Shown: piece after piece, positions 1-34,483 of the stretch | Numbering within the stretch: the stretch's first letter is position 1 | Layout of the letters: every line of letters starts with the position of its first letter | DNA from: a bacterium | GTDB taxonomy: Bacteria > Chloroflexota > Dormibacteria > Aeolococcales > Bog-877 | Assembly: GCA_021844355.1 (NCBI GenBank) | Contig: JAKBTP010000101.1 | Span: 1-34,483 of the forward strand | Direction of reading: 5' to 3' | Length of the DNA stretch: 34,483 nucleotides | Made by a program: the position numbers and the translations under genes | Notes under the pieces: model-generated | The model's input: only the letters and a program-made list of their open reading frames with translations | The model's database searches: none | Told to the model about the DNA's origin: nothing

Positions 1-2
1 CC

Positions 3-233
3 GGAGCGCCACTCTCCGTGGACGGCCTCCCGGCCAGGATGGAGCAGGGAGCGAATGCCATCCCCGTCTGCCGTGGGCTCGGAGCAGGCAGCGGCGTCTC
101 GGTGGTGGTGGCTCGTCCCCAGGCCCCTGGCAACTACTTCGAGTTCACCGCCTGCATGCGCGGTCCGCACCTCGGCGACGAGACCTCCCTGGCCATGGCG
201 ATGCTGAACTCCGCGCGATTCAGCGCCGGCTGA
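3..233 (+). CDS. C-terminal fragment of an unrecognised protein (5' end outside the window)
   Basis: The reading frame is open from the first bases of the window to TGA at 231-233, so this is probably the tail of a longer gene; the GTG at 18 is not needed as a start. Third codon positions are mostly G or C, as in the clear genes nearby, which supports real coding. About 76 residues are visible, ending in a segment with one Cys (FTACMRG) and a helix-like end (DETSLAMAML). I recognise no family. The gene is followed by about 180 bp without a convincing ORF before the acetyltransferase gene. No function is proposed. Confidence 0.4.
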   Translation, partial: GAPLSVDGLPARMEQGANAIPVCRGLGAGSGVSVVVARPQAPGNYFEFTACMRGPHLGDETSLAMAMLNSARFSAG

Positions 234-411
234 CCTCCCCCGCCGACCGCCGGCGAAGAGCGCCTAGCCCTCCTCCAATCGGTGGCGGTATGGAGGACGG
301 CGAGGCTGGAGCTTGACTAGGCCGGCTCTGGATGCTTGAGTACGCGCAGCGCGGCCAGAGCCGCCCCCGGCATCTGCCCTGTGCGCTCGCCCGCCTCGGA
401 GGTCGTCGCCG

Positions 412-978
412 ATGGTGTATCAGATCCGTCCCCTGGATTCCTCCACCTGGGAGGCGTTCGCGGAGCTGGTGGAGCGCAACAACGGGATTTTCGGGGGCTG
501 CTGGTGCATCGGGTATCACCCGGAGTGTGGCCAGCGGGGGATCAGCTACCGGGCGGTGAAGGAGCGCCGGGTCCGCAGCGGTGAGGCGCACGCCGCCCTG
601 GTCTTCGACGGAGATGGCCGGGCCCAAGGATGGTGCCAGTTCGGCGACCCTGAGGAGCTCTCCAACATCAAGCACGCGCGGGAGTACTTCAAGGACGCGC
701 CGCCTCGTCCGGACTGGCGGATCACCTGCTTCTACGTCGACCGGCGGCACCGCCGCCAGGGCATTGCCCGGGCGGCGCTGGAGGGAGCGCTCGAGGAGAT
801 CGCCCGCTGTGGCGGTGGTCTGGTGGAGGCGATTCCTGAGGTCACTGCCGGCCGCGAGGCCCAGGGGCGCTTCCTCTTCAGCGCAAGCGTCGAACTCTTC
901 GAGGAGCATGGCTTCACCAGGGTCCGCCAGGTGGGGAAACACGCGTGGATCGTGAGCCGCACCGTACATCCCAGCTGA
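412..978 (+). CDS. GNAT-family N-acetyltransferase
   Basis: A 188-residue GCN5-related acetyltransferase that would transfer an acetyl group from acetyl-CoA to an unidentified amine. The acetyl-CoA loop is visible as RRHRRQGIARAAL (about residues 110-122), following a beta strand (ITCFYVD), the standard A-motif order. The N-terminal part carries GGCWCIGYH, typical of a GNAT subgroup often annotated only as 'GNAT family'. The ATG at 412 is preceded by GGAGGT with about 8 nt spacing, which fixes the start. A TTGACT sits about 95 bp upstream without a good -10 partner. The gene is monocistronic: the next gene runs convergently and ends 28 bp downstream. Family assignment is firm; substrate unknown. 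Confidence 0.85.
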   Translation: MVYQIRPLDSSTWEAFAELVERNNGIFGGCWCIGYHPECGQRGISYRAVKERRVRSGEAHAALVFDGDGRAQGWCQFGDPEELSNIKHAREYFKDAPPRPDWRITCFYVDRRHRRQGIARAALEGALEEIARCGGGLVEAIPEVTAGREAQGRFLFSASVELFEEHGFTRVRQVGKHAWIVSRTVHPS

Positions 979-1006
979 GCTGGGGCGGTCACGCCCGGGG
1001 ACGCCC

Positions 1007-1447
1007 CTAGTGGCAGGAGTGCCCGTACAGACGCGCCACGGCCCGTTCGGCTGCCGCGCGCACCCGCGGCACGGGATCTTCCATCATCACGACGATGGCG
1101 CTCAGGGCCTCTTCCGGGCACTGCCGCGCGACAACCTTGGCTGCCATTTCGCGGACCCGCCACGCGGGGTCGGCGGTGGCACGCATGACCGCGGGCACCG
1201 CCGCCGGGTCCCACGCGTACAGGAGTCCCCGGCACCCCCAAACCCGCGGCCAGTAGCCATCCCTGCCCCCCTCGCGGCCGGACAGGACGAGGTCTGCGTG
1301 CGGGCCCCCGAGTGCCCGGACCAGGTCATCGTCGGCGCCGTGTCCTTCAAGCAGCTCGATGCAGCCGGCGACCACCGACGGCTTGCCCCGGTGTGCGCAC
1401 TCGGCCTCCACGCTCTGCCTCGGAGTAATGCCCCAAATGCTCCGCAC
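1007..1447 (-). CDS. HEAT-repeat domain protein
   Basis: A 146-residue protein with two HEAT/armadillo-like helical repeats in its C-terminal half (AAVPAVMRATADPAWRVREMA and the following EDPVPRVRAAAERAVARL). HEAT repeats form superhelical protein-binding scaffolds. The middle segment (LVRALGGPHADLVLSGREGG, then YWPRVWGCRGLLYAWD) resembles small HEAT proteins I associate with actinobacteria, recalled and not searched. The proposed start is GTG at 1447; no clear Shine-Dalgarno is seen. A CAGACT hexamer lies 6 nt before it, matching the leaderless spacing seen elsewhere in this window, but only weakly. It lies downstream of vapC on the same strand after a 127-bp gap. No catalytic motif; role unknown. 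Confidence 0.75.
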   Translation of the reverse strand: MRSIWGITPRQSVEAECAHRGKPSVVAGCIELLEGHGADDDLVRALGGPHADLVLSGREGGRDGYWPRVWGCRGLLYAWDPAAVPAVMRATADPAWRVREMAAKVVARQCPEEALSAIVVMMEDPVPRVRAAAERAVARLYGHSCH

Positions 1448-1574
1448 TGCGCCAGTCTGCCTGAAAGAAGTGGACAGGATGGCGACCCTTTGGGGCCGCT
1501 ACCTCAGACACCCACTGTCCGCGCCGCTGCGTCGGGCAGAGCGGGTGCCGGTCCGGTGGGCACCGGCGAAGGCG

Positions 1575-1994
1575 CTATGCCCTTCTGCCGAGCCAGCGGA
1601 CGGTGACTCCTGCCTCCTCTGCCACTCGGAACTCAGGGTCACCTGTGAGCACTGGGCAATCGAGCACCGATGCGGCGGCGGCGGCGAAGGCGTCGGCATA
1701 GCTGATCCCGCCCCGCGCCTTGATGGCAGCTGCCCGGCGCACGAGAGTGTCATCGGTGCCGATCCAGCGAATCGGCACCCCGTCGGCCCGGGTCTCGGCG
1801 CGAAGATTCGCCCACACCTCGTCTGCTGCTCGGGCTCCGGAAGCGCGTTCGAGGATGTAGGCGATCTCTCCGAGGTTGACCAGGGTCATCCACGGCTCAC
1901 CGGTCCGCAGGATCTCCTCGACCTCCTCCCACCCAGGTTCCTGCCCGAGAAAGGTGAGGATCGCGTGGGCGTCCAGGACGACGCGATCAGCCAT
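1575..1994 (-). CDS. vapC: PIN-domain ribonuclease toxin (VapC type)
   Basis: A 139-residue single PIN domain. The four acidic residues expected of a VapC Mg2+-dependent RNase are present in order: D8 (VLDAHAIL), E43 (NLGEIAY), D101 (YADAFAAA) and D119 (TGDPEF). Known family members cleave tRNA or rRNA when released from their antitoxin. The ATG at 1994 lies inside the end of the upstream AbrB-type gene (8-bp overlap), giving tight translational coupling that fits a type II toxin-antitoxin pair. The protein is full length and no key residue is missing, so it looks active. It is transcribed from the antitoxin promoter at about 2234-2262. The RNA target cannot be read from sequence. Confidence 0.88.
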   Translation of the reverse strand: MADRVVLDAHAILTFLGQEPGWEEVEEILRTGEPWMTLVNLGEIAYILERASGARAADEVWANLRAETRADGVPIRWIGTDDTLVRRAAAIKARGGISYADAFAAAAASVLDCPVLTGDPEFRVAEEAGVTVRWLGRRA

Positions 1995-2214
1995 CCTCGC
2001 GCTTGCGATCCCGGGCGCGCTCCTTCAGCAGCGTTGCGGTCAGCGTGCCACCGTGGAAGCGCCCCCGCAACTGCTCCACCGAGAGCAGCGGCTTGGGAAC
2101 CAGGTCGCCGCCTCGCTCCAACCACACCACCTTCGTGCCTGGCGGGAACCCGTAGCGGTTGCGCAGCGGCTCGGGGATGGTGACCTGCCCCTTCGGGTTT
2201 ACCGTGGTGACCAT
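1987..2214 (-). CDS. vapB: AbrB/SpoVT-fold antitoxin (VapB/MazE type)
   Basis: A 75-residue protein whose N-terminus (TTVNPKGQVTIPEPLRNRYG) is a textbook swapped-hairpin AbrB DNA-binding domain. The Arg/Lys-rich C-terminus (LLKERARDRKREDG) is the likely toxin-binding tail. The ORF track extends it to 2421, but the correct start is ATG at 2214: it has GGAGGT at 2222-2227 with 7 nt spacing, and the extension would run through the operator and the intergenic hairpins. It probably neutralises the overlapping PIN toxin and represses its own promoter, where an imperfect palindrome lies in the -10/-35 spacer. Assignment of the domain is firm; VapB versus MazE naming rests on the PIN partner. Confidence 0.87.
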   Translation of the reverse strand: MVTTVNPKGQVTIPEPLRNRYGFPPGTKVVWLERGGDLVPKPLLSVEQLRGRFHGGTLTATLLKERARDRKREDG

Positions 2215-2233
2215 TCGTATTACCTCCGCTCTC

Positions 2234-2262
2234 AGTGTACTACGGAGCCGGACCTGTAGTGA
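2234..2262 (-). promoter_or_regulatory. vapBC promoter with palindromic operator
   Basis: On the minus strand a TACACT -10 (2239-2234) lies about 20 nt before the vapB start and just upstream of its Shine-Dalgarno. The spacer and -35 region are filled by an imperfect 22-bp palindrome at 2239-2260: arms ACTAC and GTAGT are perfect, the centre CCGG is palindromic, and 8 of 11 positions match overall. AbrB-fold antitoxins typically autorepress by binding such sites, so this is the likely operator. The -35 hexamer (TCACTA) is poor, as is common for repressed promoters. Confidence 0.5.
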
Positions 2263-2340
2263 TCGGCGGAGTCCGCTGGCGCAGGCGAGTGTCTCGGCAC
2301 CCCCACTCGGCTGTCCCCGTCGGTGGCGAGAGCAAGCCCC

Positions 2341-2355
2341 GGTCGCGAGGCGACC
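2341..2355. repeat. Perfect 6-3-6 inverted repeat between tRNA-Gln and vapB
   Basis: GGTCGC-GAG-GCGACC forms a perfect GC-rich hairpin in the roughly 240-bp gap between tRNA-Gln and vapB. It lies downstream of tRNA-Gln on the minus strand and could act as a transcription terminator or processing stem, but no T-run follows it on either strand. Function is uncertain. Confidence 0.4.
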
Positions 2356-2395
2356 AACAGCGCCCTGCGCCTTTGACACCTCGGAATCGCACCCA

Positions 2396-2414
2396 ACTTG
2401 CAACTCTTGCAAGT
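2396..2414. repeat. Perfect 8-3-8 inverted repeat ACTTGCAA-CTC-TTGCAAGT
   Basis: A 19-bp inverted repeat with two perfect 8-bp arms around a 3-bp centre, 43 bp past the 3' end of tRNA-Gln. It is noticeably less GC-rich than the surrounding DNA, which makes it look selected. It could be a repressor operator or a short hairpin. No T-run follows on the minus strand (TTGGGTGCG), so a classical terminator is unlikely. No other copy was noticed in the window. Confidence 0.5.
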
Positions 2415-2456
2415 GGTTCATGCCAAGGAGTCAGGTGCTCCTGTCGAAGTGGGGCG

Positions 2457-2528
2457 CTGGGGCGGGAGGGGTCGAACCTCCGATCTCCTGATCCAGAGTC
2501 AGGCGCCTTACCACTTGGCCACGCCCCA
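2457..2528 (-). tRNA. tRNA-Gln (anticodon CTG)
   Basis: The minus strand folds as a 72-nt tRNA. The acceptor arm TGGGGCG pairs with CGCCCCA and is followed by discriminator G. The D-loop region reads GGCCAAGTGGTAAGGC, the anticodon stem CCTGA/TCAGG encloses CTCTGGA with T33 then CTG, and the T-arm is GGAGG-TTCGACC-CCTCC. CTG reads CAG, so this is glutamine. No CCA is encoded. It lies 42 bp downstream of gltX on the same strand and could be co-transcribed with it. Confidence 0.95.
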
Positions 2529-2554
2529 ATGGCGGCCGGGACCGCCCAGGTCAG

Positions 2555-2560
2555 ATACTA
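2555..2560 (-). promoter_or_regulatory. Possible -10 element for tRNA-Gln
   Basis: On the minus strand, TAGTAT occurs between the gltX stop and tRNA-Gln, about 26 nt before the mature 5' end. This would allow independent transcription with a short leader. No good -35 was found, so read-through from gltX remains possible. Confidence 0.3.
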
Positions 2561-2570
2561 ACTGCCCGCC

Positions 2571-4061
2571 TCAGAGATCAGCCGAGCCTCGCAGCTCCTC
2601 AAGGGCGCGCCGCAGCCTTCGGTCCACCACATCCGGGCCCAGGAGGCGGGCACAGGCGTCGAGCGGAGGAGAGACCTCCTGCCCGGTCAGGGCGATCCGC
2701 ACCACCCGCATCAGGCGGCGGACCTCGGCCTTGGCTCCGACCGCGGAGCTCGCCGCCGCAGAGCTGGCCAGGGCACGGAGCGCGTCCATGAGGCCACCCG
2801 GGCCGCGCTGGAACACCGGCAGGGCGGTCTCGAGGAAGTCATGTGCAGCCATTCGGGAGAGTGACCCGTGAAGCATGCTGGCGCTCGGCTCCGGGTCGGT
2901 CCAAGCGAAGGCCAGCAGGCCGGGCACCTCGTCGAGCCTCCGTATCCGCTCCTGCACCATCTCCGCGATGGGCTCGAGCTGCTCCGCCGACGCCTGGGGC
3001 AGGAACGGACCCAGCCTGCGGCCCAGCTCTCCGGGGCTCAGCCGGCGGATCCAGACACCGTTCAGGTAGTCGAGCCGCTGCCCATCGAAGACCGCTGGGC
3101 TGGACTGGAGCCGCTCGAAGGTCATCCTGGCACGAAGTTCGGAGAGGGTGAAGACCTCCTCCTCGGTCCCCGGGGACCATCCCAGGAAGGCCAGGAAGTT
3201 GACGAGCGCCTCGGGAAGATAGCCCATCTCCCGGTACTCTGAGACCGCGGCGGCCCCGTGGCGCTTGGCCAGCTTCTGGCGATCAGGGCCGAGGACCAGA
3301 GGAACGTGGGCCAGTTCAGGGGGACTCCACCCCAGTGCTCGGTAGAGCACCAGGTGCTTGGGGGTGGAGGGGAGCCACTCCACCGCCCGCACCACGTGGG
3401 TCACCCCCATCAGGTGGTCGTCGACTACGTGGGCGAGGTGGTAGGTGGGGTAGCCGTCGGACTTGAGGAGCACCTGGTCGTCGATCTCGGCGTTGTCGAA
3501 GCGCTGAGGGCCGAGTACCAGGTCATCCCATGCCGACTCGCCCTCCGGCATCCGCAAGCGGACAACTTCGGGCCGCCCCTCAGCACGCAACTCAGACACC
3601 TCGTCCGGGCTCAGGTGTAAGCAGCGGCGGTCATACCGGGTGGGAAGCCCGCCCGCCCGCTGAGCGGCCCTCAGCTCCTCGAGCCTCTCCCGGCTGCAGA
3701 AGCAGGGGTAGGCGTTCCCTTCGGCCACCAGCTGGTCGGCGGCCGTCCGGTAGAGCGGCAGCCGCTCGGACTCCACGTAAGGGGCGCACGGCCCGCCCAG
3801 GTCGGGTCCCTCGTCCCACAGGAGGCCCAACCAGCGCAGCTCCGCCTGATACTCCAGGACGGACTCCGGGCGGTAGCGCTCCCGGTCGGTGTCCTCAATC
3901 CGCAGCAAAAAGCGCCCCTCGGGGCCGGCCAGGCAGTAGTTGAAGAGGGCCGTGCGCACATTGCCGATGTGCAGGGCGCCCGTGGGGCTGGGCGCGAAGC
4001 GCAGGCGCCGCCGGCCGGGAAGTGAGCTTGGCGTTGGCAGGGACGCCGGGCCCTCGCTCAA
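2571..4061 (-). CDS. gltX: Glutamyl-tRNA synthetase, probably non-discriminating
   Basis: A class I aminoacyl-tRNA synthetase that loads glutamate onto tRNA-Glu and, in lineages using the GatCAB route, also onto tRNA-Gln. The HIGH motif appears as ALHIGN (about residues 29-34) and KMSKR as KLAKR (about 263-267). A complete zinc site is visible as C-x-C...C-x-H (YPCFCSRE at about 119 and RRCLH at about 146). The C-terminal helical anticodon-binding region is present. The ORF track runs to 4361, but that extension overlaps a membrane protein gene and is not GluRS-like. The best start is TTG at 4061, overlapping the upstream TGA as TTGA and giving 496 residues, a normal length. There is no strong Shine-Dalgarno, so translation likely depends on coupling. 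Non-discrimination is inferred from the flanking tRNAs. Confidence 0.93.
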   Translation of the reverse strand: MSEGPASLPTPSSLPGRRRLRFAPSPTGALHIGNVRTALFNYCLAGPEGRFLLRIEDTDRERYRPESVLEYQAELRWLGLLWDEGPDLGGPCAPYVESERLPLYRTAADQLVAEGNAYPCFCSRERLEELRAAQRAGGLPTRYDRRCLHLSPDEVSELRAEGRPEVVRLRMPEGESAWDDLVLGPQRFDNAEIDDQVLLKSDGYPTYHLAHVVDDHLMGVTHVVRAVEWLPSTPKHLVLYRALGWSPPELAHVPLVLGPDRQKLAKRHGAAAVSEYREMGYLPEALVNFLAFLGWSPGTEEEVFTLSELRARMTFERLQSSPAVFDGQRLDYLNGVWIRRLSPGELGRRLGPFLPQASAEQLEPIAEMVQERIRRLDEVPGLLAFAWTDPEPSASMLHGSLSRMAAHDFLETALPVFQRGPGGLMDALRALASSAAASSAVGAKAEVRRLMRVVRIALTGQEVSPPLDACARLLGPDVVDRRLRRALEELRGSADL

Positions 4062-4324
4062 TGGTGCAGGACGATCAGATAGATGCCCATCGACAGGCAG
4101 CTGGCCAGGAGCAGGGCACCTGCCACGAGCCAGCCCTCCAGCCGGGAGGTCCGGAAGGTCACGTCGGCGCGGGCGTCGCTGCTCACCGCCACTCCCTCGG
4201 TGCCCAGGTTGGGGTACCTGGCCCTTAGGGCCGCTGGACCACTCTTCGCGGCGTCGGGCGCGTTCGTCTCGGGAGTCGATCTGCTGGGGTCGGGCCGACG
4301 GCGCCCGCTCCTTGTCTCGGCCAC
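4058..4324 (-). CDS. Small single-pass membrane protein upstream of gltX
   Basis: An 88-residue protein with a charged, Pro/Ser-rich N-terminus and one C-terminal transmembrane helix (GWLVAGALLLASCLSMGIYLIVL), ending two residues later in HH. It would be tail-anchored in the membrane with the N-terminus probably cytoplasmic. I do not recognise a family. The GTG start at 4324 lies exactly 6 nt after a perfect TATACT, suggesting a leaderless mRNA. Its stop overlaps the proposed gltX TTG start (TTGA), so ribosomes finishing this gene could start gltX. That coupling, more than conservation, is the evidence that it is real. It may act partly as a leader cistron. Confidence 0.55.
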   Translation of the reverse strand: MAETRSGRRRPDPSRSTPETNAPDAAKSGPAALRARYPNLGTEGVAVSSDARADVTFRTSRLEGWLVAGALLLASCLSMGIYLIVLHH

Positions 4325-4330
4325 CCTGCG

Positions 4331-4338
4331 AGTATAGG
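4331..4338. promoter_or_regulatory. Overlapping divergent -10 elements between gltX operon and tRNA-Glu
   Basis: The sequence AGTATAGG carries TATACT on the minus strand (4336-4331), 6 nt before the GTG start of the small membrane protein, and TATAGG on the plus strand (4333-4338), 15 nt before tRNA-Glu. TTGTCT at 4312-4317 is a possible plus-strand -35 with a short 15-nt spacer. The two promoters cannot easily be occupied at once, so gltX and tRNA-Glu transcription may compete. Confidence 0.5.
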
Positions 4339-4353
4339 CAACATCCCATCGCC

Positions 4354-4425
4354 GCCCGCATCGTCTAGCGGTCAGGACATCACCCTTTCAAGGTGGTAAC
4401 CGGGGTTCGACTCCCCGTGCGGGTA
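4354..4425 (+). tRNA. tRNA-Glu (anticodon TTC)
   Basis: A 72-nt cloverleaf. Acceptor GCCCGCA pairs with TGCGGGT (terminal G-U) and has discriminator A. The anticodon stem TCACC/GGTGG encloses CTTTCAA with T33 then TTC, and the T-arm is CGGGG-TTCGACT-CCCCG. TTC reads GAA/GAG, so this is glutamate. No CCA is encoded. It is divergent from the gltX operon, with its 5' end 29 bp from that operon's first codon. Confidence 0.95.
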
Positions 4426-4833
4426 GGGGGCCCCGTGCCCGGTGAGCTCAAGAGGCGGCTGGTAGGTGCGCTCGGGGTGGGTTCGCGAGAGGCGGCGGGT
4501 GAGTCTGGAATGCTGCGGCGCTCCCGGCGCCATGGGCCGGCGGCGGCGGAGCGGCTGAGCTCAAAGAAAGGCGAAGCCGCCGGGAAGATCGGCGGCGGTG
4601 CCGACTTTGCTCCGGGGCACGCCAAGGTAGTTACCACCGGGTCGCAGGTTAGGTGGGCTCGCGAGATCTCCCCGACCTTGTGTGCCGACATCCGCCGCGT
4701 GCGTGCACAGGTCCCGCCCGAGCCCTCCTGGGCCGGGGCCCCGCAGCTGACCGCGGGCCCGCCCTGGGTCACTCCCCGGAGCAGACGGGGCGGGATCCCC
4801 CATCCCCCACGTCGGTGCTGGTAGTTTGCTGCC
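4426..4833 (+). other. 408-bp gap without a convincing gene; one strong hairpin
   Basis: The ORFs listed here on both strands are low-complexity Arg/Gly/Pro shadows. The segment contains a perfect 7-bp stem, GCCGCCG-GGAAGAT-CGGCGGC at 4576-4596, and a GGGGCCCC palindrome near 4735. I compared it by eye with RNase P, SRP, tmRNA and cobalamin riboswitch cores and saw none. It may hold an unannotated small RNA or only spacer; the last bases form the OsmC-gene promoter. Confidence 0.4.
4822..4827 (+). promoter_or_regulatory. -10 element of a probable leaderless OsmC-like gene
   Basis: TAGTTT ends exactly 6 nt before the GTG start at 4834, placing the expected transcription start on the first base of the start codon. 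No Shine-Dalgarno precedes the GTG. The -35 region is not recognisable. Confidence 0.4.
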
Positions 4834-5316
4834 GTGCGGACCCATGAGTATCGGGCCACGGTCACCTGGACCGGGAACACCGACTCGGGTACCACTTCCT
4901 ACACCTCATACGGTCGGGACCACGAGGTGCGCGCGCCCAACCGGCCGCCGATCCTCGGGTCCTCCGATGCCGCCTTTCGGGGCGACCCCTTCCGGTACTC
5001 ACCAGAGGACCTCCTGGTCGCGGCCGTCAGCGCCTGCCACATGCTCTGGTACCTCCACCTCTGCGCCACGGCGGGCCTCTCCGCCACCGCGTACACAGAT
5101 GAGGTCGTCGGTGAGATGACAGAGCACCAGGACGGGAGCGGGGAGTTCCGGCGCGTGACATTGCGCCCCCGGGTCGAGCTGGCGCCCCCCGCCGACCTCG
5201 ACCTGGCGCTGGAGCTGCACCGCGAGGCTCACCGCCTCTGTTTCATCGCCCGTTCCGTCAACTTCGAGGTGCTATGCCAGCCGGAGGTCACGATCCGGGC
5301 CGGCGTGGGAAGCTGA
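4834..5316 (+). CDS. OsmC-family peroxiredoxin-like protein
   Basis: A 160-residue protein of the OsmC/YhfA group; family members reduce organic hydroperoxides through a pair of cysteines. The central helix with the first Cys is visible in LLVAAVSACHMLWYLHLC (about residues 61-78), and the second is in HRLCFIARSVNFEV (about 133-146), matching the usual two-Cys layout. The N-terminal YRATVTWTGN strand and the YSPEDLLVAAVSAC helix are typical. The second motif lacks the common CP, so peroxidase activity is likely but not certain. It has its own probable leaderless promoter and no operon partner: the next gene is convergent after 98 bp. Confidence 0.85.
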   Translation: MRTHEYRATVTWTGNTDSGTTSYTSYGRDHEVRAPNRPPILGSSDAAFRGDPFRYSPEDLLVAAVSACHMLWYLHLCATAGLSATAYTDEVVGEMTEHQDGSGEFRRVTLRPRVELAPPADLDLALELHREAHRLCFIARSVNFEVLCQPEVTIRAGVGS

Positions 5317-5414
5317 CGTCGAATGTCGCGGCCAGCCGGGGCGCGGCGTGCGCCGCTCCGGGGTGAACCGTGGGCAGTCGTCCTCACACGGAGGTTGCGG
5401 GCCTCCCCAACCCC

Positions 5415-5753
5415 CTAGTCGCGCGAGCTGAGCAGTGCCGCGGCGCCGAGGACGGCTCCCGGCAGGGCCCGCAGCCGCCCCTTCCCCACCCGGAGATGGA
5501 TGGCGTACAGGATGAGGTTCCCCACTCCGCACCCTCGGGCCAGCACCCTTGCTGGGCCACTGCGTGGAGCGGCGCTGGCGGCCCCGCCCAGGGCCAGCCA
5601 CATCCCCAGGCCGGCGATCGAGCCCACTGCGCGTCCCGGCGACTGTCGGAACAGTGACCGTCGGCGGACCCACACGAAGTGGGCGACGTCCGCGGCCCCC
5701 AGCCACCCGACGACGGCGAGCCCCGTCACCTCGCCAGGCGACGGCGACCTCAT
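5415..5753 (-). CDS. Small hydrophobic membrane protein coupled to a PucR regulator
   Basis: A 112-residue protein with two or three hydrophobic segments (VTGLAVVGWLGAADVAHFVWV, AGLGMWLALGGAASAA and ALPGAVLGAAALL), interrupted by Arg-rich loops. I do not recognise a family. The ATG start overlaps the stop of the upstream PucR-type gene (ATGA), giving translational coupling and supporting that it is real. It could be a membrane partner or a target of the regulator, but nothing in the sequence names a function. Confidence 0.55.
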   Translation of the reverse strand: MRSPSPGEVTGLAVVGWLGAADVAHFVWVRRRSLFRQSPGRAVGSIAGLGMWLALGGAASAAPRSGPARVLARGCGVGNLILYAIHLRVGKGRLRALPGAVLGAAALLSSRD

Positions 5754-7063
5754 CCCGCCGTCACCGTGCGCTCGCGACCACCACCGCCCGGGGCGCGGGT
5801 GAGGTGGGGCGCCTCCGCCCCCGGCTCCGCGGTGCCCTGCAGGATCCGGTATCCGCGCAGAGCCAGCTCCAGGCGGAGGCGGTCGTCGGGGTCCTTCCAG
5901 TCCCCGACCAGCTCGCGGATCCTCTCGAGTCGGTACAGGAGAGTGTGGCGGTGAACATGGAGTTCCCGAGCCGCCTCACTGAGACCCCCTGCCGAGAGCA
6001 CCACCTCCAGGGTCTGGCGCAGGGGAGGACGGCGGCGCGACTCCCGCTCCAAAAGAGGGCCGAGGCTGGCGGCCACGAAGCCTTCCAGGCCGGGGAGGTC
6101 GTGGAGCCATCCGAGGTAGGGGTGGAGCCGGCTCCAGTCGTGGACCGCCTCCTCAGGCCGCAAGATGGCCCCCACCGTGAGGGCGTCGCGGGCGGCCCGC
6201 ACCGCCTGGGGAACGTCGGCGAGGTCCTGGGCCACAGGGCCCCGGGCGATCCTCCAGGGCAGCTGCTCGGCTTCGGTGGCGTTGCGCAGCGACCGTCGCA
6301 GGGTGGCGATCCGAACCGAGGTCGGGACCAGCGCCACCACCGCGGACTGGTAGAGGGCGACGTGCGCTCCCAGCGGCATCCACGAGGTGGCCACCGAGGC
6401 TTCCGCGCTGGTGTCCTCGGCCCCCACCACCACCACCTGGTACGGGAAGTTGAGCACCGTGCCGCCGGCCGCGGCCCGGGCCAGCGCCTCCTGGTCGGCC
6501 GTCCCCTGGATCACCTCGGCGAAGAACTGGTCGTACTGCCGGTCCTGCTCCCGCCGGGTGCGCTCGCGCGTCTCCAGGTAGCTGGTGCTCACCGCGGCGC
6601 TGATGCTGTCCAGGTAGTCGAAGAGCGGTCCCACCGCGGTCAGAACCGACTGCGCGTCGATCTCCGGATGGTTGCGCACCAACTCGATCACGTGCTGCCA
6701 GATGACCAGGGCGGCCACTCGGTACGCCCGCAGGATGGCGTCCAAGGGCACCCCGGTGGTGGCGAGCCGTCCGCCCATGCGCGAGAGCTGTTGCAGCTCC
6801 GGGCCCGAAGGGGGCCGAGATTCCGCCCACAGGGAGAGGAGCGTCGCCACCCCCTCCCGACAGGCCGCCAGCACCTCGCTGGAGAAGGCGGACCCACCGG
6901 CCACCCCCTCGGCGAGGGGAATCGTCCGGGCCATCTCGATCGCCATCCGCCGGGCCACCCGCTCCATCCGCTGACGGAGGGAGTCGATGATCACCGGGCT
7001 GACCGAGGGCATCCCCTCGTAGGTGCGGCGCGGGCGGCGGGGGCGGAGCAGGGCTACGGCCAC
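5750..7063 (-). CDS. PucR-family transcriptional regulator
   Basis: A 437-residue regulator. The C-terminal PucR-type helix-turn-helix is clear (LRQTLEVVLSAGGLSEAARELHVHRHTLLYRLERIRELVG, about residues 348-388), preceded by the GGDEF-like sensory domain of this family. The N-terminal half is helical and may bind a ligand or partner. PucR proteins are usually activators of purine, amino acid or other catabolic genes; the effector here is unknown. It is divergent from an MDR oxidoreductase gene, a common regulator-target layout, and overlaps a membrane protein gene downstream. GTG at 7063 is the longest start; ATG at 7012 is an alternative. TATGCT 9 nt before 7063 may be its -10. Confidence 0.85.
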   Translation of the reverse strand: MAVALLRPRRPRRTYEGMPSVSPVIIDSLRQRMERVARRMAIEMARTIPLAEGVAGGSAFSSEVLAACREGVATLLSLWAESRPPSGPELQQLSRMGGRLATTGVPLDAILRAYRVAALVIWQHVIELVRNHPEIDAQSVLTAVGPLFDYLDSISAAVSTSYLETRERTRREQDRQYDQFFAEVIQGTADQEALARAAAGGTVLNFPYQVVVVGAEDTSAEASVATSWMPLGAHVALYQSAVVALVPTSVRIATLRRSLRNATEAEQLPWRIARGPVAQDLADVPQAVRAARDALTVGAILRPEEAVHDWSRLHPYLGWLHDLPGLEGFVAASLGPLLERESRRRPPLRQTLEVVLSAGGLSEAARELHVHRHTLLYRLERIRELVGDWKDPDDRLRLELALRGYRILQGTAEPGAEAPHLTRAPGGGGRERTVTAG

Positions 7064-7193
7064 AGCCCATCCAGCATATGCCGATCCTCGGGGAGGGCCG
7101 CAGAGGTCGCGGCTTCCGCTGTGGGCGCCCCTGCTCGCTCCGGGCCCCTCCGGGTTAGACTCGAGAGGAGATGTGGGGCTCTGAGGCTCGCGG
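7064..7193. promoter_or_regulatory. Divergent promoter region between pucR-like and MDR genes
   Basis: The 130-bp gap has a plus-strand -10 (TAGACT, 7156-7161) about 32 nt before the MDR start, and a minus-strand -10 (TATGCT, 7078-7073) just before the regulator start. A GAGG Shine-Dalgarno lies about 7 nt before ATG 7194. A nine-codon upstream ORF (ATG 7171, TAG 7198-7200) ends across the MDR start codon. No clear palindrome for the regulator was found. Confidence 0.35.
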
Positions 7194-8237
7194 ATGCTAG
7201 CCGCCTACGCGACCAGGGTGGGTGGTGAGGACCCGCTGGCCAACCTCGAGGTGGGGGAGAGGCCGCGGCCGCAGCCGGGCCCTGGGTGGGCGCTGCTGCG
7301 CACCGAGGCGGTCTCGCTCAACCACCACGACCTCTGGACGCTGAGGGGGGTGGGCGCGCCGCCCGGGAGCCTGCCCCGGATCCTGGGCTGCGACGTGGCC
7401 GGGAGGGTGGAGGCGTATGGGCCGGACACCGAAGAGGCGCTGCCCTTGGGCTCTTCCACCGTGGCCCACGCGGTGATCACCTGTGGGGCCTGCGACGCCT
7501 GTCTGGGCCCCGACGAGACCTCCTGCCGCCACTTCGCCATGCTCAGTGAGGGCCCGTACGAGGGCACGCTCGCGGAATACTGCCTGGTGCCCGCGACCAA
7601 CCTCTTCCCCATGCCGGCCGGCCTCTCGGCGCCGGAGGCCGCCTGCCTTCCCACGGCCTACCTCACCGCCTACCGCATGCTGTTCACCAAGGCGCGGCTG
7701 CAACCGGGGGCCACGGTTCTGATCCAGGGTGCCGGCGGGGGGCTGGCCACGGCGGCCCAGGCTCTGGCGCTGGCAGCTGGCCTCCGGGTCCTGGTCAGCA
7801 GCCGCTCGGAGGAGAAACGGCTTCGCGCTCTGGCCCGGGGCGCTCACCAGGCGTTGCCCCCCGGCCGGGAGGCGGTCTCGGCAATCATGGACCTGACCGG
7901 CGGAGAGGGGGTCGACGCGGTGATCGAGTCCGTCGGGGAGCCGACCTGGGCCACCAGCCTCCGCTCTCTGCGCCGGGGCGGTGCGGTGGTGGTCGCCGGG
8001 GCCACGGGAGGGGCTGACCCGCCGGCCGACCTGCGGCGCGTCTTCTGGCGCCAGCTCCGGGTTCTCGGTTCGACCATGGGGACCAGGGCCGAGTTCCGAG
8101 CCCTCCTGGGGTTCACCGAGGCCGCCGGGATCCACCCGCTCATCGACGAGGTCGTGCCCCTGGCCGGGGCCGTGTCCGCCTTCGCCAAGCTGGATTCCGG
8201 ATCGGCCATCGGGAAGCTGGTCGTCTCCGGCACCTGA
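7194..8237 (+). CDS. Medium-chain dehydrogenase/reductase, quinone-oxidoreductase-like
   Basis: A 347-residue MDR-superfamily NAD(P)H-dependent oxidoreductase. The structural zinc site is intact as C97, C100, C103 and C111 (CGACDACLGPDETSC). The catalytic-zinc cysteine of classical alcohol dehydrogenases is replaced in the SLNHHDLW segment, so it belongs with the large NHxDLW subgroup that acts on enones, quinones or aldehydes instead of being a typical alcohol dehydrogenase. The nucleotide-binding loop is GAGGGLATAAQALA, about residues 180-193. It is divergent from the PucR-type regulator, which may control it. Substrate unknown; a role as glycerol dehydrogenase is not supported by its motifs. 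Confidence 0.85.
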   Translation: MLAAYATRVGGEDPLANLEVGERPRPQPGPGWALLRTEAVSLNHHDLWTLRGVGAPPGSLPRILGCDVAGRVEAYGPDTEEALPLGSSTVAHAVITCGACDACLGPDETSCRHFAMLSEGPYEGTLAEYCLVPATNLFPMPAGLSAPEAACLPTAYLTAYRMLFTKARLQPGATVLIQGAGGGLATAAQALALAAGLRVLVSSRSEEKRLRALARGAHQALPPGREAVSAIMDLTGGEGVDAVIESVGEPTWATSLRSLRRGGAVVVAGATGGADPPADLRRVFWRQLRVLGSTMGTRAEFRALLGFTEAAGIHPLIDEVVPLAGAVSAFAKLDSGSAIGKLVVSGT

Positions 8238-8363
8238 CCCAGCGCCCGTCCTGGGAGAGGTCCAGCTGCGCCTGGTAGAGTCCAGGGCGGCGATGGGGCC
8301 CGCCTGCGCCGGCTGCCGCCGGATGATGGCTTCTACCTCTTTCCCCGCAGGCAGGAGGTGGTT

Positions 8364-10088
8364 GTGGAGACGGTCCCCGAGGCGGCGCCCGGATCTTCGC
8401 TGGCCGGGTGGAGCCAGTCACGAGATCAGGCCCTCCAGGTCCTGGACCGGCTGGCGGAGATGGCGGAGTGGCGAGGTGACAGCGCCGGGGCGGAGAGGCT
8501 CCGTGCGGCCCGGGAGCGACTGGGCGCCGGGCGGCTGAACCTGGCCGTCCTGGGCGAGTTCAAGCGCGGCAAGAGCACGCTCATAAACCGGCTGCTGGGC
8601 GCTCCGGTGCTGCCGGTGGGAGTCGTTCCGATGACCTCCCTCCCCATCCTGGTCGAGCATGGGGCCCGTCCGGAGCTCGCGGTCGAGCTGGCCACCGGCG
8701 AGCAGCTCCGACTCGGGCCGGAAGCTCTGCGGGAGTACGCCACCGAGTCGGGCAATCCGGTGAATCGTCGCCAGGTGACCCGGGTGGTCGTCCGCCATCC
8801 GGCCCCGATCCTGGCGGCCGGGGTGGTGCTGGTCGACACACCCGGGATCGGCTCGGCGCACGATCACAACACGGAGGTGGCGCACCGGGCGCTGGCCGAG
8901 GCCGACGCTGCCGTCTTCGTGCTCTCGGTCGACAGCCCGGCCAGCCGGGCCGAGCTGGACTTCCTCCGCTCAGTCCGGGAGCGGGTGGGGCGTCTGATCT
9001 TCGTTTTGAACAAGGTGGACCTGGTCAGTGCGCCCGAGCTCGAGGAGGCTGCCCAGTTTGTGCGCCGGACGCTCAGCTCCGACGCCGATGGCCTGCCGAC
9101 CGACCTCTTCCCGCTGTCGGCGCGGGAGGGAGATGCCGGCTTCGCGGCGTTCCGCGCCCACCTGGAGGCTGCCCTCACCGGGGGCCGGGCCTCACTGCTC
9201 CTGGGGCGGATGCGCGGCCTGGGCCGAGAGGCGCTGGCGGAGGAGCGTCGGATGGTGGCGCTCCAGCGGTCGGCGATGCGTCTCTCCACCGAGGAGGCGC
9301 ACCAGCGCGCCGAGGGGCTGGAGCGCCTGCTCGGCGAGGTGCGGCGGGCCGCGGTCGAGGTGGAGCAGCTGCTGCACTCCGACGTGGACCGGCTGGTGCC
9401 CGAGGTGGCCAAGCCGGCCATCGAGGAGTTCCGGGCGGCGGCGCTCGCGACCCTGGCCGCGCGGGTACGAGAGCTGGCGGGGTCGGGAAGCTCCCCCCGC
9501 CAGCTGCAGGCCGAGGTCGGCGAGCGGCTCGCCGGCCTGGTCCGGGACTGGATGGGCCGCATCGAGGAGGAGGTGACCGGCGCGCTGGAACCGGTCGCCG
9601 AGCGCCACTCGCAGAGGGCGAACCGGATGCTGGCTTCGGCTTCCGCCCAGATCGCGGCGCTCTTCGAGGTCGACCTAGCCCCCGTGTCCCTAGGAGAGGA
9701 GATGGGAGCGGCCAGCTCGCGACTGGTGCTCCTCGACGATCAGCCGCTCGCCCTGGAGGCCGCCGCGTCCGGCCTGCGCCAGCTCGCTCCGGGCCGCCTG
9801 GGCCGGCGGCTGGTGGAGCGGGAGGCGCTATCCCGGGTGGAGGGGGCCGTCGACCGCCACTGTGGCCGGCTGCGCTACGACATCGCCACACGGTTGGGTC
9901 GCAAGGAAGCGGAGTGGCGCCGCCAGCTCCGCGGGACGCTGGAGCGCCTGGAGGCGACCGTCCGGCGGGCCGGTGAGCTGGCGGAGACGGCGCGCTCCGA
10001 GGGGGCCGAGGCGTGGGCCCGGGCGGTGGCCGAGCTGGACCAGAGGGAGCGTGAAGTGGAGTTCCTGGAGCGGAAGCTGGCGGCCTGA
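8364..10088 (+). CDS. Bacterial dynamin-like GTPase
   Basis: A 574-residue large GTPase. All G motifs are visible: G1 GEFKRGKST (about residues 64-72), G2 threonine in PMTSLP, G3 DTPG (about 158-161) and G4 NKVD (about 216-219). Long Ala/Arg/Glu-rich helices follow, matching the stalk and trunk of dynamin-like proteins. Such proteins remodel or protect membranes. The ORF track starts at GTG 8358, but AGGAGG at 8353-8358 is 5 nt from GTG 8364, which is the better start. It is a single gene, unlike the paired dynamins of many bacteria. No transmembrane helix is evident, so membrane contact would be through a paddle or amphipathic helix. Cellular role not deducible. Confidence 0.85.
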   Translation: METVPEAAPGSSLAGWSQSRDQALQVLDRLAEMAEWRGDSAGAERLRAARERLGAGRLNLAVLGEFKRGKSTLINRLLGAPVLPVGVVPMTSLPILVEHGARPELAVELATGEQLRLGPEALREYATESGNPVNRRQVTRVVVRHPAPILAAGVVLVDTPGIGSAHDHNTEVAHRALAEADAAVFVLSVDSPASRAELDFLRSVRERVGRLIFVLNKVDLVSAPELEEAAQFVRRTLSSDADGLPTDLFPLSAREGDAGFAAFRAHLEAALTGGRASLLLGRMRGLGREALAEERRMVALQRSAMRLSTEEAHQRAEGLERLLGEVRRAAVEVEQLLHSDVDRLVPEVAKPAIEEFRAAALATLAARVRELAGSGSSPRQLQAEVGERLAGLVRDWMGRIEEEVTGALEPVAERHSQRANRMLASASAQIAALFEVDLAPVSLGEEMGAASSRLVLLDDQPLALEAAASGLRQLAPGRLGRRLVEREALSRVEGAVDRHCGRLRYDIATRLGRKEAEWRRQLRGTLERLEATVRRAGELAETARSEGAEAWARAVAELDQREREVEFLERKLAA

Positions 10089-10097
10089 GCTCGTGCC

Positions 10098-10164
10098 TTG
10101 ACTCCCTTGACCCCGTGGGGGTAACATACATAACGTCACCTTTATGAAAGAAGTCTTTAAGTGA
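10098..10164 (+). promoter_or_regulatory. Promoter and six-codon leader ORF before the arsR-ino1 operon
   Basis: The leader has tandem -35-like hexamers TTGACT (10098) and TTGACC (10107), part of a CCTTGACYC direct repeat. An AT-rich stretch, ACATACATAACG, contains candidate -10 elements; TAACGT (10131-10136) is 18 nt from TTGACC. ATG 10144 opens a short ORF (MKEVFK) whose TGA overlaps the ArsR GTG start as GTGA. ArsR-type repressors usually bind around such sites, so this is also the likely operator region. Confidence 0.4.
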
Positions 10165-10604
10165 GCAGAGTCGGCTCGGACCGTGCCCGCCCCACCCGCC
10201 AGATCCTCCCGCTGGCTCTCACCCCCCTGGTGGAGGGAGACCTCGCCACCTACTTCGAGGGGCTGGCCAACCCCACCCGGCTGCACATAGTGGAGCGGCT
10301 GGCGCAGGTGAAGGAGGCCCGGGTCTCGGACGTGGCGATGCTCCTCGGGATCAGCCAGCCGCGGATGTCCTGGCACCTGCGCCTGCTGCGCCGCGCGGGC
10401 CTGGTCCTGACCCGCCGGGAGGGCCGCGAGGTCTTCTGCCGGCTAGATCGCACGTCGATCGCGGAGAACCTCTCCGCGTTCACGGCCCTGCTGGCCGGTG
10501 ACGGTCAGCCCGGGCTGGCCGAATCCAGGCTCGGCCCGGCCGAGACCATCAATCCGCCGTCCCCACGTCATGGCGTGGAGCGGTCGCTTCCGGAGGTGAT
10601 CTGA
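10161..10604 (+). CDS. ArsR/SmtB-family transcriptional regulator
   Basis: A 147-residue winged-helix repressor. The segment [63 protein letters not shown] (about residues 34-96) is a complete ArsR HTH and wing. The classical metal-binding ELCVCD motif in the recognition helix is absent, so it likely senses something other than As or Cd. The Shine-Dalgarno of the following ino1 gene (GGAGGTGATC) lies within its last codons and only 1 bp separates the two genes, so they are co-transcribed. By position it probably controls inositol lipid synthesis, perhaps in response to redox or a metabolite; this is inference. Confidence 0.88.
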
Positions 10605-10605
10605 G

Positions 10606-11784
10606 GTGAGCAAGAAAGTCCGCGTGGCCATCATCGGAGTGGGGAATTGCGCCTCCTCCCTCGTCCAGGGGGTGGAGTTCTACCGCCACACCGAGCCTTC
10701 CCAGTTCGTGCCCGGGCTGATGCACGTGGACCTCGGGGGGTATCACGTGGGGGACATCGAGTTCTCCGCCGCCTTCGACATCGACAAGGAGAAGGTGGGA
10801 TACGACCTCGGCGAGGCGATCTGGAGGGGACAGAACAACACGGTGGCCTTCGCCAAGGTGGGGCCGCTCGGGGTGCCCGTGCATCGCGGGATGACCCACG
10901 ACGGCCTGGGCAAGTACCTCTCCGAGGTCATCGAGAAGGCCCCTGGCCCCACCGCCGACATCGTCAAGATCCTCAAGGACACCGGCACCGACGTGGTGGT
11001 CAACTACCTGCCGGTGGGCTCCGAGATGGCCACCAAGTGGTACACCGAGCAGATCCTGGAGGCCGGCTGCGCCATGGTCAACTGCATGCCGGTGTTCATC
11101 GCCCGCGAGCAGTACTGGCGGCAGCGCTTCGAGGAGCGCGGGCTGCCGATCATCGGGGATGACATCAAGTCCCAGGTGGGCTCGACCATCATCCACCGGG
11201 TGCTGACCCGGCTCTTCCAGGAGCGCGGGGTCAAGTTGGAGCACACCTATCAGCTCAACTTCGGAGGCAACACCGACTTCCTCAACATGCTGGAGCGCGA
11301 GCGGCTGGTCAGCAAGAAGATCTCCAAGACCAACTCCGTCCTCTCCCAGATGGAGCACGAGATCGGGCGGGATGACGTGCACATCGGCCCCAGCGACTAC
11401 GTGCCCTGGCTGAAGGACCGCAAGTGGGCGCACATCCGGATGGAGGGCAAGGCCTTCGGGGAGGTGCCCCTCACCGTGGACCTGAAGCTCGAGGTCCACG
11501 ACTCCCCCAACTCGGCCGGGATCGTCATCGACGCCGTCCGCTGCTGCAAGCTCGGCCTGGAGCGGGGGCTGTCCGGGGCGCTCGAGGGTCCCTCCTCCTA
11601 CTTCATGAAGTCACCGCCATTCCAGGTCTCGGACGAGCGCGCTCACGAACTGACCGAGCTCTTCATCGCCGGCCGGGTCGGGGCCAAGTGCATCAGCGAC
11701 CCTGAGGCGGACCACGCTCCCCGGGCGAGCCAGGATGGGACCGCGGATACCCAGCCTCTCGCCGTCCGCCCAGCGGAAGGGTAG
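10606..11784 (+). CDS. ino1: Inositol-3-phosphate synthase
   Basis: A 392-residue NAD+-dependent enzyme that converts glucose-6-phosphate to 1L-myo-inositol-1-phosphate (also numbered 3-phosphate), the committed step of inositol synthesis. The NAD-binding loop [14 protein letters not shown] (about residues 9-22) and the conserved [13 protein letters not shown] and [13 protein letters not shown] segments place it with the short bacterial/archaeal form. It is slightly longer than actinobacterial Ino1 because of an acidic, Pro-rich tail after [10 protein letters not shown] that looks disordered. The start is GTG at 10606 with a near-perfect Shine-Dalgarno (GGAGGTGATC, 10592-10601). It is tightly coupled to the ArsR regulator and feeds inositol phosphate to the downstream lipid genes. 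Confidence 0.95.
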
Positions 11785-12035
11785 GGCGCCAGGGGACGGG
11801 CTGGGGCCCCGGGGAATCGGATGGCGACCGCGACGGCGGCGGGCAGGGGGACCGGCCGGCTCCTGTCGTCGCCCGTCCAGACCACCTCTGAGTGGGTCTG
11901 CCGGGGTGCGCACGGCGCCAGACTCCTCGAGCCCCTCCCCGGGCCACCCACCGGGAGCGCCGGAGAGCGGTCCCGGGCGTGCACGCAGTGGTCCGCCTCC
12001 CACCACCACCCGGCGCCAGTTCCGGGCGGCGGGAG
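11785..12035. other. 251-bp gap between ino1 and the acyltransferase gene
   Basis: The ORFs here on both strands are Pro/Arg/Ser-rich shadows without recognisable domains. I see no strong promoter or terminator. It could carry an extended N-terminus of the acyltransferase (the frame is open back to 11892), but the residues before MKVRVV are not family-like. Confidence 0.35.
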
Positions 12036-13100
12036 ATGAAGGTCCGGGTGGTCCCCAGCCCGCGCGCCGCGCTCGGGCGGGTGCGTCAGGTCGCCCTGCC
12101 GTCCAGCCTGCCGCGCCCCGACCCCGACGAGCCCTGGCTGCCCTACCTCGGGTTGCGGACCGCGGAGGTGGTGATGCGCTCAGTGGACCGCCGGGTGGCC
12201 TACTGGTTCGCGGGGCCCCTGGCAGCGGCCCTCACCCTCTGCTGGCCCGCCCACTGGCGGGGGCTGCGGGCCAATCTCCAGGTGGTCTGCCCCGGCCTGG
12301 GCCGGAGGGAGATGCGCCGCCTTCTTCGAGCCAACGTGAGCAACTTCCTCAAGGCCTGGGTCGACGTGCTGCAGATGAGCCACCGGCCCCTCGAAGCCTG
12401 GACCCCCTGGGTGCGCACCGAGGACGCCCACCTTCTGGAGGAGGCGCGCCGGCTGGGCCGGGGGGTGATCATCGTCAGTCTGCACCTGGGCTCCTGGGAG
12501 GCCGCCATCGCCGCGCTCCGCGAGAACTTCGACGGGGTCGGGCTGGCGCTGCTGGCCGAACAGGTTCGGCCCATCCGCTGCTTCAACTGGCTGGTGCGCA
12601 ACCGCGCTCGGGTGGGCTGCCAGGTGGTTCCGCTCAACGTGGACGCGGTGCGCCGCGGGGACCAGGCGGCGGTCCACCGTTCCGGGGCCGCGGCGGTGCG
12701 GCAGATCTACCGGATCCTGGGGGCCGGAGGCGTGGTGGTGATCGCCGTCGACCGTGACCTTCTGGGCACCGGTGCGGTGATGCCGTTCCTGGGGCACCGC
12801 GCCTCGATCCCGCTCGGGGCCGTCGAGATCGCCGCCCGGACCGGGGCGGCGGTGCTGCCCGTCTCCCTCACCCGCGATGCGCAGGACAACTATCACTGCC
12901 GCGGCTTCGCACCCTTCACGGTCACGCTGGGCGACGAGCCCCGCGCGGATCTGGAGGCGGCCGCCCGCCGCATCCTGCGCACCCTGGAGCCGGAGCTCCG
13001 GGCTCACCCCGACCAGTGGCATGTGATGAACCCGATCTTCGGCCCTCCGATGGCGGCCGAGGAGCCGGAGCCACCGGGGCTGCGTGAGGTGGCTTCGTGA
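12036..13100 (+). CDS. PatA/LpxL-type lipid acyltransferase (probable PI-mannoside acyltransferase)
   Basis: A 354-residue LPLAT/HtrB-family acyltransferase. The catalytic H-x4-D/E is seen in SLHLGSWEAA (H-x4-E). The fold segments expected of HtrB/PatA follow, including VVVIAVDRDLLGTGAVMPFLGHRASIPLGAVEIAARTGAAVLPV. In mycobacteria PatA acylates the mannose of PIM1/PIM2; here the neighbours (ino1, a PimA-like gene and a PI-synthase-like gene) argue for the same reaction, while the glutamate resembles LpxL. The ORF is open to 11892; ATG 12036 is chosen because family similarity begins just after it, although its GGGAG is very close. Its stop overlaps the next gene as GTGA. Acyl donor and acceptor are inferred. 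Confidence 0.82.
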   Translation: MKVRVVPSPRAALGRVRQVALPSSLPRPDPDEPWLPYLGLRTAEVVMRSVDRRVAYWFAGPLAAALTLCWPAHWRGLRANLQVVCPGLGRREMRRLLRANVSNFLKAWVDVLQMSHRPLEAWTPWVRTEDAHLLEEARRLGRGVIIVSLHLGSWEAAIAALRENFDGVGLALLAEQVRPIRCFNWLVRNRARVGCQVVPLNVDAVRRGDQAAVHRSGAAAVRQIYRILGAGGVVVIAVDRDLLGTGAVMPFLGHRASIPLGAVEIAARTGAAVLPVSLTRDAQDNYHCRGFAPFTVTLGDEPRADLEAAARRILRTLEPELRAHPDQWHVMNPIFGPPMAAEEPEPPGLREVAS

Positions 13101-14269
13101 TCCGGGTGGGGATGGTCTCGCCCTATGACTACCAGCGGCCTGGCGGGGTTGGCGAGCATGTCCGCCACCTCGCCGAGGAGCTGCGGCGGCGCGGGCATCT
13201 GGTCAAGGTGCTGGCCCCGGCTGCCGGCGGCGAACGGTTGGATGTGGAGGGGTTGATCCCGCTCGGGCGGCCCATTCCCTTCCCCGCCAACGGCTCGGTG
13301 GCCAGGATCTCTCTCTCGTTCCATCTCACCCGCCGGATCCGTTCGGTCCTCGCCGAGGAGGCCTTCGACGTCATCCACATCCATGAGCCCCTCATGCCGG
13401 CTCTGCCGATCACCGTCCTCCGGCTGAACCAGGCCAGCGCCGCGGTTGGCACCTTCCATGCGTACGCCCGCCAGAACCTCGGGTACTACTACGGCCGTCC
13501 GCTCCTGCGTCGGCAGTTTCGCCATCTGGACGCCTGCATCGCGGTGTCGGAGCCGGCACGGCGCTTCGTGGCCCGCTACTTCCCCGGCGACTACACGGTG
13601 ATCCCCAACGGGATCGACCCTCAGCGGTTCCACCCGGAGGTGGCCCCCAAGTCTGGCATCAGAGACCCGCGGCGCACGACGATCCTCTTCCTGGGCCGCC
13701 TCGAGGAGCGAAAGGGGCTGTCCACCCTTCTCGACGCCTACCAGCTGCTCCGCCAGGTGCGCACCGACTGCCAGCTGGTGGTCATCGGGGACGGCCCGCT
13801 GCGCCGGGGGTACGAGAGGCGGGTCGAGGAGGAGGGGATCCCGGACGTCCGGTTCCTCGGGTTCGTCCCCGAGGAGGAGAAGCCCGCCCACCTGACCGCC
13901 TGCGACATCTATTGCGCCCCCAACACGGGCAAGGAGTCCTTCGGGGTGATCCTGCTGGAGGCCATGGCCAGCGGCCGCCCGGTGGTGGCGACCGCTATAG
14001 ATGGGTTCCGCCAGGTTCTCACCGACGGCCAGGAAGGGCTGCTGGTCCCCAAGGGGGATGAGGGGCAGATGGCCCGCGCCCTCGCCCAGCTGCTCGATCA
14101 TCCGGAGCTTCGCCTCGAGATGGGGCGGCGAGGCCGGATGACAGCCGAGCGTTACGCCTGGCCGCTGGTCGCGGACCGGGTGCTTCAGGTTTACCGTAGG
14201 GCGCTGCGCCAGCGCTCCTCCCAAGAGGTGCAACCAAGTGTTCAGCAGACTGCTCCAGGCCTCCGTTAG
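13097..14269 (+). CDS. pimA: PimA-like GT4 glycosyltransferase (phosphatidylinositol mannosyltransferase)
   Basis: A 390-residue GT-B fold glycosyltransferase of family GT4. The N-terminus SPYDYQRPGGVGEHVRHLAEEL closely follows the PimA/MshA pattern for binding the nucleotide-sugar and the inositol acceptor. The C-terminal domain has FLGRLEERKGLSTLLDA and the E-x7-E motif GKESFGVILLEAMASG. In mycobacteria PimA transfers mannose from GDP-mannose to the inositol 2-OH of PI at the inner membrane face. The GTG start overlaps the upstream stop (GTGA), and the PI-synthase-like gene overlaps its 3' end by 32 bp, so all three are coupled. The donor sugar is inferred; a related GT4 such as MshA is the main alternative, less likely in this lipid context. 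Confidence 0.85.
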   Translation: MIRVGMVSPYDYQRPGGVGEHVRHLAEELRRRGHLVKVLAPAAGGERLDVEGLIPLGRPIPFPANGSVARISLSFHLTRRIRSVLAEEAFDVIHIHEPLMPALPITVLRLNQASAAVGTFHAYARQNLGYYYGRPLLRRQFRHLDACIAVSEPARRFVARYFPGDYTVIPNGIDPQRFHPEVAPKSGIRDPRRTTILFLGRLEERKGLSTLLDAYQLLRQVRTDCQLVVIGDGPLRRGYERRVEEEGIPDVRFLGFVPEEEKPAHLTACDIYCAPNTGKESFGVILLEAMASGRPVVATAIDGFRQVLTDGQEGLLVPKGDEGQMARALAQLLDHPELRLEMGRRGRMTAERYAWPLVADRVLQVYRRALRQRSSQEVQPSVQQTAPGLR

Positions 14270-14915
14270 GGCGGCCGCCCAGCGGCTGGCCGCCGCCAGC
14301 CGGCTGGTGGGCCTCAGCCCCAACGCCATAACCCTGATCGGGCTCGCCATCGCCGGCGGCGCGGCGGCCCTCGCGGCCCTGGACCTCCAGCTGTGGGCAG
14401 GGATCGTTCTGCTCCTGGCGGGGGCCTTCGACATCCTCGACGGGGCCGTGGCCCGCGAGTCCGGCCGGGTCCACCCGTTCGGCGCCTTCCTGGACAGCAC
14501 CGCCGACAGGTACGGGGAGGGGGTGCTCTACGCCGGCCTGGCCTACCTCTTCCTCGCCCACCTCCACCAAGAGGTCCCGGTTTTTCTGATCGTGGCAGCG
14601 CTCTTCGGCTCCCTCCTGGTGAGCTACGTGCGGGCCAGGGCGCAGTCCCTGGGGTACACCTGCGACGTGGGCTGGTTCGCCCGCCCGGAGCGTGTGGTGA
14701 TCACGGCCCTCGGGCTGATGCTGGGGCTGATGGTGCCGGTCCTCTGGATCCTGGCGGTCGCCACCAACCTCACCGCCCTGCAGCGGATCCACGCCGTTTA
14801 CCGGCAGTACCGAAAGGCTCAGGATCAGGCGGCTCCCGCGGCCCCCGCTGAGGGGATCCCGGAGCCCGCGCCGGACCCCAGGCGGCGCCGCGGCGCCGCT
14901 CCCAGCTCTCCCTGA
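14238..14915 (+). CDS. CDP-alcohol phosphatidyltransferase, probable phosphatidylinositol(-phosphate) synthase
   Basis: A 225-residue polytopic membrane enzyme with about six hydrophobic segments. The CDP-alcohol phosphotransferase signature D-x2-D-G-x2-A-R-x8-G-x3-D-x3-D is complete (DILDGAVARESG... FGAFLDSTAD, about residues 65-90). It would join CDP-diacylglycerol to inositol-1-phosphate, giving PI-phosphate for dephosphorylation, as in actinobacteria. The GTG start at 14238 has GAGGTG 7 nt upstream and lies within pimA. The C-terminus is an Ala/Pro/Arg-rich tail. The assignment to inositol rests on synteny with ino1 and pimA; a separate PgsA at 25980 makes phosphatidylglycerol-phosphate the less likely product here. 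Confidence 0.85.
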   Translation: MFSRLLQASVRAAAQRLAAASRLVGLSPNAITLIGLAIAGGAAALAALDLQLWAGIVLLLAGAFDILDGAVARESGRVHPFGAFLDSTADRYGEGVLYAGLAYLFLAHLHQEVPVFLIVAALFGSLLVSYVRARAQSLGYTCDVGWFARPERVVITALGLMLGLMVPVLWILAVATNLTALQRIHAVYRQYRKAQDQAAPAAPAEGIPEPAPDPRRRRGAAPSSP

Positions 14916-14958
14916 CCAGCGGACCCTTTCGAACTTCGGATCTCCGACCAACCGGGGG

Positions 14959-14975
14959 TTTCCACCTAGTGGAAA
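14959..14975. promoter_or_regulatory. Perfect 7-3-7 operator-like palindrome upstream of glpF
   Basis: TTTCCAC-CTA-GTGGAAA is a perfect inverted repeat 21 bp before the -35 of the glp-dha operon. It is AT-richer than the surroundings and typical in size for a dimeric regulator. Its position upstream of -35 suits an activator or an upstream repressor. No regulator gene for the cluster is adjacent. A partial half-site (CCACTTGG, 14988-14995) follows. Confidence 0.6.
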
Positions 14976-14996
14976 GCAGGTGTAATCCCCACTTGG

Positions 14997-15026
14997 TTGA
15001 CTATTCACTGGTCCCGGGTCTACTCT
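14997..15026 (+). promoter_or_regulatory. Sigma70-type promoter of the glp-dha operon
   Basis: TTGACT (14997-15002) and TACTCT (15021-15026) are separated by 18 bp, giving a transcription start near 15033 and a leader of about 67 nt before ATG 15100. GGAGGGA at about 15084-15090 serves as the Shine-Dalgarno. All eight genes downstream run in the same direction with short gaps or overlaps. Confidence 0.5.
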
Positions 15027-15099
15027 CTGCCTGCCGACCCGTGGGCTGCCGTCAGCCACGTCGCTCGGTCGAGAGCCGATCAGAGGAGGGACAGGTAGC

Positions 15100-16056
15100 A
15101 TGGCGATGGAGTACACGCCGCTGCACGGGGAGGGGAGATCCTTCGCCGGGCTGAGCGGCCTGTTTGGCGAACTCATGGCCGAGGTCTTCGGCACCCTGAC
15201 GCTGATCGCCTTTGGGGACGGCGTGGTGGCGGTGGCGGTGGCGGGCCTCCCCGAATCCGGGCGCACCGCCGGGCCCACGGTGATCTTCCAGGCGGGCGGC
15301 GACTGGCTGCTCATCACCTTCGGGTGGATGTTCGCGGTGGTCATGGGCATCTACGTGGCGGGTGGAATCACCGGCGCCCACCTCAACCCGGCCGTGACCC
15401 TGGGGCTGGCGGTGCGCCGCAAGTTCCCCTGGAACAAGGTCCTCCCCTACATGGGGGCGGAGCTGGTGGGGGCGATCTTCGGCGCCCTCATCGTCTACAT
15501 GGTGTACGGGCCCGCCATCCAGGCCTGGGACCTGGCGGCCAAGACGGTGCCGGCGGCGGGCAACGCTCTGGCCAGCTACTCGATCTTCGCGACCTTCCCG
15601 GCCCCCTACTTCCACGGCAGCGTGGTGGGGCCGCTGGTGGACCAGATAGTGGGCACGGCGTTCCTTCTCATCCTGGTGCTGGCGATCACCGACGGCCGCA
15701 ACCTGGCGCCGGCGGGGAACATGGGCCCCTGGCTGGTGGGCGCCGCGGTGGGCGCCATCGGCATGTCGTTTGGCCCCAACGCCGGATACGCCATCAACCC
15801 CGCCCGTGACTTCGGGCCGCGCTTTGTGGCCTGGCTCTTCGGCTGGGGCAAGGTGGCCTTCCCCGGGACCTACAGCGCGGGGGCGTTCCACTTCTCCAAC
15901 TACTTCTGGATCCCGATAGTGGGGCCGCTGGTCGGCGGGGTAATCGGGGTCCTGCTCTACGACTACTTCATCGGCGATGTACTGGCCTCCCGGCTCAAGA
16001 AGGGCGAGGGCGAGCCCCCGCAGGGACGGGTGACCAGCGAAAGCCAGCAGTCGTAG
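15100..16056 (+). CDS. glpF: Aquaglyceroporin, glycerol facilitator
   Basis: A 318-residue MIP-family channel for passive glycerol entry across the cytoplasmic membrane. Both half-helix motifs are present: [11 protein letters not shown] in the first repeat and [10 protein letters not shown] in the second. The Asp after the second NPAR is the classical marker of glycerol-conducting GlpF over water-only aquaporins. Several further transmembrane segments are visible ([52 protein letters not shown]). The protein is longer than E. coli GlpF because of N- and C-terminal extensions. It is the first gene of the glycerol/DHA operon, behind a promoter and palindrome, and the dihydroxyacetone kinase gene starts 16 bp after it. 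Confidence 0.95.
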
Positions 16057-16072
16057 GTGGCGGGCTAGCGCC

Positions 16073-17074
16073 GTGAAGAAGCTGATCAACCGACCTGAGG
16101 ACGTGGTCCGGGAGGAGCTGGAGGGGATCGCCGCCGCCCACTCCGACCGGGTCAGGGTCTCCCTCGACCCCTACTACGTGATGAGGGCGGACGCCCCCGT
16201 CCAGGGCAAGGTGGCGGTGGTCTCCGGCGGGGGCTCGGGCCACGAGCCGATGCACGGAGGCTTCGTGGGCATGGGCATGCTGGACGCGGCCTGCCCCGGG
16301 GAGGTCTTCACCTCCCCGACCCCGGACCAGATACTGGCCGCCACCAAGGCGGTCAGCGGGGGGGCCGGGGTGCTCCACATCGTCAAGAACTACACCGGGG
16401 ACATCCTCAACTTCGAGATGGCCGCCGACCTGGCCAAGGAGGACGGGATCCTGGTGGAGGCGGTGGTGACCAACGACGACGTCGCCGTCCAGGACAGCCT
16501 CTACACCGCGGGCCGCCGCGGGGTCGGGGTCACCGTCCTGGCCGAGAAGATCTGCGGTGCGGCTGCCGAGGGCGGCCGGTCCCTCAGCGAGGTGGCCGAG
16601 CTCTGCCGCAAGGTCAACGCCAACGGCCGCACCATGGGCATGGCCCTCACCTCCTGCACGGTGCCGGCGGCGGGCAAGCCCACCTTCGAGCTGGGCGAGG
16701 ACGAGATGGAGCTCGGGATCGGGATCCACGGGGAGCCCGGCCGGGAGCGGCGCCAGCTGGCGACGGCCGACGAGATCGTGGAGGTGCTGGCCACCACCGT
16801 CGTGGATGACCTGCCCTTCAAGTCGGGCGACAGGGTCCTGGCCTTCGTGAACGGCATGGGCGGGACCCCGCTGATCGAACTCTACGTGGTCTACCGCGCG
16901 CTGGACCGCTTCCTCAAGGGGCGGGGGATCGCCATCGAGCGGAACCTGGTGGGACCCTACATAACGTCGTTGGAGATGGCCGGCACCTCGATCACCCTGC
17001 TCCGGCTCGACGACGAGCTGGTGCGGCTCTGGGACGCGCCGGTCAACACCCCCGGCCTGCGCTGGGGGGCCTGA
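16073..17074 (+). CDS. dhaK: PTS-dependent dihydroxyacetone kinase, substrate-binding subunit DhaK
   Basis: A 333-residue protein that binds dihydroxyacetone covalently as a hemiaminal and presents it for phosphorylation to DHAP. The key residues are visible: H219 in GIGIHGEPG (substrate-linking His), D110 in [12 protein letters not shown] and H57 in [13 protein letters not shown]. The length matches PTS-type DhaK, not the fused ATP-dependent kinase. The GTG start at 16073 follows glpF by 16 bp. It works with DhaL (next gene) and the DhaM-type phosphodonor at the end of the operon. All catalytic positions are intact. Confidence 0.95.
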
Positions 17075-17126
17075 GCGATGGGGGCGGCGGCGGCACGAGC
17101 GGGCGGCCCCGGGGAGGGGTTCTGAG

Positions 17127-17765
17127 ATGGGGGCGGGATACCCCGAGAGCCTCTCTATGGTGCGCGGCTTCGCCCAGGCTGTCGCCGCCAATCGCGAGTA
17201 CCTGACTCAGCTGGACGCCGAGATCGGGGACGCCGATCACGGGATCAACATGGACCGGGGGATGAGCGCCGTCGTTCCCAAGGTGGAGGCCCTGACCGAC
17301 CACGACATCTCCGGCCTCTTCCGGACCGTGGCCATGACCCTCATCTCCACGGTGGGCGGGGCCAGCGGCCCCCTGTACGGCACCGTCTTCCTCCAGCTCG
17401 CCTCCAGCCTCAAGGGAAGGTCGGAGGTCGGGCTGGGGGAGTGGGCGGAGGCGGTCTCGGCCGCGGTGGCCGCGGTCCAGTCACGGGGGAAGGCGCAGCC
17501 CGGGGACAAGACCATGGTGGACGCCCTGCTGCCGGCCGCGGAGGCGCTCCAGGCGGCGCAGGCGGAGGGGGTGCCCTTCTCCGAGGGGCTCGCCCGAGCC
17601 ACCAAGGCGGCCCACGGGGGCATGGAGGCCACCATCCCGCTGGTGGCCCGCCGGGGACGGGCCAGTTACCTCGGAGAGCGGAGTGCGGGGCATCAGGATC
17701 CGGGGGCGACATCCTCCTGGCTCCTGATGGAGGCGGCGGAGGCCGCGTTCGCGAAGGGGAAGTAG
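17127..17765 (+). CDS. dhaL: Dihydroxyacetone kinase ADP-binding subunit DhaL
   Basis: A 212-residue all-helical subunit that holds ADP as a permanent cofactor; DhaM phosphorylates the bound ADP and DhaL passes the phosphate to DHA on DhaK. The Mg2+-binding aspartates are at D30, D35 and D37 (LDAEIGDADHGINMDRG), the same spacing as E. coli DhaL. The C-terminal RRGRASYLGERSAGHQDPGATSSWLLM is a family hallmark. The start at 17127 has GGGGAGGGG upstream. It follows dhaK by 52 bp. Because it uses bound ADP, it needs the PTS phosphodonor encoded at 23399. Confidence 0.95.
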   Translation: MGAGYPESLSMVRGFAQAVAANREYLTQLDAEIGDADHGINMDRGMSAVVPKVEALTDHDISGLFRTVAMTLISTVGGASGPLYGTVFLQLASSLKGRSEVGLGEWAEAVSAAVAAVQSRGKAQPGDKTMVDALLPAAEALQAAQAEGVPFSEGLARATKAAHGGMEATIPLVARRGRASYLGERSAGHQDPGATSSWLLMEAAEAAFAKGK

Positions 17766-17819
17766 GCGGGCGGAGCGCCGCGGGGGGCGCGGCGGAGGAA
17801 AGCTAGCGGAGGTGGCGTG

Positions 17820-19316
17820 ATGGCCAAGTACGTGGGTGCCCTGGACCAGGGCACCACCAGCACCCGGTTCATGATCTTCGATCATTCCGGGAACGTGATC
17901 GCGGTGGACCAGAAGGAGCACGAGCAGATCTACCCCAAGCCGGGGTGGGTCGAGCACGACGCCATGGAGATCTGGACCCGCAGCAAGGAGGTGATATCGG
18001 GGGCGCTGGCCAAGGCCGGCATCCAGCCCTCCGACCTGGCCGCCGTCGGGGTGACCAACCAGCGTGAGACCACGGTGATCTGGGACAGGACCACCGGTCG
18101 GCCGGTGCACAACGCCATCGTCTGGCAGGACACCAGGACCGACACCATCTGCAACGACCTGGCCAAGGACGGGGGCCAGGACCGCTTTCGGGAGAAGGTG
18201 GGCCTGCCGCTGGCCACCTACTTCTCCGGCCCCAAGATCCGCTGGGTCTTGGACAACGTCCCCGGGGTGCGGGAGCGGGCCGAGAGGGGCGAGGTGGTCT
18301 TCGGCAACATCGACAGCTGGTGCATCTGGAACCTCACCGGCGGGGTGAACGGTGGACTGCACCTCACCGACGTCACCAACGCCAGCCGCACCATGCTGAT
18401 GAACCTCAAGACCCTGGACTGGGACCCCGAGATCCTCGCGATCATGGGGGTGCCGCGGGCGATGCTGCCCGAGATCCGGCCGTCCAGCCAGATGTACGGG
18501 GAGTGCAAGGAGGGGGTGCCCGGGGTTCCGGTGGCCGGTGACCTGGGCGACCAGCAGGCGGCCATCTTCGGGCAGACCTGCTACTCGGTGGGGGAGGCCA
18601 AGAACACCTACGGGACCGGGAACTTCCTTCTGCTCAACACCGGCACCAGCCCGATCCAGTCCAAGAACGGTCTTCTGACCACCCTCGGCTACAAGATCGG
18701 CGACCAGCCGGCGGTCTACTGCCTCGAGGGCTCGATCGCGATCACCGGTGCCCTGGTGCAGTGGCTGAGGGACAACCTGGGGATGATCAGCCAGTCCTCG
18801 GACATTGAGAAGCTGGCGGCCACGGTGGAGGACAACGGCGGGGTCTACTTCGTGCCCGCCTTCTCCGGCCTCTTCGCCCCCTACTGGCGCAGCGACGCCC
18901 GGGGCGTGATCGCCGGCCTCACCCGCTACGTCAACAAGGGGCACATCGCCAGAGCCGTCCTGGAGGCGACCGCCTGGCAGACCCGCGAGGTGGTGGACGC
19001 CATGAACCAGGACTCGGGCGTCGCCCTGACCTCCCTCCGGGTGGACGGGGGCATGGTCCACGACGAGCTCCTCATGCAGTTCCAGGCGGATGTCCTCGGA
19101 GTTCCGGTGATCCGGCCCAAGGTGGCCGAGACCACCTCGCTGGGCGCCGCCTACGCCGCCGGGCTGGCGGTGGGCTTCTGGACCCAGCTGGACGAGCTCC
19201 GGGCCAACTGGGGGGTGGACCGGACCTGGGAGCCCCGGATGGACTCCGAGCTCCGGGAGAAGGAGTACAAGCTCTGGAAGAAGGCCGTCACCCGCACCTT
19301 CGACTGGGTGGAGTGA
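17820..19316 (+). CDS. glpK: Glycerol kinase
   Basis: A 498-residue FGGY-family kinase that phosphorylates glycerol to sn-glycerol-3-phosphate with ATP, trapping it after GlpF entry. Typical segments are [18 protein letters not shown] (phosphate loop), [33 protein letters not shown] and [11 protein letters not shown], with the FGGY signature region [18 protein letters not shown]. The ORF track begins at GTG 17817, but ATG 17820 has the better 6-nt spacing from GGAGGT (17808-17813). It is full length with no damaged motif. It sits between dhaL and glpA, linking uptake to the GlpABC oxidation step. Confidence 0.96.
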
Positions 19317-19338
19317 GGTCCCCCACCGGGCCCTAGAG

Positions 19339-20895
19339 GTGAACACGCTGGACACCGACGTCCTGGTGATCGGGGGAGGCTCCACCGGGGCGGGGGTGGC
19401 GTGGGACTCCGCGCTGCGGGGTCTCCACGTCACCCTGGTGGACCGGCAGGACTTCGCCACCGGGACCAGCGGCCGCTTCCACGGCCTGCTGCACTCCGGG
19501 GGGCGGTACGCGGTCAAGGACCCGGGCTCGGCCCGCGAGTGCGCGGCCGAGAACCGGATCCTCCGCCAGGTAGCCGCCGACTGCATCGAGGACACCGGGG
19601 GGCTGTTCGTCAGCACCCCCGAGGATGATCTGGAGTACGCCGACCGTTTCCTCGCCGCGGCCAGGGCTGCGGGGATGGAGGTCGAGGAGGTCCCGGTGGG
19701 CACCGCGCTACGGGACGAGCCCCGCCTCAACCCCAAGATCCGGCGGGCCTTCCGGGTCCAGGACGGCTCGATCGACTCCTGGAAGATGGTCTCTGCCCTT
19801 CTCCGGGGGGCCGAGGCCCACGCGGCCACCGTCCTCCCGTATCACAAGGTCGTCGAGGTGCTGCGCCACGGCGACCGCGTCGAGGGGGCGGTGATGGAGG
19901 ACCAGCGCACCGGGCAGGAGGTGCGGGTCCACGCCGGGTGCGTCGTCAACGCCGCCGGCGCCTGGAGCGGACAGGTGGCCCGCCTGGCCGGCTGCGAGGT
20001 CGGGGTGCGTCCGGGCAAGGGGGTGATGGTGGCGATCAACCACCGGCTGGCGCGGGCGGTCCTCAACCGCTGCCACCTGCCCTCGGACGGCGACATCATC
20101 GTCCCCGTCCGCACCGTCAGCGTGATCGGGACCACCGACCACCCGGTGGCCGACCCGGACGACACGGAGTGCAGCCCGGAGGAGGTGCACCAGATGATCG
20201 AGGCGGGCGAGCTTCTGGTGCCAGGGTTCAGGGAAGCCCGGGCGCTGAGGGTCTGGGCCGGCTCCCGGCCACTCCTCCCCAAGACCGGGGGCTCCGCGGG
20301 GGCGGGCGACCGAGAGGTGAGCCGCTCCCACACCGTGCTGGACCATGGGGCCCGGGACGGGCTGGAGGGGCTGGTGACCATCGCCGGGGGGAAGTTCACC
20401 ACCCTGCGCCTCATGGCCGAGGACACCGTGGATGTGGTGGTGCGCAAGCTCGGGCGAGGGTCGGAGTGCCGCACCCGCACCGAGGTTCTCCCCGGGAGCG
20501 AGTCCCGTCACTTCTACTGGATCGGGAACCGCCAGCAGGAGGCGGAGACCGATCCGCCCGATGACCCTCTCATCTGCGAGTGTGAACTCGTGTCCCAGCA
20601 TGACCTGGACACCGTCGTGGCCCGGCGCCCCACCTGGCGGCTGGATGACATCCGCCGAGCCCTGCGGGTGGGGATGGGCCCCTGCCAGGGCGGCTTCTGC
20701 GCCTTCCGGGTGGCCGGCATGCTGCATCAGGAGGGCAGGTACGGCCGGGCCGAGGCGAACTCGGCGCTCCGGGAGTTCGTCCAGGAGCGCTGGAAGGGGG
20801 TCAAGGTGATCTCCTGGGGCGCCCAGGCGCGGCAGACCCGGCTGGACCGTTGGATCTTCGAGGGGCTGTACGACCTGGAGCATCTTCCCGAGTGA
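19339..20895 (+). CDS. glpA: Glycerol-3-phosphate dehydrogenase subunit A (FAD and [2Fe-2S])
   Basis: A 518-residue flavoprotein, the catalytic subunit of the GlpABC complex that oxidises G3P to DHAP and passes electrons to quinone. The N-terminal FAD-binding loop is VLVIGGGSTGAGVAWDSALRG (about residues 8-28), followed by GRFHGLLHSGGRYAVKD. A C-terminal BFD-like [2Fe-2S] domain is present, with cysteines in CECE (about 413) and GPCQGGFC (about 450). That domain separates GlpA from the shorter aerobic GlpD. The start is GTG at 19339, 22 bp after glpK. With glpB and glpC next, the complex is complete. Confidence 0.94.
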   Translation: MNTLDTDVLVIGGGSTGAGVAWDSALRGLHVTLVDRQDFATGTSGRFHGLLHSGGRYAVKDPGSARECAAENRILRQVAADCIEDTGGLFVSTPEDDLEYADRFLAAARAAGMEVEEVPVGTALRDEPRLNPKIRRAFRVQDGSIDSWKMVSALLRGAEAHAATVLPYHKVVEVLRHGDRVEGAVMEDQRTGQEVRVHAGCVVNAAGAWSGQVARLAGCEVGVRPGKGVMVAINHRLARAVLNRCHLPSDGDIIVPVRTVSVIGTTDHPVADPDDTECSPEEVHQMIEAGELLVPGFREARALRVWAGSRPLLPKTGGSAGAGDREVSRSHTVLDHGARDGLEGLVTIAGGKFTTLRLMAEDTVDVVVRKLGRGSECRTRTEVLPGSESRHFYWIGNRQQEAETDPPDDPLICECELVSQHDLDTVVARRPTWRLDDIRRALRVGMGPCQGGFCAFRVAGMLHQEGRYGRAEANSALREFVQERWKGVKVISWGAQARQTRLDRWIFEGLYDLEHLPE

Positions 20896-20929
20896 CGGCA
20901 GGGCGGCGCGGTCCCTGGAGGAGAAGGTG

Positions 20930-22183
20930 ATGGGGACGGACGCGGTGGTGCTCGGCGCCGGGACGGCGGGGATGGTGGCGGCGCTGCGGCTGGCGGCCGC
21001 TGGGGCGTCGGTCCTGGTCCTGGCCGAGGGCGAGGGCGGGCTGCCGCTGGCGCCGGCGCAGATCGATGTGCTCGGCTACCGGCCACAGCTGGTCCTGGAT
21101 CCCCTGGGCGAGCTGGCGGGCTTCCTGGAGTCCCGGCCCGACCATCCCTACCAGCTGGTCGAGGCGGGCGAGGTTGGGGCCAGCCTGGACTGGTTCCTGG
21201 AGCTGTCGGCGCCCCTGGGGTACACGGGAAGCCCCCGCCTCAACCGGCTGCAGCCCACCGGCCTGGGGGCGCTTCGCCCCACCTGCCTGGTGCCCGAGAC
21301 CATGGCGGCCGGGGACCTCAGCGACGGCGGGTCGGTGCTGGTGGTGGGGCTCAGAGGATTCCGCGACTTCCACGCTCCGCTGCTGGCCGAGAACCTGGCC
21401 CTCGCGCACCCGCCCTCGGGGGCAGAGGTCCGCGCCCGGGCGGTGGAGGTGAGCCTACCTGGGGATCCCCGGGACCTCAGGCCCCAGCTGCTGGTGCGGC
21501 GCCTAGAGGAGCGGGGGGTGCTGGCGGAACTGGGGCGGGAGATCCGCTCCCGCCTGGAGCAGGAGGACCTGGTGGGTGTGCCCGCGGTCCTGGGGCTGGA
21601 GAGCTCCCACGAGGTCTGGCAGGGGCTCCAGGAGCTGGTCGGCAGGCCGGTCTTCGAGATCCCCACCCCGCCACCCTCCCAGCCCGGTCAGCGGCTGCAG
21701 CAGCACCTCTTCCGCGCGCTGCGCCGGCTCGGCGGCGAGGTGCGGCTGGGGGCCCGGGCCGCCGGGTATCGGGCCCGTGGCGATCGGTTGGTGGCGGTCA
21801 AGGTGGTGACGGCGGCGCGGGAGGTGGAGATACCGGCCGACCACTTCGTCCTGGCCACGGGGGGCATCGGCACCGGGGGAATCACCGCCGGCCCCGACGG
21901 GGAGCTGCGTGAGGAGGTGTTCGGCGCCCGGGTCTCCCGGGGAGGGGCGCCGGAGCAGCCGCTGGTCGAGTACATGGCGACCCAGCCGCTGGACCGGGTC
22001 GGGGTGGAGGTCGACGAAGAGCAGAGGCCCCTGGGAGGGGGCGGCGGGGCGCTCTTCGAGAACCTCTGGGCGGCGGGGGCGGCGCTGGCGGGCGCGGAGC
22101 CCTGGCGCGAGAAGTCCGGGGAGGGGATCAGCCTGGCGACCGGATTCCGGGCCGCTCGACTGGCCGGGGGGGCGCGGGCATGA
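20930..22183 (+). CDS. glpB: Glycerol-3-phosphate dehydrogenase subunit B
   Basis: A 417-residue flavin-binding subunit of GlpABC. The Rossmann loop VLGAGTAGMVAALRLAAAG is at the N-terminus, and a C-terminal FVLATGGIGTGGI segment fits a GlpB/FAD-reductase-like fold. In E. coli, GlpB is required with GlpA for activity and membrane attachment through GlpC. GTG 20927 and ATG 20930 are both possible starts from the same GGAGG (20917-20921); ATG is chosen. The stop overlaps the glpC start (ATGA). The sequence is divergent from E. coli GlpB, so position between glpA and glpC is a major part of the assignment. Confidence 0.88.
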   Translation: MGTDAVVLGAGTAGMVAALRLAAAGASVLVLAEGEGGLPLAPAQIDVLGYRPQLVLDPLGELAGFLESRPDHPYQLVEAGEVGASLDWFLELSAPLGYTGSPRLNRLQPTGLGALRPTCLVPETMAAGDLSDGGSVLVVGLRGFRDFHAPLLAENLALAHPPSGAEVRARAVEVSLPGDPRDLRPQLLVRRLEERGVLAELGREIRSRLEQEDLVGVPAVLGLESSHEVWQGLQELVGRPVFEIPTPPPSQPGQRLQQHLFRALRRLGGEVRLGARAAGYRARGDRLVAVKVVTAAREVEIPADHFVLATGGIGTGGITAGPDGELREEVFGARVSRGGAPEQPLVEYMATQPLDRVGVEVDEEQRPLGGGGGALFENLWAAGAALAGAEPWREKSGEGISLATGFRAARLAGGARA

Positions 22184-23412
22184 CCGAGCTGGCCTGGGGG
22201 GCGGAGGCGTGGTCCGAGGTCCGGGCCTCGCTGGACCGCTGCATCAAGTGCACCGTGTGCGAGACCGCCTGTCCGGTGGCCGCGGTCACCGAACTCTTCC
22301 CCGGCCCCAAGACCGTCGGCCCCCAGGCCGAGCGCTTCCGCACCGGTGGCCACTCGCCGGACCTCTCGGTGGACTACTGCTCCGGCTGCGGTATATGCAG
22401 CCGGGTGTGCCCCCAGGGGGTCCGGATCGCCGAGCTCAACTCAAGGGCCCGCTCCGAGCTCAAGCGGGAGCGGGGGGTGCCCCTTCGTGACCAGCTGGTG
22501 GCGCGCCCAGGGCTGCTGGGGCGGTTCGGGCGTCCTGTCGCCCCGCTCTTCAACCGGGCCATGGCCAACTCCCTGGTCCGCTGGGCGGGCGAGCGCACCA
22601 TCGGCATTCACCGCAGGGCGCCCGTGCCCCGCTCCACCACCCGCACCTTCTCCCACTGGGTAGGGCACCACGCGGGCACCAAGTCGGCTCGCCGGGTGGT
22701 CTACTTCCATGGCTGCAGCACCCAGTGGTACGAGCCCCACGTCGGCCAGAAGGTCACGGCCATCCTGGAGCACAACGGCTACCAGGTGATCATCCCCAAG
22801 CAGGACTGCTGCGGGCTGCCGTTGCAGTCCAATGGGCTCTTCCCCGCCGCCCGCAAGGCGGTGACCAGGCTGGCGCGGCAGCTGGTCCCGGACGCCACCG
22901 GCGACCTTCCGGTGATCTCCTCCTCCACCAGCTGTGGCCTGATGCTCAAGCGGGAAGCCCGCGAGATCCTGGGTGCGGACTCCCCCGAGCTGCGCTCGGT
23001 GAGCGCGCGCACCTATGACATCTTCGAGTTCCTGCGGGAACTCCACCAGCGGGGCGAACTCCGAACCGACTTCAAGCCGGTGCCGCTCACCGTGGCGTAC
23101 CACGCTCCCTGCCAGCAGCAGAACCAGTTGATCGGTAAGCCGGCGCTGGAGATCCTCCGGCTCATACCGGGGCTGAGGCTGGTCGAGCTCGATCGCTCCT
23201 GCTGCGGCATCGCCGGGACCTACGGGGTCAAGAGGGAGAAGTACGAGATCGCCATGCGGGTGGGGAAGCCGCTCTTCACCGACATCCAGGCCGAGGGGCC
23301 GGACCTCGTGGCCTGTGACAGCGAGACCTGCCGCTGGCAGATCTCGGCGGCCACCGGAGCCACCTCGGTCCATCCGCTCGAGATCCTCCACCGGGCCTAT
23401 GGCGGCAGCTGA
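22180..23412 (+). CDS. glpC: Glycerol-3-phosphate dehydrogenase subunit C (iron-sulfur/CCG protein)
   Basis: A 410-residue electron-transfer subunit. Two [4Fe-4S] motifs are seen: C21-x2-C24-x2-C27-x3-C31 (CIKCTVCETACP) and C67-x2-C70-x2-C73-x3-C77 (CSGCGICSRVCP). Two CCG domains follow, with DCCGLPLQSNG and RSCCGIAGTYG. This is the architecture of GlpC and heterodisulfide-reductase-like proteins; it anchors GlpAB and delivers electrons to menaquinone or ubiquinone. No clear transmembrane helix is present, as in other GlpC. The start overlaps the glpB stop (ATGA), and its last 14 bp overlap the DhaM-type gene. Confidence 0.93.
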   Translation: MTELAWGAEAWSEVRASLDRCIKCTVCETACPVAAVTELFPGPKTVGPQAERFRTGGHSPDLSVDYCSGCGICSRVCPQGVRIAELNSRARSELKRERGVPLRDQLVARPGLLGRFGRPVAPLFNRAMANSLVRWAGERTIGIHRRAPVPRSTTRTFSHWVGHHAGTKSARRVVYFHGCSTQWYEPHVGQKVTAILEHNGYQVIIPKQDCCGLPLQSNGLFPAARKAVTRLARQLVPDATGDLPVISSSTSCGLMLKREAREILGADSPELRSVSARTYDIFEFLRELHQRGELRTDFKPVPLTVAYHAPCQQQNQLIGKPALEILRLIPGLRLVELDRSCCGIAGTYGVKREKYEIAMRVGKPLFTDIQAEGPDLVACDSETCRWQISAATGATSVHPLEILHRAYGGS

Positions 23413-25894
23413 GTCGCCCCCGGACCACGTCCGCCTGGTCCTGGTCTCCCACAGCTCCCAGCTGGCGGCCAGCGCTGCCGCTCTGGCCGCGGCCATGGCA
23501 CCGGAGGTGCTGGTGCTGCCGGCCGGCGGGGTGGGGGAGGACCCGGCCGTGCTGGGGACGGACGCCAAGCGGGTGGCGGAGTCCATCCAACGCGCCTGGT
23601 CCCCTGCCGGAGTGGTCGTCCTCATGGACCTGGGCAGTGCCGTCCTCTCGGCCGAGCTGGCGCTGGAGCTGCTCCCCGAGGGGCGGCGCCAGGGGGTCCG
23701 CCTCAGCTCCGCCCCGCTGGTCGAAGGGGCGGTGGCTGCGGCGGTGGCCGCCCAGGGGGGAGCGGACGTCGCCCAGGTGGTCCGGGAGGCGGAGGCGGGG
23801 CTCGCCGGGAAGCGTTCCCAGCTGGGCGACGCCCCCACCACTCCCCAGACCGGACCCCGCGGCGAGGAGAACGCCGGGTGGAGGGGGCTGACGGTGCGGG
23901 TGGACCTTCCCATGGGGCTCCACGCCCGGCCGGCGGCCCGGGTGGTCCAGCAGCTGGCGGGGCTGGACGCGGAGGTCCGGGCCACCAACGTCACCACCGG
24001 TGAGGGACCGGTCAGCGCCCGCAGCCTCAACGCCCTCGCCACCCTGCAGGTGGCGCCATCCCAGCTCCTCCTGTTCGAGGCCCGAGGGGCGGACGCGGAG
24101 CAGGTGCTCGGCCGGCTCGGCGAGCTGGCCGGCCGAGCCTTCGACGACCTGGAGGAGGCCGCCCCGGCGGCCCCAACGGAGGTCGCCGGGACGCCTCTCG
24201 CCCCCGGGGTCCTCGTGGGTCTGCCGGCTTCCCCCGGCGCCGCGGTGGGTGAGGTGGTCCACCTGGTACAGGCTGAGCTGGTGGTCCACGACCGGTTGCC
24301 CGGGCCTCCGCAGCGGGAGCTGGGCTCCCTGGAGGGCGCCCTGGGGGCCGTCCGGGAGGAGCTGAGGGAGCTGCGCGAGCGGACGGCCGGGCGATCGGGC
24401 AACTATGCCGCCGCCATCCTGGACGCCGACCTCCTCTTCCTGGACGACCCGGAGCTCTCCGGGCGGGCGCGGGAGGCGATCTCCGCCGGAGGAGTGACCG
24501 CGGAGGCCGCCTGGCAGGCTGCCGCGGAGGCCGCCCGCGCCAGCTGGGAGAGGGTCGCCGACGCCCGGCTGCGTCTCCGGGCCGCCGACCTGGACGGGGT
24601 GGCCCGGAGGGTGCTGGCCCACCTGCTGGGGTCACCTGAGGTGGTGCCGACCGGGACAGGCGTGCTGGTCGCCGAGGATCTGACCCCCGCGGACACCGCC
24701 CAGCTCGACCCGGCGTCTGTCCTCGGGATCGCCACCGCGGCCGGGGGCCCGACCTCGCACAGTGCCATCCTGGCGCGGACCCTGGGCATCCCGGCGGTGG
24801 TAGGGGTGGGGAAGGGGCTGCTCGAGCTTCCCGCCGGCCGGACGGTGCTCCTGGACGGTGACCGGGGAGTGGTCCGGCTCGACCCGACGGAGGAGGAGAG
24901 GGAGGCCGTGGGGAAGGAGGCGGCCCGGCGGGCCGAGGCCAGCCGCGCCGCCTCTAAGAAGGCGAGCCGCCCGGCTCGGACCCGGGACGGGACGGCGGTG
25001 GAGGTGGCGGCCAACATCGGGTCGGTGGCGGACGCCCGTGCCGCGGTCCTGGCCGGCGCCGACGGGGTGGGGCTCCTGCGGACCGAGTTCCTCTTTCAGG
25101 ACCGACCGGTCCTGCCCGACGAGGAGGCGCAGTTTCGCGAGTACAGCGAGATCGCCGTGGCCCTTCAGGGCCGGCCACTCACCATTCGCACGCTGGACGT
25201 GGGCGCGGACAAGCCCCTTGCGTCGCTGCCCCGGGACCCCGAGCCCAATCCGGCCCTCGGGGTGCGCGGCCTGCGCCTGGGCCTCGCCCGGCGAGACCTC
25301 CTTAGGACCCAGCTGGCGGCGGTGGCCCGGGTGGCGGCCGAGCACCGGGTCCGGGTCATGTTCCCCATGGTGGCCACGGTGGGCGAGGTGCGCAGCGCGC
25401 GCGAGCTCTTGGCGGCGCTCCCCGCGCCCGACCAGAGGCCAGGGGTCCCACCGCTGGAGGTGGGGATCATGGTCGAGGTTCCGGCGGCTGCGCTGGCCGC
25501 GGACCGGCTGGCCGAGCTGGTCGACTTCCTGTCGATCGGCACCAATGACCTCTCCCAGTACACCATGGCCGCCGACCGGGGAAACGGCGGGCTGCGGGGA
25601 CTGGCCGACCCCCTCCACCCGGCGGTCCTCCGCCTCATCCAGCTGACCGCGGCGGCCGCCACGGGGGCGCGCTGGGCGGGGGTCTGCGGCGAGCTGGCGG
25701 GGGACCCACTGGCCACCGAGCTGCTGATCGGGCTGGGGGTGAGGGAGCTGTCCGCCGCGCCGCGGCTGGTGCCGGGGGTCAAGGAGGCGGTTCGTGCCTG
25801 CACCCTCGCGCGGGCCCGGCGGCTGGCCGAGCGGGCACTTCAGCTGCCCGACGCCGATGCGGTTCGGGAGCTGCTCAAAGAGCCTCGCCGCTGA
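23399..25894 (+). CDS. dhaM: DhaM-HPr-Enzyme I fusion: complete PEP-to-DHA phosphotransferase chain
   Basis: An 831-residue, three-part phosphotransferase. Residues about 10-135 are a DhaM/EIIA-Man domain with active H18 (LVLVSHSS) and MDLGSAVLSAE. About 163-250 is HPr with H175 (MGLHARPAA). About 265-830 is Enzyme I with phospho-H454 (GGPTSHSAILAR), R561 (GLLRTEFLF), SIGTNDLSQYTMAADR and C763 (GVCGELAGD). E. coli DhaM keeps only part of EI, whereas here the PEP-binding C-terminal domain is intact, so the protein could take phosphate from PEP and pass it EI-HPr-DhaM to DhaL-bound ADP alone. The ORF track starts at 23315; ATG 23399 is the correct start because similarity begins at residue 11. 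No separate ptsH or ptsI is seen in the window. Confidence 0.94.
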   Translation: MAAAESPPDHVRLVLVSHSSQLAASAAALAAAMAPEVLVLPAGGVGEDPAVLGTDAKRVAESIQRAWSPAGVVVLMDLGSAVLSAELALELLPEGRRQGVRLSSAPLVEGAVAAAVAAQGGADVAQVVREAEAGLAGKRSQLGDAPTTPQTGPRGEENAGWRGLTVRVDLPMGLHARPAARVVQQLAGLDAEVRATNVTTGEGPVSARSLNALATLQVAPSQLLLFEARGADAEQVLGRLGELAGRAFDDLEEAAPAAPTEVAGTPLAPGVLVGLPASPGAAVGEVVHLVQAELVVHDRLPGPPQRELGSLEGALGAVREELRELRERTAGRSGNYAAAILDADLLFLDDPELSGRAREAISAGGVTAEAAWQAAAEAARASWERVADARLRLRAADLDGVARRVLAHLLGSPEVVPTGTGVLVAEDLTPADTAQLDPASVLGIATAAGGPTSHSAILARTLGIPAVVGVGKGLLELPAGRTVLLDGDRGVVRLDPTEEEREAVGKEAARRAEASRAASKKASRPARTRDGTAVEVAANIGSVADARAAVLAGADGVGLLRTEFLFQDRPVLPDEEAQFREYSEIAVALQGRPLTIRTLDVGADKPLASLPRDPEPNPALGVRGLRLGLARRDLLRTQLAAVARVAAEHRVRVMFPMVATVGEVRSARELLAALPAPDQRPGVPPLEVGIMVEVPAAALAADRLAELVDFLSIGTNDLSQYTMAADRGNGGLRGLADPLHPAVLRLIQLTAAAATGARWAGVCGELAGDPLATELLIGLGVRELSAAPRLVPGVKEAVRACTLARARRLAERALQLPDADAVRELLKEPRR

Positions 25895-25919
25895 CCGTCG
25901 CGCATCTCCCTGCTACGAT
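25891..25919 (+). promoter_or_regulatory. Promoter of the pgsA lipid gene group
   Basis: CTGACC (25891-25896) and TACGAT (25914-25919) are separated by exactly 17 bp, giving a start near 25926 and a leader of about 54 nt. The leader contains a five-codon ORF (ATG 25963, TGA 25978-25980) whose stop overlaps the pgsA ATG by 1 bp. The -35 overlaps the stop codon of the upstream gene. Confidence 0.4.
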
Positions 25920-25979
25920 CTGCGGCGAGGTGGAGCCGCAAGCGAGAGCCACGCGGCGCCGCATGCGCTCGGGTCGCTG

Positions 25980-26606
25980 ATGGGAGCTCGCGGGACCGCA
26001 CCCAGCCCCTCCGGAGCCGGGGCAGCGGCGCCGGCCGCGCCGGCCCGGGGCGGCCCCTGGCAGACCGGGGCGGTGGCCGGGGCCACCGGACTGCGCCTCG
26101 CGGCCGCCCCTGCCGTCATGGCGCTCTGCCTGGCCGCCGACTACCTGGCGGCACTGCTGGTCTTCGCGCTCGCCGCCGCGACCGACTACCTGGACGGGTA
26201 CCTGGCCCGTCGCTGGCGGGTGACCACCGCCACGGGCAGCTTCCTCGACACCACCGCCGACAAGCTGCTGGTGACCGCCGCCCTGGTGGCGCTGGTCGCG
26301 GTGGACCGCGCCTCCCCCTGGGCGGCCGCCGCCATCGTGGGTCGGGAGGTGATGATCCTCGGCCTGAGAGCGGCCGCGGCCTCCCACGGGGTGGTGGTGG
26401 TCGCCTCGCAGCTGGGGCGGGTCAAGGCCACCGTGCAGTTCGTGGCGGTGGCCGCGTCCCTGTACGCCGTGGGCCCCGCCCTCGGCCCCCTGCCCCTCTA
26501 CCAGTGGCTGATGTGGCTGGCGGTGGCGCTCACCCTCCTCTCCGCCGCTGACTACCTCCGCCGTTTCTCCGGGGTGGCCACCGGGCGCGCCGAGGCGCCC
26601 CGATGA
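25980..26606 (+). CDS. pgsA: CDP-diacylglycerol-glycerol-3-phosphate 3-phosphatidyltransferase
   Basis: A 208-residue integral membrane enzyme that makes phosphatidylglycerol-phosphate from CDP-diacylglycerol and sn-glycerol-3-phosphate. The CDP-alcohol phosphotransferase signature is complete: DYLDGYLARRW...TGSFLDTTADK. Several hydrophobic helices surround it. The first 25 residues are Ala/Pro/Gly-rich and probably unstructured. The longer ORF from 25794 overlaps dhaM; ATG 25980 is preferred, although no strong Shine-Dalgarno is seen and coupling to a five-codon leader ORF is possible. The G3P substrate links it to the preceding glycerol cluster. Its stop overlaps the SDR start (ATGA). Confidence 0.88.
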   Translation: MGARGTAPSPSGAGAAAPAAPARGGPWQTGAVAGATGLRLAAAPAVMALCLAADYLAALLVFALAAATDYLDGYLARRWRVTTATGSFLDTTADKLLVTAALVALVAVDRASPWAAAAIVGREVMILGLRAAAASHGVVVVASQLGRVKATVQFVAVAASLYAVGPALGPLPLYQWLMWLAVALTLLSAADYLRRFSGVATGRAEAPR

Positions 26607-27586
26607 GCTCCGGCGCGGTGGTGGTGGTCGGGGCCACCGGGTTCCTCGGCTCGGCCCTCCTCGCCGACCTCGTGGCCGCCGGGGTGGAGCCGCGCGGCAC
26701 CTTCCGCTCCCCCGGTGGCGAGGCCGCCGTCGCCAGACTGGGGGGGCTGCCGGTCCCGGCCGACCTCCTGGATCCCGCGAGCCTTCGCCGGGCCCTGGAC
26801 GGCTCCTCCCTCGCCTACCACCTGGGCGGGCTGAACAGCCTGTGTCCCCGAGACCCGGGCCGTCTATTCGAGGTCAACGTGCGCGGGTCTGCCAACCTGA
26901 TCCAGGCGGCCGCGGCCGTGGGCGTGCGCCGGGTGGTCTACACCTCCTCCGCCGCCACCATCGGTGAGCCGGCCGGGGTGGTCGCCACCGAGGAGTCGGC
27001 GCACCGCGGGTGGTTCCTCTCCACCTACGAGCGCTCCAAGTACCTCGCCGAGCGCCGGGTCCTGGAGCTCGGCCGGGAGCTCGGAGTGGAGGTCGTCTGC
27101 CTGAACCCCTCCTCGGTCCAGGGCCCCGGCCGCACCGGAGGGACGGCCCGGTTCCTCATCCGTTACGCCCAGGGCAGGTTGCGCTGGATGGTCCGGACCC
27201 GGGTGAGCCTGCTGGCGGTCGGCGACTGCGTCGCCGCCCACCGGCTGGCTGCCGAGCGGGGCCGCCCGGGGCGGCGCTACCTGCTCAACTCGTTCACCAT
27301 GCCGATTGAGGAATTGCTGGAGCTGGCGGGTCGGATCTCCGGCGTGCAGCACCGGCTTCACTTCCTGCCACCGCGGCTTGCCGTGGCCGGCGCGGTGGCC
27401 GTGGGGCGCCTGGCCGCGATGACCGGCCGCCGGGCGCCCGTGTGCGGGGAGATGGTGCGGACCCTCCTGCACGGCCACGCCTACGACGGCGCTCAGGCGG
27501 CTCGGGAGCTCGGCCTCAGCTACACCTCAGCCGAGGACCTCCTTCGCCAGACCTTCGCCTGGTACCGCTCACAGAGGCTGCTCTGA
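26603..27586 (+). CDS. Extended SDR: NAD(P)-dependent epimerase/dehydratase, HpnA-like
   Basis: A 327-residue extended short-chain dehydrogenase. The cofactor loop GATGFLGSALLADL is at the N-terminus, and the catalytic YxxxK is YERSK (about residue 142), with TSSAATIGEP supplying the Ser/Thr. Overall order resembles hopanoid-associated epimerases (HpnA) and dihydroflavonol-reductase-like enzymes that act on nucleotide sugars or lipid-linked groups. It overlaps pgsA (ATGA) and is followed by an acyltransferase gene, so a role in membrane lipid or glycolipid modification is plausible. The substrate is not determinable, and no squalene-hopene cyclase is in the window. Confidence 0.85.
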   Translation: MSSGAVVVVGATGFLGSALLADLVAAGVEPRGTFRSPGGEAAVARLGGLPVPADLLDPASLRRALDGSSLAYHLGGLNSLCPRDPGRLFEVNVRGSANLIQAAAAVGVRRVVYTSSAATIGEPAGVVATEESAHRGWFLSTYERSKYLAERRVLELGRELGVEVVCLNPSSVQGPGRTGGTARFLIRYAQGRLRWMVRTRVSLLAVGDCVAAHRLAAERGRPGRRYLLNSFTMPIEELLELAGRISGVQHRLHFLPPRLAVAGAVAVGRLAAMTGRRAPVCGEMVRTLLHGHAYDGAQAARELGLSYTSAEDLLRQTFAWYRSQRLL

Positions 27587-27600
27587 GCTAGGGCGGTCCC

Positions 27601-28461
27601 ATGTCTCCCGGCCTATACTCCAAGTTGGCCGGCCTGGTCGGGGCCCGGACGGTGAGGCAGCGGCCCTGCGGGGAGATGCGGATTTTGGAGCAAGGCGAGC
27701 GGCCCAGGCCCTGGCGCCGAGCCTACCGCCGTGACCGCGACCTGCCCTGGGCGCGCAGCCCCGCCGCACGAGCGGTCCGAGGAGCCCTGCTCAACTTCGT
27801 GATCGGGCCGGTGGTACACCACTACGGCCATCCCCGGGTGCGGGGGCTGGAGAACCTGCGCGGGCTGCGGCCCCCCTTCCTCCTGGCCGCCAATCACTCC
27901 AGCCACCTGGACACCCCGGCCATCCTGCTGGCCCTGCCGCCCCGCCTGAGGCGCCGGACCCTGGTGGCGGCGGCCGCCGACTACTTCTTCGACGAGCCCT
28001 GGAAGGGGGCGTTGGTGGCGCTGGCGGTGGGGGCGATCGCCGTCGAGCGGGAGCGCCCGCCCCGCCAGTCGGTCAAGCTGGTGCGCCGCCTGCTCCAGGA
28101 GGGCTGGAACCTGGTGGTCTTCCCGGAGGGGGGGCGAAGCCACGACGGCCGCCTGCACCGGGGCAAGCGGGGGATCGCCCATCTGGCGGCGGCGGCCGGA
28201 GTACCGGTGGTGCCGGTGGGGATCGTCGGCACCTTCGCCGCTCTGCCGGCGGGGTACCACTGGCCGCGCCGTAGCCAGCTCGAGGTGCGCTTTGGCAAGC
28301 CGATGTTCCGCAACGCCCAGGAGCGGCCCCAACCTGGCCCGGCCGGGCTCAGGTCAGCCACCGAGGGGATCATGGCCTCGATCCAGGCGCTGACCGGTCA
28401 GGAGCTCGCCGCCGAGGAGGCCGTGCCCCTCGATGCCAGCGGTGCCCGCCGGGCCAGCTGA
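27601..28461 (+). CDS. PlsC-like 1-acyl-glycerol-3-phosphate acyltransferase
   Basis: A 286-residue member of the PlsC/LPLAT family, transferring an acyl group to lysophosphatidate or a related lipid. The H-x4-D motif is NHSSHLD (about residues 98-104), and the substrate-binding FPEGGRS (about 178-184) and VPVVPVGI segments follow in the usual order. The first 35 residues are Arg-rich and not conserved-looking. A perfect TATACT lies inside this N-terminus (27614-27619), so the true start may be further down, for example TTG 27625, GTG 27652 or ATG 27676. The first ATG is kept because no alternative has a well-spaced Shine-Dalgarno. It completes a lipid group with pgsA and the SDR gene. Confidence 0.85.
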
Positions 28462-28471
28462 CCCTCCCCGC

Positions 28472-28477
28472 TACCCT
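28472..28477 (+). promoter_or_regulatory. -10 element of a probable leaderless purE
   Basis: TACCCT ends exactly 6 nt before the purE ATG (28484), and no Shine-Dalgarno is present between them. The -35 region is unclear. The geometry matches the OsmC-like and small-membrane-protein genes. Confidence 0.35.
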
Positions 28478-28483
28478 ATCCCC

Positions 28484-29008
28484 ATGGAAGCGGACCCGGA
28501 CTCCCAGGCTGCCGATGCGCCCCTGGTGGGGGTGGTGATGGGGTCTCGCTCGGACTGGGAGACGATGCGCCACGCCGCGGAGACCCTGGAGCGTCTCGGA
28601 GTCCCCCATGAGGTGCGGGTGGTGTCCGCCCACCGGACCCCCGAGCTGCTCAGCCGGTACGCCGCCGAGGCGCAGGGCAGGGGGCTCAGGGTGTTGATCG
28701 CCGGCGCCGGGGGAGCCGCCCACCTGCCGGGGATGCTGGCTGCCGGAACCCACCTTCCGGTCCTGGGGGTGCCGGTGGAGACGAAGGCGCTGGGCGGGCT
28801 CGACTCCCTCCTGGCCATAGTCCAGATGCCAGCCGGGGTCCCCGTGGGCACCCTGGCGGTGGGGAAAGCCGGCGCGGTGAACGCAGCCTTGCTGGCGGCC
28901 GCCGTCCTGGCCCTCTCGGATGCCGGCGTTCAGTCAAGGCTCCTGGAGTACCGCCGCCATCAGACCGAGGAGGTGCTCGCCACCGGCGACCCCCGGCAGG
29001 CGGGCTAG
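28484..29008 (+). CDS. purE: N5-carboxyaminoimidazole ribonucleotide mutase (PurE class I)
   Basis: A 174-residue enzyme that rearranges N5-CAIR to CAIR in de novo purine synthesis. The class I signature is clear: [38 protein letters not shown] and [27 protein letters not shown]. The ORF track begins at 28433 inside the acyltransferase gene; ATG 28484 is the proper start. It is followed 3 bp later by purK, whose product makes the N5-CAIR substrate. The C-terminal tail is short and charged. Confidence 0.95.
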
Positions 29009-29011
29009 CCG

Positions 29012-30124
29012 GTGGTGCGGGTGGGCTGCCTGGGAGGTGGCCAGCTGGGGCGGATGTTGGCCCTGGCCGGAAGGCCCCTGGGGCTGAGCTTCACCTTCCT
29101 GGAGCCTCAGCCCGATTCCTCGGCGGGCCAGGTGGGCTCACAGCTCCAAGGGGCCTACGACGACCCCGGGAGGCTGCGCGAGCTGGCGGAGTCTAGCGAC
29201 CTGGTGACCTTTGAGTTCGAGTCCGTTCCCGAGCGGGCGGCCACAGAGCTGGCCGGTCGGTGCCCCGTCTTCCCCCCGCCGAGGGCGCTGGCGGTGGCCC
29301 AGGACCGGCTCCGGGAGAAGGAGATCTTCGCCCGGCTCGGGATCCCCAGCGCTCCCTACCACCCGGTCGCCGGCCCCGCGGATCTGCCGCCGGCGCTGGA
29401 GGCGGTGCCGCCACCGGCACGGCTCAAGACCAGGACCCTGGGCTATGACGGCCATGGCCAGGTCAGGGTGGACGGTCTGGAGTCGCTGCGCCGGGCGTTC
29501 GAGGCCGTCCAGGCCGTCCCGTCCATCCTGGAGCGGGAGCAGCATTTCAGCCGGGAGCTCTCGGTCCTGGGGGTGCGCTCGGGCCGTGGGGAGCTGGCCT
29601 TCTATCCCCTCACGGAGAACCACCACGAGGGGTCGGTGCTGCGCCTCTCGGTCGCTCCGGCGCCGCGCCTTGAGGCCACACTCCAGCGACGCGCGGAGGA
29701 GATCTGCGCTGCGGTCATGGAGGAGCTGGAGTACGTCGGGGTGATGGCCATCGAGCTCTTCGACCAGGAGGGGGAGCTGGTGGCCAACGAGATCGCGCCG
29801 CGGGTGCACAACTCCGGCCACTGGACCATCGAGGGGGCCGTCACCTCTCAGTTCGAGAACCACCTCCGGGCCGGTCTGGGGTGGCCGCTGGGGGAGACGT
29901 CGGCCCGCGGCCGTTCGGTGATGCTCAACATCCTCGGCGAGCTTCCCCCAGCCCCCGGTGTGCTTGCGGTCCCGGGAAGCCACCTGCACCTGTATGGCAA
30001 AGAGCCCCGGGCGGGCCGCAAGCTGGGCCACGTCACCGTCAGCCCCGCCCCAGATTGGGGGGGCGTAATGGCGCTCGGGCGCCTGCCGGGCATCCGAGTT
30101 CCGCCCGCGGCCACCGCCGGATGA
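29012..30124 (+). CDS. purK: N5-carboxyaminoimidazole ribonucleotide synthetase
   Basis: A 370-residue ATP-grasp enzyme that carboxylates AIR with bicarbonate and ATP to give N5-CAIR. Family marks are VGCLGGGQLGRMLALAG at the N-terminus, VTFEFESVPE, LKTRTLGYDGHGQ, FSRELSVLGVRS and NEIAPRVHNSGHWTIEGAVTSQFENHLRA, the last being the conserved metal/phosphate-binding end of the ATP-grasp domain. GTG at 29012 is used, 3 bp after purE. Its stop overlaps the next ATG (ATGA), so purE, purK and holB are translated as a coupled set. Confidence 0.95.
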   Translation: MVRVGCLGGGQLGRMLALAGRPLGLSFTFLEPQPDSSAGQVGSQLQGAYDDPGRLRELAESSDLVTFEFESVPERAATELAGRCPVFPPPRALAVAQDRLREKEIFARLGIPSAPYHPVAGPADLPPALEAVPPPARLKTRTLGYDGHGQVRVDGLESLRRAFEAVQAVPSILEREQHFSRELSVLGVRSGRGELAFYPLTENHHEGSVLRLSVAPAPRLEATLQRRAEEICAAVMEELEYVGVMAIELFDQEGELVANEIAPRVHNSGHWTIEGAVTSQFENHLRAGLGWPLGETSARGRSVMLNILGELPPAPGVLAVPGSHLHLYGKEPRAGRKLGHVTVSPAPDWGGVMALGRLPGIRVPPAATAG

Positions 30125-31200
30125 CCCCGCCGCCGGCCCCGGCCCGGATCGGCGACGGGGGACAGCCCGACCATCCCCCGGGCCGCCTCGCCGAGGTGGT
30201 CGGCCACGGGATGCAGCGCCAGCAGCTTGAGAGGCAGGTCCGTGGGGGCGCTCTCGCCCACGCCTACTGGATCGCCGGCCCGGCGCGAGTGGGGAAGACC
30301 ACCCTGGCTCTGGCACTGGCTTCCGAGCTGCTCCAGGCGGAGAGCTGGCCGGGAGGGCTGGCGGCCCACCCCGACTTCTGGCTGGACGACCGCCAGGAGA
30401 GCCTGGGGGTGGATCGCGTGAGGGGCCCGGAGGGAGAGTTGGGGCCGTCCCTGCAGCACTTCCTCAGCCTCTCGGCCTACGCCTCCGGGCCCAAGGTGGC
30501 GGTGCTGGCCAACGCCGACCGGCTCACCCTCCCGGCGGCCAACAGCCTGCTGCGCCTCCTGGAGGAGCCTCCCCGGGAGTCCATCCTCATCCTCACGACG
30601 TCCAGACCAGACTCGGAGCATCTTCCGGGGACCCTGCGCAGCCGCTGTCAGCAACTCGGCCTGGGCCCGGTCGCGACCCCCCTGATCTCCAGCTGGCTGG
30701 CGGCTCGGGGCCGACCGAAGCTGGAGTGCGAGACGGCGGCCGCGATCTCCGAAGGGCGGCCCGGGCTGGCCCTGGAACTGGTATCGGACCCCGAGCTGGC
30801 CTCTCGGACCGCCGGCCTGCTGGACTCCTACCTGGGCTGCTCCAACCTCGGCCCGGCGGGTTGGCTCGAGCTCAGCCGGGAGCTGGCCGAGCGCGGCCGG
30901 GAACGGGAGCTGGCCTGGGAGGCGCTCCGCACCTGGGCGGCCTTCCTCAGGACGTGCTGCACCCTGGCGGCCGGGGCCGAGCCGCCCCCCGGGCCCCCTT
31001 CGTTCCGGGCGGGAGGCGAGGCGTGGGCGCGAGAGCTGGGGCTCCAAGAGTGCCTGAGGCGCTACGATCTGGCGGTGGAGGGCCTTTCGCGCCTCGCCGA
31101 GGCGGCCACCGCTAGGCTGGTCTTGGACCGTCTTCTGTTGCTGACCTTCGGAGCCTTCGATTCCCAACCCACGGCCCCTGCCGGCCGGGTGCGTCCTTGA
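30121..31200 (+). CDS. holB: DNA polymerase III delta-prime-like clamp-loader subunit
   Basis: A 359-residue AAA+ clamp-loader protein. The P-loop is GPARVGKTTLALALAS (about residues 53-68). The conserved NADRLTLPAANSLLRLLEEPP and the sensor 1/SRC region TTSRPDSEHLPGTLRSRCQQ follow. The zinc-binding Cys cluster that normally precedes the HPD segment is missing (GGLAAHPDFWL), so it lacks the zinc module. ATG at 30121 overlaps the purK stop; the ORF track start at 29881 lies within purK. The ricT gene follows by 10 bp, an arrangement also seen as holB-yaaT in Bacillus. Confidence 0.9.
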   Translation: MTPPPAPARIGDGGQPDHPPGRLAEVVGHGMQRQQLERQVRGGALAHAYWIAGPARVGKTTLALALASELLQAESWPGGLAAHPDFWLDDRQESLGVDRVRGPEGELGPSLQHFLSLSAYASGPKVAVLANADRLTLPAANSLLRLLEEPPRESILILTTSRPDSEHLPGTLRSRCQQLGLGPVATPLISSWLAARGRPKLECETAAAISEGRPGLALELVSDPELASRTAGLLDSYLGCSNLGPAGWLELSRELAERGRERELAWEALRTWAAFLRTCCTLAAGAEPPPGPPSFRAGGEAWARELGLQECLRRYDLAVEGLSRLAEAATARLVLDRLLLLTFGAFDSQPTAPAGRVRP

Positions 31201-31210
31201 GGAGATCCTG

Positions 31211-32068
31211 ATGCCACTCGCGGTGGGGGTCAAGTTCCGCCGCCACGGCCCCCTCAACTACTACGCGCCCCCCGCCGACGAGGAGCTGGCCCCGGGCTGC
31301 CGGGTGCTGGCCGAGACCGCCCGCGGCCCGGAGATCGGTGAGGTGGTGATGGGCGCCACGGAGCTGGCCCCGGAGCTGCTTCCCAGAAGGCTTGAGCCGG
31401 TGATACGGCGGGCCACGGAGGAGGACCTGCGCCAGCGCCAGGCGATGGACGAGAGGCTGCCGGCCGCGATGGCCGCCGCCCGAGAGCTGGTGGCGCGCCG
31501 CGACCTGCCCGTCAAGGTGGCGCGGGCGGAGATCAACTTCGAGGGCAGCCGCATCCTCTTCGACCTCACCGCCGAGCGCCAGACCGCCTACCAGGACCTG
31601 GCCCGGGAGCTGGCCACCGAGCTTCGCTGCCGGGTGGAGATCCGCCAGATCGGAGCCCGGGACGAGGCGCGAATCCAGGACGGCTACGGGCCGTGCGGGC
31701 GCCGCCTCTGCTGCTCCTCCTGGCTCAAGGAGTTCGTGCCGGTCACCATCAAGATGGCCAAGGAGCAGGGGCTACCCCTCAACCCCACCCGCCTCAACGG
31801 CATGTGCGGCAAGCTCAAGTGCTGCCTCCAGTACGAGAACGAGCAGTACGTCGAGGTGAAGCGCCGTCTGCCCCGCCCCGGCCAGCAGCTCCAACTGGAC
31901 CAGGGTGCCGCGGTGGTGTCCGAGGTCGACGTGGTCCGTGAGCAGGTGCTGGTCACCATGACCGAGAGTGGCACCGTGATGGCGGTGCCGGCAGCCGAGG
32001 TGGAGTCCCCGGCGGCCGGCAGGCGGAAGGGCCGCCGCAGCGGCCCCGCGAGGGAGCCGGAGGGCTGA
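31211..32068 (+). CDS. ricT: PSP1-domain protein RicT (YaaT)
   Basis: A 285-residue PSP1 protein. In Bacillus, RicT works with RicA and RicF as an Fe-S-containing complex that influences RNase Y processing, competence and sporulation. The two Cys-rich motifs are intact: GPCGRRLCCSSWL and GMCGKLKCCLQYE (about residues 161-173 and 197-209). The ATG at 31211 has GAGGAG upstream with good spacing. Neighbouring holB matches the Bacillus order. RicA and RicF are not in the window, so whether the whole complex exists is unknown. The C-terminus is basic (GRRKGRRSG). Confidence 0.92.
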   Translation: MPLAVGVKFRRHGPLNYYAPPADEELAPGCRVLAETARGPEIGEVVMGATELAPELLPRRLEPVIRRATEEDLRQRQAMDERLPAAMAAARELVARRDLPVKVARAEINFEGSRILFDLTAERQTAYQDLARELATELRCRVEIRQIGARDEARIQDGYGPCGRRLCCSSWLKEFVPVTIKMAKEQGLPLNPTRLNGMCGKLKCCLQYENEQYVEVKRRLPRPGQQLQLDQGAAVVSEVDVVREQVLVTMTESGTVMAVPAAEVESPAAGRRKGRRSGPAREPEG

Positions 32069-32078
32069 CCCGAGGCGG

Positions 32079-32681
32079 TCAGCGCCGGCGCAGATACCTC
32101 CAGGCAACCCAGGCGCTGGCGGCCAGGGCGGCCAGCCCCAAGGCGCCTGCCAGTCGGCGGTCCCTCAGCTGAGCCCTCGGCTGCACCGGCGGCAGGATCT
32201 CGAGCTGAGGTGGGGGCCCGGCCGCCGGGGCCGCGGCCACCGGGGCCGACTCCTGGCGTAAGCGCGTCTCCAGCGCCCGGCGGAACCTGGCCACCCCCTG
32301 GGAGACGGCCCGCTCCTGGGCCGCGGCACCGGCCTCGTCTATCCGTCCCCGCCCGTCCACCAGGACGGTGAGGCGGAGGTCCGATCCTCCGTCCGGCGCC
32401 TCCCGGACGCGGGCGCGGACCTCGACGTGGGCCCTCCCCTCGCCGCGCACCTCGCGACCGCTCAGCGTCCAGGTGACCCGTTTCCCCGGCTCCTCGATGT
32501 GCTGGCGGCCGTACCCTCGGTAGGTCACGGCGTGACCCCCGATCGTCGCTCGCACAGTTCCCCGGCCGGCCTCCGACCGGCGCAGGCCGGGCAGGAGCTC
32601 AGCCGCCCCACCCTCCAGCACCAGAAGGCTCCACACCCTCTCCGGGGCGGCCGCCAGCCGGATCTCTTCGATGTAGGTCAT
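32079..32681 (-). CDS. SRPBCC/CoxG-like protein with C-terminal membrane anchor
   Basis: A 200-residue protein. Residues 1-140 look like a START/SRPBCC-type hydrophobic-pocket domain (MTYIEEIRLAAAPERVWSLLV, GHAVTYRGYGRQHIEEPGKRVTW), similar in layout to CoxG. A Pro/Ala linker then leads to a single C-terminal helix (LAGALGLAALAASAWVAWRYL) with an RRR end, so it would be tail-anchored. CoxG proteins help recruit enzymes to the membrane, but no CO dehydrogenase genes are present. The start overlaps the RDD gene stop (ATGA), suggesting the two act together. Function unknown. Confidence 0.7.
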   Translation of the reverse strand: MTYIEEIRLAAAPERVWSLLVLEGGAAELLPGLRRSEAGRGTVRATIGGHAVTYRGYGRQHIEEPGKRVTWTLSGREVRGEGRAHVEVRARVREAPDGGSDLRLTVLVDGRGRIDEAGAAAQERAVSQGVARFRRALETRLRQESAPVAAAPAAGPPPQLEILPPVQPRAQLRDRRLAGALGLAALAASAWVAWRYLRRR

Positions 32682-33397
32682 GACCGGCCCTCCTCATCTC
32701 CACTGCCGCCACTGGCGCCCTCCGGAGGCGGCGGCGCGGCGGGCTCCCAGCCCGGGAGGTGTCGGCCGCGAGGCGCGGGGGGTGAGCTCGGGGGGCGCCG
32801 GGGGGCGGGTGGTGCCACCAGCTGGGACAGCGGGGTGCCCGCCAGCTCCCGCCGCACCACCATGGTGCCAGCCAGCAGGTCCTCCAGGGCCCGGCGGTCA
32901 GGACGGGAGATGATCAGGATCGGGCTGCCCACGTACTCGAAGAACAGCAGCGGAAGGCTGATCGGGGTCACCAGCAGGGGCAGCCAGAAGGGGATCGAGC
33001 GGAGCACCGCGGCGCGCACGCTGAGCGGGGACCCGTCCAGCCTGGTGATCCGCAGGCCGAGGGCGAGCTTGCCCGGCGTGGCCCCCCAGATGAGGTAGCT
33101 GGCTATGAGATAGGCGGCGGTGAGCACCTCGATGGCGATGTAGAAGTGGAACACCGTGGCGTTGACGTCCGGGTACTTGGCGAGGGAGGCGCTCAGCCCC
33201 GCCTTGGGGTGGCTCTGGTAGTAGGCAGACCAGCGGTTCACCTCCCCGGCGGCGATGAGCTCGTATGCCACCACCTCAGGGATCAGGAGGGCGAAGAAGT
33301 CGATCACCCCGGCAAGGAAGCGGGGTCCACGGGGAAGTGGGGGGTGGCCCCAGTTCGAGTTGGCCCGGTCGGCGCCGTCCGGGGTCTGCCGCAACAC
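32678..33397 (-). CDS. RDD-family membrane protein
   Basis: A 239-residue polytopic membrane protein with the RDD signature spread over its helices: PRFLAGVIDFFALLIPEVV (Arg then Asp in helix 1), ATPGKLALGLRITRLDG and RRALEDLLAGTMVV. RDD proteins have been linked to ion or osmolyte transport, but most are uncharacterised. The C-terminus is a long Pro-rich cytoplasmic tail ending in acidic residues. The GTG start at 33397 has GAGGGAG 3 nt upstream. It is co-transcribed with the SRPBCC gene by ATGA overlap. Confidence 0.85.
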   Translation of the reverse strand: MLRQTPDGADRANSNWGHPPLPRGPRFLAGVIDFFALLIPEVVAYELIAAGEVNRWSAYYQSHPKAGLSASLAKYPDVNATVFHFYIAIEVLTAAYLIASYLIWGATPGKLALGLRITRLDGSPLSVRAAVLRSIPFWLPLLVTPISLPLLFFEYVGSPILIISRPDRRALEDLLAGTMVVRRELAGTPLSQLVAPPAPRRPPSSPPAPRGRHLPGWEPAAPPPPEGASGGSGDEEGRS

Positions 33398-33457
33398 TGG
33401 CTCCCTCTCGGCCCGCCTCGGATCCCGGTCTCATGGTCTCAAGGCGTCGCGAACTTG

Positions 33458-33463
33458 ATTCTA
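33458..33463 (-). promoter_or_regulatory. -10 element for the RDD operon
   Basis: On the minus strand TAGAAT lies about 60 nt before the RDD start codon, implying a leader of about 54 nt. A -35 was not identified. The 191-bp gap to the pilin gene holds no other clear feature. Confidence 0.35.
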
Positions 33464-33588
33464 AGCACCTTGGGCGAGTGCCGCCTCGGAAAACGGGAAC
33501 CACGGATGGGAGCAGGGCACCCGCCGAAGCCGTAACGATTGATGCACGGCGGATCGGAACGGCGCACCTCACCAATACAGTCAGGGGC

Positions 33589-33813
33589 ATGCAGAAGCCC
33601 AACCGGGGCTCTACGAGAGTGCTCATCTCGGCTCGTCTGCGGGGCTGGGCGGAGCACCTTCGGAGCGGCTCCCCGGGGCAGGGGATGGTTGAGTACGCGC
33701 TCATCCTGATGCTGGTGGCCATGGTTCTCATCGTCATCGTCGGAGTGCTGGGAGGGCATGTGACGAACATGTATTCCAACATCTCCAATGGAGTTGCGCG
33801 CGCCAGCAGCTGA
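33589..33813 (+). CDS. Flp/Fap-type pilin component
   Basis: A 74-residue protein. After a basic N-terminus, the segment GQGMVEYALILMLVAMVLIVIVGVLGG is the conserved prepilin cleavage and hydrophobic helix of Flp-type (type IVb) pilins. Cleavage before MVEY by a prepilin peptidase would follow the G/x-E5 rule, with Glu at +3 to +5. The mature pilin would be about 44 residues, ending in SNISNGVARASS. The ORF track begins at 33265 but ATG 33589 is family-like in length. TACAGT ends 7 nt before it, so it may be leaderless. No tad assembly genes are in the window, so this is an isolated pilin locus. Confidence 0.85.
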   Translation: MQKPNRGSTRVLISARLRGWAEHLRSGSPGQGMVEYALILMLVAMVLIVIVGVLGGHVTNMYSNISNGVARASS

Positions 33814-33842
33814 CCCGACCGGGGGGCCCTCCGGGCCTCTGC

Positions 33843-33880
33843 TATCCTCGACTTCGGAGCCGCCGGCCGCCTCCGGCCGG
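33843..33880 (+). promoter_or_regulatory. -10 element and leader hairpin of the ferredoxin gene
   Basis: TATCCT (33843-33848) would start transcription near 33855. The short leader then contains a perfect stem CCGGCC-GCCTCC-GGCCGG (33863-33880), followed by GAGGAG at about 33891. The hairpin sits between the transcription start and the Shine-Dalgarno and may stabilise the mRNA or tune translation. Confidence 0.35.
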
Positions 33881-33907
33881 AACCGATTCTGAGGAGTACC
33901 CGCGCAC

Positions 33908-34207
33908 ATGACCTACGTGATCGGCGAGACCTGCATCGACGTCAAGGACAAGTCCTGCGTAGAAGTGTGTCCGGTGGACTGCATCATCGGCGGCGACGAG
34001 GACCGGATGCTCTTCATCGACCCCGCCGAGTGCATCGACTGCGGGGCCTGCGTCGACCCCTGCCCGGTGGACGCCATCTACGCCGAGGAGGACCTTCCCC
34101 CGGAGTGGGGGGAGTACGTCGAGATCAACCGGGAGTACTTCCAGGACCGGGAGGCGGCCCGGGCCAAGGTGGCGGTCAAGGAGGTCACCCCGGCTCAGCT
34201 CGACTGA
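33908..34207 (+). CDS. fdxA: 7Fe-type ferredoxin
   Basis: A 99-residue [3Fe-4S][4Fe-4S] ferredoxin. Cysteines C9, C17, C21 and C25 (CIDVKDKSCVEVCPVDC) and C42, C45, C48 and C52 (CIDCGACVDPCP) match the Azotobacter-type 7Fe layout. There C9, C17 and C52 bind the 3Fe cluster, C21, C42, C45 and C48 bind the 4Fe cluster, and C25 is the extra one. The acidic C-terminal segment PPEWGEYVEINREYFQ is also family-typical. It is a low-potential electron carrier; the partner is unknown here. The start is ATG 33908, with GAGGAG about 11 nt upstream. Confidence 0.94.
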   Translation: MTYVIGETCIDVKDKSCVEVCPVDCIIGGDEDRMLFIDPAECIDCGACVDPCPVDAIYAEEDLPPEWGEYVEINREYFQDREAARAKVAVKEVTPAQLD

Positions 34208-34341
34208 GCTCCTCCTCGTCGGCGATTAGGGTCATTACCACAAGCTCTGCCCGCTATTCTTGGTGTGACTATCCCGATGCCCGGCGCCGCCACCGGCGCT
34301 ATCGTCTGGGGAGCAGGCGGCTTTGGGCATGGAGGAGCCAG
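34208..34341 (+). promoter_or_regulatory. Upstream region of glnA-like gene with candidate -10 elements and a hairpin
   Basis: TATTCT (34255-34260) and TATCGT (34300-34305) are possible -10 hexamers without good -35 partners. GCGCCG-CCAC-CGGCGC (34284-34299) is a perfect stem directly before the second one and could be an operator or the terminator of fdxA; no T-run follows. Confidence 0.3.
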
Positions 34342-34483
34342 ATGGCTATGACCGTGGACCGGCAGCTGGGGGTGGAGGCGGGGACTGACCCCAAGGCGGT
34401 GATCGCCTTCGCCAGGGACCAGGGCGTCAAGATCGTCGACTTCCGCTTCAGCGACCTCTTGGGCCAGTGGCAGCACTTCAGCA
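34342..34483 (+). CDS. glnA: Glutamine synthetase type I, N-terminal fragment
   Basis: The first 47 codons of a gene cut by the window end. The residues VKIVDFRFSDLLGQWQHFS match the N-terminal beta-grasp of type I glutamine synthetase, which makes glutamine from glutamate, ammonia and ATP. ATG 34342 has GGAGGA at 34331-34336 with 5 nt spacing; the short N-terminal MAMTVDRQLGVEAGTD is normal for high-GC homologues. This ORF is absent from the ORF track because it has no stop in the window. The adenylylation site and active-site residues are out of view. Confidence 0.88.
   Translation, partial: MAMTVDRQLGVEAGTDPKAVIAFARDQGVKIVDFRFSDLLGQWQHFS

Follow-up and report, generated by a model that had tools for sequence, protein, structure and literature searches.

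The promoter of the glpF-led glycerol operon in the window, that is, in the whole 34,483-nt stretch of DNA analysed, probably carries an ordinary, operon-specific transcription-factor site. As judged from sequence comparison, this putative operator would consist of two related blocks ~22 bp apart, at 14956-14967 and 14978-14989, the right one of which runs into the -35 hexamer of the glpF-dhaKL-glpKABC-dhaM promoter. A perfect 17-bp palindrome overlaps the left block and is probably coincidental. The features referred to below are the following.

10161-10604: ArsR/SmtB-family regulator gene, beside inositol-phosphate synthase
14238-14915, + strand: CDP-alcohol phosphatidyltransferase gene, the upstream neighbour, with its stop at 14915
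14956-14967, + strand: left block GGGTTTCCACCT of the putative operator, from the untuned best 12-bp inverted repeat; its core ACCT is nearly invariant in the genus
14959-14975, no strand: palindrome TTTCCAC-CTA-GTGGAAA (7-3-7), left arm partly conserved, right arm varying between species
14968-14977, no strand: variable 10-bp stretch between the blocks, containing the palindrome's right arm
14978-14989, + strand: right block AGGTGTAATCCC, the imperfect inverted partner of the left block (10/12)
14978-15001, + strand: right block plus -35, RGGTRNWWNCCNCANNNGGTTGAC, at the glpF promoter of 12/12 g1/g2 genomes
14997-15002, + strand: -35 hexamer TTGACT, mean pair identity 0.96 in the genus and kept in g2
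15021-15026, + strand: likely -10 hexamer TACTCT, 18-bp spacer, as suggested by the alignment
15082-15090, + strand: Shine-Dalgarno-like AGAGGAGGG of glpF, by sequence
15100-16056, + strand: glpF, MIP-family channel, ATG at 15100
16073-17074, + strand: dhaK
17127-17765, + strand: dhaL
17817-19316, + strand: glpK
19339-20895, + strand: glpA
20927-22183, + strand: glpB
22180-23412, + strand: glpC
23315-25894, + strand: open frame of a DhaM-like EIIA(man)-HPr-EI fusion, whose true start is probably further in

The window is contig 60 of a draft genome (G000; 1.94 Mb, 85% complete). G000 belongs to genus g1, which is represented by eight species (G000-G007; completeness 84-93%), and the promoters of these were aligned with those of the g2 genomes G008, G012, G015 and G017. 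The sample of family f1 comprised 18 genomes, 12 from g1 and g2 and six of other genera (G010 among them), and f2 is another family within the same order. All genomes compared are draft MAGs, and the species are few and related.

The promoter proposed by the sequence-only reading is credible, because its -35 and -10 hexamers with their 18-bp spacer are conserved across the genus. It did not pass a strict sigma-70 consensus scan, and its transcription start would lie near 15033. In the g1/g2 promoter alignment, the -35 and the sequence directly upstream of it were strongly conserved. Among the eight g1 species, the mean pair identity was 0.95 for AGGTG and 0.88 for TAATCCCCACTTGG in the right block, and 0.68 for the 5'UTR of glpF. 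The block cores, CACCT (14963-14967) and AGGTG (14978-14982), flank the variable stretch. We searched the 18 f1 genomes for RGGTRNWWNCCNCANNNGGTTGAC with up to two mismatches, and each of the 12 g1/g2 genomes had it before glpF at 0-1 mismatch. Elsewhere in the 18 genomes there were five matches, each with two mismatches and in differing places, and none was in the own genome; the six f1 genomes of other genera, including G010 with its 69% identical glpF, gave no match. This occurrence at the glpF promoters of g1 and g2, and otherwise only as scattered two-mismatch matches, makes the element operon-specific. The expectation that a cis element would track the glpF-dhaK promoter is thus borne out by the conserved blocks and the -35, in 12/12 g1/g2 genomes. 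When the right block was searched for without the -35, no recurrent second promoter was found. The distance of the element from the -35 is 18 bp for the right block and 40 bp (G000) or 41 bp (G015) for the left block, whereas the distance from the upstream gene to the -35 is 81 nt in G000 and 212 nt in G015. Since the former is constant and the latter is not, the element is tied to the transcription of glpF and not to where the upstream transcript ends.

The symmetry of the blocks was examined by looking, in the 62 bp that precede the -35, for the 12-bp inverted repeat with the best pairing; this dyad search was not tuned to the blocks. With modest P values, unadjusted for the testing of more than one symmetry, the search returned GGGTTTCCACCT and AGGTGTAATCCC in G000 and G006 and their equivalents in G004 and G005 (10/12, P 0.01-0.02), and in the same places the blocks were direct repeats in G007, G015 and the g2 copy of G012 (P 0.01, 0.02 and 0.10, respectively). 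In the divergent G001, the search returned the re-paired GAAACTACCTGC and GTAGGTGGTTTC (10/12, 0/300 shuffles), and in several pairs of this dyad both sides were altered together. Neither an inverted nor a direct repeat of the blocks was clear in G008. Because the blocks are inverted in some genomes and direct in others, the arrangement as two related blocks is better supported than any one symmetry.

Several other strings were noted. GGGAGGAAGCCCCACTTGG or a near variant, with three mismatches to the right block, occurs in six f1 genomes (G007:C14, G002:C148, G004:C69, G001:C36, G011:C91 and G014:C59), in all of them away from glpF. TTTCCACTCCTGTGCAGA or a near variant was found once in nearly every f1 genome (in the own genome at G000:C13:1867-1884, L133) and may be either a conserved site or a conserved coding segment. 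Directly after the upstream gene, relatives carry CGAACTTAGGTTCG, which is shaped like the Gram-positive LexA (SOS) box CGAAC-N4-GTTCG; it is perfect in G002, G003, G004, G005 and G007, and the window has a degenerate CGAACTTCGGATCT at 14930-14943. This LexA-like 14-mer occurs 0-10 times per f1 genome, about as often as a reversed control, and may therefore be due to chance or ancestry. Among the ten papers listed by a literature search with the exact strings, there were only unrelated uses of CACCTAGGTG.

The palindrome was what the sequence-only reading had put forward as the recognised site, and its description of the palindrome is accurate: 14/14 arm bases pair at 14959-14975, outside genes, and the palindrome ends exactly 21 bp before the -35 TTGACT. 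It also lies in an AT-richer patch as claimed, with 47% G+C compared to 61% for the 184-bp intergenic region between the stop at 14915 and the glpF ATG at 15100. A scan of the own genome did not turn up many random copies, as there was no other place with fewer than three mismatches; a regulon marked by the 17-mer was rejected on the same ground. At three mismatches, there were 17 further places in the own genome compared to 13 for a reversed-pattern control, each palindrome being counted once. A count of perfect inverted repeats with arms of 7 or more and loops of 10 or less gave 54 in the window and 54-60 in five shuffles of it. At least one such repeat occurred in 14% of shuffles of the intergenic region, or in 7% when loops were limited to 4. 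Since inverted repeats of this kind are at chance level, the palindrome alone carries little weight.

Comparison of the eight g1 species revealed that the right arm of the palindrome has 0/7 invariant columns and a mean pair identity of 0.57, below that of the 5'UTR, and ranks with the most variable parts of the promoter, and that the spacer CTA has a mean pair identity of 0.92. The 7-3-7 pairing is 7/7 in G000, 6/7 in G002, 5/7 in G003 and G006, 4/7 in G004 and G005, and 0/7 in G001 and G007, and the palindrome is absent from the g2 genomes. The palindrome is therefore not conserved before orthologous clusters, and with a variable right arm and a 7-3-7 form that is not kept, the 17-mer is unsupported as the recognised site. 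G005 has a perfect 7-4-7 form, TTTTCACCTAGGTGAAAA, in which the 7-bp arms are one base further apart; this form pairs 6/7 in G004 and 5/7 in G003, so that a real inner dyad is still conceivable in some members of the genus. In most of the 18 f1 genomes, matches to this form were about as many as those to the reversed control, and within the genus, matches at 0-1 mismatch occurred only at glpF of G003, G004 and G005. A zero-mismatch 7-4-7 copy in G010 (L124) was rejected as a candidate, as it is located where a uracil-DNA-glycosylase-like frame begins and not near glp genes; at 1500-1530 of L124, near the start of this frame, a perfect TTTCCACGATGGTGGAAA precedes another GGTGGAAAAG repeat. Before more distant glpF genes, from Streptomyces and others, we found no match to the palindrome or the right block save a three-mismatch match in L077.

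These data bear on the possibility that a dimeric repressor or activator uses the 17-bp palindrome itself as its operator, with the half-site TTTYCAC and a spacer of 3 or 4. The 14/14 pairing and the presence of a dyad at this spot in ~5/8 species, in shifting registers (7-3-7 and 7-4-7), are consistent with such an operator. We nevertheless consider it unlikely, as the right arm lacks any invariant position, G006, G007 and G001 have only a broken palindrome and g2 has none, the palindrome is at chance level on its own, and a shift of the spacer from 3 to 4 would be hard on a fixed protein dimer. Within the two-block putative operator, the palindrome is instead probably a species-specific coincidence, which most likely results from the junction of the left block with the variable stretch.

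A shift between 3 and 4 bases would suit the loop of an RNA hairpin, and the outer dyad is the predicted minimum-energy RNA fold in 7/8 species, most strongly in G001 (z -4.44). The element might thus form a hairpin at which, as in a tailless terminator, transcripts of the 14238-14915 gene end, or by which they are protected. However, z is only -0.02 to -2.2 in the other seven species, a scan of 14850-15120 revealed no T run and no terminator-like site, and an Rfam scan gave no match. Moreover, the element is placed relative to the glpF -35 and not to the upstream stop codon, and it is the sequence that is conserved, not pairing alone. We therefore regard a hairpin as quite improbable. Least probable is that no regulator binds, the palindrome being chance and the conservation that of an extended core promoter, since, although palindromes of such size are at chance level and the strongest conservation adjoins the -35, the conserved CACCTA and AGGTG, found 14-38 bp upstream of the -35, are not part of the core hexamers, and their conservation is common to two genera.

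We thus favour the two-block putative operator. Both blocks would be bound by an operon-dedicated transcription factor that acts as a dimer or binds in tandem and may respond to glycerol, glycerol-3-phosphate or dihydroxyacetone phosphate. The geometry makes an activator somewhat likelier than a repressor, because the centre of the site is near -60, with the right block adjoining the -35, and the -10 is poor. The target for pull-down or mutagenesis is corrected to 14950-15002 with its two blocks, rather than the 17-mer alone.

Two loci outside the window were also examined. In G004, glpF alone looks replaced (L057, 5811-6963, compared with window 14958-16056). The G004 GlpF is 77% identical to that of the window and the neighbours pgsA, dhaK and glpK are 95-96% identical; compared with the near-identical sister G003, DNA identity falls from ~98% to 65-88% from the operator onward. 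G004 retains the promoter and the putative operator despite this apparent replacement. The g2 bin G012 contains a 4.5-kb contig (L046, G012:C9) that is 95% identical to the window and 100% identical over 211 bp around the promoter. As the same bin also has a g2-type glp locus on C208, G012:C9 is probably a misbinned g1 contig.

The sequence-only reading had also stated that no DhaR, GlpR or similar regulator is encoded nearby. By Pfam, the window has none of these, nor an IclR-family regulator, and to this extent the statement holds; an ArsR-family HTH gene, however, lies 4.4 kb upstream. Its place is kept in five g1 members and in the g2 genome G015 (63% identical), and it is the only regulator-like gene with a kept place near glpF in both genera. 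Nothing links this gene to glycerol, and it is only a candidate because its own upstream region does not have the putative operator. The DeoRC domain (PF00455) was found in none of the eight g1 genomes (84-93% complete) and was present in 10/14 control genomes. No UTRA domain (PF07702) was found in G000 or G006, and its presence in other genomes is patchy; because the own genome is 85% complete, the absence there is not final. In draft genomes, single absences of a regulator are weak, but an absence across eight is not. The own genome has one IclR_C gene, on another contig (C133). Genes for GylR-like IclR and DeoR/GlpR-type regulators were not found in the genus, which agrees with the earlier suggestion that the cognate factor lies outside the usual glycerol regulators. 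No paper combining Dormibacterota, glycerol and a transcriptional regulator was found.

The putative operator can be compared with that of GylR, an IclR-family regulator with an 18-bp operator at the Streptomyces glp operon (PMC9732521). Both are local operators at the promoter of a glpF-led glycerol operon. In the order-level relatives of f2, an IclR-family gene is divergent from glpF; this orthologue is 55-76% identical among most f2 genomes and at most 35% identical in f1, and its best match in the own genome had an E value of only 1.7e-4 at 26% identity. A CATTGTCAA-type site lies over the -35 in 6/7 f2 promoters tested, on either strand (GGGCATTGTCAA on one, TTGACAATGCCC on the other), and the seventh f2 glpF promoter had no such GylR-type match. 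These sites have 3-5 mismatches to the 21-bp consensus of Streptomyces GylR, with P values of 0.005-0.03 in three and ~0.11-0.14 in three. A GylR operator was rejected for the window's own promoter, where the consensus YGKTCRRCATTGYCGAAYVVS has 7/21 mismatches (P 0.96); six other g1 promoters tested had 6-7 mismatches. The systems therefore differ in that the f2-type IclR orthologue was not found in f1 and that the GylR consensus matches no better than chance here. It is possible, and we propose it tentatively, that in family f1 of Candidatus Dormiibacterota, GylR-type IclR control, which order-level relatives retain, has given way to an unrelated regulator that is dedicated to the operon and has a new two-block putative operator. 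The replacement could be, for example, the ArsR-family protein with the kept upstream place, or an unlinked factor. If found, such a regulator would provide a documented case in which the glycerol regulator changed between two families of the same order; most of what is known of this phylum comes from metagenome bins.

The DeoR-family GlpR of glycerol-3-phosphate regulons likewise controls glp genes, but differs in that no DeoRC-domain protein was found in the eight g1 genomes. The sites of HutC-type GntR regulators have the form GGT-N4-ACC, and this shape is shared by GGTTTCCACC of the left block and by the g2 blocks GGTAGTTACC and GGTATTTACC. This likeness is a lead only, as the inner bases differ and no UTRA-domain protein was found in the own genome or G006. 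With intrinsic and tailless terminators, the element shares an inverted repeat in the 3' flank of a gene; it differs from them in having no T run and in its position, which is tied to the downstream promoter.

Follow-up and report, generated by a model that had tools for sequence, protein, structure and literature searches.

A DhaM-HPr-enzyme I fusion in a glycerol operon of uncultured Chloroflexota suggests a phosphotransferase system devoted to a soluble triose kinase

The window, by which we mean the whole 34,483-nucleotide contig that was analyzed, carries on its plus strand a tight operon of eight co-directional genes in the order glpF-dhaK-dhaL-glpK-glpA-glpB-glpC-dhaM. The operon begins with a glpF-like gene for an MIP channel, a likely entry route for glycerol and dihydroxyacetone (DHA) (15100-16056; TIGR00861, 189 bits, cut-off 171). 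This is followed by dhaK, encoding the DHA-binding subunit of DHA kinase (16073-17074; TIGR02363, 494.7 bits, cut-off 406.25, with matches to E. coli DhaK structures), dhaL, encoding the ADP-carrying subunit of the phosphotransferase system (PTS) type (17127-17765; TIGR02365, 240.1 bits, cut-off 138.3), and the glycerol kinase gene glpK (17817-19316; TIGR01311, 748 bits). The genes for anaerobic glycerol-3-phosphate dehydrogenase come next, with glpA for subunit A at 19339-20895 (TIGR03377, 630 bits), glpB at 20927-22183 (TIGR03378, 203.8 bits, cut-off 174) and glpC at 22180-23412 (NF008369, 475 bits; TIGR03379, 295 bits). The last gene, dhaM-HPr-EI (23399-25894), encodes an 831-residue protein and overlaps glpC by 14 bases; the preceding spacings are, in order, gaps of 16, 52, 51, 22 and 31 bases and an overlap of 4. 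DhaK exceeds the cut-off of the DhaK equivalog model and not that of DhaQ, and DhaK and the PTS-type DhaL are separate proteins that retain their catalytic motifs. A scan for promoters and terminators gave nothing over background.

Two other features of the window lie ahead of the operon. A PucR-type helix-turn-helix regulator is encoded on the minus strand about 8 kb upstream (5750-7063). A plus-strand cluster at 10606-14915 encodes an inositol-3-phosphate synthase, a lipid acyltransferase whose nearest model is the phosphatidylinositol (PI)-mannoside acyltransferase, a GT4 glycosyltransferase, and a CDP-alcohol phosphatidyltransferase nearest to (archaetidyl/phosphatidyl)inositol phosphate synthases. 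All matches in this cluster, that of the acyltransferase included, fall under the NCBIfam curated cut-offs; they suggest that the cluster may make inositol phospholipids or glycolipids by a pathway resembling that of Actinobacteria.

The reading frame of dhaM-HPr-EI is open over 831 codons plus a stop from the ATG at 23399, a start codon that is uncertain, with no clear ribosome-binding site seen upstream of it. Five Pfam domains, all far over the cut-off, follow one another along the chain. The first is a IIA-Man (DhaM) domain (PF03610; 23435-23779, residues 13-127, 1.9e-18), which also matches the DhaM structures 3ct6 and 3cr3 and carries the active histidine His18 (codon 23450-23452) in the motif LVSHSSQ. 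The second is an HPr domain (PF00381; 23891-24127, residues 165-243, 1.4e-13) that matches E. coli HPr, with His175 (codon 23921-23923) in GLHARPA. The remaining three make up enzyme I (EI): the N-terminal, HPr-binding domain (PF05524; 24218-24580, residues 274-394, 2e-22), the mobile phosphohistidine domain (PF00391; 24662-24868, residues 422-490, 6.1e-23), with His454 (codon 24758-24760) in TSHSAIL, and the phosphoenolpyruvate (PEP)-binding barrel (PF02896; 24956-25798, residues 520-800, 8.7e-93), with Cys763 (codon 25685-25687) in GVCGELA. The NCBIfam model for EI, TIGR01417, covers residues 272-826 with 454.8 bits against a cut-off of 341.7, and that for DhaM, TIGR02364, also passes its cut-off over residues 11-132. 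When the protein is aligned with E. coli EI, residues H189, R296, R332, E431, N454, D455, R465 and C502 of the latter correspond to H454, R561, R597, E693, N716, D717, R727 and C763, all identical, and every active residue checked is kept in the window protein and in the nine related fusions from its order that the alignment contains. These domain and residue matches are far beyond chance and settle the domain folds.

An earlier note, made from the DNA letters, had placed H18, H175, H454 and C763 together with a complete EI in one 831-residue protein, and the Pfam, NCBIfam and alignment results bear this out. The contrast that it drew with E. coli DhaM also holds: the E. coli protein, annotated with 472 residues, shares the IIA-Man, HPr and EI phosphohistidine domains but has no PEP-binding domain and depends on PtsI and PtsH, and the 473-position model of E. 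coli-type DhaM matches residues 11-493 of the window protein and ends there. The phrase "single-chain PEP-to-dihydroxyacetone" is only partly apt. IIA-Man, HPr and a complete EI do lie in one chain, but a single-chain relay reaching as far as DHA is an overstatement, because DhaL and DhaK are separate proteins.

The note had further proposed that the organism could phosphorylate DHA without any general PTS. The genome from which the window derives is a 1.94-Mb draft in 232 contigs, estimated to be 85% complete, and it was compared within a set of 41 related genomes that includes seven congeners (84-93% complete); named control genomes gave positive matches in each PTS family search. Besides the protein itself, a whole-protein search of the genome gave only three weaker matches, located on two other contigs and confined to the PEP-enzyme parts. 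The EI-specific N-terminal domain occurs a single time. EI, HPr and IIA-Man are each present once in the genome, all of them in the dhaM-HPr-EI gene, and the same count holds for each of the seven congeners. Separate ptsH, ptsI and EII genes were sought and found neither in this genome nor in the congeners. If losses were independent, a second gene universal in the genus would go unseen in all eight of its drafts with a probability of about 3e-8. IIA-Man, HPr and the EI N-terminal domain (over cut-off) share one distribution across the 41 genomes, each being present as a single copy in the same 22, and DhaK is found in 21 of these 22 compared to three of the other 19 (Fisher p 1.4e-7, ignoring relatedness). 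The marks of a sugar-transporting PTS, namely EIIC (PTS_EIIC) and the sugar IIA proteins (IIA-Glc, IIA-Fru/Ntr and IIA-gut; EIIA_1, EIIA_2 and gutA), were found in none of the 41 genomes, nor were those of a regulatory PTS, namely a PRD regulator or an HPr kinase above the cut-off. For mannose-class transporters the evidence is indirect: the sole IIA-Man is the one in dhaM-HPr-EI. These searches, made on a draft of the stated completeness, support the proposal of DHA phosphorylation without a general PTS and suggest that dhaM-HPr-EI is the only phosphotransferase system of these uncultured bacteria.

We therefore consider it very probable that the PTS-type DHA kinase encoded in the same operon has in the fusion protein a phosphoryl donor of its own, complete in itself. 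PEP would phosphorylate His454 in the EI part, and the phosphoryl group would pass to His175 of HPr and on to His18 of IIA-Man. From His18 it would be transferred to the ADP held by DhaL and then to DHA bound on DhaK, yielding DHA phosphate; the steps from DhaM through DhaL-ADP to DhaK are summarized in PMC3863723. The direction and order of transfer are predicted from the biochemistry of DhaM, HPr and EI in other organisms, and DHA as the substrate and its entry via GlpF are likewise presumed. No general EI or HPr would be required and none seems to exist in the genus, so the PTS here would be a soluble triose kinase rather than a transport system.

Where the DHA might come from was addressed among PF00465 matches in the genus, which consist of an iron alcohol dehydrogenase of about 350 residues and longer weak ones that we take to be dehydroquinate synthase. 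Glycerol dehydrogenase was considered as the source and rejected, with the ~350-residue protein (L207 copy) reaching 53 bits against a 336-bit cut-off, and no source of DHA was identified among these matches. Because no glycerol dehydrogenase was recognized, we prefer exogenous DHA entering through the MIP channel as the source. Glycerol kinase can phosphorylate DHA as well, as in Haloferax (PMC3863723), and the glycerol kinase and DhaKLM routes may overlap.

Three other readings of the locus were weighed. The EI and HPr parts could serve further clients, for example in regulatory phosphorylation of glycerol kinase or of other proteins, so that the protein would be a general PTS fused to DhaM. 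HPr of Firmicutes phosphorylates GlpK on a histidine, and glpK lies in the same operon here; however, the loop that carries this histidine in Firmicutes, at the position we assume for it, has no histidine in the window's GlpK, and the absence of EII, PRD and HPr kinase from this genome and its congeners also speaks against such clients. We regard this reading as unlikely. DhaK and DhaL could instead run on ATP, with the fusion being a relic or a regulator, as might be suggested by three genomes with dhaK and no detected PTS carrier (G013, G015 and G017) and by the presence in relatives of a second DhaK-DhaL pair without DhaM. Against this, the window's DhaL scores 178 bits to the PTS-type structure 2btd compared to 52 bits to ATP-type kinases, and the window protein and its nine same-order counterparts keep every checked active residue. 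In G015 and G017, moreover, the contig breaks off within the glpK of the dhaK cluster, and the dhaM part of the operon may just be missing from the assembly. Operation on ATP thus appears quite improbable. A separate ptsI, ptsH or sugar EII gene could, finally, lie in the part missing from the 85% complete draft. Given the same single set in seven congeners and the lack of EIIC and sugar EIIA throughout the 41 genomes, we attach very little probability to this explanation.

The congeners share the operon's gene order, as do a second genus of the family (L010/L192, Candidatus Dormiibacterota bacterium) and a single genus from a sister family (L188); a Chloroflexota MAG (L012) keeps most of it. 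Some genera of the sister family have the same functions in separate genes, with dhaK-dhaL-ptsI on one strand facing ptsH-dhaM (L184, 6416-10428, and L187; similar in L185 and L186), and again no transporter was found in these genomes. Considering both gene layouts, we think it probable that the whole PTS in the order serves only a soluble triose kinase, without any part in transport or in known PTS regulation, and is thus a naturally minimal PTS. An Anaerolineae MAG (L042, 8001-11576) has a similar glpF-dhaK-dhaL-glpK-glpA cluster, in which IIA-Man and HPr are apart from a 584-residue EI frame. The second DhaK-DhaL pair (L202, 7393-12294 on the minus strand; also L188, L191, L195 and L203) is possibly an ATP-type kinase acting on another ketose; in L202 its neighbors are a class II aldolase and a transaldolase-like gene, and G013 has only this second pair and no PTS carrier.

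The design of the protein is already known. Multiphosphoryl transfer proteins that combine IIA-Man, HPr and EI were described by Comas et al. (2008) as "invariably associated" with DHA kinase, and the E. coli version was noted to be without EI (PMC2405797). The window protein has the defining traits of this class, namely the domains in one chain, the active histidines and EI PEP-site residues, and the linkage to DHA kinase genes, as in the Vibrio parahaemolyticus member "vparaamhe" (PMC2405797). It differs in being the only PTS found in its genome and in closing an eight-gene glycerol operon. The haloarchaeal DHA PTS of Haloquadratum walsbyi and Haloferax volcanii is also a soluble DhaKLM system, and in Haloquadratum it was reported without a transport PTS, whereas Haloferax has two transport PTSs in addition (PMC2841640). 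Cyanobacterial DhaM-HPr-EI proteins (Nostoc, Symploca and Pleurocapsales; L013-L016) are 41-44% identical to the window protein, and the one scanned (L013) has the same five Pfam domains; in Nostoc and Symploca, however, neither dhaK nor dhaL lies in the fetched flank, and they are adjacent only in L016. Our literature search found no paper on the PTS of the phylum Chloroflexota. Since the fused proteins of 2008 and the Haloquadratum DHA PTS had already been reported, the present finding is of a known design in an uncultured group, to which it adds the separate-gene layout in the same order and EI trees that argue against a single fused clade.

These trees were built with IQ-TREE on the EI part of proteins drawn from the best 80 matches to the window protein plus the same-order loci, a sampling that is not broad. 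Groups were named by layout before tree building, and a first quick tree was seen before the constraint test, from which two long rows were left out. Fusions of Microbacteriaceae and relatives (among the actinobacterial DhaM-HPr-EI proteins L044, L045, L049, L067, L068 and L072) nest inside actinobacterial stand-alone EI with support of 99/95, and the window protein is placed away from them. The EI of the separate-gene layout (L184-L187) forms a long separate branch. A single clade of all fused EI in the set was rejected by 185 log-likelihood units (p-AU 1.33e-9), a test that covers the EI part and neither the 2008 members themselves nor HPr, and a single clade of the fused and split EI of the window's order gave a p-AU of 0.052. 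The HPr domains led Comas et al. to infer a common ancestor (PMC2405797), whereas the EI sequences compared here do not fit a single origin. Since the clade of all fused EI is rejected, this kind of fusion is best regarded as a domain layout of repeated origin, probably put together on two or more occasions.

As a natural minimal PTS, one protein together with DhaL and DhaK should run the relay from PEP to DHA phosphate, and so small a set would be convenient for reconstituting it. The system suggests that EI and HPr can be retained without a transport task. Together with the evidence of repeated fusion, the finding that a single order contains both the fused and the separate layout may be relevant to the assembly of multi-domain phosphocarriers.
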